From contig JAEUWD010000017.1 in NCBI GenBank assembly GCA_016786485.1, positions 62,001 through 126,000 on the forward strand: a stretch of DNA of 64,000 bases, in the 5' to 3' direction. How positions within the stretch are numbered: the first letter of the stretch is position 1; every line of letters starts with the position of its first letter. Shown here piece after piece: positions 1 to 64,000 of this stretch. The notes under the pieces were generated by a model. The model did not search any database. It was not told the DNA's origin and saw only the letters and a program-made list of their open reading frames with translations. Source of the DNA: Bacteriovoracaceae bacterium. Lineage in GTDB: Bacteria > Bdellovibrionota > Bacteriovoracia > Bacteriovoracales > Bacteriovoracaceae. The position numbers were made by a program, and so were the translations under genes.

Positions 1-670
1 GTTCTAATGGATTGACGGCGGTTTCTTCAAGTTCTGGCATCATCTCTGGATTTTCTTTAAACTTCTTTAAATCTTCAAATGGTGTTCCATCCAGTGGTTT
101 CTTGGTTGAAAGGCTGCGATCGGCTGTTTCATAAAAGATTTCACTACCGTTCATGTTAACTGCCACGAAGAAGTCTTTGCCAACTTCTAAATTAATTCTG
201 CCATTATCACCACTGTAGGCACCTTTTTCATCAAAAGGTCGCGTAAGTGTTTTAAATCCAGAAAAAATATATCGGTTACCAACACGACGGTTAGCAATAC
301 CCAATGCTTGTGTGCGAAGCTGGTTAATTTCTTTGGCCACACTTTCTCGAACCTGTGGATTATAAATATCAGAAGATTGACCAATGGCGATTTCCTTAGC
401 TTTAGATACGAGTTCGGTTAGATCCGAAATCGCTTGTTCAGTGTATTCCAGATACATTTTGGCGTAGTTGGTATTCCGTGTGTACTGATCGTTATCAACT
501 TTCTTCGAACGAATGGCCATTAATTCAACGTTACCAATAGGATCATCTGATGGCTTTTGTACCTTCTTCAAATTCGAGCCCTTAATTTGTAGATCTTCCA
601 TGTGGCTCTTAGCTTTTCCTAAGGAAAAGTTAATTGCATGCGATGTACTACCTTCAGAAACTCTGGTCAC
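1..670 (-). CDS. flgL: Flagellar hook-filament junction protein FlgL (3' end outside window)
   Basis: This is the second hook-filament junction protein, placed between FlgK and the flagellin filament. About 223 residues are visible and the C-terminus runs off the left edge. I chose GTG at 670 because AGGAG stands five bases upstream and the reading opens TRVSEGSTSHAINF, followed by the flagellin-like heptad region with KVQKPSDDP near residue 40. Further on, an NRYIFSGFKTLTRPFD stretch is characteristic of FlgL/flagellin N-domains. It follows flgK by eight bases and is the last visible gene of the flgJ-M-N-K-L run. Assignment is firm. Confidence 0.93.
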   Translation of the reverse strand, partial: MTRVSEGSTSHAINFSLGKAKSHMEDLQIKGSNLKKVQKPSDDPIGNVELMAIRSKKVDNDQYTRNTNYAKMYLEYTEQAISDLTELVSKAKEIAIGQSSDIYNPQVRESVAKEINQLRTQALGIANRRVGNRYIFSGFKTLTRPFDEKGAYSGDNGRINLEVGKDFFVAVNMNGSEIFYETADRSLSTKKPLDGTPFEDLKKFKENPEMMPELEETAVNPLE

Positions 671-678
671 CTATGCTC

Positions 679-2142
679 CTAACGTTTGATATCCAAAACA
701 GTTTTAAACATTTCATCCGCCGTTTTAATAACTTTTGCGGATGCATCATATGCATGTTGGAACTTTACTAAGTTCGCTGTCTCTTCATCGATTGAAACTC
801 CAGAAATACGCTCTTTCACCGTTTTAGCTTGGGAAAGAATACCGAGAGATTGTTCTTTATCAATTTTCGTTTTGCTTGTAACAAGCGCAATTTCTCCAAC
901 TGAATTCAGGTAACCTTCTTCAAAAGTTGTTGTGCCATCATGTAAAACTTTTTCATGTTGTAGTTTTGAGATGGCGATAGAAATTCGGTTATCACCTGGC
1001 TTGTTTGGTTCAAGTCCAGTGACAATATTATTAACATCTTTTTTTACATCTTCGCTTAAATCTAGATACTCAGCTGCGCGATGCAAATCCAGTGGTTCCT
1101 TAAAGAAATCGATACCAGTGATCTTTCTTTCAGCCGCAATCCCACGATCCAAAACTCGGCCGTTTTCATCGACCTCAAGCGGAACGTTGATATAACCACG
1201 ACGGTGAATTGCATTCACGCTGTGGGTAAGTTCGAAGGCCACGCGATCAAGATGATCTTCTAGTCTTTTAATTTCGTTATTTCGAGTTTCTAAAATTGCA
1301 CCCAGCTTTCCCGACTTCAATTTCGGTGAAACAGGGCCGACAGAGCGATTTTTAAAGAAAATTTCGTAGTGACCAATATCTTCGGTATTTGTATTAATAG
1401 TACCGTGTTTAAGTTCGCTTATTTCACCACCGACAACTAATGAACCAACATTGGTAGCATTGATAACAAAACGATTTCTTTCATCAGCGTAAGTTTGAAT
1501 GTCCATAAGCTCCGACAATTCAAGCACGACTTTATCTCGCTGGTCACGCAAGTCACCTGTTTCATGCGCAATTGCTTCAAGTTCAGCAATTTTTTGGTTG
1601 AGACCTCTCACGTGATGAAGCATGGTATTGATATCTTCAACAGTTGCTTTCATTTTACTATTAATATTTTCTCTTAAATCTTGGAGAGTGCTACGCATAC
1701 GTTTAAAGTCATTAACAACTAAACGCGCATTTTCTCGAACGATTGATCGTACCGTTTCATTTTCAGGCTGGTTGGCCAGTTCGCGGAAAGAGTTAAAGAA
1801 ACGATTCATCAGTTTATTTAAACCATCGGAATGAACTTCGTTAAAAATATCTTCGACTTGAGAAAGTTGGAAACTGCGCTCTTCGTTAAAGTTATGTTGT
1901 GTGACGGCTTGGTGAATACGTTTTTCAACATGTTCGTCGTGAACTCGTTTAACGTTTTTTACATCTGCACCAGTACCAAGAACATAGTTACCTTCTCCAA
2001 TAGGGCGTGAAGCTTCAGTGTGAACACGTTGACGTGAGTAACCTTCTGTATTTGAGTTGGCAATATTGTGCGAAGTAGTCGAGAGCTGCTTCTTGGCAAC
2101 ACTTAAACCCGATCGACCAACTTGTAACAAATCAACTGCCAA
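679..2142 (-). CDS. flgK: Flagellar hook-associated protein 1, FlgK
   Basis: FlgK is the first junction protein added to the hook tip. It is exported by the flagellar type III apparatus. The N-terminal rod/hook motif is clear (SHNIANSNTEGYSRQRV, residues about 25-42). The C-terminal helix contains NLVKFQHAYDASAKVIKTAD, the partner coiled coil of the axial family. At 487 residues it is shorter than the enterobacterial protein (about 547), with the loss in the variable central domains. It lies between flgN (its chaperone) and flgL with gaps of 8-9 bases, so it is surely in one transcript. Confidence 0.97.
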   Translation of the reverse strand: MAVDLLQVGRSGLSVAKKQLSTTSHNIANSNTEGYSRQRVHTEASRPIGEGNYVLGTGADVKNVKRVHDEHVEKRIHQAVTQHNFNEERSFQLSQVEDIFNEVHSDGLNKLMNRFFNSFRELANQPENETVRSIVRENARLVVNDFKRMRSTLQDLRENINSKMKATVEDINTMLHHVRGLNQKIAELEAIAHETGDLRDQRDKVVLELSELMDIQTYADERNRFVINATNVGSLVVGGEISELKHGTINTNTEDIGHYEIFFKNRSVGPVSPKLKSGKLGAILETRNNEIKRLEDHLDRVAFELTHSVNAIHRRGYINVPLEVDENGRVLDRGIAAERKITGIDFFKEPLDLHRAAEYLDLSEDVKKDVNNIVTGLEPNKPGDNRISIAISKLQHEKVLHDGTTTFEEGYLNSVGEIALVTSKTKIDKEQSLGILSQAKTVKERISGVSIDEETANLVKFQHAYDASAKVIKTADEMFKTVLDIKR

Positions 2143-2151
2143 AACTCCTCC

Positions 2152-2643
2152 CTATTTAGTCGTTCCGTGCGCAGTGTATGTTTGATAATTCTTTTTACCG
2201 CTGAAAGTATTTTTAATATCTTTTAAATTCTGCATAGCTCGGTTGAGAAAAATTTGGTTTTTCTTATTTTGAGCTTGAATGCGTTCGATAATATCCACTA
2301 ACAGTAGGTTGAATTTACTTAGATGCTGTCCCGATTTTTCTAATTCGAACTGCTTAAGACACTCAATCAGATCATGAATATTAAGGATTTCATTTTCAAA
2401 AATTCTTTCTTGATTGATTTCTGCAATAAACAACTTTCTTTCTTCTTCGATGTTACCAATTTGGATTAGTAATTGTTCTTTGTGTTTTACCGTTTGTTCA
2501 AGAGCATCGAAGTCGCTTGCTAGTAAATTAGCATACTCCTCACAAGTGAGGTCATAGAGGAGCGTGTGAAGTTCGCAAAACGTTCGCCAGAGATGAATCA
2601 AGCGATCATATGCAAAATTCTGTTTTAAACTTTGTTCGTTCAT
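2152..2643 (-). CDS. flgN: FlgN-type export chaperone
   Basis: This 163-residue, almost wholly alpha-helical protein lies immediately upstream of flgK, the usual position of FlgN, the cytosolic chaperone that delivers FlgK and FlgL to the export gate. The final segment (FLNRAMQNLKDIK, then a TYTAHG-like tail) matches the FlgN ending with an aromatic-Gly motif. Sequence identity to model FlgN is expected to be low, so the call rests on fold-like features plus location. Gaps to flgM and flgK are 8 bases each. Confidence 0.8.
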   Translation of the reverse strand: MNEQSLKQNFAYDRLIHLWRTFCELHTLLYDLTCEEYANLLASDFDALEQTVKHKEQLLIQIGNIEEERKLFIAEINQERIFENEILNIHDLIECLKQFELEKSGQHLSKFNLLLVDIIERIQAQNKKNQIFLNRAMQNLKDIKNTFSGKKNYQTYTAHGTTK

Positions 2644-2651
2644 AATTTAAC

Positions 2652-2981
2652 CTAAAATTCCTGGCTTAACATGCGGTCAGCGATTTCATCGTAATTGACC
2701 TGATATTCGCCCTTTTGAATTTGTGATTTGAGTCGTGCAATTTTTTCTGAGTTGTCGATAGCAGGAGCGGCATCCACTGCTGATTTAATACGAGCGAAAT
2801 CTCTTACGGCATCTGTAATTTCAACTTTCGCGTCGCCTGATGTTTTGCCTTGAAGTTCTGATTCTCTTTCAACCGTGTTTCTTCGAAGAGGAGCAGTTTC
2901 ACCTCGAGCAACTTTCGTTGCGCCCGTTTTTGAATTCGGGAAAAAAGAGTTGCGGGTGTTTAAGTCAATTTCTCTACTCAT
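2652..2981 (-). CDS. flgM: Anti-sigma-28 factor FlgM
   Basis: FlgM binds the flagellar sigma factor FliA until the hook is complete, then leaves the cell through the export channel. This 109-residue protein has a Ser/Thr/Arg-rich, probably disordered N-terminal half. It then has the FlgM C-terminal block, with EKIARLKSQIQKGEYQVN followed by DEIADRMLSQEF. Its start overlaps the end of flgJ by eight bases, so translation is coupled. Its presence implies a FliA-dependent late class elsewhere in the genome. I found no convincing FliA-type promoter inside this window. Confidence 0.9.
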   Translation of the reverse strand: MSREIDLNTRNSFFPNSKTGATKVARGETAPLRRNTVERESELQGKTSGDAKVEITDAVRDFARIKSAVDAAPAIDNSEKIARLKSQIQKGEYQVNYDEIADRMLSQEF

Positions 2982-3318
2982 GAGAGATCTCCTTGTCAGT
3001 CGACGGTTTCATTTTAGGCATATTGCCTGAGACAGCTTTTGGCTTAAGATTTTGAGGTAAAATTTGTTCTAAAATAAGTTTTTTTATACCAAGTCCACCG
3101 TTTGGATCTTTCGCCATTAGTTTTGCACGTTCATGATCCATAACAGAATTATAATAATTTAAAGCGGTACTGTCTGGTGTTTCTTGTTGCACTGATTTTC
3201 TCATCTCTTGAATGAGATGTTCTGAAAACTGAGTATCCATTGCTTCCGCAACTTGCTCATAAGGCTTTCTGGCCTGTTCAATTGTCATTGGTTTGCGAGC
3301 GTTGACAGTTAGTGACAC
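2974..3318 (-). CDS. flgJ: Rod-binding protein FlgJ, N-domain only
   Basis: This 114-residue protein matches the rod-capping domain of FlgJ: QVAEAMDTQFSEHLIQEMRK near residues 22-41, then a YNSVMDHERAKLMA segment and GGLGIKKLILEQI. The muramidase domain found in enterobacterial FlgJ is absent, which is common outside gamma-proteobacteria. A separate enzyme must therefore open the peptidoglycan for the rod. It is the first gene of the flgJ-M-N-K-L set, preceded by a 98-base gap after flgI. Confidence 0.85.
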   Translation of the reverse strand: MSLTVNARKPMTIEQARKPYEQVAEAMDTQFSEHLIQEMRKSVQQETPDSTALNYYNSVMDHERAKLMAKDPNGGLGIKKLILEQILPQNLKPKAVSGNMPKMKPSTDKEISHE

Positions 3319-3416
3319 TCAATACCATCCTGGTTTCTAGAAGATCATCAATCCTAGACGATCTTAATTTATACTAACACATTTTGCCATTTTTGTCCTA
3401 AAACAAAAACGGTCAC
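3319..3416 (-). promoter_or_regulatory. Intergenic hairpins between flgI and flgJ
   Basis: Two inverted repeats are visible. Positions 3387-3412, read on the minus strand, form a ten-pair stem with one G-U and a six-base loop. It starts five bases after the flgI stop but lacks a clean U-run. Positions 3341-3365 have AAGATC and GATCTT arms with a 13-base loop. Between them lies a minus-strand TATAAA (3368-3373) that could be the -10 of a promoter for flgJMNKL, but I see no good -35. Function is a guess: mRNA end processing or partial termination followed by re-initiation. Confidence 0.35.
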
Positions 3417-4421
3417 TTAAATTAACTCGAGCTCAGCTACGAGTACGCCGTTTTTCTTCAGCGTTTGAAAAATCGATATCAGATCCTCTGGTGTAGTTCC
3501 TATCGCATTTAGAACTTTTACCAGATCGCTTATCGTAGAAGTTTGCTCAAGTAAGTGAACCGATTTACGACCAGTTGGACTCGATCCATCATTCACTTCA
3601 ATGACCATATCACCATGACTAATAGCTGACTTTTTTAGTGTGATTTCACCACCGGCCACAATCGTGCCAGTTCTTTCGTTGATAACGATTTTCGCTGCGG
3701 TATCAGAGATAACTTTAAAGTTCTCGAGTATGGCAATTAACTCCACCACGTTTCGTTGATAGTTAGGAGGGACGACCAAATCGATTGTTGCTGAATCTTT
3801 GGCATCCGCAAATTTACCACCCAGTTCTTGATTGATAGTTTTTTCTAGACGAGCGGCAGTTGTGAAATCAGGGTTTTTAAGGGCCAAACGAATTGCTTGT
3901 TTCTTATTAAAATCCAGATTAATTTCTTGTTCCACCGTACCGCCACTTGGGATTTTGGCCGTCGTTGCGAACTTAGCACCTTGTTTTAAGCCACCAATTG
4001 AAATGGGTCCACTTGCGACAGAGTAGATTTTTCCGTCACCACCTTTAAGTGGCGTTACCATCAGCGTTCCACCGGCCAGCGAACTTGCGTCGCCAATAGA
4101 CGAAATAGTGATATCAATTTTTTGTCCAACTCGCGCAAAAGGAGGCAGGTTCGCTGTTACAATAACAGCTGCAACGTTAGCCGAAGCTACGTCGGCTTTT
4201 GGATCAAAACCTAAGGTCTGAAACATTTTTTTAAGTGAGGTATTGGTAATTTCACCACCGCTATCGCCAGTTCCATTCAGACCGATAACTAAACCATATC
4301 CTATGAGTGGATTGTCACGAACACCTTTAATCGAAACTAAATCTTTGATTCGATTCGACGATTCGTTTCCAAATGAGTTTGTAGTAACCAAGAAAAGCAT
4401 GAGTAAGAAAATCATTTTCAT
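3417..4421 (-). CDS. flgI: Flagellar P-ring protein FlgI
   Basis: FlgI forms the periplasmic bushing around the rod in the peptidoglycan layer. The protein is 334 residues, with a Sec signal peptide (residues 1-19, ending NSFG). The family core follows: IKDLVSIKGVRDNPLIGYG, then GLNGTGD, VIVTANLPPFARVGQKID and DASSLAGGTLMVTPL. The C-terminal SDLVKVLNAIGTTPEDLISI block is also present. It is slightly shorter than the usual 345-370 residues. It follows flgH by four bases and is the last gene of the flgF operon. Confidence 0.97.
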   Translation of the reverse strand: MKMIFLLMLFLVTTNSFGNESSNRIKDLVSIKGVRDNPLIGYGLVIGLNGTGDSGGEITNTSLKKMFQTLGFDPKADVASANVAAVIVTANLPPFARVGQKIDITISSIGDASSLAGGTLMVTPLKGGDGKIYSVASGPISIGGLKQGAKFATTAKIPSGGTVEQEINLDFNKKQAIRLALKNPDFTTAARLEKTINQELGGKFADAKDSATIDLVVPPNYQRNVVELIAILENFKVISDTAAKIVINERTGTIVAGGEITLKKSAISHGDMVIEVNDGSSPTGRKSVHLLEQTSTISDLVKVLNAIGTTPEDLISIFQTLKKNGVLVAELELI

Positions 4422-4425
4422 AAAT

Positions 4426-5190
4426 CTACCTTATAACAAAAATTTGTGATTCTAAGATTCTATCTGAAGTAATCGTGTCATCATTATTAAGATCACGCTT
4501 GGCGATCAAGCCCTGAAAATCAACATAGTGTTTTTGCTTTCGGAAAAGAACTTCTTTTTGACCACGAATGAGAACATAGTCTTTACTGATAATTTCAGTG
4601 ACTTGAGTTGAAATTTTATCGTAAATTTTGGCCGTTTCATCATCTTTATCTGCGGCGGCATCTGCGGCAGGCGCTGCCGTCGCTGCTGGAGCTGGTCCCG
4701 CGGCTGTTTTAGCTAGAGGGTCAGGTTTTTTTATCTCTTCTTTTGGGAAAGCACGTTTTAGTTCATTGGCAATATCATTTTTTAAATTTTCTAGGACATC
4801 GACGATGATGATATCGCCCAAAGCTTTTGATTTGTTTTGTGAGAAAAGAAAATTTTCTTTATCTTGTCCTGCCCACAAACTACCAGCATATTCGTTATCT
4901 TGTAGATCATCAGCAGTATAGCGACGTCTGCTATCTTGATATTGCCTTTTCACTTTTGGCTGAGTTTCAGCTTGTTCTGCTTGTGAAAAAGTGACGGGAT
5001 TAGCAATTGGTCGCTTGTCAAAATTTCTACGATTGAACGGGTTGTTTTTATAAGCCTGAAATGGATCCGGCTTAACATTCTTCATCTGGGTGCTCTTTTC
5101 TTCTTGTTCAATCATGCGATGTATTTTATCGATATAGCCAGCGCATGAGCTAAGAGTGGAAAGGGTGATGATAATAAAAATTTTCTTCAT
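4426..5190 (-). CDS. flgH: Flagellar L-ring lipoprotein FlgH
   Basis: FlgH makes the outer-membrane ring. A lipobox LSSC places the lipidated Cys at residue 16. The family signature YAGSLWAGQDKENFLFSQNK near residues 100-120, followed by GDIIIVDVLEN, is clear. The C-terminal strand block (VLIRGQKEVLFRKQK, then DFQGLIAKRDLNNDDTI) is also clear. Unusual is a low-complexity Ala/Pro segment at about residues 150-182, inserted between the two conserved halves. The family normally has a short linker there. Gaps of 4 and 10 bases link it to flgI and flgA. Confidence 0.9.
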   Translation of the reverse strand: MKKIFIIITLSTLSSCAGYIDKIHRMIEQEEKSTQMKNVKPDPFQAYKNNPFNRRNFDKRPIANPVTFSQAEQAETQPKVKRQYQDSRRRYTADDLQDNEYAGSLWAGQDKENFLFSQNKSKALGDIIIVDVLENLKNDIANELKRAFPKEEIKKPDPLAKTAAGPAPAATAAPAADAAADKDDETAKIYDKISTQVTEIISKDYVLIRGQKEVLFRKQKHYVDFQGLIAKRDLNNDDTITSDRILESQIFVIR

Positions 5191-5200
5191 ATTCGTTCTC

Positions 5201-6076
5201 TCACAATTCGATGGTAAGCTCGTTAAAGCCCGTTATTTTTGCATTTATTTTTTTCTTATTAGTTGGGTTATAAGCTTCGATCACTTCATTGATTGCACCT
5301 GTGCCGCGTGAAATAACTCGACTTTTTACCACAACGCTTTTTGAGCGAACAAAAAGTTGAGCTTCCTTCCCATAAGTGGTGAGTTTGGTTGGTACAAGAT
5401 GATTGGCAGTTAGTGTTTCACCTTTAGCTATCGTTTTACCAGTTTTATAAAACGCTAGGATTTCAGCATTTTCAAAAAGGTTAGTATCATCAGAAGCTAA
5501 GATTTTCTTATTTGTTAAGTGACGGTTTTGAATTGTATTAAAAGCAGGGATTGTTTCTTCAGCGATCAAGGCATTGCGGTAGCGAAGAATATTAGCACTC
5601 GTCCAAATTTCTTGTTGGTCACATTGTAATACTAAATTTTTATTACCAGTTCTTTCTAAATTTACTTCATTAGTTTTGATATAAGCACTATGGCAATTAG
5701 CGAAGGCTTTTTTATTAATAAAGCTAGCTGTTACTGGTTCTAAGTTTTCGTTCAGGCTTAAAGCCTTTTTAACGAAACTATTTAAGTCATTAACCGAAAT
5801 GGTTTCTGGGGTAATATGGATTTGGTCATTTGGAAATGTATCTGCCAACATAAAATTGATCTGTTTATTTTTTAAATCACCAGATGAGTTCACGATCAGA
5901 CTTCTGAAAGCAGTCAGTATTTCTGGACTACAGTCAGAGCTTGAAATAAAAGCCGTTTGGTCAGTCTGTGCCATTTTTGCATCGGCGAGAATAATGTGTG
6001 CATAGCTTGTTAGTTGGCAAGCACTAGCTGCAAAAACACTCTTACTCATTAAAAATAGAAAAAATAGTTTCATCAT
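5201..6076 (-). CDS. flgA: P-ring assembly chaperone FlgA
   Basis: FlgA is a periplasmic chaperone that helps FlgI polymerise. A cleavable signal peptide (FFLFLMSKSVFAAS) is followed by a weakly conserved N-terminal region. Then comes the SAF-type module at about residues 175-260, with the family order of a threonine-rich turn (GKTIAKGETLTANHL) and an AQLFVRSKSVVVKSR strand. At 291 residues it is longer than the typical 220-235, with the extra length at the N-terminal side. It sits two bases from flgG and ten from flgH. Confidence 0.85.
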   Translation of the reverse strand: MMKLFFLFLMSKSVFAASACQLTSYAHIILADAKMAQTDQTAFISSSDCSPEILTAFRSLIVNSSGDLKNKQINFMLADTFPNDQIHITPETISVNDLNSFVKKALSLNENLEPVTASFINKKAFANCHSAYIKTNEVNLERTGNKNLVLQCDQQEIWTSANILRYRNALIAEETIPAFNTIQNRHLTNKKILASDDTNLFENAEILAFYKTGKTIAKGETLTANHLVPTKLTTYGKEAQLFVRSKSVVVKSRVISRGTGAINEVIEAYNPTNKKKINAKITGFNELTIEL

Positions 6077-6078
6077 TT

Positions 6079-6864
6079 TTACTTTATATTATTAGTAACT
6101 TGTAAAATTTGGTCAGCAACACCCATTACTTTTGAATTCATTTCATATGCTCTTTGTGCCTTAATTAAACTGGTCATTTCATTCATGATGTTTACGTTCG
6201 AAGCTTCGAGCATTCCTTGCTGAACAGTGGCCGCATTGTTTTCACCAGGAACATTTTGAATAGCATCACCACTACCGGTTGTTGCTCCATAAAGATTCTT
6301 GCCTTCAGAGCGTAAGCCGGTTGGGTTGATAAAAGTAAAAACAGGGATCTGTCCTAAGTTTTGTGGTTCGGGATTATCTTTAAATTGTGCTTCGATATTT
6401 CCATTTTCAGAAATATTTAGATAAGCGGTGTTTGATGGTACGGTAAAACCTGGATAAAGCTTATGTCCGTTTTTTGTGACGACAGTTCCTGTCGCATCTA
6501 CGGTGAAAGCACCGTCACGCGTGAATTTGATCTGGCCTTTAGAATCAATAATTCCAAAAAAACCGTCTCCATTTAAAAGGAGGTCATATGGATTATCAGT
6601 TACCATTGGGTCACCTTGTGAATGTTCTTTTCTTGTCGCTGAAATTTTAGCACCCGAGCCAATTTGGGTTCCGACGCTGTATTGTGAAGTCGCAGAAGAA
6701 CGTGCACCAGCTTCTTCGACTGTTTGATAAAGCAAATCTTCAAACTCGGTTCGGGATTTTTTAAAACCTACGGTGTTAACGTTGGCAATATTGTTTGAAA
6801 TATTGTTAACGTTAGACTCTTGTGCCGCCATTCCTGTCGCTGCAGTATTTAAAGCCTTAAGCAT
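6079..6864 (-). CDS. flgG: Distal rod protein FlgG
   Basis: FlgG polymerises into the distal rod that crosses the P and L rings. Length (261 residues) is exactly the family norm. The N-terminus has the rod motif NNISNNIANVNTVGFKKSRTEFEDLLYQ and the C-terminus has LEASNVNIMNEMTSLIKAQRAYEMNSK. Repeated YDLLLNGDGFFGI and KFTRDGAF blocks are the central D1 signature. It lies 20 bases downstream of flgF in the sigma-54-driven operon. Confidence 0.98.
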   Translation of the reverse strand: MLKALNTAATGMAAQESNVNNISNNIANVNTVGFKKSRTEFEDLLYQTVEEAGARSSATSQYSVGTQIGSGAKISATRKEHSQGDPMVTDNPYDLLLNGDGFFGIIDSKGQIKFTRDGAFTVDATGTVVTKNGHKLYPGFTVPSNTAYLNISENGNIEAQFKDNPEPQNLGQIPVFTFINPTGLRSEGKNLYGATTGSGDAIQNVPGENNAATVQQGMLEASNVNIMNEMTSLIKAQRAYEMNSKVMGVADQILQVTNNIK

Positions 6865-6884
6865 TACTTCCTCCCAGAATCAAA

Positions 6885-7712
6885 TTAAAATTTCGCAATA
6901 TCATTAACTGCTCTTCCTGTAATATTGTCATAAGCATTGATCGCTTTCTGAATTGATTCGAAATGACGATGAGCTTTAATTAACTCGGCCATCTCTTCTA
7001 CTGAATTAACATTTGATTGTTCTATAAAACCCTGGTGAACAAGAGTTTTACTTGGTTCTGTTAAAATATTTTCAGTCTTGTTATTTACATAAAGGGAGTT
7101 GCCTTCTTTTTTTAAGGCATGAATATCTTTAAATTCCACTACTGAAATTTTCCCAATCATGACATCGCCTGCAAAGATTTGACCTTCGTTAGCAATGGAT
7201 AATTTTGCATTAGGGATTTTGATAACTCTTTCAGCGGGATTTAAAACGGTATTCGTATCAGTACCAGCTGCTGCTTGATTTGTTTCCGCTAAGAGTTTGT
7301 AGCCATTTTCTGTTACCAGTTCACCGTCTTGAGAAATAGTGAAGGCGCCGTTACGTGTGAAGCGAACACCATTCGGCGCTAAGACTTCAAAGAAACCATC
7401 GCCTTGCAAGCCCAAATCAAGTGGTGCTCCGGTTGGTACGAGTTCACCTTGTGTGTGTTCGGTGAAGCTACCATCAACTCTGACCTGAGAATTTTCTGCA
7501 CCTTGTGTGCGATAAAAATCAGCAGGTGACCACTCTTTTCTTGGAAGATCAATTTCATCACTGCCTTTCTCGAGGGCAGTTAAATATTCCTTGAAGACGA
7601 GTTTATCTTTTTTAAAGCCGGCGGTGTTCGCGTTTGCGACATTGTTAGCTATCGTTTCAATTTTATTTTGCTGGGCGATCTGGCCTGACAACGGAACCCA
7701 TATATTTTTCAA
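6885..7712 (-). CDS. flgF: Proximal rod protein FlgF, TTG start
   Basis: FlgF is a rod subunit between the proximal rod and FlgG. I place the start at TTG 7712, giving 275 residues. It has GGAGG five bases upstream (7718-7722) and a family-like N-terminus (KNIWVPLSGQIAQQ). The next upstream ATG (7751) adds 13 unusual residues and would lie only about a dozen bases from the predicted sigma-54 start site. Core motifs are TIANNVANANTAGFKKD, LGLQGDGFFEVLA, RFTRNGAFTIS and the C-terminal SNVNSVEEMAELIKAHRHFES. It is the first gene of flgFGAHI. Confidence 0.93.
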   Translation of the reverse strand: MKNIWVPLSGQIAQQNKIETIANNVANANTAGFKKDKLVFKEYLTALEKGSDEIDLPRKEWSPADFYRTQGAENSQVRVDGSFTEHTQGELVPTGAPLDLGLQGDGFFEVLAPNGVRFTRNGAFTISQDGELVTENGYKLLAETNQAAAGTDTNTVLNPAERVIKIPNAKLSIANEGQIFAGDVMIGKISVVEFKDIHALKKEGNSLYVNNKTENILTEPSKTLVHQGFIEQSNVNSVEEMAELIKAHRHFESIQKAINAYDNITGRAVNDIAKF

Positions 7713-8038
7713 GGCAGCCTCCGCAAGTTCTCGTGCACATCCTTGTGACAATTGAACTCACAAGGAAATTTTAGCAAGCACTATGCCAAATAATCATCAC
7801 GGGCAAAAAGATCCCCATGACTTAACTTCTTAAATTTTCATGATTAGCAGAGTAAATTGATCGGTCTTGCATGGAATAAAATTCCGGGAGGGTTGATGGC
7901 CTAAAAAGACATTTTTTTATCTTGTTATCCAAGCTTGTGAAATCATTTGTTTTTGATGTAGTGTAGAGTGGAATTTTAAATGAAGAAAAAATGACACTCA
8001 TTTAGCTCCCAGTCAAAAAAATGCCAGAGAGGATTAGT
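7713..8038. other. Divergent intergenic region flgF / xseB
   Basis: These 326 bases separate two divergent operons. They hold the sigma-54 site on the minus strand near the flgF end. They also hold a small GGAAT-AAA-ATTCC inverted repeat at about 7870-7882. A weak sigma-70-like pair on the plus strand, TTGTGA (7935) and TAGTGT (7959) with an 18-base spacer, could serve xseB. The first ATG at 8021 lacks a ribosome site, whereas ATG 8039 has GAGAGGA in front. No further gene or RNA is evident. Confidence 0.5.
7772..7789 (-). promoter_or_regulatory. Sigma-54 promoter of the flgF operon
   Basis: Read on the minus strand the site is TTGGCATAGTGCTTGCTA. This matches the RpoN pattern TGGCAY-N5-TTGCW with GG and GC spaced by ten bases. 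Transcription would begin near 7763, leaving a leader of roughly 50 bases that contains the GGAGG of flgF. This supports RpoN control of the rod and ring operon, a scheme known in several flagellated bacteria. The activator-binding site is not identified. Confidence 0.8.
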
Positions 8039-8260
8039 ATGACAAAAAATAAAAAAAACGAAGGCTTTGAAAAAAGTTTAACGGAGTTAGAAGAAATTGT
8101 TCAAAAACTCGAATTAGGTGAAACTGGGTTGGATGAAAGCTTGGAACTTTTTGAAAAAGGCATCGATCTTTATAAAAAGTGTAAAAAATCATTAACTGAA
8201 GTAGAGAAAAAAATAAAAGTTTTAACTGAAGACTTAAAAGAAGAAGAGTTAGATGTTTAA
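8039..8260 (+). CDS. xseB: Exodeoxyribonuclease VII small subunit
   Basis: XseB binds the large subunit XseA to form exonuclease VII, which degrades single-stranded DNA. The 73-residue, highly charged helical hairpin has the family pattern FEKSLTELEEIVQKLELGET, then LDESLELFEKGIDLYKKCKK. I chose ATG 8039 because of GAGAGGA at 8027-8033. An ATG at 8021 would add six residues without such a site. The 3' end overlaps the following lipoprotein gene by eight bases. xseA is not in the window. Confidence 0.93.
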   Translation: MTKNKKNEGFEKSLTELEEIVQKLELGETGLDESLELFEKGIDLYKKCKKSLTEVEKKIKVLTEDLKEEELDV

Positions 8261-9191
8261 GTATTTTCTTTTATGCCTATTATCGTTAAGTCTTTTTTCT
8301 TGCTCTGTGCTTAAAAAAAGAAAAGCGCTTAATTCAGAAGTTAATAATGCTGGCGGAATATTCATATCGACTGATGGTGAAGATGATATCTACGGTCCAG
8401 CCGCTCCAATAGATCATGAAGAGGTGGTTCCAACTAAGCGTGAACCATTAGTTTCTTTAGTTTGCCCCCCGGGCTTACTCCGCGCGGTTAGTTGTTTAGG
8501 TGTTTTGAAAGGAATGGAGCGTGAGCACAAAAAAGTAAATATGTTAGTTGGAGTTGAGTTTGGTGCTTTGATATCAGCGCTCTATTCGAAATATAAAAAA
8601 GCCTCGGTCGTAGAGTGGCATCTTTTTTCCTTAGGCCAAGAATTGAAAGATGAGAAGGCCAGAAGTAAGAATTGGGATAAAAAAATCAAGAAGTTTATTT
8701 TAAAGCACTTCGAAGGAAGCCGACTTGAACAATTGGGTATTCCGCTCATACTCCCTCTTTATAGTAAGCAACAAGAACAAGTTTTTTACGTAAAGAAAGG
8801 CGATGTCGTAACTATTTTAAATTCGCATTTGGTATCTGACTTTCCAGATAAGTTAAATGTTTTTCCACCCATGGAATTAGAATTCTTAAGTGAAGAAGAG
8901 ATGACAAATCGAGGTGCCGATATTGTTGTTTATATTGATGTTTTGGGCGAAAAGTTTAATCTCAAATGGCATAGCGGGCTTATCTGGGGAATTTACTCAG
9001 GCTTTATCAGTCGTTCTTCATTGGAAAAAACGGGATTCAGTTTCGTCATAAAACCGGCAACCGAATCGATCGCGATCGATGATGCTGGAAAAATAGTTGA
9101 ACTAATTAATCTTGGCGAAAAAATTTATAAAACATCTTCAATTGAACTCGAACAAAAATTAAATCTTTGGAAAGAAGAAAATAACCCCTAG
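8253..9191 (+). CDS. Patatin-like lipoprotein, probable pseudoenzyme
   Basis: This is a 312-residue lipoprotein with a signal peptide and a lipobox ending LFSC (Cys17). Residues about 75-115 resemble the N-terminal patatin phospholipase core: a glycine turn, a GVLKGMERE helix and the MLVGVEFGALISALYSK nucleophile-elbow region. In active patatins that elbow is G-x-S-x-G. Here it reads G-V-E-F-G, so Ser is replaced by Glu. The usual Asp-Gly-Gly/Ala dyad motif is also not visible, although a GADIVVYIDV strand that normally follows it is kept. I infer a non-catalytic, membrane-attached protein. Its start overlaps xseB. Confidence 0.6.
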   Translation: MFKYFLLCLLSLSLFSCSVLKKRKALNSEVNNAGGIFISTDGEDDIYGPAAPIDHEEVVPTKREPLVSLVCPPGLLRAVSCLGVLKGMEREHKKVNMLVGVEFGALISALYSKYKKASVVEWHLFSLGQELKDEKARSKNWDKKIKKFILKHFEGSRLEQLGIPLILPLYSKQQEQVFYVKKGDVVTILNSHLVSDFPDKLNVFPPMELEFLSEEEMTNRGADIVVYIDVLGEKFNLKWHSGLIWGIYSGFISRSSLEKTGFSFVIKPATESIAIDDAGKIVELINLGEKIYKTSSIELEQKLNLWKEENNP

Positions 9192-9240
9192 TTCCGAAAG
9201 CCATTGTTCGCTATAATTTCTAAATCAATAGGAAATAAAT

Positions 9241-12135
9241 TTGGAAAGCATTAGGCTCAGCAAGTCCTTAAAATTTTTAATGGTTCTCATCTCTCTCGGA
9301 TTGATGTGTACGTTGATGGTGTTTACACTAATCGTTTACATTTCCTTTGAGTTGCCAGAAATTGCTTCACTCGATGATTATAGTCCGCCTATTCCATCTC
9401 AGATCCTATCTAAAGACGGTGAAATTTTATTCGAGATTGGAATCGAAAATCGTGAACTCGTTCCTGTTCACCAAATTCCGATGCCAATTATTCACGCTTT
9501 TTTAGCAGCGGAAGATGACAACTTCTATAACCATAAAGGTGTTGATTACTTTGGGGTTTTGCGTGCACTGGCCGCAAACTTAAAAGCGGGTCGGGTTGTG
9601 CAGGGTGGTTCAACTATTACTCAGCAGGTAGCAAAGCAATTATTACTAAGTCGTGAACGTTCGATTACTCGAAAAATTAAAGACTTCTTATTAGCGCAAA
9701 GAATTGAGGAGAAATTCACCAAAGAAGAAATTCTTTACCTCTATTTAAACCAGGTCTATTTAGGCGGTGGTTATTACGGCGTGAAGTCAGCCTTTAAAGG
9801 ATATTTTGATAAAGAGCTCAATGAAGCTTCAGTTGCAGAATGTGCGCTTATCGCGGGTCTCTTAGTTGCTCCCGGAAAGTATTCACCCTATGTAAATCCT
9901 AAGTATTCTAAGATTCGTCAGCAATATGTTCTCAAGCGAATGTTTGATACGGGAAAAATTAACGAAGAAGAATATAAGAAGGCCTTAGCAGAAAATATTA
10001 AATTAAGTATCAAAAAATTCCGTGGCATTAAGGCCGGTTATTTTAGTGATTGGATTAGACAACGAGTAACAGAATTGGTGGGCGAAGAGCGTTTGAGTCG
10101 TGACGGTTTCGAAATTGTAACGACCTTAGATTGGAAGCTTCAGGCCAAAGCTGAAGAAGCAGTAGTAAAGGGTGTTCGTGAACTAGATAAGCGTCAAGGT
10201 TTCAAGGGTGCAACAGGTCATACTGACTTAACTTCACAAGAGTTTTTTCAAATTGAAGAAAATTTTCGCCGAAAAGCGTATCGTAATCAATCCAACTTCT
10301 TCATTTTTAACAAAGACGGTACCGCCACATATGAATTTGCTTTTGAAGATTCTGCTGAAGAATTACAACGCAAGTTACGTGAACAAAAAGGTGCAAACGT
10401 TGAAGAGCTTATTGTTTCTGAAAATGAAACAGACCAGCCACAAGAAGCTCGTGTAACAGAATTAACTAAGCTTTATGAGTATCATAAAACAGTTGAAGAA
10501 GCAGTGCCTGAACGCTACCGCAAGCATTTCGTGGCAGGAAATAAAAGTGACGATCCTTTCATAAATTTTATTAATGTGAATGATGAATACACCGGAACAG
10601 TAGTTTATATTAACAATTATCAGCGTCTAATTGTAGCTTCGATGGGTGGTCTACGTGTTGCTATTCCTTACGAAGGTTTCCGTTGGGCGCATGAACGTCA
10701 TATCAGTGAAGATAAAAAATATTTTGCCTATGTCACACGACCAACTGAGATTGTAAAAGTTGGTGATCGTATTTTGGTTAAAATCAAAGGCAAAAATCAA
10801 TCGATTTGGAACCTGCTTCACTCTGATTTTAAAGGATTGAGTCTTGATGACAGCATTACTGAATCACTAAAAAAACAACAGTTTTTGGTTGGTGACTTAG
10901 AACAAGATCCGGAAGCTGAAGGTGCATTATTATCAGTGGATCCATATTCAGGCGAAATTATTTCACTGGTTGGTGGCTATGATTTTGCAGAAACACAATT
11001 TAATCGTGTTATTCAATCCAATCGTCAGCCTGGTTCATCATTCAAACCAATTCTTTTTGCGGCAGCTCTAGAAAATGGTTATTCACCTTCAACGCAAATT
11101 CTCGATTCCCCTCAAGCCTTAGGTGGAGCGGATCAGAATTTAAATTGGAAACCTAGAAACTACGATGGGAAGTTTGAAGGTTTAATGACTTTCCGAACTG
11201 CGCTTGAAAAAAGTCGTAACATCCCAACCATTAAGCTCACACAAGATGTAGGGATTAGTAAAATTATTGATTTCGTAAAACGTTTAGACATTCCCGTGCA
11301 ATTACCTAACGATTTAAGTATTTCTCTTGGTTCATTTGGTATCAACTTGGAAAATATCGTACGTGCTTATTCGATTTTCCCGAATGGTGGTAAAAAGATT
11401 AGTTTGAAATCGATAACTTCAATTAAAGATCGATTCGGAAATGTATACTCGCTTGATTCTCAGGCGGAGTTAAGTGATCTGATTGATGAAAAAGACAAAG
11501 AAAAAGATGAAATGCTAAAAGAGCTACCAAAACCAAAAGAAGTGGCGGTTAATGCAGATGGCACACCAGTGACTCCGGAAGAACCACAGGAGCAAATTAA
11601 TCCTTATTTAATTAATTTAGGTGGGGATCAGGTCTATGATGAGCGCCTATCCTTCATCATGACCAATTTACTAAAAGGTGTTATCCGTTATGGGACAGGG
11701 ATGCAGACAAAAAATATCAGTTCCTTCATTGGTGGGAAAACTGGGACGACCAACAGTTATGTTGATTCATGGTTCATAGGATTTACATCAAATACCGTAA
11801 CTGGCGTTTGGACTGGTTTTGATAATAATAAAACTTTGGGATGGGCAGAAACTGGAGCGAAATCAGCACTCCCTATTTGGCGAGAATTCATGACTGAAGT
11901 TCTCAAGCGAAGAGGTGAAAGAGATTTCACCGTTCCAGAGGGGATTATTAACGTATTAATTGATAAAAAGACTGGGAAATTGGCCGGTCAAAACATGGAA
12001 AATCCGTTCATGGAAGCCTTTGTTGAAGGAACTGAACCTGGTCAAGAAGAAGTCGAGCAAATGGCCGAGGAAGAATTAGAAAAAATGCCGACCCAGGTTA
12101 TTATCGAAGATGATGACTACTATTCTGATCAATAA
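9241..12135 (+). CDS. mrcA: Class A penicillin-binding protein (PBP1A type)
   Basis: This bifunctional peptidoglycan glycosyltransferase and DD-transpeptidase is anchored in the inner membrane by one segment (residues about 12-35). The glycosyltransferase catalytic Glu is E91 in AAEDDNFYNHKGVD, followed by GGSTITQQVAKQLLL. Transpeptidase motifs are SSFK at 599-602, SRN at 658-660 and KTG at 833-835. About 260 residues between the domains include an OB-like insert, as in PBP1A. Start is TTG 9241 with AGGAAA upstream. An internal ATG at 9280 would shorten the cytosolic tail but has no better site. At 964 residues it is long for the family. Confidence 0.93.
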   Translation: MESIRLSKSLKFLMVLISLGLMCTLMVFTLIVYISFELPEIASLDDYSPPIPSQILSKDGEILFEIGIENRELVPVHQIPMPIIHAFLAAEDDNFYNHKGVDYFGVLRALAANLKAGRVVQGGSTITQQVAKQLLLSRERSITRKIKDFLLAQRIEEKFTKEEILYLYLNQVYLGGGYYGVKSAFKGYFDKELNEASVAECALIAGLLVAPGKYSPYVNPKYSKIRQQYVLKRMFDTGKINEEEYKKALAENIKLSIKKFRGIKAGYFSDWIRQRVTELVGEERLSRDGFEIVTTLDWKLQAKAEEAVVKGVRELDKRQGFKGATGHTDLTSQEFFQIEENFRRKAYRNQSNFFIFNKDGTATYEFAFEDSAEELQRKLREQKGANVEELIVSENETDQPQEARVTELTKLYEYHKTVEEAVPERYRKHFVAGNKSDDPFINFINVNDEYTGTVVYINNYQRLIVASMGGLRVAIPYEGFRWAHERHISEDKKYFAYVTRPTEIVKVGDRILVKIKGKNQSIWNLLHSDFKGLSLDDSITESLKKQQFLVGDLEQDPEAEGALLSVDPYSGEIISLVGGYDFAETQFNRVIQSNRQPGSSFKPILFAAALENGYSPSTQILDSPQALGGADQNLNWKPRNYDGKFEGLMTFRTALEKSRNIPTIKLTQDVGISKIIDFVKRLDIPVQLPNDLSISLGSFGINLENIVRAYSIFPNGGKKISLKSITSIKDRFGNVYSLDSQAELSDLIDEKDKEKDEMLKELPKPKEVAVNADGTPVTPEEPQEQINPYLINLGGDQVYDERLSFIMTNLLKGVIRYGTGMQTKNISSFIGGKTGTTNSYVDSWFIGFTSNTVTGVWTGFDNNKTLGWAETGAKSALPIWREFMTEVLKRRGERDFTVPEGIINVLIDKKTGKLAGQNMENPFMEAFVEGTEPGQEEVEQMAEEELEKMPTQVIIEDDDYYSDQ

Positions 12136-12199
12136 TACCTACCAAGAATTTTCTTAATTAGCCGCCACTTTCACCGATAGGTTATGAAAGCGGGTTGTA

Positions 12200-13129
12200 A
12201 TGCAACAATTGACAATAACACAGCAGTTTCTAGGCTTGATGAATTCAAGAGAGTCGAAGATTCTTCGTCTTGCGATCCTGCTCACGCTTCTTCTGCATTT
12301 TTCAATTCTTTTCTTTAAAGTAGGTACGGCAATTCACAATCACATAACACAGCAAGATGAAGAACAAGTTATTAAAATTAAATTAAATAATATGCCGCAA
12401 GTAAAAAGCCAAATCGTTGAAACGATTAAAACTTCACAAGATGCTGAACCTCAAGACTCACGTTTTTTAAGTGAAAAAAACAATAAAGCTCAGCGCCAGA
12501 CTGTGGCCAAAGTCGTAGATAAATTTAATGTTGGTGGTAAAGGCATTGAAACCGCCAAAGAAGAAGTTGATTCACAAGCGACACAAAGTAAAAACAAAGA
12601 AAAAAATAAAGAAAAAGAAATTAGCTTAAAAGATTTACGTGTAAAAAATGCGTTGGCGGCACTTAATGAATTTCAAAAACCGACACCTGCTAGTGCACGT
12701 AAAGGTAGCAAAACCGCGAATAATAAAAATAAGGGACTATCAAGTTCGAATGATTTTATTGAAGATATTCCTTTGGGTGATTTCACTATTTTAAATACAA
12801 CAGAATATAAATTTTACGGTTTCTATCACCGTATTAAGCAAAAACTCGAGCAATTCTGGGGACAATCAATTCAAGAAAAAGTTTCAAACATCTATAAGTC
12901 AGGCCGTCGCTTACCAGCTGGCGAAAACCATATGACGGGTTTAATTATTAAGCTTAATTCTCAAGGCCAAATCATCGCTGTAAAAATTAAAAATACCAGC
13001 GGTGTAAGAGAGCTAGACGACGCTGCAGTTGATTCTTTTAATAAAGCTGGTCCATTCCCTAATCCACCAAAAGAAATGGTTAAAAGCGGTTTTGCTGTGA
13101 TTGAATGGGGATTTGTTGTTAAGACTTAA
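12200..13129 (+). CDS. TonB-family energy-transducer-like protein
   Basis: This 309-residue protein has one N-terminal membrane helix (residues about 24-40, with a His inside the helix). A long Lys/Glu/Gln-rich spacer through the periplasm follows. It ends in a TonB-type C-terminal domain of about 95 residues with the conserved pattern GLIIKLNSQGQIIAVKIKNT, then SGVRELDDAAVDSFNKAGPF and a final hydrophobic strand. Such proteins couple inner-membrane force to outer-membrane partners. No exbB/exbD is adjacent, so the partner is unknown. A 9-base imperfect hairpin (12165-12193) lies just before the start codon. Confidence 0.75.
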   Translation: MQQLTITQQFLGLMNSRESKILRLAILLTLLLHFSILFFKVGTAIHNHITQQDEEQVIKIKLNNMPQVKSQIVETIKTSQDAEPQDSRFLSEKNNKAQRQTVAKVVDKFNVGGKGIETAKEEVDSQATQSKNKEKNKEKEISLKDLRVKNALAALNEFQKPTPASARKGSKTANNKNKGLSSSNDFIEDIPLGDFTILNTTEYKFYGFYHRIKQKLEQFWGQSIQEKVSNIYKSGRRLPAGENHMTGLIIKLNSQGQIIAVKIKNTSGVRELDDAAVDSFNKAGPFPNPPKEMVKSGFAVIEWGFVVKT

Positions 13130-13408
13130 TTAGTGTGTTTGACGTAAAATATTTTTTAATCGGCTAATACCTTCCATTGCAACATAATCAGACCAAATAC
13201 CATCTAATTCACGTAATGTTTCAATGATCTGTACAGCTGCTTGGTCACGAGAAATTTTTTGGTTTTCAGAAAGGTAAGTAGTAGCTTTGTTAATCGCCTC
13301 AAGAGCAGGTGATAGAGAAATATTTTTTAATCTTTCTTCATAAGAACTATCAATTTTCTTTTCTTTGCTTTTTATAATTGCGGTATTGAGTAGTTGCATC
13401 GATTCCAT
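13130..13408 (-). CDS. Small helical protein, unknown function
   Basis: I do not recognise this 92-residue protein. It is predicted to be soluble and mostly helical, with no signal peptide, no membrane segment and no cysteine. AAGGG stands seven bases before the ATG at 13408, and a second in-frame ATG follows two codons later. Its stop codon directly abuts the stop of the TonB-like gene on the other strand, so the two are convergent with zero spacing. The clean ribosome site and typical codon use argue it is real. Confidence 0.6.
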   Translation of the reverse strand: MESMQLLNTAIIKSKEKKIDSSYEERLKNISLSPALEAINKATTYLSENQKISRDQAAVQIIETLRELDGIWSDYVAMEGISRLKNILRQTH

Positions 13409-13436
13409 TAAACGCCCTTGGAGTAATCAAAAATAA

Positions 13437-13460
13437 GTCCAGAGTATGGACATTTTTTTT
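13437..13460. terminator. Weak hairpin near gcvH / small-protein boundary
   Basis: GTCCA (13437-13441) and TGGAC (13447-13451) form a five-pair stem with a five-base loop. The plus strand follows it with eight T, the minus strand with TTATTTTTG. It lies in the 184-base gap between gcvH and the small helical gene, both on the minus strand. It may therefore end the folD-gcvT-gcvH transcript. The stem is short, so efficiency is uncertain. The remaining gap is AT-rich and must also hold the promoter of the small gene. Confidence 0.35.
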
Positions 13461-13592
13461 GTCTTCGTAAAGCACGAACTCGTAAAAATTTCTTGAATAT
13501 GACTGATCTTTTTTTGTTTATTAGTTTTAATTAAATAAAATTCACTAAATGTGAGAATTTTTCAACAAAGCTGAGGAATTTTTTCACATCTC

Positions 13593-13982
13593 TTAATGAG
13601 AGTTTTGGCAGTACTCTTCGTAGGCGCTCGGTGCCATCAATTCTTCGAATTGATCAGGCTTAGCTACTTTGATTTTTATCATCCAAGAATTATACGCTTC
13701 AGAGTTACACTGTTCAGGTGAACTTTCGAGGTCAGAATTTTTTTCAACCACTTCTCCTGTAACAGGTGAATAAAGATCACTTACTGATTTAATTGATTCA
13801 ACAACGCCAAAAGATGTGCCTTTTTCGATTTTTGTTCCGACTTCTGGAAGTTCAACGAAAACGATGTCACCTAAAGAAGATTGCGCAAAATCAGTAATAC
13901 CAACGGTAACAATACCGTTTTCTAATTTTGCCCACTCATGGTCAGTCGTATATTTTAAGTTCTTTGGAATATTTAAACTCAT
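13593..13982 (-). CDS. gcvH: Glycine cleavage system H protein
   Basis: GcvH is the lipoyl carrier that shuttles the aminomethyl group between the P, T and L proteins. The lipoylation Lys is K65 in the classic VVESIKSVSDLYSP context, and the 129-residue length is normal. The gene overlaps gcvT by one base (stop TAA and start ATG share an A), so expression is coupled. No gcvP is next to it. It must be elsewhere for the complex to work. Confidence 0.97.
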   Translation of the reverse strand: MSLNIPKNLKYTTDHEWAKLENGIVTVGITDFAQSSLGDIVFVELPEVGTKIEKGTSFGVVESIKSVSDLYSPVTGEVVEKNSDLESSPEQCNSEAYNSWMIKIKVAKPDQFEELMAPSAYEEYCQNSH

Positions 13983-15043
13983 TAGAGATGTCCCCCTGTT
14001 ACAAACGGCTTTTTCGTTTCTTTGGCTTCGTACAATTTATCACGAATCGCTACGTAAAATAAACTAGATTGATTAGCTTTAGCAAGATCAACGCGGGCAA
14101 TAGCAATTCCTTGATTTAAAATGATTGAAAGTGTACCAGACGTCACCTTACCGATGACTTCTTGTTTGTCGTTTAGAACGTTATAATCAGCACGTGGAAT
14201 ACCTTTTTCCAGGGTAAGTTTAATGAGTTTTGATTTTGGTTTATATTTTTCCAAAGCCTCTTTGCCGACATAGCTATTTTTTTGTGATTTGATGGTCCAT
14301 TTAAGAGCTGAATCAAGTGGCGTGACTTCATCACTTAGTTCATGTCCGTAAAGCGGATAACAAACTTCCAGTCTTAAAACATCTCTCGCCGCTAAACCAC
14401 AAGGTTTTACATTTAATTCCATTAGTTTATCCCAAAGCTCTTGCACGAATTGGTGGGAACAGAAAATTTCAAAGCCATCTTCACCAGTGTAACCAGTGCG
14501 CGCAATAATATAATCCGCTCTTTCAATGCAGGCATAATACTCCAAACCTAAATCAGCATCATCCCAACCTAGTTTTTTTAGGGTTTGGATAGTGTGCGGT
14601 CCTTGAATGGCAAGCAGTGAATATTTGTCTGATTGATTGGTCAGTGTACAGTTGTAACCTTTTAAAAATTTCTGAAACCATAAAAAATCTTTTTCAATAT
14701 TGGAAGCGTTCACGCAAACCAGGGCCTTTTCAGCGTCCAATTTGTATACGATAAGGTCGTCTACAATACTGCCATCCTCGCGACACAAAGGAGAATAGAT
14801 GGCCTTACCCATAGCTGCACCTGAAATATCATTTGGTAGAAGATAATCGAGGAAAGCGTAAGTATCAGGGCCTTCCACAAAAAATTCTCCCATGTGACTA
14901 ACATCAAAAACGCCGACAGCATTCCTAACTGCTAGGACTTCATCCTTAACGTTTTGATATTGAATCGGCATGTCCCAGCCAGCAAAGGGAGCGAATTTGG
15001 CATTTAATTTTTTGTGACTGTCGTAAAGTGTAACTTTATTCAT
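13982..15043 (-). CDS. gcvT: Aminomethyltransferase (glycine cleavage T protein)
   Basis: GcvT transfers the methylene group from lipoyl-H protein to tetrahydrofolate, releasing ammonia. The 353-residue chain has the family opening LYDSHKKLNAKFAPFAGWDMPIQ, then DVSHMGEFFVEG, SLLAIQGP and RTGYTGEDGFEIF. It also has the arginine-rich PCGLAARDVLRLE strand of the folate site. It overlaps folD by four bases (ATGA) and gcvH by one. The product, 5,10-methylene-THF, is the substrate of the neighbour FolD, which explains the pairing. Confidence 0.96.
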   Translation of the reverse strand: MNKVTLYDSHKKLNAKFAPFAGWDMPIQYQNVKDEVLAVRNAVGVFDVSHMGEFFVEGPDTYAFLDYLLPNDISGAAMGKAIYSPLCREDGSIVDDLIVYKLDAEKALVCVNASNIEKDFLWFQKFLKGYNCTLTNQSDKYSLLAIQGPHTIQTLKKLGWDDADLGLEYYACIERADYIIARTGYTGEDGFEIFCSHQFVQELWDKLMELNVKPCGLAARDVLRLEVCYPLYGHELSDEVTPLDSALKWTIKSQKNSYVGKEALEKYKPKSKLIKLTLEKGIPRADYNVLNDKQEVIGKVTSGTLSIILNQGIAIARVDLAKANQSSLFYVAIRDKLYEAKETKKPFVTGGHL

Positions 15044-15891
15044 TTATTTTCCGTGGTTAAAAGGAGGTTCTCAATTAAAGAAAGTACGGTTAAAGGTCCG
15101 ACCCCGCCTGGAACAGGTGTGATCGCCGCAATATTATTTTTAACGGCTTCAAAATCAATATCACCGCATAAAGCGTTTTCGAATTTATTAATTCCCACAT
15201 CAATCAGCACCTGGTTTTTATTAGGGCTTAAATGATTGATATTAATAAACTTAGCTCTACCGATAGCGGCCACAATAATGTCAGCTTGTTGAGTAATATG
15301 AGCGAGATCTTTAGTTTTTGAATGGCACAGTGTAACTGTCGCATCTTGATTGGTCATCAAAAGTGCTAGTGGTTTACCGACAATCAGACTCCGGCCAATA
15401 ATGGCCACATTTTTTTGAGCGAGTGAAATTTCATAGTGGGCCAGTAATTGCATAATCCCTTTGGGAGTACAGGGAATTAAACCTGTTGATGGCTTTCCAC
15501 TAAAAACTTGATAAATATTCTGCGGATGAAATCCATCAATATCTTTTTCTGGCGAAATGAGTTCTTCGATGGCGAGTTTTTGCAGTTGTTTTGGTAGCGG
15601 TAATTGAATAATCGCCCCATGAATCTTTTTGTTGGTATTAATTTTTTTAACTTCAGCTAAAAATTTTTTGACAGAAATTTTCTCAGGCAATTGAGAGTGA
15701 ACAAAAGTTGCTCCGATTTGTTCACATAATTTTTTTTTATTTTTGATATAAGAAGAACTAGCCGCATTATTACCAACTTGAATAACTGCCATCGTAGGCT
15801 TGATGCCAGCTTTTTTTAATTTCGCGCAACGCTTGGTAAGCTCTGGTAGTTTTTTATCAATAATGCTTTCAGCTTTTAGTAATTGTGGCAT
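15040..15891 (-). CDS. folD: Methylene-THF dehydrogenase/cyclohydrolase FolD
   Basis: FolD converts 5,10-methylene-THF to 10-formyl-THF using NADP. Family motifs are VIQVGNNAASSSYIKNKKKL (catalytic Tyr and Lys), HGAIIQLPLP, DIDGFHPQN, IPCTPKGI, IIGRSLIVGKPLALL and ITPVPGGVGPLT. I prefer ATG 15891 (283 residues) because the family begins close to that point. An ATG at 15939 would add 16 residues. Neither start has a strong ribosome site. It is the first gene of folD-gcvT-gcvH and so ties glycine breakdown to formyl-folate supply. Confidence 0.93.
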   Translation of the reverse strand: MPQLLKAESIIDKKLPELTKRCAKLKKAGIKPTMAVIQVGNNAASSSYIKNKKKLCEQIGATFVHSQLPEKISVKKFLAEVKKINTNKKIHGAIIQLPLPKQLQKLAIEELISPEKDIDGFHPQNIYQVFSGKPSTGLIPCTPKGIMQLLAHYEISLAQKNVAIIGRSLIVGKPLALLMTNQDATVTLCHSKTKDLAHITQQADIIVAAIGRAKFININHLSPNKNQVLIDVGINKFENALCGDIDFEAVKNNIAAITPVPGGVGPLTVLSLIENLLLTTENK

Positions 15892-15942
15892 GATGTTGGC
15901 TCTATAAATAATGGGTCTATGGCCAAAACGATAGATCATGAG

Positions 15943-15961
15943 TTAATGGTATGGCCATTAA
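15943..15961. promoter_or_regulatory. Inverted repeat in divergent gap upstream of folD
   Basis: TTAATGG and CCATTAA arms of seven bases flank a five-base centre. The site sits in the 44-92 base gap between folD on the minus strand and a small membrane gene on the plus strand. It could be a regulator operator or overlap the folD promoter. I found no glycine-riboswitch-like structure here. Evidence is symmetry and position only. Confidence 0.3.
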
Positions 15962-15983
15962 AATTGCCCCAAGGAAGTGAGTT

Positions 15984-16166
15984 TTGAGTTCGTTTCTTTT
16001 TTATCTCGGTTTATCAATGCAATTATTCGGTTTTGCTGCAGTTGGTCTCTGCCTCTTTGCGGGTCTTCAGACCGGCGATTATGGAAGAATCGAACTAGCT
16101 CAGTTTATTCTCGGTATTTTTCTCTTTTATACTGGCACTTATTTTAAAAACAGAACATCTAAGTAG
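15984..16166 (+). CDS. Small two-helix membrane protein, unknown
   Basis: This 60-residue hydrophobic protein starts with TTG at 15984, and AAGGA lies eight bases before it. Two membrane helices are evident (about residues 5-27 and 38-54). They are joined by a short polar turn (QTGDYGRIELAQ), and the tail is basic. I do not recognise the family. It lies just ahead of ruvC and its stop codon overlaps the -35 region I propose for that gene. Confidence 0.55.
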   Translation: MSSFLFYLGLSMQLFGFAAVGLCLFAGLQTGDYGRIELAQFILGIFLFYTGTYFKNRTSK

Positions 16167-16193
16167 ACGCTCATCTTTCCTCAGTAGTATGTT
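16164..16193 (+). promoter_or_regulatory. Candidate promoter of ruvCAB
   Basis: TAGACG (16164-16169) and TATGTT (16188-16193) are separated by 18 bases. Only eight bases separate the -10 hexamer from the ruvC ATG, and no Shine-Dalgarno sequence is present. If this promoter is used, the mRNA would be nearly leaderless. The hexamers are only moderately good, and the gene could instead be read from the upstream small membrane gene. Confidence 0.35.
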
Positions 16194-16201
16194 AAATAAA
16201 T

Positions 16202-16756
16202 ATGATTATTTTGGGTATAGATCCAGGTTCAAGAAAAGTCGGCTTTGGGATTATAGAATCACAGGGCAGGAATATTAAACATCTGGCTTCAGGTTGCATT
16301 AAGCTCGACCCAAAACAAGACTATCTTCAGCGTTTAAAAATTCTTTTTACTAAAGTTACCGAACTCACTCAGAAATATTCCATTGATGAAATTTCACTAG
16401 AATCACTCATTTATGTGAAGAGCCCGACAGCGTTGATTAAGTTGGCCCAAGCTCGAGGAGCTATTTTGACAGCACTACTACAAACTCACGAAGGTAAAAT
16501 TTTTGAATATTCACCTAACCTTATCAAGTCGGTAGCGGTTGGTGATGGGCATGCGGATAAAAAAAGTGTACAAAAAGTATTAAGCTACTCGATTGGTATC
16601 GATGAATTCGAGTCAGACGATGAGAGTGATGCTTTAGCGGCGGCCATTTGTCATTCAGTCTATCGCGGGCGTGAAGCATTAATGGGTCGACCAACAAAAA
16701 AGAGAAAAAATGCGAGTTTAAAAAATTCGCTTAAACACAAAATGATGGATGTCTAA
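16202..16756 (+). CDS. ruvC: Holliday junction endonuclease RuvC
   Basis: RuvC resolves Holliday junctions by symmetric nicking, as a dimer on RuvAB-junction complexes. The four metal-binding acids of the RNase H fold are visible: D7 (ILGIDPGSRKVGFG), E67 (SLESLIYVKSP), D140 and D143 (DDESDALAAAICH). The protein has 184 residues with a basic tail slightly longer than usual. The gene shares one base with ruvA (TAATG). No ribosome site precedes the ATG, which follows an A/T-only stretch. Confidence 0.97.
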   Translation: MIILGIDPGSRKVGFGIIESQGRNIKHLASGCIKLDPKQDYLQRLKILFTKVTELTQKYSIDEISLESLIYVKSPTALIKLAQARGAILTALLQTHEGKIFEYSPNLIKSVAVGDGHADKKSVQKVLSYSIGIDEFESDDESDALAAAICHSVYRGREALMGRPTKKRKNASLKNSLKHKMMDV

Positions 16757-17361
16757 TGATTGGATTTATTGAAGGCGTAGTCCTTAAAAATTTAGTGAAT
16801 AAACTTTTAATCAAAGTTCCAAATGGAATCGGTTATGAGATTTCAGCATCATCAACTGCCGATGAAGGTAGCAAGGTTCAGTTTTATACATCGTTCATCA
16901 TTCGTGAAAATTCTCAAGAATTGTATGGTTTTAATACTTATGAAGAAAAAGAATTATTTGAGCTACTTCTTTCAGTAAACGGTGTTGGACCTAAATCAGC
17001 TTTTTCACTTATTTCAAGTTTAGGCGTGAAAGCGCTTTTTGATGCAATTTTGTTAGAAAATAAAAAAATTCTGCAGCAAGCTCCTGGTATTGGCCCTAAA
17101 GCTTCAGCGCAAATTATTTTAAGCCTTCAAGAAAAAATTCGTAAGTTCTCTGAGCAGATGATGCTTGAACGCAAAACAACTTTCAAGGCCATGTCGAGCA
17201 ATGAAAACAATTTTATCAATGAAACACTAATGGCTTGTCGCGAATTAGGTTTTCAAGAATTTAAAGTTCTTCCAATCGCACAATCCGTTTTAGCTTCACA
17301 AAATATTCAATCAGCTGAAGATTTATTAAAAAATGTGCTTCAGCAAATAAGGATGGGATAA
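16756..17361 (+). CDS. ruvA: Holliday junction DNA-binding protein RuvA
   Basis: RuvA tetramers hold the four-way junction and load RuvB. The 201-residue protein opens MIGFIEGVVLKN (OB domain). It has two helix-hairpin-helix motifs around SVNGVGPKSAFSLISSLG and QAPGIGPKASAQIILSL, with the RuvB-binding domain at the C-terminus. The acidic pin region of domain I is present but weak. Its stop is one base from the ruvB start. Confidence 0.96.
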   Translation: MIGFIEGVVLKNLVNKLLIKVPNGIGYEISASSTADEGSKVQFYTSFIIRENSQELYGFNTYEEKELFELLLSVNGVGPKSAFSLISSLGVKALFDAILLENKKILQQAPGIGPKASAQIILSLQEKIRKFSEQMMLERKTTFKAMSSNENNFINETLMACRELGFQEFKVLPIAQSVLASQNIQSAEDLLKNVLQQIRMG

Positions 17362-17362
17362 C

Positions 17363-18364
17363 ATGCAAGATAGAATTGTATCCTCTCAAACCAACTCACA
17401 AGAGTATGAACACGATATTCAGTTACGTCCTAAAAACTTTGACGAGTACGTTGGCCAAAAACGCGTAGTCGAAAATATCGAACTGATGGTGCAATCGGCG
17501 CTTTCAAGAAAAGCAGCGATGGATCACGCTTTATTATCTGGTCCTCCGGGTTTAGGTAAAACGTCATTGGCGATGATCATTGCTAATTACTTAGGTTCAC
17601 AATTGCACGTTGTTTCAGGTCCAGCGATTGAACGTAAAGGTGACTTAGCCGCGGTATTAACCAATCTTGCTCCTCGTGATGTTTTATTTATTGATGAAAT
17701 TCACCGCATGCATATTTCAGTCGAGGAAATGCTTTATTCCGCGATGGAGGATTTCCGTTTAGATATTCTTATCGGTGAAGGTGCGGCGGCGCGAACCATG
17801 CAAATCTCTCTCGTACCATTTACTTTAATTGGTGCAACGACGCGAGCAGGATTACTTTCAAATCCACTACGTGATCGATTTCAATCCCATTTGCATTTTG
17901 ATTTTTATTCAGCCGAAGAGCTTTCAACTATTATCCAAAATAATGCTAAGAAATTAAATTTAAGCTTAGATACTGAGGCGAATATGACGATCGCTCGTCG
18001 TTCGCGTGGAACTCCAAGAATCGCCAACCGTATTTTGCGCCGAGTTCGCGATTTTTCAGTTGTGAAAAAAGTAAAAAATATCGACAGCAGCATTGTGGAT
18101 AACGCCCTTCATTTAATGGATATCGATTCACTCGGCCTAGACAGCATGGATCGAAAAATCCTTAAGGTCATGAATGATTTTTACGCCGGTGGGCCAGTAG
18201 GCATTGATGCTCTTTCAGCGACCCTAGGTGAAGACAAACAAACTATCGAAGATGTTTACGAACCATATTTATTGAAAAATGGTCTTATCATAAGAACTTC
18301 GCGCGGCCGCCTACTTTCGGATACAGCGAAACAACACATCGCCAGTGACGCGATGGGTAAGTAA
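17363..18364 (+). CDS. ruvB: Holliday junction helicase RuvB
   Basis: RuvB is the AAA+ hexameric motor for branch migration. Walker A is GPPGLGKTS (residues 60-68), Walker B is LFIDEIHR near 108-115 and sensor 1 is GATTRAG. The RGTPRIANRILRRVRDF stretch carries the sensor-2 Arg and arginine-finger region. The winged-helix C-terminal domain includes LSATLGEDKQTIEDVYEPYLL. The length of 333 is standard. Together with ruvC and ruvA it makes a complete resolvasome operon. Confidence 0.98.
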   Translation: MQDRIVSSQTNSQEYEHDIQLRPKNFDEYVGQKRVVENIELMVQSALSRKAAMDHALLSGPPGLGKTSLAMIIANYLGSQLHVVSGPAIERKGDLAAVLTNLAPRDVLFIDEIHRMHISVEEMLYSAMEDFRLDILIGEGAAARTMQISLVPFTLIGATTRAGLLSNPLRDRFQSHLHFDFYSAEELSTIIQNNAKKLNLSLDTEANMTIARRSRGTPRIANRILRRVRDFSVVKKVKNIDSSIVDNALHLMDIDSLGLDSMDRKILKVMNDFYAGGPVGIDALSATLGEDKQTIEDVYEPYLLKNGLIIRTSRGRLLSDTAKQHIASDAMGK

Positions 18365-18380
18365 ATTTTTCATTCGTTAT

Positions 18381-18408
18381 TTTACACTAAAATCGTTTAT
18401 ACTATAGC
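18381..18408 (+). promoter_or_regulatory. Candidate promoter of lpxC
   Basis: TTTACA (18381-18386) and TATAGC (18403-18408) are spaced by 16 bases. An overlapping TATACT (18398-18403) offers a second -10. The lpxC ATG at 18472 has GAAGG upstream. The 107-base gap after ruvB contains no clear terminator, so read-through from ruvCAB is also possible. Confidence 0.4.
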
Positions 18409-18471
18409 AACACACGGCAGAATATGAGAGAAAGACTACTTTAAATCGCGATAAGCGAAGGTTGAATTATT

Positions 18472-19389
18472 ATGTTGTATCAAAGAACCATCTCGAAAGA
18501 AATTAAAGTCGTGGGTATCGGTATTCACTCTGGAAAAAAAGTAACGATGAAACTTTACCCAGCTGAAGCGGATACAGGTATTGTTTTTAGACGTGTCGAT
18601 ATTCCAAACTCTAAAACTCAGAAGGCTGATGCCTTAAGCGTTGGTGCTACTGAAAATAATACAACTCTAGGCCAGGGTCATGAAGCGATTCACACTGTTG
18701 AACATCTTCTTTCGGTTTTCTACGGCTTGGGGATCAATAACGTGTTCATTGAAATCGACGGCCCGGAAGTCCCAATCATGGATGGTTCAGGCGCTTCATT
18801 TGTTTTCTTATTAAAAGAAATGGGTTTGAAATTACTCAATAAATCAAAAAAATTCCTCGTGGTATTAGATAAAGTTCAAGTTGAATACCAAGATAAATGG
18901 GCCACGATTGAGCCGCACTCAAATCTAAAAATCGATTCGACTATCGTATTTGCTCACCCTCAAGTGAAAAAACAAACGATGGTTTTCGATTTTACCTGTG
19001 AAGCTTATATCGAAGAAATTTCACGTGCCAGAACTTTTGGTATGTTACGTGACGTGGATAATCTTAAGCGCAAAGGTCTCATTAAAGGTGGATCACTCGA
19101 TAACGCTATCGTTATGGATGATTACAAAGTTATTAATCCAGAAGGTTTACGTTTTGATAACGAATTTGTTCGTCACAAAATCCTAGACACTATCGGTGAC
19201 GTGAGTCTTCTAGGTTATGAAATTGCCGGAAAAATTACGACTTACAAGTCAGGTCATAACCTGCACAATATGCTTTGTCGCAAGCTTCTAGAAACGCCGA
19301 GTGCCTATGAGATTGTAACGGCGTCTTCGCTTAAGGCTGAGACTCGAGAAGCTTTCCAGCTGCCTCAAGCTATTTCTGTAACTCATTAA
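18472..19389 (+). CDS. lpxC: UDP-3-O-acyl-N-acetylglucosamine deacetylase LpxC
   Basis: LpxC carries out the committed zinc-dependent step of lipid A synthesis. Zinc ligands are H78 (HTVEHLLS), H235 and D239 (RHKILDTIGD). The general acid/base His of the GHNLHN loop is H262, and the catalytic Glu precedes H78. The 305-residue length matches the Gram-negative enzyme. It proves that this organism makes lipid A. It is encoded alone between ruvB and proS. Confidence 0.98.
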   Translation: MLYQRTISKEIKVVGIGIHSGKKVTMKLYPAEADTGIVFRRVDIPNSKTQKADALSVGATENNTTLGQGHEAIHTVEHLLSVFYGLGINNVFIEIDGPEVPIMDGSGASFVFLLKEMGLKLLNKSKKFLVVLDKVQVEYQDKWATIEPHSNLKIDSTIVFAHPQVKKQTMVFDFTCEAYIEEISRARTFGMLRDVDNLKRKGLIKGGSLDNAIVMDDYKVINPEGLRFDNEFVRHKILDTIGDVSLLGYEIAGKITTYKSGHNLHNMLCRKLLETPSAYEIVTASSLKAETREAFQLPQAISVTH

Positions 19390-19447
19390 TTTAATTTTCC
19401 AGAAACTAGTGATATAGATAAAGTTCCATTTGGAATAAAGGTTAGAT

Positions 19448-21172
19448 ATGCGATTAAGTACAGGATTTTGGCAAACATACAAAGAAACACCAAAAGATGC
19501 AGAAATACCTTCTCATATTTTGATGTTACGTGCAGGTTTAATTCATAAAACCGCAGCAGGTATTTATAGTTATTTACCCTTTGCTTTAAGAATTATCAAA
19601 AAAATAGAAAATATCATTCGTGAAGAACACGACAAAATTAATTGCAATGAGATTCAAATGAGCGTGGTAACTCCAGGCGAACTTTGGAAAGAGTCAGGTC
19701 GTTGGTTTAGTTACGGTAGTGAGATGATGAGAACCGTCGATGCTAACGGACGTGACATGTGTTTGAGTCCCACTAATGAAGAAACGGTAACAGATATTTT
19801 TCGTAAATCAATTAATTCATACAAGCAATTGCCAGTTAGTTTGTACCAAATCAATACGAAATTCCGTGATGAAATTCGTCCACGATTTGGATTAATGCGT
19901 GGTCGCGAATTCCTGATGAAAGATGCTTACAGCTTCCATGTGGATAAAGCTTGTTTGGATAAAACTTATCAAGACTTTTACGGCTGCTACACTAATATTT
20001 TTAAGCGCACAGGTTTAGATTTTATGGTGGTCGAGGCTGACGCGGGTGCCATGGCCAGTAGTGATCAAAAAACTCACGAATTCCAAGTTGTCGCTAGTTC
20101 AGGGGAAGATACCGTCGTTCTTTGTAAAGAAACCAAATATGCCGCCAATCTTGAAAAAGCTAAAACTCTGAGAGCTCCATGTGAATTCTCAAAAGCACAG
20201 CCGCTAATGAAGATCGAAACCCCAAACAAGAAAACGATTGAAGATGTTTGTAAATTCTTAAACGCACCAGAGTATCAAAGTTTAAAATCTTTGATTTATA
20301 CCGCTATCTCAGGTGAAGAAGAAAAACATTATTTATTGCTTCTTCTCGGCGATGATCAATTAAATGAAGTAAAATTAAAAGCTTATTTAAAAGCCGATCA
20401 TGTTATGCCAGCGCGAGATAATGTCATGGCAGAATTAGGTTTATATAAAGGTTTTATTGGTCCAGTAGGTCTCGACAATAAGATCGAAGTTGTTTTCGAT
20501 AAATCGGTAGCACTAGATGCGGCATACGTCGTAGGTGCGAATGAAGTCGACTATCATTACCAAGGTTTTGTTGCGAGCCGTGATGTTAAAAAATACGCTC
20601 AAGCAGATTTACGCATGGCCAAAGCCGGAGACCTTGATCAAACAGGAAAACATAAAATTGAAATTAAGCGCGGAATTGAAGTCGGGCACATTTTTCAATT
20701 GGGTGATAAATACACTAAAGCGATGAAGGCCACAGTCCTTGATCAAAGTGGCAAGCCAATGATTCCACTCATGGGCTGTTATGGCATTGGTGTAACCAGA
20801 ACACTGCAAGCGGCGATTGAACAAAATCATGATGAAAACGGCATTGTATGGCCGAAGCCGATTGCTCCTTATCACATCTATTTAGCTTACATTGGTAAAA
20901 AAGATAGCACGAAAGAACTTGCGACGGGTCTTTACCAAGAATTAAAAGACAACGGCTTCGAAGTTCTTTTTGACGACCGTGGTTTATCACCAGGTATTAT
21001 GTTCAAAGATTCTGACTTACTCGGCTTACCTATGCGTATCGTTTTGGGTGAGCGTGACTACGAGGCAACTCAGCAGCTAGAAGTGACAGTCAGAAAAACA
21101 CAACAGAAGAGTTTGGTTAAACGAGATGCTTTCATCTCTGAGATTAAAAAAATATGGCAAAGTATTACCTAA
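19448..21172 (+). CDS. proS: Prolyl-tRNA synthetase, bacterial type with INS domain
   Basis: This class II synthetase charges tRNA-Pro. The class II motifs are present: motif 2 region KFRDEIRPRFGLMRGREFLMKD and motif 3 GIGVTRTLQAAIEQ. The TNEET ATP/proline loop is LSPTNEETVTD. The editing INS domain sits at about residues 220-400 between motifs 2 and 3. The anticodon-binding domain is at the C-terminus. The 574-residue length is standard. Its last 19 bases overlap the start of the next, Cys-rich gene. Confidence 0.97.
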   Translation: MRLSTGFWQTYKETPKDAEIPSHILMLRAGLIHKTAAGIYSYLPFALRIIKKIENIIREEHDKINCNEIQMSVVTPGELWKESGRWFSYGSEMMRTVDANGRDMCLSPTNEETVTDIFRKSINSYKQLPVSLYQINTKFRDEIRPRFGLMRGREFLMKDAYSFHVDKACLDKTYQDFYGCYTNIFKRTGLDFMVVEADAGAMASSDQKTHEFQVVASSGEDTVVLCKETKYAANLEKAKTLRAPCEFSKAQPLMKIETPNKKTIEDVCKFLNAPEYQSLKSLIYTAISGEEEKHYLLLLLGDDQLNEVKLKAYLKADHVMPARDNVMAELGLYKGFIGPVGLDNKIEVVFDKSVALDAAYVVGANEVDYHYQGFVASRDVKKYAQADLRMAKAGDLDQTGKHKIEIKRGIEVGHIFQLGDKYTKAMKATVLDQSGKPMIPLMGCYGIGVTRTLQAAIEQNHDENGIVWPKPIAPYHIYLAYIGKKDSTKELATGLYQELKDNGFEVLFDDRGLSPGIMFKDSDLLGLPMRIVLGERDYEATQQLEVTVRKTQQKSLVKRDAFISEIKKIWQSIT

Positions 21173-21480
21173 TTCTAAGCCTTAGTTTATTCACACACCT
21201 TTCCTTTGCGGAATGTGTGCCAAAGTCCACAGCTGATCGTGAGCGCTGCGATTGTGAAAACATGATGCTTTTACCTGAGGTTCAAGAATTTGGATGCTCG
21301 CGGGATGATGATTGTGATTATCTCAAAAATTTATGCGGGGATTACACTGCCATCAATCGTAAGTATATAACGAAGTATAAGGCACTTTATAAAACACCGA
21401 TTATGAATCTAAAAAGTTCAAATCAACCTTCAAAGGCCATCTGCCAAAAAAATAATTGTATGATGGTGTATAAAAAATGA
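21154..21480 (+). CDS. Cysteine-rich exported protein, unknown
   Basis: This 108-residue protein has a Sec signal (LILSLSLFTHLSFA) with cleavage before ECVPKS. The mature part contains eight cysteines, several in close spacing (ERCDCENM, FGCSRDDDCDYLKNLCG, then AICQKNNCMM), suggesting a disulfide-knotted small periplasmic or secreted domain. I do not recognise the family. It overlaps proS by 19 bases and the following methyltransferase by four (ATGA), so it is translated from a proS transcript. Confidence 0.6.
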   Translation: MAKYYLILSLSLFTHLSFAECVPKSTADRERCDCENMMLLPEVQEFGCSRDDDCDYLKNLCGDYTAINRKYITKYKALYKTPIMNLKSSNQPSKAICQKNNCMMVYKK

Positions 21481-22250
21481 ACGAAATTGATTTTATTATT
21501 GGTCTCCATAGTATTTACCATGCGCTTAAGAATCCTAAGCGTTTAAATAAAAAAATCATCACCACTGAAGATGGTTTGGCCCAGTTGCAAAAAAAATATC
21601 CAGACACCCACCAATTACTTAAAAGCATCCCAGTAGAAAAACTGGCCACAGATAAATTTCAAAGCGTTACTGATCAAATGTTTTTAAAGGCTGGTCACAA
21701 AGTTCGTCGTATTACATCGGGTATGCTTTTAACTGCAGAAGCGATTGATGAGTTAGATGTGAACTTTCTCTATGACTACGTTATTGATAAAGATAATCTT
21801 AAAATTCTTTGTCTCGATCAAGTCACTGATATTCAAAACGCGGCAGGCATCTATCGTACGGCGGCTTTTTATAATGTGGATATTATTATTCTTCCGAAAC
21901 GTGGGAGTTTTGCTTTTAATCCGGGCTTTTATCGTATTAGCTCTGGCGCGGTTGAACATATTATGACAGTTCGGTGTTCAAACTTTATTAAAATGGTAAA
22001 TAAACTCCAGGAACTCGATGTTCATGTTATTGGTTTAACCGAACATGCGGAGCAAGCGATTGACTCACAAGCGATTCGCGCCCTCAAAGGTAATAAGTGT
22101 TTAATTCTCGGTGCAGAAGAAACAGGTATTTCGCATGCATTGCTCAGAGTTATTAAAAATCAATTGGCGCTACCGACCACTTCTCAAATCCAATCTTTAA
22201 ATGTTTCAGTGGCCGCGGCCTTAGCATTAGAAAAGTCTTTCGGTTCTTAG
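21477..22250 (+). CDS. SpoU/TrmH-family RNA 2'-O-methyltransferase
   Basis: The SPOUT knot motifs are clear. Motif 1 is DIQNAAGIYRTAAFYNVD with the catalytic Arg. Motif 2 is LILGAEETGIS. Motif 3 is PTTSQIQSLNVSVAAALALE. The N-terminal 100 residues hold a small RNA-binding-like domain starting FIIGLHSIYHALKNP, as in RlmB, so 23S rRNA Gm2251 is one plausible target. tRNA targets are equally possible. The first motif has A in place of the usual G after N (NAAG rather than NxGA). It is the last gene before the tRNA cluster. Confidence 0.88.
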   Translation: MNEIDFIIGLHSIYHALKNPKRLNKKIITTEDGLAQLQKKYPDTHQLLKSIPVEKLATDKFQSVTDQMFLKAGHKVRRITSGMLLTAEAIDELDVNFLYDYVIDKDNLKILCLDQVTDIQNAAGIYRTAAFYNVDIIILPKRGSFAFNPGFYRISSGAVEHIMTVRCSNFIKMVNKLQELDVHVIGLTEHAEQAIDSQAIRALKGNKCLILGAEETGISHALLRVIKNQLALPTTSQIQSLNVSVAAALALEKSFGS

Positions 22251-22260
22251 AAAAAACATC

Positions 22261-22289
22261 TTGCTGTTTCAATACTTAGACATTATAAA
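22261..22289 (+). promoter_or_regulatory. Promoter of tRNA-Thr-Tyr-Gly cluster
   Basis: TTGCTG (22261-22266) and TATAAA (22284-22289) are separated by exactly 17 bases. The expected start is near 22296, some 28 bases before the first tRNA. This is one of the best sigma-70-like matches in the window and fits stable-RNA synthesis. Confidence 0.65.
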
Positions 22290-22323
22290 TCTTGTCTACG
22301 CACATCTTACGGTGAGTGTCAGG

Positions 22324-22399
22324 GCTGGCCTAGCTCAGTTGGTAGAGCATCGGTTTTGTAAACCGACGGTCGTAGGTTCAAATCCTATGGCCAGCTCCA
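22324..22399 (+). tRNA. tRNA-Thr (anticodon TGT)
   Basis: A 76-base tRNA with the acceptor pair GCTGGCC/GGCCAGC, a D-loop GCTCAGTTGGTAGAGC, the anticodon loop TTTGTAA and a TTCAAAT T-loop. CCA is encoded. The anticodon reads UGU, so it decodes Thr ACA and related codons. Confidence 0.97.
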
Positions 22400-22417
22400 T
22401 TTTTGTTAGTTAGTATT

Positions 22418-22503
<86 letters not shown>

Positions 22504-22525
22504 CTTTTACGTTACCAATTTTCCT

Positions 22526-22601
22526 GCGGGTGTAGCTCAGTTGGTAGAGCACCAGCCTTCCAAGCTGGGGGTCGCGAGTCCGAATCTCGTCGCCCGCTCC
22601 A
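22526..22601 (+). tRNA. tRNA-Gly (anticodon TCC)
   Basis: A 76-base tRNA with acceptor GCGGGTG/CGCCCGC (one T-G pair), anticodon stem CCAGC/GCTGG around CTTCCAA, TTC replaced by TCCGAAT in the T-arm, and an encoded CCA. The anticodon UCC decodes Gly GGA and GGG. The order Thr-Tyr-Gly-Thr-tuf resembles the thrU-tyrU-glyT-thrT-tufB operon of enterobacteria. Confidence 0.95.
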
Positions 22602-22655
22602 TTTTTTATAGTATTTTCCATAAACAATTGATACATTGCGCAAAAGGCTTTAAGT

Positions 22656-23132
22656 ATGGCTCTCATGAAGCACTTTTTAGCGTTGCTTATTTTGATCGTT
22701 AATTACCAGGCAATCGCTTGTGATGGCTTTATTTTCAAAACATTTCCGATGACATCCGCTGAAAAAGTCGCCAAGGCCATTAAGCAAAATCTCAGCGATG
22801 ATTTGTTAACTCCGGAATGGCGCCAAATAAAGCAGGAGAGTGGAAATCAAGGAAACAAATACTTTGGGCAATGTTATGTCAGTTCTGAGGCCTTTTACCA
22901 TTTGATGGGCGGTAAAGAGGTAGACTTAGTTCCGCAGCACTTACCAACTGAATTTGGCACACACTGGATAGTTTTCAATCGGAAAACGGGCAAGCGTTAT
23001 GATTTGACACGTCCGCAATTTAAGGAAACTCCCAATTACAGCACGGCCGTGAATGCGGGTTTTCTGACTAAGCTACCTTCAAAGCGGGCCCAAAAACTCA
23101 TTCTCAAGGTGCTTGAAACCCTTCGAAAGTAA
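22656..23132 (+). CDS. Exported YunG-like protein within tRNA/tuf cluster
   Basis: This 158-residue protein has an N-terminal signal (FLALLILIVNYQAIAC) that could be cut before the Cys. The mature part contains a GQCYVSSEAFYHLMGG block, followed by THWIVFNRKTGKRYDLTRPQF. These two features are reminiscent of the YunG-like small domain, whose pattern is GQC...GG, H-W-N and DLT-x-QF. Function is unknown. Start may be ATG 22656 or 22665. The gene is inserted between tRNA-Gly and the second tRNA-Thr, an odd place for an exported protein. Confidence 0.6.
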   Translation: MALMKHFLALLILIVNYQAIACDGFIFKTFPMTSAEKVAKAIKQNLSDDLLTPEWRQIKQESGNQGNKYFGQCYVSSEAFYHLMGGKEVDLVPQHLPTEFGTHWIVFNRKTGKRYDLTRPQFKETPNYSTAVNAGFLTKLPSKRAQKLILKVLETLRK

Positions 23133-23167
23133 TCAGGTTTAAAAATTTGTCTTTTAGCTTTAAGCTT

Positions 23168-23185
23168 TTTGTTTTATAAAACAAA
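23168..23185. repeat. 18-bp perfect palindrome before second tRNA-Thr
   Basis: TTTGTTTTATAAAACAAA is a perfect palindrome ending ten bases before tRNA-Thr(GGT). Its centre contains TATAAA (23175-23180) at a suitable distance to be the -10 of a promoter for that tRNA, although only a weak TTTTAG lies 17 bases upstream. It may be promoter plus operator or chance in AT-rich DNA. Confidence 0.4.
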
Positions 23186-23195
23186 CATAATGAAC

Positions 23196-23270
<75 letters not shown>

Positions 23271-23339
23271 TTATTTCAGAAATGATTTGACGTTAATAAT
23301 CTAACGTATTAAAAAGTGTCTCAGTAGAATAGTTTGTGC

Positions 23340-23368
23340 TTGTCAGTGTATGCGTCTAAGAGGATACT
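23340..23368 (+). promoter_or_regulatory. Candidate promoter of tuf
   Basis: TTGTCA (23340-23345) and GATACT (23363-23368) are separated by 17 bases, leaving a leader of about 42 bases with TAGGAG before the tuf ATG. A TTGACG at 23287 has no good -10 partner. Read-through from the tRNA genes may add to expression. Confidence 0.55.
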
Positions 23369-23417
23369 CTTGGAACTAAAATATAAGTATTAATGCGCTT
23401 TTTTATAGGAGAAAAAC

Positions 23418-24611
23418 ATGTCTAAGGAAAAATTTGATCGTAGTAAGCCTCACGTCAACATTGGTACAATTGGTCACGTTGACCATGGTAAAACAACTTT
23501 AACTGCTGCTATTACAATGGTTCTATCAAAGAAATTTGGTAAAGGCGTTGCTAAGAAATATGATGAAATCGATTCATCACCAGAAGAAAAAGCGCGTGGT
23601 ATTACAATTAATACTGCACACGTTGAGTACGAAACAGCTGTTCGTCACTACGCTCACGTAGATTGTCCGGGACACGCTGACTACGTAAAAAACATGATTA
23701 CAGGTGCTGCTCAGATGGACGGAGCGATTCTAGTCGTTTCTGCTGCTGACGGTCCGATGCCACAAACAAGAGAACACATTCTACTTGCTCGTCAGGTAGG
23801 GGTTCCTGCGATTGTTGTATTCTTAAATAAAGTAGACCAAGTAGATGATCAAGAATTACTTGAACTAGTTGAAATGGAAGTAAGAGAACTTTTAAGTTCA
23901 TACGATTTCCCAGGTGATGATATTCCTATCGTTCCAGGTTCAGCTTTAGCTGCTACTGAAGGCCGTGATCCACAAATCGGTGAAGAAAAAATCCTAGAGC
24001 TTATGAGTCGTGTTGATGAATACATCCCAACTCCTAAGCGTGATATCGATAAAGACTTCTTAATGCCAGTAGAAGACGTTTTCTCAATTTCAGGTCGTGG
24101 TACAGTTGTTACCGGAAGAGTTGAAAGAGGTATCGTAAAAATCGGCGAAGAGATTGAAATCATTGGTATTAGAGATGCTCAAAAGACAACTGTTACAGGT
24201 GTTGAAATGTTCCGTAAACTTCTAGATGAAGGTCGCGCTGGGGATAACGTTGGTATCCTTTTACGTGGTACTAAGAGAGAAGAAGTTGAACGCGGTCAGT
24301 GTTTAATTAAGCCAGGTACAGTAAAGCCGCATAAAAAATTCCGTTGTGAAGTTTATATTCTTACAAAAGAAGAAGGTGGACGTCATACTCCAATCTTCAA
24401 AGGATATAGACCGCAGTTCTACTTCCGTACTACAGACGTTACTGGTGCAGTAACTCTTAATGATGGTGTAGAAATGATTATGCCAGGTGATAACACTTCT
24501 TTCCTTGCAGAGTTAATTACTCCAATTGCTATGGAAAAAGGTCTTCGTTTCGCTATCCGTGAAGGTGGTAGAACGATTGGTGCTGGTACAGTTACAGACA
24601 TTCTAGAATAA
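23418..24611 (+). CDS. tuf: Elongation factor Tu
   Basis: EF-Tu brings aminoacyl-tRNA to the ribosome. The GTPase motifs are [21 protein letters not shown] and NKVD. Domains 2 and 3 are complete, ending [10 protein letters not shown]. The 397 residues match the family. It lies with four tRNA genes and ahead of secE-nusG, the tufB context. The other usual site of tuf, after fusA, is empty in this genome. Its codon use is strongly biased, as expected for an abundant protein. Confidence 0.99.
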
Positions 24612-24629
24612 GTTTTAAGATTAAATAAA

Positions 24630-24660
24630 GAAAAGCCCCGTATATCGGGGCTTTTTTTTT
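24630..24660 (+). terminator. Rho-independent terminator of tuf
   Basis: AAAGCCCCG (24632-24640) pairs with CGGGGCTTT (24646-24654) around a five-base loop, and nine consecutive T follow. The hairpin starts 18 bases after the tuf stop. The T-run ends only two bases before the 5' end of tRNA-Trp. Confidence 0.93.
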
Positions 24661-24662
24661 GT

Positions 24663-24738
24663 GGGCGTATAGCTCCAACGGTAGAGCGGCTGATTCCAAA
24701 TCAGTAGGTTACAGGTTCGAATCCTGTTGCGCCCGCCA
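24663..24738 (+). tRNA. tRNA-Trp (anticodon CCA)
   Basis: A 76-base tRNA with acceptor GGGCGTA/TGCGCCC, anticodon loop TTCCAAA closed by a G-T pair at the top of the stem, a GGTTCGAATCC T-arm and encoded CCA. It lies directly against the tuf terminator, so its transcription must come from read-through or from a promoter buried in the terminator. Confidence 0.95.
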
Positions 24739-24766
24739 CTTAATTAGTGTTTTAGACGGAGGTAAA

Positions 24767-24979
24767 ATGACTTTATTACAATTTGCGATGATTCTGTTTC
24801 TTTACAATGGTGATGACGGCGGAACAGTAAAAATTCATGAAGTTCAGTTCAACACGATGAAAGCGTGTGAAGTTGCCGCTGCTAAGTTCACTGAAACAAA
24901 AGAAGCGAAGGCGGGTACAAGTTTTCATAGAAGTGGTTTTGCTATTTGTATAGATAGAGGTCAAGCACCTGTAAAATAA
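24767..24979 (+). CDS. Small protein between tRNA-Trp and secE, unknown
   Basis: This 70-residue protein begins at ATG 24767 with ACGGAGG four bases upstream. An open frame continues back through tRNA-Trp but cannot be coding. It has a hydrophobic start (LLQFAMILFLY), then a polar region with two cysteines (MKACEVAAAKFTE and FAICIDRG). The pattern of two strands around a helix recalls small stress-type or phage-like domains, but I recognise no family. It may be exported or membrane-attached. Confidence 0.5.
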   Translation: MTLLQFAMILFLYNGDDGGTVKIHEVQFNTMKACEVAAAKFTETKEAKAGTSFHRSGFAICIDRGQAPVK

Positions 24980-25039
24980 GGTGTTTTAACTTAAAATTTA
25001 GGTCCCTTGTGCGAAACGTAATTTTTGTCTCCTTTTCAC

Positions 25040-25068
25040 TAGACAAAGGATGATTAATTCTGCATAAA
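25040..25068 (+). promoter_or_regulatory. Candidate promoter of secE-nusG
   Basis: TAGACA (25040-25045) and CATAAA (25063-25068) stand 17 bases apart, 31 bases before the secE ATG. Both hexamers are moderate matches. The 119-base gap after the small gene has no clear terminator. Confidence 0.4.
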
Positions 25069-25098
25069 GGCTAAGCTAAGTGTATTAAAAGGTGTCAT

Positions 25099-25485
25099 AT
25101 GACGGTTGCTTCAAAGCAAGATGCAAAGAAATGGATTCAAGCCAGCGTTGCTGTGGCTTGTATTTTACTAGGCTACATCATTCTAAGTTTCATCAATACT
25201 TTAGGTGAGTGGTTCGACCTGGAAGCGAAAATCGGTCATTTTGATTGGGTTTCTCAAGGTGTGGCGGTTGGGATTAGTTTTTTAACTTTCTTGATCGTAA
25301 TAACAAAAGAAAACTCTTCTAACTATTTAACTGAAGTTTTCGCAGAAGCGTTCAAGGTTGTATGGCCAGATCGTTCTCAAACAGTGCGAATGACATTTGG
25401 AATTATGGTGGGAGTTGCGATTGCAGGTCTCGTTTTTTGGGTTTTCGATTTAACAGCAAGTTTTTTATTAAATTTAGTTCGATAG
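25099..25485 (+). CDS. secE: Preprotein translocase subunit SecE
   Basis: SecE clamps SecY in the inner-membrane channel. This is the long, three-helix form (128 residues): helices at about 12-34, 47-70 and 100-125. The conserved amphipathic segment FAEAFKVVWPDRSQTVRMT precedes the last one. The gene starts the secE-nusG-rplKAJL-rpoBC array, 15 bases ahead of nusG. Confidence 0.93.
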   Translation: MTVASKQDAKKWIQASVAVACILLGYIILSFINTLGEWFDLEAKIGHFDWVSQGVAVGISFLTFLIVITKENSSNYLTEVFAEAFKVVWPDRSQTVRMTFGIMVGVAIAGLVFWVFDLTASFLLNLVR

Positions 25486-25500
25486 AAATTTAGGTGAAGT

Positions 25501-26097
25501 ATGACTGATGAACAAAATAATGAAACGACAGAAGATGGTGAAGTAGTCCTAGCGAAGGGCGATACACCTGATTTTAAATGGTATGTTATCCACGCTCTTA
25601 GTGGATATGAAAACCGCGTGAAAATTGCACTTAAAGAAAGAATTGTTAACCATAAACTGGTTGATCATTTTTCTGCTATTTTCGTTCCAGAAGAAACTGT
25701 TGTTGCGAACGTTAACGGTAAAAAAAGAAATATTAAGAAGAAATTTTTCCCAGGATACGTTCTGGTAAAAATGATCATGACAGATAAGACATGGCACCTC
25801 GTGAAAGAAACTGAAAAAGTAACTGGATTCGTAGGTGGATTAAAAGGTAAGCCTCAACCGATCACTGAAGAAGAGGCTGCTTTCATGACTAACCAAGTAG
25901 CTGAAGGTTATAAGCGTCCTAAGACTCAAGGTAATTTCTCTGAAGGTGATTCAGTTAAAGTTATTGAAGGACCATTTGCTTCATTCGTCGGAACTGTTGA
26001 GAACGTAAGTGATAAAGGTAAAGTAAAAGTAAACGTTTCAATTTTTGGACGTCCGACTCCAGTAGAATTAGATTTCTCACAAATAGAAAAAGTATAA
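25501..26097 (+). CDS. nusG: Transcription elongation/termination factor NusG
   Basis: NusG binds RNA polymerase and links it to Rho or the ribosome. The NGN domain (KWYVIHALSGYENRVKIALK, FFPGYVLVKM) is followed by a KOW domain (FSEGDSVKVIEGPFASFVGT). The ending is PTPVELDFSQIEKV. At 198 residues it carries a 20-residue acidic N-terminal extension before the usual start of the NGN fold. Position after secE is canonical. Confidence 0.98.
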   Translation: MTDEQNNETTEDGEVVLAKGDTPDFKWYVIHALSGYENRVKIALKERIVNHKLVDHFSAIFVPEETVVANVNGKKRNIKKKFFPGYVLVKMIMTDKTWHLVKETEKVTGFVGGLKGKPQPITEEEAAFMTNQVAEGYKRPKTQGNFSEGDSVKVIEGPFASFVGTVENVSDKGKVKVNVSIFGRPTPVELDFSQIEKV

Positions 26098-26104
26098 TCA
26101 CAGA

Positions 26105-26136
26105 CACGGGAGACGAAAGTCGTTAGTACCGAGGAG
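26105..26136 (+). promoter_or_regulatory. L1-type mRNA leader element before rplK
   Basis: The leader holds ACGGGAGAC, a GAAA tetraloop and then GTCGTTAGTACCGAGGAG. GAC pairs with GTC and the outer CGG pairs with CCG. The closing strand runs straight into the ribosome site GAGGAG of rplK. This resembles the L1-binding leader known for rplK-rplA operons, where free L1 represses translation. A near copy precedes rplA. Confidence 0.6.
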
Positions 26137-26143
26137 ATTAAAT

Positions 26144-26572
26144 ATGGCTAAGAAAGTTACAGGTTTTATCAAATTACAAATTCAAGCGGGTAAAGCAAAC
26201 CCATCACCACCAATTGGTCCAGCTCTTGGTCAGAAAGGTTTGAACATCATGGAATTCTGCAAGGCTTTCAATGCGAAGACTCAGAAAGACATGGGAATGG
26301 TTTTACCAACTATCATCACTGTTTATTCAGACAGAACATTTACTTTTATTACTAAGACGCCTCCAGCGACTTACTTACTAAAAGATAAATTAAAAATTGA
26401 AACTATGGCGCATAAACCAGGTCACGAAGTTGCGGGAACTGTTTCAGCTAAAGTTATTAAAGACGTAGCTGAACACAAAAAAGTAGACCTAACTGCGGCG
26501 ACAATTGAAGCGGGAATGAGAACAATTGAAGGTTCTGCTCGTTCAATGGGTTTAAAACTAGATTATAAATAA
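26144..26572 (+). CDS. rplK: Ribosomal protein L11
   Basis: L11 binds the GTPase-associated region of 23S rRNA and carries the L7/L12 stalk base. The 142-residue sequence has the GKANPSPPIGPALGQKGLNIMEFCKAFN block with the proline pair used in thiostrepton binding. The C-terminal RNA-binding domain ends GTARSMG-like (IEGSARSMGL). It is preceded by the first L1-type leader. Confidence 0.99.
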   Translation: MAKKVTGFIKLQIQAGKANPSPPIGPALGQKGLNIMEFCKAFNAKTQKDMGMVLPTIITVYSDRTFTFITKTPPATYLLKDKLKIETMAHKPGHEVAGTVSAKVIKDVAEHKKVDLTAATIEAGMRTIEGSARSMGLKLDYK

Positions 26573-26580
26573 TAACTACA

Positions 26581-26613
26581 ACGGGAGACTATTAAGTCGT
26601 TAATACCGAGGAG
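26581..26613 (+). promoter_or_regulatory. Second L1-type leader element, before rplA
   Basis: The same layout recurs 476 bases downstream: ACGGGAGAC, a six-base loop instead of four, then GTCGTTAATACCGAGGAG. Both stems are retained while the loop and two unpaired bases differ, the pattern expected for a selected RNA structure. The GAGGAG at its 3' end is the rplA ribosome site. It would let L1 repress its own gene directly. Confidence 0.6.
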
Positions 26614-26619
26614 TAAAAA

Positions 26620-27324
26620 ATGAAAAAGCCATCAAAAAAATATACAGAAGCAGCTAAGAAAGTAGATAGAAAGAAAAGCTATTCTGTAAAAGACGCCATT
26701 AAATTGTTGAAGCAAGTTGCTTTCGCAAAATTTGATGAGACTGTCGATCTTGCATATTCACTAGGTGTAGACCCAAAACACGCTGATCAAATGATCAGAG
26801 GTGCTTTAGCTCTTCCAGCTGGTACAGGTAAGAGTTCAAAAGTTCTCGTTATTGCTTCTGGTGAAAAAATTTCAGAAGCAACTAAAGCCGGAGCAGACTT
26901 TGCTGGTGGCGACGAATTAATCACAAAAATCGCTGGCGGTTGGTTAGAGTTCGACAGAATGATTGCCACTCCAGATATGATGGGGAAAATTGGTCGTATT
27001 GGCCGTTTACTAGGTCCACGTGGTTTAATGCCAAACCCAAAACTTGGTACAGTAACTATGGACGTAGCAAAAGCTGTTAACGAGCAAAAAGCTGGTAAAG
27101 TTGAATATCGTACAGATAAAAACGGTATCGTTCACGTTCCAATCGGTAAAAAATCTTTCACCGAAGAACAATTAATGGACAATTTTAAGGCCATCAATAT
27201 TGCGATTGTAAAAGCGAAGCCTTCAAGTTCTAAGGGAACATATTTGAAGTCACTTACAATTAGTACAACGATGAGTCCTGGAATTAAGATCGATACTTTA
27301 GAAGCGAGTGCACAAGCAAACTAG
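26620..27324 (+). CDS. rplA: Ribosomal protein L1
   Basis: L1 forms the mobile stalk that helps release deacylated tRNA, and it is a translational repressor of its own operon in many bacteria. The 234-residue protein has the RNA-binding signature [25 protein letters not shown] and the N-terminal [27 protein letters not shown] block. Its leader element suggests self-regulation here too. Confidence 0.99.
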
Positions 27325-27325
27325 T

Positions 27326-27384
27326 TGGGGTTGAAGAAAGCAGGTTTAGACTAGCGTCTATATAAATCCCGCCGAAATCCCCCT
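27326..27384 (+). promoter_or_regulatory. L10(L12)4-binding leader before rplJ
   Basis: The 89-base rplA-rplJ gap folds into an outer stem GGGGTT/AATCCC (27327-27332 with 27376-27381, one G-T). Inside is a GAAGAAAGCAGG asymmetric segment facing CCCGCCGA, like the kink-turn of the L10 leader. The tip is a TAGAC/GTCTA hairpin (27347-27360). This is the layout of the known L10 leader, which lets the L10-L12 complex repress rplJ translation. Confidence 0.7.
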
Positions 27385-27413
27385 CCAGATATATTAATAA
27401 CGGAGGTAAGCCT

Positions 27414-27911
27414 ATGATTAACAGAGAATCAAAAGCCAGCACAATCGAAGAGATTAAGACTCAAATCGATAAAGCTCAGGCAATCTTCCTTACAAATCTA
27501 GTGGGTATTCCATCTAACGACGCTGTTAGAATTCGGAAGACTGTACGAGATGCGAAAGGAATGATGATGGTTGCTCGAAATTCGCTTTTTGCAAAAGCGT
27601 CGAAGGGTACAAAAGCAGAAGCATTGCTAGCAAGCCTAAAAGGGCCATCAGCAGTAGCATTTGCTTATGAAGATTCGGCAGCGGTAGCAAAAGCAGTTTT
27701 CGATGCATCTAAGGAGTTTGAAGAGCTAATTCCACTAAGAGGTGGATTACTTGGAGAGCAAAATTTAACCAAAGCGGAAGTGGAAGCTTTAGCGAAATTA
27801 CCAAGCAAAAATGCAATGCTTGCTACATTGTTAGCAACATTCAATGCTCCGGTATCAGCTTTTGTTAGAACACTTGACGCAATTAAAACACAAAAAGAAG
27901 CAGCAGCTTAA
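27414..27911 (+). CDS. rplJ: Ribosomal protein L10
   Basis: L10 anchors the L7/L12 dimers at the stalk base. The 165-residue protein begins with NRESKASTIEEIKTQIDKAQ and has the FLTNLVGIPSNDAVRIRKTVRDAK core. It then has a C-terminal helix for binding L12 dimers (LATFNAPVSAFVRTLDAIK). It is preceded by a folded leader and CGGAGG five bases before the ATG. Confidence 0.98.
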   Translation: MINRESKASTIEEIKTQIDKAQAIFLTNLVGIPSNDAVRIRKTVRDAKGMMMVARNSLFAKASKGTKAEALLASLKGPSAVAFAYEDSAAVAKAVFDASKEFEELIPLRGGLLGEQNLTKAEVEALAKLPSKNAMLATLLATFNAPVSAFVRTLDAIKTQKEAAA

Positions 27912-27934
27912 TTTTAAAAAGGTAGGAAATTTAT

Positions 27935-28306
27935 ATGAGTATTACAAATGAACAATTAATTGAACACGTATCAAAAATGTCAGTACTAGATTTAGCTAAC
28001 CTAGTTAAAGAACTAGAAACTAAATTTGGTGTTTCTGCAGCTCCAGTTGCAATGGCAGGTGGCGCAGGCGCAGCAGCAGCTCCAGCTGAAGAAAAAACTG
28101 AGTTTACAGTTGTACTAAAAGACGGTGGTGATAAGAAAATCAACGTTATTAAAGAAATCAGAGGTATCACTGGTTTAGGCTTAAAAGAAGCTAAAGACCT
28201 AGTTGAAGGCGCTCCGAAAACTGTAAAAGAAGGCGTAAGTAAACAAGAAGCAGAAGATATCAAGAAGAAACTTGAAGCTGCAGGCGCGAAAGTAGAATTT
28301 AAATAA
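27935..28306 (+). CDS. rplL: Ribosomal protein L7/L12
   Basis: L12 is the multicopy stalk protein that recruits translational GTPases. The 123-residue chain has the N-terminal dimer domain, an Ala/Gly hinge ([16 protein letters not shown]) and the C-terminal factor-binding domain with [30 protein letters not shown]. It lies 23 bases after rplJ, and a strong hairpin follows before rpoB. Confidence 0.99.
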
Positions 28307-28328
28307 GCTCGATTTGGGCAAAAAAAAT

Positions 28329-28366
28329 AACCAGGGAATGCGTTTTTGCGCGTTCCCTGGTTTTAA
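28329..28366 (+). terminator. Attenuator-like hairpin between rplL and rpoB
   Basis: A 14-pair stem (28329-28342 with 28349-28362, one T-G) with a six-base loop is followed by TTAATTTAG. The T-run is short, so it should only partly terminate. In many bacteria such a site between rplL and rpoB lowers polymerase output relative to the ribosomal stalk proteins, or is an RNase III target. Confidence 0.75.
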
Positions 28367-28416
28367 TTTAGTTAATAATTATTTTTAAAAATATATCAAG
28401 ATCAGGAGTCATCACA

Positions 28417-31400
28417 ATGACAGAAGTATTTAGTCCGAACGAGTGGTACCGAAGAACTTTCAGTAAATGTGACTATGTCATGCAGCCACCTAGTTTGATG
28501 AAACTACAGGTGAATTCGTACGAAGAATTTCTTCAAAAAGGGATTCCTCATGCACGCCGAGAAGCGAAAGGTTTACAGGCTGTACTAAATTCGATTTTCC
28601 CAATTTATGACTTCAACAAAACAGTTTGTTTAGAGTTCGTAAGCTATTCATTAGAAGAACCTAAGTATTCAGTAAAAGAATGTCGTGAGCGTGGCTTGTC
28701 TTATGAGTCTCCGCTTAAAGTAACTGTTCGTCTTGTGTTCTACGACATGAGCGAAGGTGCTGACCCAGAAAATCGCGCTATTTCTTCAATTAAAGAACAA
28801 GAAATTTACTTAGGAAATATTCCTCTAATGGCCCCAACGGGTTCATTTATTTATAACGGAACTGAGCGAGTTATCGTTTCTCAGCTTCACCGTTCTCCAG
28901 GTATTATTTTTGAACACGATAGTGGTAAAAAACATTCAAGCGGAAAACTTTTATATTCTGCTCGAATCATCCCTCACCGTGGTTCATGGCTAGATTTCGA
29001 ATTCGACCATAAAAATATTCTTTACGCTCGTATCGATCGTAAACGTAAACTTCACGCAACCGTTATCCTTAAAGCAATGGGATACTCTGTTACGCAGTTG
29101 TTAGATATTTTCTATGAAAAAGAATTAATCCATTTAGGAAAAGATAAATATGACCGCGAACTTGATTTTGAACTATTAGTGGGATCACGCGCGGACGAAG
29201 ATATTCTTGATAAAAAAGGCGGAGTCATCGTTAAGAAAGGTAAAAAAGTTACCAAGATGGCAGTTAAAAAACTTCAAGAATCAGGACTTAAAAAACTTCC
29301 AGCGACTCTAGAAGAGATCACTGGGAAAATCATTGCTGAAGATGTTTACGACAGTCAAACTGGCGAAGTTATTGTTTCTGCTAACGAAGCATTAACTGAA
29401 ACTTTGATTTTCGACTTAGTAAAATCTGGCGTGAAGCAAGTTAAAGTTCTTTATATTGATGGTGTTAACTTTAGTGACCAAATCAGAAATACATTACTTT
29501 TAGATAAAACAAATTCATCTGAAGAAGCTTTAATTAAAATCTTCGAAAGATTAAGACCAGGTGAACCTCCAACATTGGAAACAGCTGAGCAATTATTTGA
29601 AAGTTTATTTTTCGTAGAAAGCAAATACGATTTATCTCGTGTTGGCCGTATGAAAATTAACTATAAATTTGGTCTAGATGTTCCAGTTGAGCAAACAACG
29701 TTAACTAAAGACGATATTCTCATGACTGTTAAGTACCTTGTTGAATTAAACAACGGTAAAGGTGCAGTTGATGATATCGACCACTTAGGTAACAGACGTG
29801 TTCGCGCAGTTGGTGAGTTATTAGAAAACCAATTCCGCGTTGGTTTAGTTCGTATGGAAAGAGCAATTCGTGAAAGAATGTCTATCCAAGAATTAGAAAC
29901 AATGATGCCACATGATTTGATCAACCAAAAACCAGTAGCAGCTGCGATTAAAGAATTCTTTGGTTCTTCGCAATTGTCTCAGTTTATGGATCAAACAAAC
30001 CCACTTTCAGAAGTTACGCATAAGCGTCGTCTTTCTGCTCTTGGGCCAGGTGGTTTGACAAGAGAACGTGCTGGTTTCGAAGTACGCGACGTACATGCTA
30101 CTCACTATGGTCGTATGTGTCCGATCGAGACTCCAGAAGGACCAAACATTGGTCTAATTACTTCTCTTGCAACATATGCACGAGTTTCAGAATACGGTTT
30201 CATTGAAACTCCATACCGAGTTGTTAATGAAAAAGGTGATATCGATAAAAATCTTAAATTCTTCTCGGCTTTCGAAGAAGAAGGCAAAGTTATCGCTCAG
30301 GCAGCTGCACGTTTCAACGATCACGCGAAAGTTGAAGGTTCATTAATTCCTGCTCGTAAAGAAGGTGAACTTGCGCTAGTTGACGCGGAAGAAGTTGCGC
30401 TAATGGACGTTGCTCCATCGCAAATGATTTCGATCGCAACTTCGTTAATTCCATTCTTGGAACACGATGATGCTAACCGTGCATTAATGGGTTCAAACAT
30501 GATGAGACAAGCTGTGCCTATCGTTAGAACAGATGCTCCGATTGTTGGTACTGGTGCTGAGAAGCTAGTTGCGAAAGATTCTGGTGCGATTTTATTTGCG
30601 GAAAATACTGGTAAAGTTATTTTCGTAGATTCAAACCGTATCGTTATCCAAAAAGATAAGTTCAATGAAGATGAATCAGGAATTGATGTTTATAAACTTA
30701 TTAAATATCAAAGAACGAATCAGAATACATGTAACAACCAAAAAGCTCTTGTGAAAGAAGGCGATTCTGTAAAAGCGGGAGACGTAATTGCAGACGGTCC
30801 AGGTACTCACATGGGTGACTTGGCCCTTGGTCAAAACGTACTTGTAGCGTTCATGCCATGGGGTGGTTATAACTATGAAGACTCAATTTTATTAAGTGAA
30901 GGTTTACTAGCTCAAGACGTGTTCACTTCAGTTCACATTGAAGCATACGAAATCGAAGCTCGTGATACAAAACTTGGTAAAGAAGAAATTACTCGTGATA
31001 TTCCAAACGTCAGCGAAGAAGCGCTAAAAGATCTTGATGATGCTGGTATTATCCGTGTTGGTGCTATCGTAAAACCAGGTGATATTCTTGTTGGTAAAAT
31101 TACCCCAAAAGGTGAAACTCAACTTTCACCAGAAGAGAAATTACTAAAAGCTATCTTTGGTGATAAAGCTGGCGACGTTAAGGATACTTCTCTAAGAGTT
31201 CCTTCATCAGTTCGCGGAACAGTTATTGATGCTCACGTTTTCACTCGTGAAGGTGTGGATCTAGATGCTCGTTCAAAAGCAATTATCGAAGAAGAAACAC
31301 GTTTAACTAGACGTGATGAGCATATCGAAATTAAAGCTATTCAACGTTCAGCAATTAAGAAAATTGCAGCGATGTTAAAAGATTCTAAAACGACAGATAA

Positions 31401-32535
31401 ACTCGTTTCGGAAGATGGTACAACTGAGCTTTTAGCAAAAAACTCAGAAATTACTGAGAAGACATTAGCTAGTATTCCATTCGAACTAATTGGTTACTTA
31501 CCACTTAAAGCGGATTTAGAAGAAAAGTTAAGTGAGTACTTCGCCGACGTAAGAAACCGTATCAACATCGTAAGAACAAAAGCCAATGATGAAATTTCTA
31601 AACTACACAAAGGTGATGAATTATCTCCAGGTGTAATTAAGAAAGTTATCGTTTACATCGCGATTAAGAGAAAGTTGCAAGCCGGTGATAAGATGGCCGG
31701 ACGCCACGGTAACAAAGGGGTTATCTCTCGAGTATTACCAGTGGAAGATATGCCATATCTAGCAGACGGACAGAACGTTGATATCGTATTGAACCCATTA
31801 GGCGTTCCTTCACGTATGAACATTGGTCAGTTACTAGAGCTTCACTTAGGTTGGGCTGGTCGTGGATTAGGCGAAAAAATTCGTCACATGCTAGAAGAAA
31901 AAGTTGAAATCAATAGATTGAAAGACTTAATTTCTAAAATTTATAAAGATAAAAACGTTGATGCTTGGTTGAAAAAAGCAACTGACTCTCAAGTTAAAGA
32001 TTTATCTGAAAACCTACAAACTGGTGTTCGTTTCGCGACTCCAGTATTCGACGGTGCTGACGAGAAAGACATTGAAGAAATGTTAGAACTTGCTGACCTT
32101 GATAAGAGCGGTAAGACAACATTATTCGATGGTATCACCGGTGAAGCGTTTGCTGAGGAAGTTACAGTTGGTGCTATGTACATGCTGAAACTTCACCACT
32201 TGGTAGACGAAAAAATTCACGCTCGTTCAACTGGACCATACTCTCTTGTTACGCAACAGCCATTGGGTGGTAAAGCTCAATTCGGTGGTCAGCGTTTAGG
32301 GGAAATGGAAGTTTGGGCGCTTGAAGCATACGGTGCTGCTTATACATTACAAGAGTTCTTAACTGTGAAGTCGGATGACGTCGTAGGTAGAACAAGAATG
32401 TATGAGTCTATCGTCAAAGGTGAAAAAGTTCTTGAACCAGGCTTACCAGAATCGTTTAACGTTCTAGTACGCGAGTTACAAGCTTTAGCACTTGATGTGA
32501 AGTTAGAAGAACAAGCAACAGAAGCAACTATTTAA
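28417..32535 (+). CDS. rpoB: RNA polymerase beta subunit
   Basis: RpoB forms half of the active-site cleft. The 1372 residues are complete. The rifampicin region reads [20 protein letters not shown], then [18 protein letters not shown], with the wild-type contact residues. [19 protein letters not shown] and the C-terminal switch/anchor block [19 protein letters not shown] are present. The start at 28417 has CAGGAG upstream. rpoC follows by 33 bases. Confidence 0.99.
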
Positions 32536-32568
32536 AAAATTAGGCCTCTAATATAAGGAGCATTTCCG

Positions 32569-35500
32569 ATGAAAGATTTGTTGAATTTTTTTGATAAGCC
32601 GAAGGATCCAATTAGTATTGAAGCAGTTTCGATTAAAATGGCTTCGCCTGATATCATCCGTGAATGGTCATATGGTGAAGTAAAAAAACCAGAAACTATC
32701 AATTACAGAACCTTCAAGCCTGAAAGAGACGGTCTATTTTGTGCCAAAATTTTTGGACCAATAAAAGATTATGAATGTATTTGTGGTAAATATAAGCGTA
32801 TGAAACACCGTGGTGTTGTGTGTGAGAAGTGTGGTGTTGAAGTTACACTTTCAAAAGTACGTCGTGAGCGTTGCGGTCACATCGAATTAGCTACTCCAGT
32901 AGCTCATATTTGGTTTCTACGTTCATTACCTTCACGTATTGGTGCACTTATGGATCTTACTTTAAAAGATCTTGAGCGCGTTCTTTACAATGAAGCTTAT
33001 ATTGTTACAGCTTCTGCAACTGAAGGTCAGGATGGCGGTCTAGCGATCGGTACTATCCTTCCAGAAGTAAAATTTCACGAATTGAAAGCAGCGGGTGTTG
33101 ATTTCAAAGCTGAAATGGGCGGCGAAGTTGTTAAAGATCTTTTAAGCAAAGTTGATATCGATATTCTAAACAAAGAATTACGTACTGGTTTAAAATCAGC
33201 TACAACTGATATCGCTAAGACAAAAATTATTAAGCGTTTGAAAGTTGTTGAGTCAGTTCTGAAATCACCAAATAAGCCAGATTGGTTTATGATGGATGTT
33301 ATTCCAGTTCTTCCACCAGATCTACGTCCACTAGTTCCGCTAGAAGCAGGACGTTTTGCGACTTCAGATCTTAACGATTTATATCGTCGTGTTATTAACA
33401 GAAATAATCGTTTGAAGAGATTAAAAGAGTTAAACGCTCCTGAGATCATCATTCGTAACGAAAAAAGAATGTTACAAGAAGCAGTAGATGCTCTATTCGA
33501 CAACGGTCGTAGAGGTAAAGTATTCACTGGCGCTAACAAGCGTCCATTGCGTTCTCTCTCTGATATGTTGAAAGGTAAGCAAGGTCGTTTCCGTCAAAAC
33601 CTACTTGGTAAACGTGTCGACTATTCTGGTCGTTCAGTTATCGTTGTTGGTCCGAACCTAAAGCTTCACCAGTGTGGTCTTCCAAAATTAATGGCGTTGG
33701 AACTTTTCAAGCCATTTATTTATAACAAGCTGATCGAGCGCGGTCACTGTACAACCATTAAAGTTGCAAAACGAATGGTTGATCAACAGCGCCAAGAAGT
33801 TTGGGATATCTTAGATGAAGTCGTACAAGAGCATCCAGTTCTATTGAACCGAGCTCCAACTCTTCACCGTTTAGGTATTCAAGCTTTTGAGCCAGTTTTA
33901 ATTGAAGGTAAAGCTATCCAGCTTCACCCTCTAGTGTGTACAGCTTTCAACGCAGACTTTGACGGTGACCAGATGGCCGTTCACGTTCCGTTATCGCTTG
34001 AAGCACAAATTGAAGCTCGCGTACTTATGATGTCGACTAACAATATTCTTTCTCCAAAAGACGGAACACCAATTATCGTTCCTTCTCAGGATATTGTTCT
34101 TGGTATGTACTATATGACTCGTATGCGTCCATTCGCTCGTGGTTATGGCAAAACTTTTTCTTCGAAAGAAGAAGCACAGTTTGCTTACCATACTGGAAAT
34201 TTACACTTACAAGCGCCAATCGTTGTTCGTGTAAACAACAAGCTTTTGGAAACTACTGTTGGTAGAACATTCGTTTTTGATATCGTGCCTAAGTGTTTAG
34301 GTTACGAAGACATCAACAAGACATTGAACAAAAAAGAATTAAGTAAACTTTTAGATAAGGCTTATCGTCGCGGAACTGAAAAAGAAACAGTTCTACTAGC
34401 GGATGCTGTTATGAGAATGGGATACGAGTACGCTACTAAAGCGGGTATCTCAATCAACATTAACGATATGGTTATTCCAAAAGAAAAACCAAAAATTATC
34501 GAAACAGCTCAGAAAGAAGTTGAAGGCATCACAAACGAATATAACGAAGGTTCGATCACTAACGGTGAACGATACAATAAGATTGTAGACGTTTGGGCAC
34601 AAACTAACGAAAAACTTTCTAAAGTTCTTTTAGAAAACTTATCGACTGATGATTTCACGAATGAAAAAGGTCAAACTATTAAAGCTCCTTCTTTCAATGC
34701 TATCTTTATGATGGCTGATTCTGGAGCCCGAGGTTCGGCAGCTCAGATTCGTCAGTTAGCTGGTATGAGAGGTTTAATGGCCAAGCCATCTGGCGAGATC
34801 ATTGAGACTCCAATTACTTCTAACTTCCGTGAAGGTCTATCAGTTCTTCAATACTTTGCTTCGTCACACGGTGCTCGTAAAGGTCTTGCCGATACAGCAT
34901 TAAAAACAGCGAACTCGGGTTATTTAACTCGTCGTTTAGTTGACGTTGCTCAGGATGGAATTATTCGTCAAGTGGACTGCGGTTCAACTGACGGTATCGT
35001 TCTAACTTCAAGAATTGAAGCTGGTGAAATTGTTGAACACGTAAGTGAACGAGTTCTCGGACGTGTAACCAATGAACCAGTGAAGAGAGCTGACGGTTCT
35101 ACCTTGATTCCTGCTAACCACTTAATCATCGAAAAAGATGTTAAGATGTTACAAGAAGAAGAAGTGGATCAAATCTCTGTACGTTCAGTTTTAACATGTA
35201 ATGAAAAATATGGTTTCTGTGCTCTTTGTTTCGGCCGAGATCTTGCTCGCGGTAAAATTGTAAGCCAAGGTGAAACTGTAGGTGTTATCGCAGCTCAATC
35301 AATCGGTGAACCAGGAACTCAGTTAACGATGAGAACATTCCACGTCGGTGGTACTGCAACTGCAGGTACTCAAGTTAATAAGACTGAAGCAAAAACAGCA
35401 GGTATCGTACATTACCAAAACATCAAGACAGTTGTTCAATCTAACGGCGCTTTAGTTATCATGAATAAAGTGGGCGAGATTATTATCAAAACTGAAACTG

Positions 35501-36684
35501 GTGCTGAGAAAGAAAGATATCCAGCGATTTACGGTGCTCAAATTTTCTTCAAAGACGGTATGAAAATTAACGTTGGTGATAAGATTCTTGAGTGGGATCC
35601 GTTTGCAATGCCGATTCTTTGTGAAGTTGGTGGTAAAATTTCTTTCGAAGATATGGCCGTAGGTCGTACTGTTGCTGAAGAAATGGACTCTGTAACTGGT
35701 CTTACACATAAAGTTGTTATTGAATCAAAAGGCAAAGAAGATTCAAGTCAACAGCCAAGAATTGTTCTTGTTGATGAGAAAGATAATCCGATTATGGTTC
35801 CAGGTACTAAGCGATACGCTTCATACCGTTTACCAGTCGGCGCTCACGTAACAGCTCAAGAAGGCGATCAAGTAGAGCCAGGTGCGGTTATTGCTAAAGT
35901 TCAACGTGAAACGACGAAGACGAAGGATATTACCGGCGGTCTTCCTCGAGTTGCTGAACTTTTTGAAGCAAGAAAACCAACCAACTCTGCTCAAATTGCT
36001 GATGTAGCTGGTACTGTAGAATTTGGACCAGAAGTAAGAGGTTCTCGAAAGATTATCGTTAAGCCAGAAGATGGTAGTGAACAAGTTGTTTATACCGTTC
36101 CGAAAGGCCGATACGTAACTGTAAACGAAGGTGACTATGTTCGCGTTGGCGATCCAATCATGGATGGTCCGACTAACCCACATGATATTTTAAGAGTATT
36201 AGGGGTTAAAGAACTAGCTGCTTATATCGTAGATGAAATTCAAGAAGTTTACCGACTACAAGGTGTTAAAATCGATGATAAACACATTGAAGTCATTGTA
36301 AGCCAGATGTTGAAGAAGCTTGAAATTACTGAACCAGGAGATTCATATTTCGTGGAAGGTGACCAAGTAACTAAGTCTGAACTTCTTGAGGAAAACGAAA
36401 AACTAGTTGCTGAAGGCTTGAAGCCAGCTGAAGCTAAACCGCTTCTACTTGGTATCACGAAAGCTTCGTTAACGACTGATTCGTTCATCTCAGCTGCGTC
36501 TTTCCAGGAAACAACTAAAGTATTGACTCAAGCGACTCTTGAAGGGAAGCGCGATTCATTACGAGGATTAAAAGAAAACGTTATTATGGGTCGTCTGATT
36601 CCAGCTGGTACCGGAATCTCGAAATACCGAGATTTTGAAGCCCAAGCGCTTGAAACAGAGAACCATGTAACATTAACAATATAA
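32569..36684 (+). CDS. rpoC: RNA polymerase beta' subunit
   Basis: RpoC carries the catalytic NADFDGD triad ([15 protein letters not shown]). It also has an N-terminal zinc ribbon ([13 protein letters not shown], then CEKCGVE) and a second zinc site near [16 protein letters not shown]. The trigger-loop region [23 protein letters not shown] is conserved. At 1371 residues it has the proteobacterial architecture without large lineage inserts. It is followed by an inverted repeat and then rpsL. Confidence 0.99.
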
Positions 36685-36690
36685 TATTAG

Positions 36691-36731
36691 TGCTTGAGTT
36701 AGTTTTTTCCTTATGTTAAAACGCTCAAGCA
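36691..36731 (+). repeat. Inverted repeat between rpoC and rpsL
   Basis: TGCTTGAG (36691-36698) and CTCAAGCA (36724-36731) form a perfect eight-pair stem closing a 25-base loop that holds a run of six T. It sits six bases after the rpoC stop. It may be an mRNA processing or weak termination site. There is no T-run after the second arm, so it is not a standard terminator. Confidence 0.4.
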
Positions 36732-36763
36732 TTTGTAATGTGATACGTTAAGGAGCTATTAAA

Positions 36764-37138
36764 ATGCCTACTATTAACCAGTTAGTGAAAAGCGGTCGTT
36801 TCGCAAATAAGTCGAAAACTAAATCGCCAGCACTAGTTTCTTCCCCTCAAAAACGCGGTGTTTGTACACGTGTTTACACAACTACTCCAAAAAAACCAAA
36901 CTCAGCGATGAGAAAGGTTTGTAAGGTAAAATTAACGACCGGTTTCGAAGTTATTTCTTATATCGGTGGTGAAGGTCATAACTTGCAAGAACACTCGATT
37001 GTCTTAATCAGAGGTGGTCGTGTTAAGGATCTTCCAGGTGTTCGTTACCATACAGTTCGCGGAGCACTTGATGCGAGTGGTGTAGAGAAAAGAAAACAAA
37101 GCCGTTCTAAGTATGGCGCTAAAAAACCAAAATCATAA
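36764..37138 (+). CDS. rpsL: Ribosomal protein S12
   Basis: S12 lies at the decoding centre. The 124-residue chain has [19 protein letters not shown] and [17 protein letters not shown], with the lysines linked to streptomycin response in their sensitive form. The Asp after VK, the usual methylthiolation site, is present. It follows rpoC by 79 bases and precedes rpsG by 15. Confidence 0.99.
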
Positions 37139-37153
37139 GGTTAGGATAGAAAA

Positions 37154-37624
37154 ATGAGTAGAAAACACGCAGCTAAGAAAAGAGAAATTTTACCTGATCC
37201 ACGTTTTAATGACTTAGTAGTAGCTAAGTTTATTAACTGCGTAATGGAACAAGGAAAAAAATCAGTAGCAGAGAGTATTGTTTACGGTGCTTTCGATGCA
37301 GCTGAGAAGAAAGGTGGGGACGAAGGTCTTAAGCTTTTCAAAAAAGCTATGAGTAATGTGAAACCTACTGTTGAAGTTAAATCTCGACGTATTGGTGGAG
37401 CAACTTATCAAGTTCCTGTTGAAGTTAATCCAAGCAGAAAGCAATCTCTAGCAATCAGATGGTTACGTGATTACGCGCGTGAGCGTAGTGGTAAGAGCAT
37501 GGTTGAAAAACTAGCTGATGAAATTATCGATGCATCAAACAACCGTGGTGGAGCTGTTAAGAAGCGTGAAGACGTTTACAAAATGGCTGAAGCCAACAAG
37601 GCGTTTGCTCACCTTAAGTGGTAA
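37154..37624 (+). CDS. rpsG: Ribosomal protein S7
   Basis: S7 nucleates assembly of the 30S head and can repress the str operon. The 156-residue protein has the family core [40 protein letters not shown] and [19 protein letters not shown]. Unlike the usual rpsL-rpsG-fusA arrangement, a strong terminator and an unrelated gene follow. Confidence 0.99.
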
Positions 37625-37645
37625 TTTTAATTTAAAAATAAATCG

Positions 37646-37675
37646 AAAAAGGCTCCTTCATGGGGCCTTTTTTTT
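37646..37675 (+). terminator. Rho-independent terminator after rpsG
   Basis: AAAAAGGCTCC pairs with GGGGCCTTTTT (one T-G in the stem, loop TTCAT), and seven or more T follow. It stands 22 bases after the rpsG stop. It separates rpsL-rpsG from fusA, so fusA needs its own promoter, which is seen at 39203-39231. Confidence 0.9.
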
Positions 37676-37781
37676 GCCAACTTTTATAATCAAAGAGTAA
37701 GAATTACACATCGTGTTAACGAAGCCATCACTATTAGGTAAGAGTATCTCAATTGTAGTTTGTCATGAAGTGAGGAATCAA

Positions 37782-39185
37782 ATGCGTCTTATTATTTTGC
37801 TGATTTGTTTACAGCTAATTTTCTGTTTTCCAGCTCTAGCACAAAACGAAAAGGTTTATAATGTAACCGATTGGAGTCTAGCGAATGAAGTTCCTTATAG
37901 AAGTGAAATTCTAAGTTGTGATGTTTTCTTGAGTCCTGTAAATCCGAAACTTAATGTCTCAGATGATGGAATCGGCTTTAGAATATCAAGTAATAAAACA
38001 GAGGATTTTAAACAAGCCATCGAGCAAATTATTAAAGAAAAAGGTATTGAGGCCCTGACCAATGGTCGCATTACAATTAGTGGCGTTCCGATGGGCCAAA
38101 AAAATAAGTTCAAAGATCAGTTTAGAGATATTTTAGATGACCTTGGTGTATCTCAAGATGTAAAACTTCGCGCGATGACTGTTCCTCGCCATTTAGTAGA
38201 TGAAAGTGCGACGAATTTCTTTGAAAACTTGTGGCATGATTTTTTATATATGCTTCCTGGCTACGAAAGAAATTATCAGGTTCCTCTTAAGGCAGAAATT
38301 AAAGCAGGCGTTTTATCTACCTTGCCAGTGGAAATTCCTAGCGCTGGAGCGGTGTATGCTTTGAATTATGTCGCTGCAAAGCCCTTTCTTAATTTGCATA
38401 TTACAACATTCAATCACGCAGTCATTTTAACAGCCTATAGTACCTTTCAAAAAACCATGCTGAATTGGTTGCTTCAACCTGGGCAAACTTATACAGAAAA
38501 AATGATCAAGAGCAAAACGATTGATTTGGCTTCATGGTTGCATAAAAACCTAAACCGCAAAAATATGGAAAACCCAGTTAAGATGCATGCTCTTTTGAAA
38601 GAAAAGATACCTGCATGGGGACAACGTTTCACGCTTGAAGGAACAAAACTTTTTATCAAACAAATGGGTCTCTCGTTCCCTTTTATTTTGAACTATAATA
38701 TTTTTGGTCGCTTTACTGAACTTCGTGACTTTCTTGCAAAAAATGGTTTACCAACTTGGACTCAAACAATGAGCGAAGTCGGAGATTTTGTTGTAACTCA
38801 AGGCTTAACAACAGGTTTACAGACATATTTCTACAAGAAGGTAAGTACACAGAGAGTAAGTGGCTGGTTAAATAATATAAAAAATGAAGAAGATTCTAAG
38901 CTGGCGCGTGAATTTGTAAACTATGTGAAAATTCCTATTCTGGTTTTAGATGCAGCAATACTTTTCTTTGCTTCAACCGGAGCTCTACCTTTAAGCGATA
39001 TTGTTCCTTATGTAGGTGAGTACCTTTCAATTAATACGGCCATTGGAACTTTTGAGCCTAATATTTTTCAAGTAGGTCTTGTTGCACTCACGTATATTGG
39101 TGATAAATGGTATTCAAATGCTTATTTGGATAGAAAATTTTTAGAGTTTAAACAAAAACGCGAAGCAAAGAAAACAGACAACTAA
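37782..39185 (+). CDS. Large exported/membrane protein between rpsG and fusA, unknown
   Basis: I do not recognise this protein. I place the start at ATG 37782 (AGGA five bases upstream), giving 467 residues with a signal peptide LIILLICLQLIFCFPALAQ. An upstream GTG at 37713 would hide that signal. The mature part has a soluble N-terminal region of about 150 residues. Several hydrophobic stretches follow, most clearly at about residues 385-410 and 430-450 (ILVLDAAILFFASTGALP and QVGLVALTYIG). The C-terminus is very basic. It may be an inner-membrane or periplasmic protein and has no counterpart in the classic str operon. Confidence 0.6.
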   Translation: MRLIILLICLQLIFCFPALAQNEKVYNVTDWSLANEVPYRSEILSCDVFLSPVNPKLNVSDDGIGFRISSNKTEDFKQAIEQIIKEKGIEALTNGRITISGVPMGQKNKFKDQFRDILDDLGVSQDVKLRAMTVPRHLVDESATNFFENLWHDFLYMLPGYERNYQVPLKAEIKAGVLSTLPVEIPSAGAVYALNYVAAKPFLNLHITTFNHAVILTAYSTFQKTMLNWLLQPGQTYTEKMIKSKTIDLASWLHKNLNRKNMENPVKMHALLKEKIPAWGQRFTLEGTKLFIKQMGLSFPFILNYNIFGRFTELRDFLAKNGLPTWTQTMSEVGDFVVTQGLTTGLQTYFYKKVSTQRVSGWLNNIKNEEDSKLAREFVNYVKIPILVLDAAILFFASTGALPLSDIVPYVGEYLSINTAIGTFEPNIFQVGLVALTYIGDKWYSNAYLDRKFLEFKQKREAKKTDN

Positions 39186-39202
39186 TCATTGGGATTGTTG
39201 TT

Positions 39203-39231
39203 TTGACATCTTTCTGGCACCAGATTATCCT
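39203..39231 (+). promoter_or_regulatory. Strong promoter abutting fusA start codon
   Basis: TTGACA (39203-39208) is a perfect -35. After exactly 17 bases comes TATCCT (39226-39231), and the fusA ATG is at 39240. A start site 6-9 bases after the -10 falls at 39237-39240. There is no Shine-Dalgarno sequence in the remaining CTGTCCCT. Together these point to a leaderless or nearly leaderless fusA mRNA. Confidence 0.7.
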
Positions 39232-39239
39232 CTGTCCCT

Positions 39240-41324
39240 ATGAGTAACTTAGAAAAAATCCGCAATATTGGAATTATGGCCCATATCGATGCCGGTAAAA
39301 CGACAACGACGGAACGTATTCTTTTTTATACCGGAAAAAACTATAAAATGGGTGAAGTTCATGATGGCGCAGCCACCATGGATTGGATGATCCAGGAACA
39401 AGAACGCGGTATTACAATCACATCTGCAGCTACAACTTGCGAGTGGCTTAAGCATCAAATTAATATCATCGATACTCCGGGCCACGTGGACTTCACGATT
39501 GAAGTTGAAAGATCACTTCGTGTTCTCGATGGAGCAGTTGGTGTTTTCTGCGCGGTTGGTGGAGTCGAACCACAATCTGAAACAGTTTGGCGTCAAGCCG
39601 ATAAATATAAAGTTCCTCGAATCGCTTTTGTTAATAAAATGGATCGGGTAGGTGCTAACTTTGATGAAGTCATCGAAGAGATTAAAAGCAAATTAGGTAA
39701 AAAAGCAGCGGCCATCAACTACCCAATTGGGAGCGAAGAAAACTTCGTAGGTGTCGCCGATCTTGTGACTAAAAAGAAATATGTTTGGAAAGGTAATGAT
39801 AACGGTGAAAAATTTGAACTCACGGATTGGACACCAGCGGAAGCGGAAGAGTTTTCAATTTATCGTGATGTTCTGATTGAAAACTTGGCTGATTATGACG
39901 ATCAATTAGCGGACCTTTTTTTAAATGGCGAAGATATTCCTGCCGACAAGCTGAGAGCTGCTATTCGCAAAGCAACGATAAAGGATGATTTCATCCCAGT
40001 CTTAACGGGAAGTGCTTTTAAGAACAAAGGTATCCAGCCCTTACTTGATGCTGTTATTTACTATCTTCCTTCACCTATTGATATTGGACCGATTAAAGGT
40101 CATAACGCTAAAGACACATCTGAAGAGATGGAGCGTAATCCAGATCCCAAAGAACTTTTCAGTGGTTTGGCTTTTAAAATTTTCACTGACCCTTTCGTTG
40201 GCTCACTGACTTACGTGCGTATCTACTCGGGTGAACTCAAAGTTGGAAATCAAATTTATAATCCGCTCCAAAATAAAAAAGAAAAAGTGAATAAACTTCT
40301 ACGCATGCACGCGAATAAGCGTGAAGAAATTGCTAGTGCGAGTGCCGGTGATATCGTGGCGGTGACAGGTTTGAAGTTCACGCTTACCGGTGAGACTTTA
40401 TGTCTTGAGCATAAGCCTATTATTTTCGATCTGATGGAATTTCCTGAAACGGTTATTTCAATTGCGGTTGAGCCTAAGACCGCAGATGATGAAAAGAAAT
40501 TACTCGCGGCCCTTCAACAATTAAAAACAGAAGATCCTTCATTTAAATTTGTGGATAATAAAGAAACCGGTCAATTGCTTCTGTTTGGGATGGGTGAACT
40601 TCATCTTGAAATTATCACCGACCGCTTATTGCGTGAATTTAAAGTCGGAGTGAATATTGGTTCACCGCAAGTTTCTTATCGTGAAACCATTGAGACTCCT
40701 GCCACAGCTTCACACACTTATCGCCGAGAAATTGGTGGCAAAAATCAATTTGGTCATTGCGAGCTGGAGGTCACGCCAACTGGTGATGATTCAGAAGTTA
40801 GCGTGAGTATTGATTTCAGACCAAAAGCTGAATTTCCAAAAGATTATCTTAAGGCATTAGAGAAAGGTATTCGAGACGCTGCTCCAGGTGGGGTTTTAGC
40901 GGGTTATCCATTTTTGGGTATTAAGGTTTCGGTGAAAAACGCTGAGTGGAACCAGGAAGAATCTTCAGAACTTGCTTACGCTATCGCTAGTTCAATGGCC
41001 TTCAAAGAGGCTTGCCGTAAGGCCAAGGCCAAACTGATGGAGCCAATCATGGATCTTGAGGTGGTGGTTCCAGGTGATTTCACAGGTGAGGTTATTGCTG
41101 ATCTTAACTCTCGTCGCGGTAAAATCTTAAATATGGAGCCTAAGCAAAATAAAGAAGTCATCTCTTCGGAAGTACCTTTGGGTCAGATGTTTGGTTATTC
41201 GACCGACTTGCGTTCAAAAACCCAAGGTCGTGCCAGCTTCAGTATGAAATTTAAGCATTATGAAAAGATGGAAACCAAGCTTATGAACGAAGTCCTGATT
41301 AAGCGTGGACTGTTGCTCCCGTAA
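39240..41324 (+). CDS. fusA: Elongation factor G
   Basis: EF-G catalyses translocation. The 694-residue protein has the G1 loop [37 protein letters not shown] and NKMDR, with domains II-V complete. The start at 39240 is set by the [17 protein letters not shown] opening that matches the family, and no later ATG precedes the G1 loop except the internal GIMAH. Unusually, no ribosome-binding site is present. The neighbours differ from the normal str operon: no rpsG directly upstream and no tuf downstream. Confidence 0.98.
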
Positions 41325-41381
41325 GTCCTATAAAAAATACAGATAGTATTCTCAATACTCTAGATTGTGCTACGTATAATT

Positions 41382-42395
41382 ATGCTTAAAACGTTCGTTT
41401 TTTTGCTCTTCATCTTTTCGATTCCTTCATGGTCCCAAAATCGACCGGTTATGGAAATAATGCCGGATCCTTTTTCTACTTCGTATGCTGAAAGATTAGG
41501 CATTAAACGTTACGCAAACTTTTACAATGAACAAAAGCTCAATGACCACTATGAATTCTTAAGCCAGCAATATGCTCATGAACTAGAATTGCTTGATTCG
41601 GCTGATACGCATTTTAAGGCCAAAGAATTAATTATTAAGAAAAAAATTAAACTTTTGGATGAAGCCTATAAAGTTATTAAGAAAGAAGAATCTTTTATTT
41701 GGACTTCCGTTGGTATTCAGGCCTTGCAAGAAAAAGCTAAATTAGAATCAATAGGCATTCACCTAAATGGGCATGATGCCGCGAATATGGGTAACGAATA
41801 TATCGCGACTCATTTCTATCGTCTCTCAGATGAAAATAAACGTCTCTTTTTAGCCGACTTTGGTTACACCGCTGGCATGGATAGTCTTTATCAAGCTATC
41901 GCCGCTGTTTTATCTTTACCCGAGACAGCCGATCAAGCCCATGCTTTAGAATTGTATTGGGCAGTTGAAGAAGCTCACAAGTTCTTTGGTGAGAAAGATT
42001 CTCTGGTAACCATTCTAAATAGTTTTAAACGAGCGATTCAGAGTTACTATTTTGTAAAATCTTCAGCCATCCTAGGACGAGACCAGAATGAGCAGGTGAG
42101 AGGTTTAAAAAATTGGCAAAATTTCCTCTATACACTGTATGAGGTCAATGCCAATGACCCCGTTAAGCTTAAGACCCTTGCAGAAACAATTCATTGGTAT
42201 GATGTTAATTTTAAACAGATTGCCTCTGTCGCAATGGAGAGTGAGACCTGGAATAAGGTGGCACTAGAGTGGTTCTTGATAAAGGATGTCCAATTTGCGA
42301 ATAGCCGATTGCCGAACCCCGGCTTCATTTCAAAACTAATGGTTACCTGTGAAAAATACCTAAAAATGAGATGGTACTCAGGCACCCCGAGATAG
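41382..42395 (+). CDS. Exported helical protein between fusA and rpsJ, unknown
   Basis: This 337-residue protein has a signal peptide (TFVFLLFIFSIPSWSQ), so I start at ATG 41382 rather than a GTG five codons earlier. It is predicted to be all-helical, with heptad-like charged stretches (KAKELIIKKKIKLLDEAYKVI) and a central FLADFGYTAGMDSLYQAIAAVL block. There are no cysteine pairs or catalytic motifs that I recognise. It occupies the place where tuf normally stands. There is no strong ribosome site before the ATG. Confidence 0.6.
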   Translation: MLKTFVFLLFIFSIPSWSQNRPVMEIMPDPFSTSYAERLGIKRYANFYNEQKLNDHYEFLSQQYAHELELLDSADTHFKAKELIIKKKIKLLDEAYKVIKKEESFIWTSVGIQALQEKAKLESIGIHLNGHDAANMGNEYIATHFYRLSDENKRLFLADFGYTAGMDSLYQAIAAVLSLPETADQAHALELYWAVEEAHKFFGEKDSLVTILNSFKRAIQSYYFVKSSAILGRDQNEQVRGLKNWQNFLYTLYEVNANDPVKLKTLAETIHWYDVNFKQIASVAMESETWNKVALEWFLIKDVQFANSRLPNPGFISKLMVTCEKYLKMRWYSGTPR

Positions 42396-42511
42396 AAAAA
42401 CATCCCTTTGAAGTTTTTTTTAAATATTTTTAAAAAACTCCTTTTAACTTTGAAATGGCCATGCTAACTATACCGCACTGTAGAAATGCTATTTAATGTT
42501 TTGGAGCGTTG

Positions 42512-42820
42512 ATGAAAACGAACAGATTAAGAATTAAATTACGTGCTTACGACTATAAGGTTTTGGATGGATCCGTTCAGGAAATCGTTCAAACTGCAAA
42601 AAATACTGGCGCTAGAGTCGCTGGACCAATCCCTCTTCCTACCGAAATTAACAGATTTACTGTTCTTAGATCTCCTCATATTGATAAGAAATCGAGAGAG
42701 CAGTTTGAAATGAGAACGCATAAAAGACTAGTGGATATTATCGATCCAACACAACAAACTGTAGACAGCTTAATGAAGCTTGATCTGTCAGCTGGTGTTG
42801 ACGTCGAGATTAAATACTAG
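42512..42820 (+). CDS. rpsJ: Ribosomal protein S10
   Basis: S10 is a 30S head protein that also joins NusB in antitermination. The 102-residue length from ATG 42512 is the family norm. An in-frame TTG one codon earlier is ignored because GGAG is spaced for the ATG. The core is [21 protein letters not shown] and [24 protein letters not shown]. The 116-base upstream gap is very AT-rich, with only a poor promoter match. It opens the S10 operon. Confidence 0.99.
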
Positions 42821-42898
42821 TATAAGAAGCGACTCGCTGTTTCAATATTAACAACCATGTATGCATCCCTGAGATGGGGTGATGCTGTGGAGGACTGA

Positions 42899-43573
42899 AT
42901 GTCAGATAAAAAATCATCGTCAAACGCAACCGGCACAAGCTTAGCTACATTTTATGGAGTTAAAGCTGGCATGACTCGAATCTTCGATAAAGCCGGAAAC
43001 CATGTTCCTGTTACTGTTATCAAGTTGATCCCAAATGTTATTTCTCAAGTTAAGACAAAAGAAAATGATGGCTATGAAGCTTATCAAGTTTCTTACAATG
43101 AAAAGCGTGAGAAGTTAGGCACTAAAGCTATTAAGGGTCATTTAAAGAAAGCAACAATCAAAGAAAATTTAAGTGAAGCAAGTGAAATTAAAGTTGAAGG
43201 CGTATCGGCTGATTTATTAGGCCAAGCTTTAACTTACGATAATTTCCAAGCTGATACATATGTTGATGTTACCGGTTTATCGAAAGGTAAAGGTACTCAA
43301 GGTGTTATGAAGCGTTATAATTTCCGTGGTGGTCCAGCATCTCACGGTTCACACTTCCACCGTCGTCCAGGTTCTATTGGTAACAGAGCAACTCCGGCCC
43401 GCGTTTTCCCTGAAAAGAAAATGCCAGGAAGAATGGGTGTTGAAAACGTTACAACTCAAAATCTAAAAATTGTCGAAGTAAACATTGAGAACGGATACAT
43501 GCTAATTAAAGGCTCTGTACCCGGTGGTAAAAATGGTTACGTAAAAGTAGCTCGCGCTACCAAGAAAGCTTAG
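42899..43573 (+). CDS. rplC: Ribosomal protein L3
   Basis: L3 is an early 50S assembly protein near the peptidyl-transferase centre. The 224-residue protein has a Ser/Asn-rich N-terminal extension of about 15 residues before the usual FYGVKAGMTRIF. The tip loop reads GSHFHRRPGSIGNRATPARVFPEKK. The position of the Gln methylated in E. coli L3 is Asn here, so that modification cannot occur. It is 78 bases after rpsJ, a rather wide gap. Confidence 0.98.
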   Translation: MSDKKSSSNATGTSLATFYGVKAGMTRIFDKAGNHVPVTVIKLIPNVISQVKTKENDGYEAYQVSYNEKREKLGTKAIKGHLKKATIKENLSEASEIKVEGVSADLLGQALTYDNFQADTYVDVTGLSKGKGTQGVMKRYNFRGGPASHGSHFHRRPGSIGNRATPARVFPEKKMPGRMGVENVTTQNLKIVEVNIENGYMLIKGSVPGGKNGYVKVARATKKA

Positions 43574-43582
43574 AGGTAACTT

Positions 43583-44200
43583 ATGTCAGAAATAAATGTA
43601 TTAGATTCAAAATTTAAAAAATCAGGAAGCTTAAAGACTAACGTTGATTTAAGTCCTGAAGTTATCAATATCCCAGTTGTTCACCAGGTAGTTAAGGCTA
43701 CTTTGGCTGGCAGAAGAGCAGGAACTGCTTGTACAAAAAACAAAGCAATGGTTTCTGGTGGCGGTAAAAAACCATTCAAGCAAAAAGGCACTGGTAGAGC
43801 TCGTCAGGGTTCTAGTCGTTCTCCTTTAATGATTGGTGGTGGTGTTGCTTTCGGTCCAGTTCCAAGAAGTTTCGAGCAAAAAGTTAACAAGAAACATATG
43901 TTAGTCGCTTTAACTTCAATCATTGCTGATAAGTTACAAAGTGGAAAATTACACGTAGTTGAATCGTTAACGTCAACAGGTAAAACAAAAGAATTGTATT
44001 CAATGTTAAGTGATAAGAATTTGCTTCCAGGTTTGATTATTACAAACTCTGCTGATTCAAAAGTTATCTTAGCTGCGAAAAACATTAAAAATAGCATCGC
44101 GATTCCAGTGTCAGGTTTCAGTGTTTACGAAGCTGTAAAATATGAAAACCTAATTATTGAGAAAGAAGCGTTGGAAAAATTATTAAGCAGGCTGGTGTAA
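43583..44200 (+). CDS. rplD: Ribosomal protein L4
   Basis: L4 lines the exit tunnel and, in enterobacteria, regulates the S10 operon. The 205-residue chain has the tunnel-loop block RAGTACTKNKAMVSGGGKKPFKQKGTGRARQGSSRSP and the C-terminal Rossmann-like part. Its stop is one base from the rplW start. Confidence 0.99.
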   Translation: MSEINVLDSKFKKSGSLKTNVDLSPEVINIPVVHQVVKATLAGRRAGTACTKNKAMVSGGGKKPFKQKGTGRARQGSSRSPLMIGGGVAFGPVPRSFEQKVNKKHMLVALTSIIADKLQSGKLHVVESLTSTGKTKELYSMLSDKNLLPGLIITNSADSKVILAAKNIKNSIAIPVSGFSVYEAVKYENLIIEKEALEKLLSRLV

Positions 44201-44201
44201 C

Positions 44202-44492
44202 ATGTCTCAAGTAAATCAAATTATCGTAAAGCCATTACTGACTGAAAAAACTTCAGTTACTACTGAGAAAGATAACCGTTACGGCTTCGTGGTTGATCTT
44301 AAAGCAAATAAGGATCAAATCAGAAAAGCTGTTGAAAGTTTGTTTGATGTAAAAGTTGTTGGCGTTAGAACTTCAGTTCTTCCAGGTCGTATGAAAAGAG
44401 CTGGTAAATTTGTTAAGAAGACAACAAAAACTAAAAAGGCTTATGTGCAAATTGCTAAAGGCCAAAAAATTGAATTTTTTAAAGAAATATAG
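44202..44492 (+). CDS. rplW: Ribosomal protein L23
   Basis: L23 sits at the tunnel exit and docks trigger factor and SRP. The 96-residue protein has IIVKPLLTEKTS and the loop RTSVLPGRMKRAGKFVKKTTKTKKAYVQI. The operon order and one-base gap after rplD are canonical. Confidence 0.98.
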   Translation: MSQVNQIIVKPLLTEKTSVTTEKDNRYGFVVDLKANKDQIRKAVESLFDVKVVGVRTSVLPGRMKRAGKFVKKTTKTKKAYVQIAKGQKIEFFKEI

Positions 44493-44501
44493 GATTAAAA
44501 A

Positions 44502-45326
44502 ATGAGTATCAAAAGATTTAAACCAGTAACGCCTTCTCGAAGAAAAATGGTTGTAACTTCTAGTGCTGAGTTGACTAAAAACGTAGCTCCACAAAAAGCA
44601 TTACTTGAGCCGAAGAAAGAACATGCTGGCCGAAATGCACACGGAAGAATTACAACACGTCACCAAGGTGGTGGTGTAAAGCAAAAATACCGTATTATCG
44701 ATTTCAAAAGAGATAAGTTAGATATCCCAGGAACAGTAAAGACTATCGAGTACGATCCAAACCGTACATGTAACATTGCTCTTATCGCTTACAAAGATGG
44801 CGAAAAGAGATACATCCTTGCTCCATTGGGCTTAAAAGTTGGCGATGAAATTATTGCTTCGGACAACGCCGATATTAAAGTTGGTAACGCAAAATTATTA
44901 AAAGATATTCCAGTTGGTACTCTAGTTCATAACGTTGAATTGCATGCTCGCGCTGGCGGTCAAATGGCTCGTTCAGCTGGTTCATATGCTCAGCTTATGG
45001 CGAAAGAAGGCGCAGAAGCTCTTCTAAGACTTCCATCTGGTGAATTAAGAAAAGTAAAAGGTGTTTGTCGCGCTACAATTGGTCAGGTTGGTAACCTTGA
45101 TCATGAAAAAATTAACATCGGTAAAGCTGGTGCTAATAGATGGCGTGGTGTTCGTCCAGCAGTTAGAGGGGTTGTTATGAACCCAATCGATCACCCGCAT
45201 GGTGGTGGTGAAGGTAAAACTTCTGGTGGTAGACATCCAGTAACTCCATGGGGACAACCTACTCGTGGTTATAAAACTCGTAAGAATAAGAGAACTAACA
45301 AATTTATCGTTAAGAGAAGAAAATAA
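44502..45326 (+). CDS. rplB: Ribosomal protein L2
   Basis: L2 is needed for peptidyl transfer and subunit joining. The 274-residue protein has the [17 protein letters not shown] loop. The C-terminal motif [21 protein letters not shown] contains the functionally important His. Its tail is the usual basic [17 protein letters not shown]. Confidence 0.99.
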
Positions 45327-45339
45327 TTAGGAGATACTA

Positions 45340-45675
45340 ATGGCACGTTCAATTAAAAAAGGCCCATTCGTCGATTACAGTCTGACTAAGAAAATTAAGC
45401 AGGCAGCTGGCGATAAAAAAGGCGGAAAAGTAATTAAGACTTGGTCACGTCGTTCAACGATTGTTCCTGAGTTTATTGGATTAACTTTTGCCGTTCATAA
45501 TGGAAAAAAATTCATCCCAGTATATGTAACTGACAATATGGTTGGTCATAAGTTAGGTGAATTTGCTTTAACAAGAACTTTTATTGCTCACAGTGGTGAT
45601 AAGAAAGTCGATGCAGCAACTCCAGGCGCAGGTGCACCAGCAGCGGCTCCTGCGGCAGCAGCGAAACCAGCATAA
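45340..45675 (+). CDS. rpsS: Ribosomal protein S19 with Ala/Pro-rich tail
   Basis: S19 lies in the 30S head beside S13. The core ([19 protein letters not shown], then [25 protein letters not shown] and [13 protein letters not shown]) is standard. The protein is 111 residues instead of about 92. The extra end ([20 protein letters not shown]) is low-complexity and probably flexible. There is no frameshift: the reading continues in frame to a double stop just before rplV. Confidence 0.97.
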
Positions 45676-45694
45676 TAAGGTAGGTAGGTGATTT

Positions 45695-46030
45695 ATGGCT
45701 ATAACGGTACATAACAGAAATTTTAAGAAATCGGCTCGCAAAGTGAGACTAGTTTGTGACCTTATCCGCAACAAAAAAGTTGAAGAAGCTCTTAGAATTT
45801 TAAGATTTAATGAGAAAAAAGAAACAGCGATTATGTTAACAAAACTTCTTAACAGCGGCTTAAGCATTGCTTCTTCTGCTGACAAGTATGATTTGGATAA
45901 TCTTGTAGTTGGACAAATTTTCGTAGACCAAGGTCAAATTATGAAAAGAATCCAGCCAAGAGCACAAGGTCGCGCATATAGAATTAACAAAAGAACTTGT
46001 CATACGACAGTCGTTTTAAAAGAAGCATAG
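45695..46030 (+). CDS. rplV: Ribosomal protein L22
   Basis: L22 extends a hairpin into the exit tunnel. The 111-residue protein has SARKVRLVCDLIRNKKVEEALRILRF and the hairpin RIQPRAQGRAYRINKRTCH near the C-terminus. AGGTAGGTG precedes the ATG. Confidence 0.98.
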   Translation: MAITVHNRNFKKSARKVRLVCDLIRNKKVEEALRILRFNEKKETAIMLTKLLNSGLSIASSADKYDLDNLVVGQIFVDQGQIMKRIQPRAQGRAYRINKRTCHTTVVLKEA

Positions 46031-46040
46031 GAAGGGTTTA

Positions 46041-46667
46041 ATGGGACAAAAAGTACATCCTTACGGTTTTAGATTAGGTTACATCAAAGGCTGGCATTCA
46101 AATTGGTACACAAAAGACAATTATGCCCAGACACTTGAGCAGGATATTAAAATCCGTGCTTATATCACTAAGGAGCTTGCAGGTGCTTCGATCGCAAAGA
46201 CGGAAATTTCCCGAACTGCTGATCAGGTGAAAGTAACTGTTTACTCTGCTAAACCTGGTATTGCCATTGGTAAAAAAGGTACAGGAATTGATAAAATTAG
46301 AGCTGATTTGAAGAAAATTACAAATAGCCCACTAGTTTTCAATATTGCTGAAGTTAAGCGTCCAGATTCAGAAGCTAAATTGATTGCTGAAAACATCGCT
46401 CACCAACTTGAAAAGCGTGTAGCGTTCAGAAGAGCAATGAAGAAAGTTATGACTCAGGCGTTCCGTTCGGGTGTAAAAGGTATCAAAGTTCGCTGTGCTG
46501 GCCGTTTAGGCGGTGCTGAAATGGCGAGAACTGAAGGATATGCGGAGAGAAAAATCCCTCTACATACCCTAAGAGCTGATATCGATTATGCAATCGGTGA
46601 AGCTTCAACTACTTTCGGGATTATTGGGGTTAAGGTTTGGGTTTATAAAGGCGAAATTTACAAGTAA
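46041..46667 (+). CDS. rpsC: Ribosomal protein S3
   Basis: S3 forms part of the mRNA entry tunnel helicase. The KH-type motif VTVYSAKPGIAIGKKGTGIDKIRADL and the C-terminal GVKGIKVRCAGRLGGAEMARTE are present. At 208 residues it lacks the longer C-terminal tail of the E. coli protein (233). It is the central gene of the S10 operon. Confidence 0.98.
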   Translation: MGQKVHPYGFRLGYIKGWHSNWYTKDNYAQTLEQDIKIRAYITKELAGASIAKTEISRTADQVKVTVYSAKPGIAIGKKGTGIDKIRADLKKITNSPLVFNIAEVKRPDSEAKLIAENIAHQLEKRVAFRRAMKKVMTQAFRSGVKGIKVRCAGRLGGAEMARTEGYAERKIPLHTLRADIDYAIGEASTTFGIIGVKVWVYKGEIYK

Positions 46668-46679
46668 AGGTGAGGAATT

Positions 46680-47090
46680 ATGTTAAGTCCTAAAAAAGTT
46701 AAACATAGAAAAATGTTCAAAGGTCGAATGAAGGGTACCGCTTACCGTGGAAATACTATCACTTTCGGCGAATATGCCTTGCAAGCAACGACTTGTGGGT
46801 ATATAACTAACCGCCAAATTGAAGCAGCGCGTATCGCAATTTCTCGTCATACGAAAAGAGGCGGGACGCTTTGGGTAAAGATTTTCCCTGATAAGTCTCT
46901 AACTAAGAAGCCGTTAGAAGTACGTATGGGTAAAGGGAAAGGTTCGCCAGAGGAATGGGTAGCGGTTATTAAGCCGGGCCGAGTTCTTTTTGAAGTTGGT
47001 GGATTGGGTGACGAAATTAGCAAGCAGGCATTAAGACTTGCGAAATATAAGCTAACAGTGAAGTCGAAAATTATTAAAAGAGAACATTAA
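46680..47090 (+). CDS. rplP: Ribosomal protein L16
   Basis: L16 helps position the A-site tRNA. The 136-residue protein opens [19 protein letters not shown] and has [20 protein letters not shown], with the Arg that some bacteria hydroxylate, and [10 protein letters not shown]. It lies 12 bases after rpsC. Confidence 0.99.
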
Positions 47091-47106
47091 AATTTATAGG
47101 TGAATT

Positions 47107-47301
47107 ATGGATATGAATGAAATTAGCAAAATGGACAGCAACACTTTAGGTAAGAAGATCACTGAAGCTAAAGCTCAGTTGTTTAACTTGAAATTCCAGA
47201 AGCACACTTCTGGCATTCAAAAGCCTAATGATCTTAAGGTTTTAAAGAAAGATATTGCACGTATGAGTACGGCATTAACTCTTAAAAAGAAAAGTGAGTA
47301 G
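47107..47301 (+). CDS. rpmC: Ribosomal protein L29
   Basis: L29 is a two-helix protein next to L23 at the tunnel exit. The 64-residue sequence has KITEAKAQLFNLKFQKHTSGIQKPNDLKVLKKDIARM. It starts MDMNEISKMDSN, and a second ATG two codons on is an equally good start. It is one of the small genes typical of this operon. Confidence 0.96.
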   Translation: MDMNEISKMDSNTLGKKITEAKAQLFNLKFQKHTSGIQKPNDLKVLKKDIARMSTALTLKKKSE

Positions 47302-47303
47302 AT

Positions 47304-47558
47304 ATGAAAGAAACTAAAAAAACATCAGCTAAAAAAACTCTAACTGGCGAAGTTGTTAGCAAAAGCGGACAGCAAAGTATCGTAGTTAAAGTTACTAGAA
47401 AGTATAAGCACGGAATGTATAAAAAAATATTAACAACTTCTAAGAAGTTTCATGCTCACGATGAAGCTAATAAAGCTGTGGTTGGGAATATCGTAACGAT
47501 CATCGAATCGAGACCATATTCAAAACTTAAGCGTTGGGCTCTAGTAGCAGTTAAATAA
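47304..47558 (+). CDS. rpsQ: Ribosomal protein S17
   Basis: S17 binds 16S rRNA in the 30S body. The OB-fold sequence has TLTGEVVSKSGQQSIVVKVTRKYKHGMYKKILT and IVTIIESRPYSKLKRWALV. The 84 residues match the family, with a Lys-rich N-terminus. It is two bases after rpmC. Confidence 0.98.
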   Translation: MKETKKTSAKKTLTGEVVSKSGQQSIVVKVTRKYKHGMYKKILTTSKKFHAHDEANKAVVGNIVTIIESRPYSKLKRWALVAVK

Positions 47559-47585
47559 ATTATAAAGGATTTTAGGGGATAATAT

Positions 47586-47954
47586 ATGATTCAGCAGCAA
47601 ACAAGATTACTAGTGGCAGACAACTCTGGAGCAAAATCAGTCCAGTGTATTAAAGTATTGGGCGGTTCAAAAAGAACAATTGCTCATCTTGGTGATGTTA
47701 TTGTTGTCGCCATTAAAGAAGCTCTACCAGGTGGTAAAGTTAAGAAAGGTGACGTTAAAAAAGCTGTTATCGTAAGAACAATCTATCCAATTAGACGTGA
47801 AGATGGAACATACATCAACTTTGATAATAACAGTGTTGTATTGTTGACTCCAACTCTTGAGCCAATCGGTACACGTATTTTTGGACCAGTGGCCAGAGAG
47901 TTAAGAAACAAGAACTTCACTAAGATCTGTTCTCTAGCTCCAGAAGTTTTATAA
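47586..47954 (+). CDS. rplN: Ribosomal protein L14
   Basis: L14 forms an intersubunit bridge and binds the ribosome-silencing factor. The 122-residue protein opens [27 protein letters not shown] and ends [25 protein letters not shown], both family hallmarks. It begins the spc-type part of the cluster. Confidence 0.99.
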
Positions 47955-47968
47955 GGTAGGACTATAAT

Positions 47969-48277
47969 ATGCAAAAATTAAAAATTAGTGATCAAGTTGT
48001 TCTATTAACAGGAAAAGATAAAGGTAAATCTGGAAAGATTTTAAAGATCTATAAAAAACAAAATCGTGTTCTTGTTGAAGGAATCAATAAAGTAAAGAAA
48101 GCGGTAAAACCAACTCAAGAAAGCCCAAATGGCGGGATTGTTGATGTTGAGAAGAGTGTTCATATCAGTAACGTAGCATTGATTGATGCTTCAACTGGTA
48201 AACCAACAAGAATTAAAATTGCTATGAAAGATGGAAAGAATCAGCGAGTTTCTGCGAAAAGCGGAAAAGCGCTCTAA
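47969..48277 (+). CDS. rplX: Ribosomal protein L24
   Basis: L24 starts 50S assembly. The KOW motif VVLLTGKDKGKSGKILKIYKKQNRVLVEGIN is followed by KKAVKPTQESPNGGIVDVEKSVHISNV. Length is 102 residues, as usual. Confidence 0.98.
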   Translation: MQKLKISDQVVLLTGKDKGKSGKILKIYKKQNRVLVEGINKVKKAVKPTQESPNGGIVDVEKSVHISNVALIDASTGKPTRIKIAMKDGKNQRVSAKSGKAL

Positions 48278-48289
48278 TTAGAGGTAAAT

Positions 48290-48841
48290 ATGCAAAAAGC
48301 AGCTAGATTAAAAACAGTATACGACACAACAATTAAGCAAAGCCTTAAGCAAAAGTTTGGCTACAAGAATGTTAATCAAATTCCTAAACTGGAAAAGATT
48401 ATTATCAACTGTGTAACCAGAGAAGTTGTTCTTAACGGTAAATTAGTTGAAGGTGTAGTTGAAGATCTTTCTAAGATCTCTGGTCAAAAAGCAGTTATCG
48501 CAAGAGCGAAGAATTCAATTTCTTCATTCAAAGTAAGAGAGGGTCAAGCTCTTGGTGCATACGTGACTTTACGTGGCGCTAGAATGTATGAATTCCTTGA
48601 TAGATTAATTAATTTCTCCCTTCCACGAGTACGTGACTTTAGAGGTTTATCTCCAAAAGCTTTCGACGGAAGAGGAAACTATACAATGGGAATGAAAGAG
48701 CAAATTATCTTCCCAGAAATTAACTACGATAAAATTGATAAAATTCGTGGTTTAGGTATCGCGTTCGTAACAACAGCAAAAACTAACGAAGAAGGCAGAG
48801 AATTGCTAAAACAATTCGGAATGCCATTCAGAGAAAAATAA
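48290..48841 (+). CDS. rplE: Ribosomal protein L5
   Basis: L5 binds 5S rRNA in the central protuberance. The 183-residue chain has [37 protein letters not shown] and [18 protein letters not shown]. It precedes rpsN by 14 bases. A translational repressor site for S8, known in E. coli, is not evident by eye. Confidence 0.99.
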
Positions 48842-48855
48842 AGAGGATTAGAGAC

Positions 48856-49161
48856 ATGGCAACTACTGCAGCGATTGTAAAAAATCAAAAACGTATTAAA
48901 TTGGCCAAGAAAAGTCTTGCTAAGCGTACAGCGCTAAAGAAAATTTTGGTAAGCCCTGAATCAACTGAAGCTCAAAGAGAAGAAGCTTTCAAGAAGTTGA
49001 ACAAGATGCCAAGAAACTCAAGCATGATTAGAACTCGTAGTCGTTGTGTGATTACAGGTAGATCTCGTGGGAATTATAAAAAATTTGGTTTATGTAGAAT
49101 AAAATTTAGAGAACTTGCCCTCCAAGGATTAATTCCTGGTGTGACTAAGGCAAGTTGGTAG
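48856..49161 (+). CDS. rpsN: Ribosomal protein S14, zinc-free long form
   Basis: S14 is in the 30S head. The 101-residue long form lacks the two CxxC zinc pairs of the short type. The C-terminal block [31 protein letters not shown] is conserved. By contrast rpmJ in this window keeps its zinc ligands. Its stop is eleven bases before the rpsH start. Confidence 0.98.
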
Positions 49162-49172
49162 GAGAATTATAT

Positions 49173-49556
49173 ATGATGACTGATCCAATTTCGGACATGT
49201 TAACAAGAGTAAGAAATGCCGTGAACGCTGGTCACGACAAAGTTGACGTCCCTGCTAGTAAAATTAAAGCAAATATTTGCAAAGTTTTAAAAGAAGAAGG
49301 CTTTATTAAAAATTTTAAAGTTCTTGCGAAAGATAAAAATAAACTTCAATTAAGAATTGGTTTAAAAGAAGGCGCAATGGTTGGTCTATCGCGTGTTTCT
49401 AAGCCAGGTCTTAGAGTTTATTCAAGCTACGATAATTTGCCTCGAGTACTAAGTGGTTTAGGTATTTCTGTTGTTTCAACATCGAAAGGTATTGTTTCAT
49501 CTAGAAAATGCAAAAGTTTAAAATTGGGCGGAGAAATTCTCTGCAACGTTTGGTAG
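49173..49556 (+). CDS. rpsH: Ribosomal protein S8
   Basis: S8 organises the 16S central domain. I start at ATG 49173, because AGGAG ends eight bases before it and the family begins with M-T-D-P-I. An in-frame TTG at 49155 is inside the ribosome site region and overlaps rpsN. The 127-residue chain has DPISDMLTRVRNAVNAGHDKV and the C-terminal STSKGIVSSRKCKSLKLGGEILCNVW. Confidence 0.98.
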   Translation: MMTDPISDMLTRVRNAVNAGHDKVDVPASKIKANICKVLKEEGFIKNFKVLAKDKNKLQLRIGLKEGAMVGLSRVSKPGLRVYSSYDNLPRVLSGLGISVVSTSKGIVSSRKCKSLKLGGEILCNVW

Positions 49557-49565
49557 GAGTCTGAC

Positions 49566-50105
49566 ATGTCAAGAATTGGAAAATTGGCCATTGCACTTCC
49601 GGATAAAGTCGAAGTGAAAGTTGCAAACGGCGTAGTAAATGTTAAAGGTCCGAATGGTCAACTTACATATGCTTTAACTAACGATATTAAAGTTGAAGTT
49701 AAAGATAAGAAGATTTCGGTTGTTCCAGCTACTAAGACAACTCAGTCGAGAGCAGTTTGGGGTTTAACCAGAACTTTGATCAGTAACATGGTAACTGGTG
49801 TAACAACTGGTTATACAAAGATTTTAGAATTCAACGGTGTCGGTTACAGAGCTGCAGTTCAGGGTACAACACTTACTTTGAACCTAGGTTACTCACACCC
49901 AATTGATTATAAGTTACCTCAAGGTGTAACTGCTAAAGTTGTTAAGAATACAATTGAATTCACAAGCGCTAATAAAGAATTATTAGGATTTGTGGCTGCA
50001 AAAGTTCGTTCATACAGACCACCTGAGCCGTATAAAGGTAAAGGTTTAAAGTATATTGATGAAAAAATTATTAGAAAAGCCGGTAAAACTGGGGCTAAAA
50101 AATAA
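49566..50105 (+). CDS. rplF: Ribosomal protein L6
   Basis: L6 lies near the sarcin-ricin loop where factors bind. The 179-residue chain has two related domains, and the signature RSYRPPEPYKGKGLKYIDEKI is near the end. It follows rpsH by nine bases. Confidence 0.99.
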   Translation: MSRIGKLAIALPDKVEVKVANGVVNVKGPNGQLTYALTNDIKVEVKDKKISVVPATKTTQSRAVWGLTRTLISNMVTGVTTGYTKILEFNGVGYRAAVQGTTLTLNLGYSHPIDYKLPQGVTAKVVKNTIEFTSANKELLGFVAAKVRSYRPPEPYKGKGLKYIDEKIIRKAGKTGAKK

Positions 50106-50119
50106 ATAGGTAGAAAACT

Positions 50120-50494
50120 ATGAGAAAATTACAATCAAAAATCAAAAATGAAAAGAAAGCGAAAACGTACAGACGTAAACTTTCAATCAGAAAAAAAGTA
50201 AATGGCTCGGCTGAAAGACCGCGTGTTTGTATGATTAAAACAAACAAGCATATTCAGATTCAAGTTATTAACGATGATGCAAGTAAAACTCTATTTTGTG
50301 TTCAGACATTTGGTAAAAATGCTGTTGGTACAAATGGGAATAAAGACAGCGCTAAATTATTAGGCGTGAAAGTTGCTGAGTTACTAAAAGGTAGCAAAAT
50401 AACTAAAGCTGTATTCGACAGAAACGGCAAACTTTATGCAGGTGTTGTTGCAATGCTTGCAGATACAATTCGTGAAAACGGAATTCAAATTTAA
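50120..50494 (+). CDS. rplR: Ribosomal protein L18
   Basis: L18 binds 5S rRNA beside L5. The basic N-terminal segment precedes the conserved SAERPRVCMIKTNKHIQIQVINDD. The ending KAVFDRNGKLYAGVVAMLADTIRENGIQI matches the family. It has 124 residues. Confidence 0.98.
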   Translation: MRKLQSKIKNEKKAKTYRRKLSIRKKVNGSAERPRVCMIKTNKHIQIQVINDDASKTLFCVQTFGKNAVGTNGNKDSAKLLGVKVAELLKGSKITKAVFDRNGKLYAGVVAMLADTIRENGIQI

Positions 50495-50505
50495 TAGGGG
50501 AAAAT

Positions 50506-51114
50506 ATGACTGACGAAAATCAAAACGAAAACGAAACAACCAGTGCTCCTGAGAAGAAGCAAAGAGGTAATAACCGTAGACCAGCTAACAACAAAAAGCC
50601 TGAGGCTAAAGTTGCTGCTGACGGTGTAAATGCCGATATCGAAGAAAGAGTTGTTGCGGTTAATCGTGTAGCAAAAGTTGTTAAGGGTGGTCGTAGATTT
50701 TCATTCTCAGCTCTTATCATTGTAGGCGATAAAAAAGGTAAAGTTGGATACGGATTAGGAAAAGCAAAAGAAGTTCCTGATGCAATCAGAAAAGCTGGTC
50801 AAGTTGCTATGAAAAAAATGATCAACGTTTCTATCGATAAGGGAACTATTCCACACGAAATCTATGGAGATTATTGTGGTGGTAAAGTTCTTTTTATGCC
50901 AGCTGGCGAAGGTACAGGGATTAAGGCTGCAGGTGCATGTCGTACAATTCTTGAACTTGCTGGGATTAAGAACGTTCTTACAAAATCAGTTAAGGGTAAT
51001 AACCCACATAATATTGTGAAAGCTACATTTAAGGCTCTTCAAAATTTAAGAGCGGTAAGTGACATCGCGAAAGCACGTGAAAAAGATATTAAAGGAATTA
51101 GAGTTAAGAACTAA
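50506..51114 (+). CDS. rpsE: Ribosomal protein S5 with acidic/Asn-rich N-terminal tail
   Basis: S5 contributes to accuracy and to mRNA unwinding. The core has [45 protein letters not shown] and [39 protein letters not shown]. The protein is 202 residues because of about 40 extra N-terminal residues, acidic then Arg/Asn/Lys-rich ([18 protein letters not shown]). The ATG has a GGGGAAA site seven bases upstream, and no internal Met is suitable. Confidence 0.97.
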
Positions 51115-51126
51115 TTTGGAGAATTT

Positions 51127-51309
51127 ATGGCGAACAAAACGATTACAGTAAAACTAACAAAAAGTTTAATTTCTTGTACTGATAAGCAAAGAGCTAATGT
51201 GGCAGGTTTAGGACTAAAAAGACTACACTCTGCAAAGACATTGGAAAACACGCCAGCAGTAAGAGGAATGATTAAAAAAGTTATTCATTTATTAGAGATT
51301 GTTAAATAG
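51127..51309 (+). CDS. rpmD: Ribosomal protein L30
   Basis: L30 is a small 50S surface protein. The 60-residue sequence KTITVKLTKSLISCTDKQRANVAGLGLKRLHSAKTLENTPAVRGMIKKVIHLLEIV fits the family. TGGAG stands seven bases before the ATG. The gene lies between rpsE and rplO as expected. Confidence 0.97.
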   Translation: MANKTITVKLTKSLISCTDKQRANVAGLGLKRLHSAKTLENTPAVRGMIKKVIHLLEIVK

Positions 51310-51320
51310 AGGATACAACT

Positions 51321-51773
51321 ATGTTGACGTTAAATAATTTAAAAAGCCCAAAAGGCACAACAAAAAATCGTAAAAGAATCGGCCGTGGTCAAGGTTCTGG
51401 TCAGGGTACGCAAGCTGGTAAGGGGCACAAAGGTCAAAAAGCTCGTTCTGGTGGTGGTATTAGATTAGGCTTCGAAGGTGGTCAGATGCCAATCTATCGT
51501 AGAGCGCCAAAAGTTGGTTTCTCTAATGAGCCGTTCAAAATTAAATATGCTGTAGTTAATTTAGTTAGAATTTCAGAAAAATTCGATAACGAAGTCGTAA
51601 ATCGTGAAAATTTAATTGCCAAGGGCCTTCTATCTGGTAAGAATAAATCACTTCCAATAAAAGTGTTGGCTAAAGGTGGAGAGTTTAAAAAAGCTCTTAC
51701 TTTTACGGGAATTGAGAGTTTCTCAAAAACAGCTCTTGATTTAATTACCAAAGCCGGTGGAAAGTCTAATTAA
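51321..51773 (+). CDS. rplO: Ribosomal protein L15
   Basis: L15 is a late 50S assembly protein. Its Gly-rich start GRGQGSGQGTQAGKGHKGQKARSGGGIRLGFEGGQMPIYRRAPKVGF and the C-terminal globular part are clear. It has 150 residues. secY follows by 19 bases. Confidence 0.98.
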   Translation: MLTLNNLKSPKGTTKNRKRIGRGQGSGQGTQAGKGHKGQKARSGGGIRLGFEGGQMPIYRRAPKVGFSNEPFKIKYAVVNLVRISEKFDNEVVNRENLIAKGLLSGKNKSLPIKVLAKGGEFKKALTFTGIESFSKTALDLITKAGGKSN

Positions 51774-51792
51774 ATTTAACGAGGAATAAGAA

Positions 51793-53118
51793 ATGAGTGG
51801 TGTACAGGGAAAGTTTGAGGAGCTCAGAAAGCGAGTTCTGTTTACTCTATTTATGTTGGGCGTATATCGAGTTGCAACACAGGTCCCAACCCCGGGTGTA
51901 GATGCCACAGTTCTTGCATCATTCTTTACTGAAGCCAAGGGTTCACTTTTCGGCGTTTTCAATACATTCAGTGGCGGTGCTTTACAAAGATTTTCGGTAC
52001 TTGCACTAGGGATCATGCCATATATCACTTCATCAATTATCTTCAGTCTATTAACTGTTTCATTTCCAACTCTAGCAGAAATGCAAAAAGAGGCTGGCGG
52101 TCATAAGAAAATGCAACAGTATACCAGATACGCCACTGTTATCTTGTGTTGTATTCAGGGTTATTTATTAGCGGTTGGTTTGGAAAATTTAAAAAGCCAA
52201 ACAAGCGGTTTACCAATTGTTCTTGAGCCAGGAATGCAATTTCGTCTTATTACTTTGATCTCTTTAACTGCAGGTACAATGTTTGTTATGTGGTTAGGTG
52301 AGCAAATTACTGAGCGTGGAATTGGTAACGGTATTTCTCTTGTTATCTTCGCTGGTATCGCGGCGGGTATCGTTCCAGGATTCAGAGATACATTCAATCT
52401 ATTTAAAAATGGTGAAATTTCGGGCTTTAACTTAGCAATCGTTCTAGCAGTTATGGTGGCAACTTTTTGGGTTATCATTTATATGGAACGTGCGATTCGA
52501 AAAATCCCAGTTCAATATGCTAAACGTGTTGTGAACAACCGAGTTTTCGGTGGTCAATCAACTCACTTGCCAATCAAGATTAATATTTCAGGTGTTATTC
52601 CACCAATTTTTGCTTCGGCATTGCTAGGTTTCCCAGCAACGATTTCGCAATTTGTTCCAGAGACAAGTGCGTTCAAGATTTATGTTCAAACCATCCAAGA
52701 TTCATTGAATCCTGGTCGTCTACTTTATGATGTTGTTTTCGTAAGTTTGATTATTTTTTTCTCTTATTTCTATTCTTCAGTTCAATTTAAGACAGAAGAT
52801 ATTTCAGAAAATCTAAGAAAAAATGGTGGTTTTATCCCAGGTATTAGACCAGGCGAAAAAACAGCTGAATTTTTAAATTATATTGTTTCAAGACTTACAT
52901 TAGTTGGAGCGATTTATTTGGCAGCGATTTGTGTCCTACCATCTATCCTCTTAACTTTTGCTAATGTTCCTTTTTACTTTGGTGGAACATCGCTTTTAAT
53001 CCTAGTAGGTGTCGCTATCGATACCCTTGGCCAGGCTGAAAGCTTCATGATTTCCCAGCGGTATGATACGGCCTATAAAGTCCGTGGCAAGCATACTCCT
53101 GGAATGAAAAGGTTCTAA
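51793..53118 (+). CDS. secY: Preprotein translocase subunit SecY
   Basis: SecY is the channel through which signal-bearing and membrane proteins pass, including the many exported proteins here. The 441-residue chain has the ten expected membrane segments. It has the plug region GIMPYITSSIIFSLL, the family signatures GGALQRFSVLALGIMPYI and the cytosolic ribosome-contact loops. The final loop is SFMISQRYDTAYKVRGKHTPG. It shares one base with adk (TAATG). Confidence 0.98.
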   Translation: MSGVQGKFEELRKRVLFTLFMLGVYRVATQVPTPGVDATVLASFFTEAKGSLFGVFNTFSGGALQRFSVLALGIMPYITSSIIFSLLTVSFPTLAEMQKEAGGHKKMQQYTRYATVILCCIQGYLLAVGLENLKSQTSGLPIVLEPGMQFRLITLISLTAGTMFVMWLGEQITERGIGNGISLVIFAGIAAGIVPGFRDTFNLFKNGEISGFNLAIVLAVMVATFWVIIYMERAIRKIPVQYAKRVVNNRVFGGQSTHLPIKINISGVIPPIFASALLGFPATISQFVPETSAFKIYVQTIQDSLNPGRLLYDVVFVSLIIFFSYFYSSVQFKTEDISENLRKNGGFIPGIRPGEKTAEFLNYIVSRLTLVGAIYLAAICVLPSILLTFANVPFYFGGTSLLILVGVAIDTLGQAESFMISQRYDTAYKVRGKHTPGMKRF

Positions 53119-53750
53119 TGAAAAATTTGATTTTTATTGGTGCTCCGGGATCCGGTAAAGGGACCCAGTCCAAGAAATTGATGGAAGACAAGGGCTTTAA
53201 GCATGTCTCAACCGGAGATCTTCTTCGAGCGGAAATCAGTAAGAAATCAAAATTAGGTCTCGAAATCAAAGGTGTTATGGATGAAGGGAAACTAGTTTCA
53301 GATGAGCTCGTTATTAAACTTCTCCAGGCGAATGTTGATCTTAAAAAATATAAGTACATTTTTGATGGTTACCCTCGAAATATTGCTCAGGCGAAAACAC
53401 TAGATTCGGCTGTTTTGGATAAATCGGAATATTTGGCGATTTATTTCAAGGTTGATACTGAAAAATTGGTTGAGCGATTAACCAATCGTCGAGTAACGGC
53501 TGATGGCAAACATATCTATAACCTTCTCACTAACCCTCCGAAAGTAGCCGGTAAGTGTGATGTTACAGGTGAAGCACTCATTCAGCGTGATGATGACAAA
53601 GAAGAGGTTATCCGTAAGCGTATGAAGGTCTATGAGGAGTCGATTGGGCCCGTTTTGGACTTTTATTCTAAAAAAGGCTCTCTTAAGCAGATATCGGCAG
53701 AGAAATCTGTAGATAAAGTTTACACGGAGATACTTAAATTTTTAGCTTAA
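53118..53750 (+). CDS. adk: Adenylate kinase
   Basis: Adk interconverts ATP, ADP and AMP. The P-loop is GAPGSGKGTQS (residues 8-18), the AMP region is GFKHVSTGDLLRAEI and the Asp-Gly-Tyr-Pro-Arg block is FDGYPRNIAQA. The LID domain (residues about 125-160) has no four-cysteine zinc set, so it is the zinc-free type. It follows secY as in many phyla. map and infA, often next, are absent. Confidence 0.97.
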   Translation: MKNLIFIGAPGSGKGTQSKKLMEDKGFKHVSTGDLLRAEISKKSKLGLEIKGVMDEGKLVSDELVIKLLQANVDLKKYKYIFDGYPRNIAQAKTLDSAVLDKSEYLAIYFKVDTEKLVERLTNRRVTADGKHIYNLLTNPPKVAGKCDVTGEALIQRDDDKEEVIRKRMKVYEESIGPVLDFYSKKGSLKQISAEKSVDKVYTEILKFLA

Positions 53751-53779
53751 GAAATTTGTAGATTTTTTACTTTAGGCCA

Positions 53780-53808
53780 TTGCATAAATGAAAAGAATTT
53801 TATATAAG
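53780..53808 (+). promoter_or_regulatory. Promoter of rpmJ-rpsM-rpsK-rpoA-rplQ
   Basis: TTGCAT (53780-53785) and TATAAG (53803-53808) are spaced by 17 bases, 30 bases after the adk stop. The leader would be about 40 bases with GAGGAA before the rpmJ ATG. This separates the alpha-type operon from the spc operon. Confidence 0.6.
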
Positions 53809-53855
53809 ACACGTTACTAATTGCGACAATTTTTAAGCTTAGAAAATGAGGAATT

Positions 53856-53972
53856 ATGAAGGTTCGAGCATCAGTTAAGAAGATTTGTAAAGAGTGTAAG
53901 GTAGTTAAGAGAAAGGGCATCTTGCGAGTTATTTGTAAGGCAAGTCCTAAACATAAGCAGAAACAAGGTTAA
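53856..53972 (+). CDS. rpmJ: Ribosomal protein L36, zinc-binding type
   Basis: L36 is the smallest 50S protein. The 38-residue frame reads [20 protein letters not shown] and then [18 protein letters not shown]. The zinc set is C11, C14, C27 and H33, so it is the zinc-binding (C+) form. GAGGAA stands four bases before the ATG. The gene leads the rpsM-rpsK-rpoA group, as in many genomes. Confidence 0.97.
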
Positions 53973-53987
53973 TTATCAGGAGATAAT

Positions 53988-54368
53988 ATGGCGCGTTTGT
54001 TAGGGGTCGATTTACCAAGAAATAAAGCAATGAAAATTGCAATGAGAGCTATTTACGGCGTAGGCCCTAAAGTAGCTGAAAAAGTTTTAACTGAAGCTGG
54101 TGTTCCACTAGACAAAAGTTCAAATGATGTGAGCGAAGAAGAAGTAAATACTATTCGTAAATGTCTTGAAGCTTACCCGGTAGAAGGGGATTTAAGACGA
54201 GAAATCGGTTTGAATATTAAGCGTCTTAAGGATTTAGGCTGTTACCGTGGTGTTCGCCATCGTAAAGGCTTACCTGTAAGAGGTCAAAGAACGCATACAA
54301 ATGCTCGTACTCGTAAAGGTAAAGCAATTGCGATCGCTGGTAAAAAATCAATCAAAGAAATGAAATAA
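53988..54368 (+). CDS. rpsM: Ribosomal protein S13
   Basis: S13 contacts P-site tRNA and bridges to the 50S subunit. The 126-residue chain has [29 protein letters not shown] and the basic C-terminal [26 protein letters not shown]. It lies 15 bases after rpmJ. Confidence 0.99.
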
Positions 54369-54383
54369 AAAGTGAGATAAAAC

Positions 54384-54824
54384 ATGGCTAAGCAACAAGC
54401 ATCTGCAACTACAACTAACTCTGCTGGAAAAGGTTCAGCTACCGCTGGCGGTCCAGTTAAGAAAAAAGTTAGAAAAAACGTATCACATGCAATTTGTCAC
54501 ATTCAGGCATCTTTCAATAATACGATTGTAACTTTCACTGACCCTGCTGGAAAAGCTCTAGCTTGGGCAAGTGCAGGTGGTTTAGGTTTCAGAGGTTCAA
54601 AAAAATCAACTCCTTTCGCTGCTCAGGTCGCTTCTCAGGAAGCTGCTAAGAGAGCTCAAGAGCATGGTGTACAATCTGCAGACGTAAAAGTTAAAGGTCC
54701 AGGCGCAGGTCGCGAAAATGCTATTAGAGCATTACTTGCTGCTGGCATGAGAATTACTTCTGTTGCAGATATGAGCCCGATTCCTCACAATGGTTGTCGC
54801 GCGCCGAAGAGAAGAAGAGTATAA
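54384..54824 (+). CDS. rpsK: Ribosomal protein S11 with N-terminal extension
   Basis: S11 forms the platform that contacts the E-site mRNA. The core reads [10 protein letters not shown]-like at the start (here [17 protein letters not shown]), [41 protein letters not shown] and the family ending [15 protein letters not shown]. At 146 residues it carries about 20 extra N-terminal residues, rich in Ala, Ser, Thr and Gly. rpsD, the usual next gene, is absent. Confidence 0.98.
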
Positions 54825-54876
54825 TTTAGTTTTTTAATTTTAAGATTTTAAAATATTGATTTAAGGAGATATTTGA

Positions 54877-55896
54877 ATGGAAGCTTTTGTTAATAAGAAC
54901 TGGACTAGTATGATTAAACCAGCTGCTCTTGAAGTAGACAGCGAAACACTTAAGTCAAACTACGGAAAGTTCGTTGCTAAGCCACTTGAGCGCGGATATG
55001 GATTAACATTAGGAAATTCACTTCGCCGAGTTCTTTTATCATCACTGCAAGGTGCTGGTATTGCTGCGGTAAAAATTGATGGTGTTGAGCATGAATTTGG
55101 TACTATCAATAACGTAAAAGAAGAAGTTTCTGAAATTCTTCTAAACTTAAAAGAAATTCGTTTTAAATTAAAAGATAAAGAAGATGTAACTCTAACTTTA
55201 GAAAAAAATTCTGAAGGTCCAGTTCTTGCTTCTGACATCCAGTTAGGCTCTAACATGAAGATCTTAAATCCAGAGCACGTTATTGCTAACGTTTCTTCTG
55301 GCGGTTCAATTAAAATGGAAATTTTAGTTGCTCGCGGTAAAGGCTATGTTACGGCACTAGAAAACAAAGAAAACTATGAACTACCAGTTGGTTGGATTTA
55401 TGTTGATACACTTTTCTCGCCAGTTCACCGTGTAAACTACACTGTAACTAACGCTCGCGTTGGTAAGAGAACTGACTTTGATAAGTTAAGCTTAGAAGTT
55501 TGGACAAATGCTGGTGTTGATCCAGTTGAAGCCGTAGCTTTTTCTGCCAAAATCCTACGTGACCAATTATCGGTATTCTTGAACTTTGAAGATGATGATA
55601 TTCCAGTTGAAGTTAAAACTGTTTCAACTCATACAACATCACCTACAAATGAATTCCTATTGAAGCCAGTATCTGAACTTGAGCTTTCAGTTCGTTCAGC
55701 TAATTGCTTACAAAATGCAAACATTAAATATATTTATGAGCTTGTTTCTAAGACTGAAGGTGAAATGCTTAGAACTAAAAACTTCGGAAGAAAGTCTTTA
55801 AATGAAATTAAAGAAATCCTTTCTAACATGGGTTTAGGTCTAGGGATGAAAATTGATAGCATTATGAAACAAGTTAATGAACCAAAAGAGCAATAA
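54877..55896 (+). CDS. rpoA: RNA polymerase alpha subunit
   Basis: RpoA dimerises to start polymerase assembly and its C-terminal domain contacts UP elements and activators. The N-terminal domain has the [27 protein letters not shown] block. The C-terminal domain has [41 protein letters not shown]. It has 339 residues, as usual. It comes directly after rpsK with 52 bases between, the place where rpsD normally sits. Confidence 0.99.
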
Positions 55897-55918
55897 ATAA
55901 AGTTTTGAGGAGTCCGTT

Positions 55919-56272
55919 ATGAGACACAGTAAGTACAAATATAAACTTAACGTAACATCATCGCACAGAAAGGCGTTGATTAAGAACTTAAGTATTGAAT
56001 TGATTGACCATGGTAAAATCAAGTCGACACATGCAAAATGTAAGGCTTTACAACCAGTGGTTGAGAAACTTATTACTCTAGCGAAAGAAGACAGTGTTGC
56101 GAATCGCAGACTTGCTTACTCAAAGCTAAATAATAAAGATGCTGTAACAAAACTTTTCACAGAAGTTGCACCGAAGTTTAAGACACGTAACGGTGGCTAT
56201 ACTCGTATAACTAAAATTGCTGACCTAAGAGTTGGTGATGCTGCAAAAGTAAGTTATATTTCTTTAGTGTAA
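55919..56272 (+). CDS. rplQ: Ribosomal protein L17
   Basis: L17 is near the tunnel exit. The 117-residue protein begins MRHSKYKYKLNVTSSHRKALIKNLSIELIDHGKIKSTHAKCKAL and ends in GGYTRITKIADLRVGDAAKVSYISLV. GAGGAG precedes the ATG. It closes the alpha operon and is followed by a terminator. Confidence 0.98.
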   Translation: MRHSKYKYKLNVTSSHRKALIKNLSIELIDHGKIKSTHAKCKALQPVVEKLITLAKEDSVANRRLAYSKLNNKDAVTKLFTEVAPKFKTRNGGYTRITKIADLRVGDAAKVSYISLV

Positions 56273-56303
56273 TTAGACTTTAATAAAACATTCTAATAAA
56301 CTT

Positions 56304-56333
56304 AAAAAACCCAGACTTTGAGCTGGGTTTTTT
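56304..56333 (+). terminator. Rho-independent terminator after rplQ
   Basis: AAAAAACCCAG (56304-56314) pairs with CTGGGTTTTTT (56323-56333) around an eight-base loop. The T-run is part of the second arm, and only four bases separate it from the next ATG. It stands 31 bases after the rplQ stop. Confidence 0.9.
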
Positions 56334-56337
56334 ATTT

Positions 56338-56883
56338 ATGATGAAAGTAATTATTATTGGTTGTTTTGTTTCGCTGGTAGGAGTTTACTCTTACCTTACC
56401 TCTCGAAATTTAAGTGACATGGACTCAGCGGAAAGTGTTCCGGTGCTTAAAGAGTTGCCTGCGATCAAGCTTGTTACGATGGCAGGTCAAGAAAAGGCGC
56501 TCTATCAGTATCTTGATAATGAGCCTAATCACCATTTAGTCGTCCATTTTTGGGCCACTTGGTGTGGACCCTGCGAAGTTGAGTTTCCTGCTCTAGTAAA
56601 GCTCGCCAAGAGTTTAGAAGGGCAAGGTGTAAAATTCTTGTTTGTGGCGGTGAATGATGATCCGAAAAAAATCGAAGATTTTATCCAGCGGTTTCAAAAT
56701 CACTACCCACAGCTTGAGATTCTTTTAGACACTCAAGAAGCCTATAAAGAGCATTTCGGAACGAGCCGTCTGCCTGAAACCTATATATTCAATAAGATGA
56801 AAAAAACCGTTCGAAAATTCGCTGGCGCCATGGCCTGGGAAGAAGAGTATTTCACTCAGTTTTTCAAAAGCTTAAAAGAATAG
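56338..56883 (+). CDS. Membrane-anchored thioredoxin-like protein (TlpA/ResA type)
   Basis: This 181-residue protein has one N-terminal membrane helix (IIIGCFVSLVGVYSYL) that also has a Cys, then a TlpA-type redox domain. The active site FWATWCGPC has C76 and C79, the cis-Pro loop is SRLPETYIF and FVAVNDDP marks the family. The domain faces the periplasm and probably reduces disulfides or apocytochrome. The start is ATG 56338 or 56341. Neither has a ribosome-binding site, and a terminator ends five bases upstream, so its expression route is unclear. Confidence 0.85.
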   Translation: MMKVIIIGCFVSLVGVYSYLTSRNLSDMDSAESVPVLKELPAIKLVTMAGQEKALYQYLDNEPNHHLVVHFWATWCGPCEVEFPALVKLAKSLEGQGVKFLFVAVNDDPKKIEDFIQRFQNHYPQLEILLDTQEAYKEHFGTSRLPETYIFNKMKKTVRKFAGAMAWEEEYFTQFFKSLKE

Positions 56884-56934
56884 ACAATAAAATTTACTGT
56901 CGTTATACACTGCCCGCAAAATCTAAAAAAAATA

Positions 56935-56951
56935 TGTTCAGCGTTTGAACA
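56935..56951. promoter_or_regulatory. Inverted repeat upstream of sigma-54 activator gene
   Basis: TGTTCAGCGTTTGAACA has perfect six-base arms around five bases, 97 bases before the activator start codon. It has the size of a dimer operator and could be a self-binding site of the encoded activator. The 165-base gap is otherwise AT-rich with only weak promoter-like hexamers. Confidence 0.4.
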
Positions 56952-57048
56952 AAAAAGTGTCAAGAAAATCCACAGAATTGCGATAAGTCTCTTAGTTGGT
57001 TTGATTAAACCGTTACTTATTTAATTTGAACGTAAGCAGGAGACTGAG

Positions 57049-58632
57049 ATGATTGACTGGAACACGATTAAGGATCTTCATGTTATCAGTAAGTTGGAAG
57101 AGATTATCGGCAACTGGTTTGGTGTCGAACTAATCTACACTAACGAACATGGAAAAATACAAAACTCAATTCATGATAAAAATTATGAATTTAAAAATCA
57201 TTTCTTTAAAGTTCAAACCCATATTTCACATGGCCTTGAATATTTAAATTCAGATATTGAAAAAATGTTTGAGAAATTTGAACAAGGTGAACATGGAACA
57301 CTGATTACTGAATCATTCTTCCAAGGTGTAAAAACCGTTTGTGTTCCTATCATTCATGAGAGTGAGCTATTGGGATGTGTTTTTGCTTATCCATATGTAA
57401 AAGATGATTTCACGAGTGAAGAATCAGATGCACTTGTAAAAAAACTCGTTGAGTGTGGTTCGTCAACTGATGATGCGAAATCAGCCGTTTCACACTTGAA
57501 AAAATTAAATCTACAAGAAAAAGAATATTTAAAAGAATTAGTAAGCCTAGTTGTTCACGAAATTATCACATTTCACCAAGAGATTTCTAAGCGTGAAAAT
57601 ATGATCAAAGACCTTAACTCAGAGCTTGGTAGTAAATATCGCTACCACAACATGATTGGTAAAGCGAAGTCGATGCAAGTGGTTTATCATTTGCTAGATA
57701 AGATTTCTAAATCAGAATCAACCATTCTAATTCAAGGTGAAAACGGAACAGGTAAAGAACTTGTTGCGAAAGCCATTCACTACGCTTCACCTCGTAAAGA
57801 CATGGTTTTCTTAGCGCAAAACTGTTCAGCTTTTAACGATAACCTTTTAGATTCAGAATTATTTGGTCACGTCAGAGGCGCTTTTACTGGTGCTGTGAAA
57901 GATAAGAAAGGTCTGTTTGAAATGGCCAACGGTGGAACTCTGTTCTTAGATGAAATTGGTGATACTTCGCTTGCAATGCAAGTTAAGTTACTCCGAATTC
58001 TACAAGAAGGTACTTTCCTTCCAGTTGGTGCCACTTCTCCAAAGAAAGTTAGCGTGCGAATTATTGCAGCTACGAATAAACCGTTAAAAGAAATGATTCA
58101 AAAGGGAGAGTTCAGAGAAGATCTTTACTACCGATTGAATGTTATTAACGTAACATTGCCTCCATTGCGTGAAAGACGCGAGGATATCCCACTTCTGATC
58201 GAGTACTTTGTTGAAAAACGCTGTGCTGAAATGGGTCTTCCGACTAAGCAATTTTCGAAGAAGTGTTTAGAGAAATTAATTGATTATTCATGGCCAGGCA
58301 ACGTTCGTGAGCTTGAAAACGAAGTCGAGCGACTTGTAGTTCTTGCCGGTGAAGATAAAATGATCACTCCAGAAATCCTAAGCGGAAAAATGATGGAAGT
58401 GAGTGACAATTTCCCAGGAGTTAAAGGTGTTCGTACCACTGGTAAATTAAAGGATGCTTTAGAAGAGCTGGAAGCTTTAATGATTCGCGAAGGTTTGAAG
58501 CGTTGCAATTATAATAAATCCAAACTGGCCAAGGAATTGGGAATCAGCCGTGCGGGCTTGATTATGAAAGTTGAAAAGTATGGGTTTGATAAGCGTACAA
58601 AATTCGCCGTTAACGAAAGCGAAGAAGATTAG
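57049..58632 (+). CDS. Sigma-54-dependent activator with PocR/GAF-like sensor
   Basis: This 527-residue bacterial enhancer-binding protein activates RpoN promoters using ATP. The AAA+ core has Walker A GENGTGKE (230-237), the sigma-54 contact loop GAFTGA (277-282) and Walker B GGTLFLDE (295-302), plus LREREDIP-like and SWPGNVRELEN motifs. A Fis-type helix-turn-helix lies at the end (CNYNKSKLAKELGISRAGL). The N-terminal 180 residues have no phosphoacceptor receiver. They resemble a PocR/GAF-type small-ligand sensor (GVKTVCVPIIHESELLGCVFAY). CAGGAG lies nine bases before the ATG. Confidence 0.9.
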   Translation: MIDWNTIKDLHVISKLEEIIGNWFGVELIYTNEHGKIQNSIHDKNYEFKNHFFKVQTHISHGLEYLNSDIEKMFEKFEQGEHGTLITESFFQGVKTVCVPIIHESELLGCVFAYPYVKDDFTSEESDALVKKLVECGSSTDDAKSAVSHLKKLNLQEKEYLKELVSLVVHEIITFHQEISKRENMIKDLNSELGSKYRYHNMIGKAKSMQVVYHLLDKISKSESTILIQGENGTGKELVAKAIHYASPRKDMVFLAQNCSAFNDNLLDSELFGHVRGAFTGAVKDKKGLFEMANGGTLFLDEIGDTSLAMQVKLLRILQEGTFLPVGATSPKKVSVRIIAATNKPLKEMIQKGEFREDLYYRLNVINVTLPPLRERREDIPLLIEYFVEKRCAEMGLPTKQFSKKCLEKLIDYSWPGNVRELENEVERLVVLAGEDKMITPEILSGKMMEVSDNFPGVKGVRTTGKLKDALEELEALMIREGLKRCNYNKSKLAKELGISRAGLIMKVEKYGFDKRTKFAVNESEED

Positions 58633-58654
58633 AATTTAGCCTAAATTTTTATAC

Positions 58655-58684
58655 AAGGAGCCCCTTTTTAGGGGCTTCTTTTTT
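58655..58684 (+). terminator. Rho-independent terminator after the sigma-54 activator
   Basis: AAGGAGCCCC (58655-58664) pairs with GGGGCTTCTT (58671-58680, one G-T) around a six-base loop, then four more T. The T-run merges into TTGCCA, the -35 of the next promoter. Confidence 0.9.
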
Positions 58685-58711
58685 GCCATTTATTTAAGCC
58701 CAAGGTAGAAT
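58683..58711 (+). promoter_or_regulatory. Promoter of the acyl-CoA carboxylase operon
   Basis: TTGCCA (58683-58688) and TAGAAT (58706-58711) are spaced by 17 bases. Both are five-of-six type matches. The leader would be about 20 bases with CAGGAG before the ATG at 58737. The -35 lies at the 3' end of the preceding terminator T-run. Confidence 0.65.
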
Positions 58712-58736
58712 TTCCCATCATTCAGGAGTATGGACC

Positions 58737-60296
58737 ATGCAAACGATCGAAGAAAAGCGTCAGTTCCTCAAAAATATACATGCACAAGCAGAGTTAGGCG
58801 GCGGAGCTGATAAACTCAAAAAACAGCGTGAGCAAGGTAAGTACACCGCACGTGAGAGAGTAGAAAGGCTGCTTGATCTTGGCAGTTTTTTAGAATTCGA
58901 TAAATTTGTCGTTCATGATGTAACGGCTTTTGGCATGGATAAAACTCGTTATCTAGGTGACGGAGTTGTAACTGGTATCGGTAGTATCAACGGTCAGCAG
59001 GTAGCGATTTTCTCGCAAGACTTCACCTGTTGGGGTGGGGCACTCGGAATGGCCTTCGCTAAAAAAATTATGAAGGTCATGGATTATGCCCTGACTAATC
59101 GTATTCCCGTTATCGGTATTAATGATTCAGGCGGCGCGCGTATCCAAGAAGGTGTTGAATCGCTGGCCGGTTACGCAGAAATTTTTTGGCGTAACGTGGA
59201 AGCTTCAGGCGTAATACCACAAATTTCTTTAATTATGGGCCCATGTGCGGGTGGCGCGGTTTATTCTCCAGCGATTACCGATTTTGTTTTTATGGTGGAT
59301 AAGACTTCTTATATGTTTGTGACCGGTCCGGATGTTATCAAAACTGTAACTCATGAAGAAGTGACAAAAGAACAACTCGGCGGCGCCAGTACACATAATC
59401 AAAAATCAGGTGTAGCTCATTTTAAATGTGATAACGAGGATGATTGCTTTGAGCGTGTACGTGAACTTTTAACTTATATTCCAGCGAGTAATTTTGCGAA
59501 ACTGAAAGAGAAACTCACCAGTGATCCGGTGACGCGTGAAAATTTAAAATTAAAAGATGTTGTTCCGGCCAATCCGAAAAAACCATACGATATCAAAGAA
59601 ATTATTCTCGATGTTGTGGATGATAATCAGTTCTTAGAAGTGCAACGTGATTTCGCTAAAAATATCGTGTGCGGTTTTGCTTCTATTGGTGGAATTAAAA
59701 TTGGTATTGTCGCCAATCAACCGGCCGTGCTTGCAGGTGTTCTTGATATAGATTCATCAACAAAGGCCGCACGTTTTGTGCGCTTCTGTGATGCTTTTGA
59801 TGTTCCAATTTGGACTTTAGTTGATGTTCCGGGATTTTTGCCAGGAACAGTACAAGAGTACGGCGGCATTATTCGTCATGGAGCTAAGCTACTTTATGCT
59901 TATGCTGAAGCCACTGTGCCACTCATCACTTTGATCACAAGAAAAGCTTACGGAGGCGCTTATGACGTTATGGCCTCAAAACATATTCGCGCTGATATTA
60001 ATTTGGCTTACCCAACAGCTGAAATTGCGGTTATGGGAGCTGAAGGTGCCGTTAATATTATTTTCCGTAAGGAATTAGAAGGTCTTACAGGCAAAGCCTT
60101 CGATGAAAAGAAAGCGAAGTTAGTGGCGGATTATGAAAAGCAATTTGCGAATCCATACCGTGCAGCTGAGTTAGGTTATGTGGATGAAGTTATTTTGCCA
60201 GAACAAACACGTGAACGTTTGTATAAATATTTAGTTTCTTTAAAAAATAAAAGCAAATCTCGCACGACGAGAAAACACGGGAATATTCCTCTATGA
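58737..60296 (+). CDS. pccB: Acyl-CoA carboxylase carboxyltransferase (PccB-type) subunit
   Basis: This 519-residue carboxyltransferase moves CO2 from biotin to propionyl-CoA, methylcrotonyl-CoA or a related acyl-CoA. The opening [22 protein letters not shown], the oxyanion blocks [16 protein letters not shown] and [16 protein letters not shown], and [16 protein letters not shown] are typical of PccB. The substrate cannot be fixed from sequence alone. Propionyl-CoA is the best guess. Its stop overlaps the biotin carboxylase start by four bases. Confidence 0.93.
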
Positions 60297-61714
60297 GTCG
60301 CGTATTAATTATTAATCGTGGTGAAATTGCTATTCGAGTTGCTAAGGCGCTGCGAGAGCTAGGTCATACTGCTGTAGGTATTTGGACCGATAATGAATTA
60401 CAGCCGTCACATCTTGAGTATTGTCACGAATGGGTTCACTTAGCTGGCATGACCAATAAGGAAACTTATTTAAACGTTGACGCCATCATGAACTTAATTA
60501 AAGAACATAAAATTGAAGCGGTTCACCCGGGTTATGGTTTTCTATCTGAAAATATGAAATTTTGTGAGCTACTTGAAAAGAATAAAATTATTTTTATTGG
60601 CCCGAATTCAAAAGCGATTCATTCGATGGGTGATAAAGCGATTTCAAAAAATATTGCGAAAAAAGCTGGCGTACCAGTAGTTCCTGGTTCAGTTGGTGAG
60701 GTCGCAAGTATTCCTGAAGCGATGAAAATAGCGAAGGAAGTCGGATATCCAGTGCTCCTTAAGGCCGTTGCCGGGGGCGGTGGTAAAGGGATGCGCACTT
60801 GTTTTAATGATGAAGAATTAAATAAAAATTTTGAGGCGGTTAAGCGTGAAGCGGCCTCATCTTTTGGTTATGAAGGCGTTTTAGTTGAAAAATTTATTCT
60901 AAATCCACACCATATTGAAGTTCAAATTTTGGCAGATAAAAAAGGTAATGTGTATTATTGCTTTGAGCGTGAATGTTCAATTCAACGTCGTCACCAAAAA
61001 ATTGTCGAAGAGGCACCATCACCGTTTATTGGAAGCGATGAAAAACTACGCCGTGAAGTTTGTGAAACTGCAGTTCAATTGGCCAAAACAGTTGGTTATG
61101 ATTCAGCTGGTACGGTTGAATTTATTATGGGTGAAGATCGTAAGTTTTATTTTTTAGAAATGAATACCAGAATTCAGGTTGAGCATCCTATTACTGAGGA
61201 AATCACCGGTATCGATTTAGTCGCGAACATGGTGAAATCAGCTTTCGGAGAAGAGCTTGATATTAAATCTCAAGCCGATATTAACTATCGCGGACATTCA
61301 ATTGAGTGTCGTATTTGTGCGGAAGATCCGATTACCATGTTACCTGCTCCTGGAAAAATTATTGGCTTCGAAACAACTTTCCCTCAAGGCATTCGATTTG
61401 ATCATTGTATTTATGCCGGCGAAGAAATTACGCCACAATTTGATCCGATGATTGGAAAATTAATTGCTACAGGAATCACACGTGAGGTAGCGATTCGTAA
61501 ATTGCAAGCGGCACTGGATGGCTTAATTATCGATGGATTAAAATCAAACACTTCATTACATAAAGCCATTGTGCGTGAACCCAATTTTATCAAAGGTAAA
61601 TACACCACCAATTATTTGGCTGAAGTAAAACCACAGAACCAAGTTTCTACCAATCATGAATATTATAAATTAGCTGAAAAGATTATCAGCATGGAACTGG
61701 ATCAATTAATATGA
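60293..61714 (+). CDS. accC: Biotin carboxylase subunit
   Basis: This ATP-grasp enzyme carboxylates biotin using bicarbonate. Motifs are the N-terminal [22 protein letters not shown], the Gly-rich ATP loop [30 protein letters not shown] and [22 protein letters not shown]. At 473 residues it holds only the carboxylase domain. The biotin-carrying part, fused to it in many acyl-CoA carboxylase alpha chains, is a separate downstream gene. It overlaps the neighbours by four bases on each side. Confidence 0.94.
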
Positions 61715-62202
61715 GATATTATTTAATCAACCAGGACAATGAAGAAGTTATTTTTGATATCGCCAAGACTGAAAAACTAGGCTACGCCTTCTATCGCTTC
61801 AAAGTTGAGAACAAAGAATATAATCAATTTCTTTATATTAAAAAGTTAGCGAATAAATTTTATCTTTCAGAAGATAATAAAACTTGGCGTAAAGTAGCCG
61901 CGCTTGAGTTAGACCGTACGCTCGCTCATAAAGCACAGGTTTATAAGGTTTATCACGGCTTTAAACCATCAGGTTTATTCTCGGGTGATAGTGGTAACTT
62001 AGTCACGCAAATGCCGGGTAAAGTGGTTAAAATTCAAACGACAGTTGGCGCGGAAGTGAAAAAGGGGCAAACGCTTCTAATTCTGGAAGCGATGAAAATG
62101 GAAAATGAAATTAAAGCGACCAAAGACGGCAAGATAAAATCCATCAATGTTAAAGAGGGCCAAGCGCTTGATTCTGGCCAGCTTCTCATGGAACTTGAAT
62201 AA
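61711..62202 (+). CDS. Biotin carboxyl carrier subunit
   Basis: The 163-residue protein ends in a biotinyl domain with EAMKMENEI. The biotinylated Lys is K129. About 85 residues precede it and probably form a beta-rich connector that docks the other subunits. They resemble the connector of carboxylase alpha chains rather than the usual Pro/Ala linker of AccB. It overlaps the carboxylase gene by four bases and lies two bases before the methyltransferase. Confidence 0.92.
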   Translation: MRYYLINQDNEEVIFDIAKTEKLGYAFYRFKVENKEYNQFLYIKKLANKFYLSEDNKTWRKVAALELDRTLAHKAQVYKVYHGFKPSGLFSGDSGNLVTQMPGKVVKIQTTVGAEVKKGQTLLILEAMKMENEIKATKDGKIKSINVKEGQALDSGQLLMELE

Positions 62203-62204
62203 AC

Positions 62205-62798
62205 ATGAAGCAAGTTTGGAATCAAAAGTATAGTGAGCATGTCTTTGCTTATGGCAAAGAACCGAACAAATATTTCGCCCAAGAACTTAAAAAATTAAGA
62301 CCTGGAAATATTCTATTACCTGGTGAGGGTGAAGGGCGTAATGCGATCTTTGCAGCACAACAAGGTTGGAATGTGACCTGCTTTGACACTAGTACTGTTG
62401 CACGAGATAAAGCGCTGGCTTGGGCAGCTGCTGAGAAGGTAAAAATTGATTATCGTTTAAAGAGCTATTATGAAATGGATTTTAATGAAAGCTACGATAT
62501 GTTGGGTTTATTCTATCTACACATGGAATCGAATGTTCGACGAGATACACATCGAAAATTTCTAAAATATTTAAAAACTGGCGGCTATCTTATCATGGAA
62601 GTTTTCTCAAAAAAACAAATGGATAAAAGCTCAGGTGGTCCTAAAGTTCTTGATATGCTTTATAGCGAAGACGATCTGAAGGAAGATTTTATCAGTTTAG
62701 ATTTTGCTTATATTGGTGCTGAAGAAATTATTCTCAATGAAGGGCCTCTACACCAAGGTCCAGCTAGTGTTATCAGAGTTCTAGCGCAGAAATTCTAA
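62205..62798 (+). CDS. Class I SAM-dependent methyltransferase
   Basis: This 197-residue Rossmann-fold methyltransferase has motif I ILLPGEGEGRNAIFAAQQGWNVTCFDTS (residues about 35-62, with E and D for SAM) and GYLIMEVF later. It resembles the TehB/thiopurine-like small-molecule group and starts with the VWNQKYSEHVFAYGKEPN signature of that group. Its substrate is unknown. It sits two bases after the carrier gene, so it belongs to the carboxylase operon. Confidence 0.82.
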   Translation: MKQVWNQKYSEHVFAYGKEPNKYFAQELKKLRPGNILLPGEGEGRNAIFAAQQGWNVTCFDTSTVARDKALAWAAAEKVKIDYRLKSYYEMDFNESYDMLGLFYLHMESNVRRDTHRKFLKYLKTGGYLIMEVFSKKQMDKSSGGPKVLDMLYSEDDLKEDFISLDFAYIGAEEIILNEGPLHQGPASVIRVLAQKF

Positions 62799-62826
62799 AT
62801 ATTTGGCCGCTAAATTGCTATTTAAA

Positions 62827-62848
62827 CATCGTTAGCTTAATAACGATG
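62827..62848 (+). promoter_or_regulatory. Hairpin abutting ribosome site of the TraB-like gene
   Basis: CATCGTTA (62827-62834) and TAACGATG (62841-62848) form a perfect eight-pair stem with a six-base loop. The 3' arm is followed directly by GGGGTAAGT and the ATG at 62857. It could limit ribosome access or mark a weak termination site for the operon upstream. Confidence 0.45.
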
Positions 62849-62856
62849 GGGTAAGT

Positions 62857-63678
62857 ATGCAATTTCTTTTGATAATATTAAGTTTACTGTCTACGGTTTA
62901 TTCACAGCAAGTGCCGAAAGCGCATATCTACACTATCGAAAAAAATGGTCATATATCTTATATCATGGGCACAATTCACTATGGTGTGCATTTAGATGAT
63001 TATAAAAATGAAAAAGAAAAAATCATCAACCTGATTAAGCAGAGTCCCTATTTTGCTTCTGAGCTAGGTATAGAGATGATTGAAGATGAAGAAGAAAGTG
63101 AAACGATAGAAGGAGTTGTTTCAACTCGTTCAGATACAATAAGTCTAGCGAGCAAAGACTTTTTACATAAATTACGGCTTGATACAGCCCTCTTAAATAA
63201 AATTCATTATCATGAATTAAGTGACGTTGCTGTTATGCTGGCTTTTATTAAAGATGATGAGGATCTTTCTGATTTTCAGATGTTAGATGTAACTTTAACT
63301 CAGGTTGCTGCCGATAATAATAAAGAAATTATAAAATTAGATAACGATGATCGCGATATTATAGATAATGAATTTTTACCAATTCATGAACTTGTCTATG
63401 ATTGCGGTGGTGATACCAGTGTTTTAAAAGGACTTGCGAGGGACGTGCAAACTAAATTTAAGAAAGGTAAGTCGGATAATTCAAAATTTATAATTAATGA
63501 GGACAACCCTGAAGATCAATATTTGCTAGTCGAACGAAATAAAATTTGGCTACCAAAAATTATGGAACTACACAATAGGGGAGGTGTGTTTGTTGCCGTC
63601 GGAAATGAACATCTTAAATATGATATTGGCTTAATTACATTACTCAAAAAAAATGGTTTTAAAATTAAAAAATTATAA
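62857..63678 (+). CDS. Exported TraB/GumN-family protein
   Basis: This 273-residue protein has a signal peptide (FLLIILSLLSTVYS). It then has the TraB/GumN fold marks: SYIMGTIHYGVHLDDY (GTIH at 38-41), ELGIEM, an ERNKIWLPKI block near residue 230 and the closing GGVFVAVGNEHLKYDIGLITLLKKNGF. This family is proposed to be metal-dependent hydrolases or proteases with conserved His/Glu. The true reaction is not known. It is likely periplasmic. Confidence 0.85.
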   Translation: MQFLLIILSLLSTVYSQQVPKAHIYTIEKNGHISYIMGTIHYGVHLDDYKNEKEKIINLIKQSPYFASELGIEMIEDEEESETIEGVVSTRSDTISLASKDFLHKLRLDTALLNKIHYHELSDVAVMLAFIKDDEDLSDFQMLDVTLTQVAADNNKEIIKLDNDDRDIIDNEFLPIHELVYDCGGDTSVLKGLARDVQTKFKKGKSDNSKFIINEDNPEDQYLLVERNKIWLPKIMELHNRGGVFVAVGNEHLKYDIGLITLLKKNGFKIKKL

Positions 63679-63680
63679 AA

Positions 63681-63992
63681 CTATTTTTTCTTTCGAATTT
63701 TACTTTTTTCTAATTTCTCTAATTCTTTGAAAGCATTCTTGATTTGTTTTTCGCGATTTTTGAGTTCGCTTTTGTTGATCTTTTCTTGATCTTTAAAAGC
63801 TTTTTTAAGGGTTTTCATATTTTCGGTGTGAACTTTTTTAAGTGTTTTGATTTGATCCTTAATTTCTTTATTTTGTTTCTTATCGTTGTAAACCATTTTT
63901 AGATTGAGTTGATGTTCCTCGCTCGCAAAACGTTTTTTTTCTTCGAGCGTCTTGGTTTCAAATTCATTTTTCACCTTTACTTCACGTTCCAT
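63681..63992 (-). CDS. Charged coiled-coil protein, possibly extending past window
   Basis: The 103 visible residues are nearly all Lys, Glu, Asn, Gln and Leu in heptad order (KNREKQIKNAFKELEKLEKSKIRKKK at the end), so a long coiled coil is likely. It has no cysteine and no signal peptide. The ATG at 63992 has no ribosome site, and the frame stays open to the right edge, so the real start may lie outside. Its stop is two bases from the convergent TraB-like gene. Function is unknown. Confidence 0.5.
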   Translation of the reverse strand: MEREVKVKNEFETKTLEEKKRFASEEHQLNLKMVYNDKKQNKEIKDQIKTLKKVHTENMKTLKKAFKDQEKINKSELKNREKQIKNAFKELEKLEKSKIRKKK

Positions 63993-64000
63993 AAAATCAA

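Follow-up and report, generated by a model that had tools for sequence, protein, structure and literature searches.

The window analysed here, a 64,000-nucleotide stretch of the genome of a Bacteriovoracaceae bacterium, carries at its left end a minus-strand run of flagellar genes from flgF to flgL (Table 1). Just beyond the left edge, flgL is followed by csrA and then fliW, also on the minus strand (C45:60540-61418; also L076), so that the genes for its post-transcriptional control may be part of the flgF run itself; flgF to fliW may form one transcript. The most likely start of flgF is the TTG at 7712 (MKNIWVPLSGQIAQQ): the listed open reading frame opens at 7751, and family members open at the residue matching 7712. 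Upstream, the divergent xseB at 8021 makes the -24/-12 site intergenic. Read with its flanking bases as TTGGCATAGTGCTTGCTA (7789-7772, minus strand), the site places GG and GC ten bases apart and ends 60 nt before the TTG. The promoter-like site that the initial annotation had described, with its pattern, strand, ten-base GG-GC spacing and distance of about 60 bases from the flgF TTG, is thus confirmed in every particular. A candidate TGCC-N13-GGCA dyad lies between the upstream box and the -24 element.

Table 1. Features of the flgF gene run and its upstream region (window positions), with related boxes elsewhere in the genome (contig positions).
Feature	Position	Strand	Basis
-24/-12 (RpoN-type) site TGGCATAGTGCTTGCT	7773..7788	-	pattern match; orthologous sites in other families
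Overlapping extended -10 TGCTAAAAT (TGnTAnnnT)	7768..7776	-	TAnnnT in register in 32/43 orthologs
Family-conserved box GGATCTTTTTGCC (family consensus GGanAATTTTGCC)	7802..7814	-	28 nt upstream of -10
Perfect inverted repeat, predicted 5' leader	7740..7766	-	arms 7758-7766 and 7740-7748; folding
CACA[AGGA]TGTG hairpin, candidate CsrA-binding site	7736..7747	-	23 nt before start codon
Shine-Dalgarno-like GGAGG of flgF	7718..7722	-	
flgF (TTG start at 7712)	6885..7712	-	Pfam/NCBIfam
flgG	6079..6864	-	Pfam/NCBIfam
flgA	5201..6076	-	Pfam/NCBIfam support; NCBIfam match below its cut-off
flgH	4426..5190	-	Pfam/NCBIfam support; NCBIfam matches below their cut-offs
flgI	3417..4421	-	Pfam/NCBIfam
Rod-binding (flgJ-type) gene	2974..3318	-	
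flgM (anti-sigma-28)	2652..2981	-	
flgN	2152..2643	-	
flgK	679..2142	-	
flgL (flagellin family), extends past window edge	1..670	-	
GGMAAAWTTTTCC, near-palindromic, before flagellins	C22:219868; C25:13171, 13190; C40:62746; C58:16387		

Within the window, TGGCAY-N5-TTGCW has no exact match other than the flgF site. Shuffled versions of the window hold a mean of 0.15 exact matches and at least one in 14 of 100 cases, so that the window match alone is suggestive and not significant. This shuffle count is what favours a chance match that is functionless in this species, a reading that the position, the orientation and the orthologous sites in relatives render very improbable. On a score whose weights were set by hand from the RpoN consensus, the flgF site reaches 30 and the best site in the other flagellar runs scanned in this genome 27, in keeping with its earlier description as the clearest regulatory match in the flagellar block.

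The genome holds one rpoN gene (C29:68243-68722), and rpoN matches occur in 56 of the 59 genomes searched. Over the whole genome (2.98 Mb), the exact pattern is found 23 times, against 4 for the reversed control pattern; with up to one mismatch, the counts are 247 and 140, respectively. Together, the single rpoN and the 23 versus 4 exact sites make an RpoN regulon likely. By inspection, 21 of the 23 exact sites have a co-directional open reading frame of at least 80 aa beginning no more than about 300 bp downstream, the two exceptions being L003, whose sole such frame is nested in a longer opposite one, and L011, which lies within a gene. By eye, many of the products downstream of the exact sites (L001-L023) open with a signal-peptide-like stretch, which suggests a surface or secretome regulon of RpoN in this genome. 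The site before flgF is the only one of the 23 recognized as flagellar.

In the flagellar runs scanned, namely the flgB operon, the fliL-fliA run, flgL-csrA-fliW and the left end of the window (C56:15271-30665, C29:10346-21912, C45:60540-62670 and window 1-8021), the coding strand carries no other exact or one-mismatch site and a few two-mismatch sites of score 26-27. The nine flagellin genes of the genome likewise have no exact or one-mismatch site upstream, with best scores of 18-23. Activators that could serve RpoN are present: five carry GAFTGA and one GAYSGA, and the gene for one of these six (C56:33967-35511) is separated from the flgB operon by about 3.5 kb. Within the window, positions 57049-58632 (plus strand) encode a GAFTGA-containing RpoN activator, flanked, as judged by eye, by ribosomal/rpoA-like genes on one side and carboxylase-like genes on the other.

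Comparison with other families of the phylum places the site in an older context. The named close relatives in the contig search are metagenome-assembled genomes labelled Bacteriovoracaceae, Halobacteriovoraceae, Bacteriovorax, Bdellovibrio, Bdellovibrionales and Oligoflexia. Of 13 genomes outside the family, 7 have a site of score at least 28 upstream of flgF, as compared with 0.2% of random 130-nt windows; three of the remaining flgF regions score 26-27 and three 19-22. An RpoN-type site also precedes flgF in a contig named Bdellovibrionales (L107). When stretches of 3-8 kb were scanned on the flgB strand, 11 of the 13 genomes showed a site of score at least 28 either ahead of the operon or directly in front of flgB, the two without one belonging to family f12. 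These counts make RpoN control of both the flgF and flgB operons look ancestral, and probably it is. In several families, the flgB operon opens with a large reading frame of about 730-980 aa (C56:27668-30415 in this genome; L235-L263), and in most flgB operons outside the family a gene for an enhancer-binding protein comes after it.

Within the organism's own family (f1, Bacteriovoracaceae-like, a label taken from the search output), an extended -10 element that overlaps the -12 element is conserved more strongly than the -12 C. Among 43 distinct flgF orthologs, the two G residues of the -24 element are kept in 35 and 30 and the G of the -12 element in 30, and the -12 C is unconstrained (13 of 43, with A in 16, G in 9 and T in 5; 0.11 bit). 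The T, A and T of the overlapping TAnnnT are found in 35, 39 and 38 of the 43, and in 32 orthologs TAnnnT stands in strict register. The TTGC(T) of the -12 element is common to both -12 and TGnTAnnnT, and this longer motif is itself conserved among the orthologs (G of its TG in 30 of 43). The set comprises 32 orthologs from f1 genomes and 11 contig-collection loci, the latter assigned to the family by FlgF identity (50-64%) and not by taxonomy; L193 (identical to L105) and L109 (same upstream region as L053) are omitted, and the poorly alignable rows L027, L045, L099, L191 and L192 are counted. A sigma-70 scan gives no site overlapping 7768-7800, and the extended -10 has no -35 hexamer at 16-18 nt; in the extended -10 class of promoters, a -35 hexamer is optional. 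Of the other exact RpoN sites in the genome, 22 in all, none has TAnnnT after it, as against 2 of 20 RpoN-type flgF or flgB sites in other families.

These figures bear directly on the simplest account, in which the RpoN holoenzyme would drive flgFGAHI with the help of another GAFTGA activator, the register of TAnnnT being a by-product of the A+T-rich stretch downstream of -12. The exact consensus, the genome-wide excess of sites, the equivalent sites in other families and the GAFTGA or GAYSGA activators of the genome, including the one near the flgB operon, all agree with this account. So do the RpoN scores of family flgF regions, which stay above chance: 7 of 41 score at least 28 (random 0.2%) and 16 of 41 at least 26 (random 1.6%). 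In a 12-row clade that includes this species, GG-N10-GC is present in 6 rows and GC alone in 2 more, which is a further point for the account and suggests that RpoN use may persist here. Less easily accommodated are the lack of TAnnnT after every other exact site of the genome, the free variation of the -12 C across the family and the lack of exact or one-mismatch sites in the other flagellar runs examined. We consider the account to have an appreciable likelihood, well short of even. The eight promoters that combine GG-N10-GC with TAnnnT are scattered on the FlgF tree, whose bootstrap is not settled (7 changes against a shuffled mean of 7.5, with 215 of 500 shuffles as low), and 6 of the 8 fall in the 12-row clade of this species; from this scatter and clustering, the exact match seen here may be retained or partly accidental. 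Use of RpoN at flgF in this organism, alone or shared, would stand at about even odds.

The flgB operon of the family points further from RpoN. None of 19 family flgB-operon upstream regions reaches a score of 28 (best 24, this genome 18), the operon starts being those of the longest reading frames, which may be off; among the loci, L253 is too short and G004 comes without an upstream stretch. In place of an RpoN-type site, many of these regions show, by eye, a sequence resembling AAAATTTTCC and an element of TAnnnT type.

A second line of evidence comes from the activator encoded beside flgB (C56:26712-27647, L194). This 312-residue protein matches the Pfam families Sigma54_activat and HTH_8; its top NCBIfam match, below the cut-off of that model, is FlbD, and the Pfam scan finds no receiver domain. 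Matches at an E-value of 1e-45 or better occur in 35 of 37 f1 genomes. GAFTGA is absent from all 29 family activators read, a number that excludes L208 (unreadable) and five without a locus. The Walker B acidic pair DE is absent from the same 29, with N at the E position, and Walker A is kept in every one; the Fis-type helix-turn-helix is retained in the protein of this genome. Outside the family, 8 of 11 flgB-adjacent activators read, by their position putative counterparts of the family proteins, keep GAFTGA or GSFTGA together with DE (three in f3, one in f8, three in f9 and one in f11), and three are degenerate (two in f12, one in f6). In two f7 genomes, no activator was found beside flgB in the stretch read, yet the sites are present. 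The f12 genomes, with degenerate activators, no flgB site and flgF regions scoring 26 and 22, are in line with a joint loss of activator motifs and sites; contrary to such a loss, G041 of f6 combines a degenerate activator with good RpoN sites.

The hierarchy in which RpoN controls flgFGAHI, as deduced in the initial annotation, therefore holds up in part. The presence of rpoN, the genome-wide set of sites and the flgF sites of other families speak for it; the other flagellar runs and flagellin genes, the activator without GAFTGA and Walker B residues, and the stronger conservation of the extended -10 element than of the -12 C speak against it, so that an RpoN flagellar hierarchy within the Bacteriovoracaceae-like family appears doubtful.

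In characterized systems, RpoN-dependent flagellar promoters are served by activators of the FlgR, FlrC and FleR type. Such promoters are described in Helicobacter, Campylobacter, Vibrio and Pseudomonas (PMC3930126, whose available text mentions neither Bdellovibrio nor GAFTGA). As far as these systems are covered there, the locus resembles them in having a -24/-12 site before rod/ring genes and differs in the unconserved -12 C, the overlapping extended -10 and the degenerate linked activator. Another precedent is offered by the GAFTGA-less NtrC proteins of Rhodobacter capsulatus and Caulobacter, which regulate sigma-70 promoters (PMC10274813). Judging from the available part of that source, deletion of the GAFTGA loop is common to those proteins and the activator described here, which by contrast adjoins flgB, shows no receiver domain in Pfam and, in all 29 family members read, is missing the Walker B acidic residues too. 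Among the literature matches listed, the accessible text reports neither RpoN flagellar control nor a GAFTGA-less flagellar regulator in this Bacteriovoracaceae-like family; the main text of PMC12316311 and PMC3162934 makes no mention of Bdellovibrio.

Upstream of the promoter, a motif search run without any promoter model returned a 24-base motif containing GGanAATTTTGCC. Its TT and CC are invariant in 38 rows with a clear box, rows that were chosen for having it. Exact copies of GGMAAAWTTTTCC number 7 in this genome, against 0 for the control, and 5 of them stand upstream of 4 of the 9 filament flagellin genes; the boxes of flgF and flgB are weak versions of this flagellin-gene box. Operators of the FleQ type are 14-bp palindromes with an A+T core; GGMAAAWTTTTCC is alike in size and layout and differs from them in its flanking bases. 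The box is probably an operator. In the other 36 family genomes, the exact box is not enriched (116 against 111 in the control), which weakens the case for a family-wide operator role, and flagellar neighbours are found at only 2 of 30 box loci listed (L269, a flagellin; L278, FliL-like); given both results, the box is claimed only for the flagellins of this genome and for the flgF alignment. A search with the box at a spacing of N13-15 misses the site of this genome (spacing 12) and was left unused.

The same block could instead belong to a FliA (sigma-28) promoter, in which a TTA-like -35 would precede GCCYRTG by about 18 nt. The true transcription start would then lie about 30 nt upstream of the -24/-12 start and about 10 nt downstream of GCCCGTGA. 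Both fliA and flgM are present, and L026, from the same clade, has TTAAG-N17-CCGATA; attack-phase promoters of Bdellovibrio are given as TTAAG-N16-CCGATA in the available text of PMC3627812. Yet a constant TTA -35, tested across 38 rows, is not constant, TTA standing at either of its two most frequent offsets in just 16 of them. The family consensus GCCYRTG is without the CCGATA core, and the conserved half of the block is the palindrome-like GGanAATTTTGCC. By eye, TTAAG-N16-CCGATA is absent from the flgF upstream region of this genome. Transcription by FliA from this block thus appears unlikely.

Downstream of the promoter, folding of the flgF leader gives a four-pair stem that presents AGGA at its tip, CACA[AGGA]UGUG. 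Taken alone, this fold is weak (z = -1.53; 16 of 200 shuffles fold as well). Across the family, 18 of 39 flgF leaders present a looped GGA closed by four or more pairs, against a mean of 3.6 and a maximum of 8 in shuffles. The AGGA hairpins of relatives (L024-L053) are mostly placed over the Shine-Dalgarno sequence, and their stems covary. In 20 leaders with ribosome-site hairpins, a set that was chosen for the hairpin, which favours structure, and from which the leader of this genome was left out, covariation is 0.641 as compared with 0.266 for shuffled and at most 0.238 for slid alignments. Two weaker measures separate less clearly from shuffles: all six pairs change on both sides (4.5 when shuffled; 28 of 500 as high), and further pair types number 15 (13.1 when shuffled; 100 of 500 as high). 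Stems of five or more pairs occur in 11 of 19 flgB-operon leaders (0.65 in shuffles), and at the head of this operon the genome and several relatives carry hairpins resembling GAAACAGGAAGTTTC. The perfect inverted repeat at 7740-7766 was also considered as an operator for an enhancer-binding protein and rejected: its sequence is unshared, and what relatives share is AGGA in a loop with changing stems.

The AGGA hairpin of the flgF leader is, on this comparative evidence, a probable CsrA site. In Campylobacter jejuni, flagellar leaders bound by CsrA include that of flgI, and flgH mRNA co-purifies with the protein, although deletion of csrA does not substantially change FlgI levels, according to the available text of PMC4894983. 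To the extent that the C. jejuni CsrA-FliW system is described there, the present locus shares with it a GGA hairpin at or near the ribosome site and the presence of csrA and fliW; here the predicted site heads the flgF operon, in a gene run that ends in csrA-fliW.

Taken together, these data may be explained by an ancestral RpoN promoter that has been overlaid by an extended -10 promoter. The explanation as a whole is in our view as likely to be right as wrong, a judgement in which the promoter columns and the activator carry most of the weight. The flgF site would descend from an RpoN promoter that served this operon long ago, over which, within the family, an extended -10 of sigma-70 type would have been laid in place, with a sigma-70-type factor as the one presumably used. 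The flgB-linked activator, a relative of FlbD and FlgR, has lost its GAFTGA loop and the Walker B acidic residues. This protein, or another dimeric regulator, may now work on the sigma-70 polymerase at the boxes, in the manner reported for the NtrC of Rhodobacter capsulatus. In this species, the -24/-12 pair is intact, by chance or by retention, and RpoN may still bind it, be it as an additional or a residual input. At the level of the mRNA, CsrA would probably bind the AGGA hairpin, with its antagonist FliW encoded at the far end of the run.

More tentatively, and at a little under even likelihood, the family may have undergone an in-place switch of the sigma factor of its flagellar regulon. 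The ancestral RpoN flagellar activator would in that case have lost GAFTGA and its ATPase residues, the flgB-operon promoters would have lost their -24/-12 elements, and TGGCAC and TTG would be kept in flgF mainly as parts of the extended -10 and the regulatory region. The present species would be an intermediate served by both polymerases, with a CsrA-FliW layer on top. Promoters of the RpoN and sigma-70 kinds are commonly regarded as having no relation to each other. A caution that follows from this locus is that one good consensus match is insufficient to infer an RpoN flagellar hierarchy. Should the switch prove true, the orthologous promoters of this group would range from a clean -24/-12, via overlap, to an extended -10 only, accompanied by decay of the activator, and the exchange of sigma factors in evolution would become directly testable through single-base changes.
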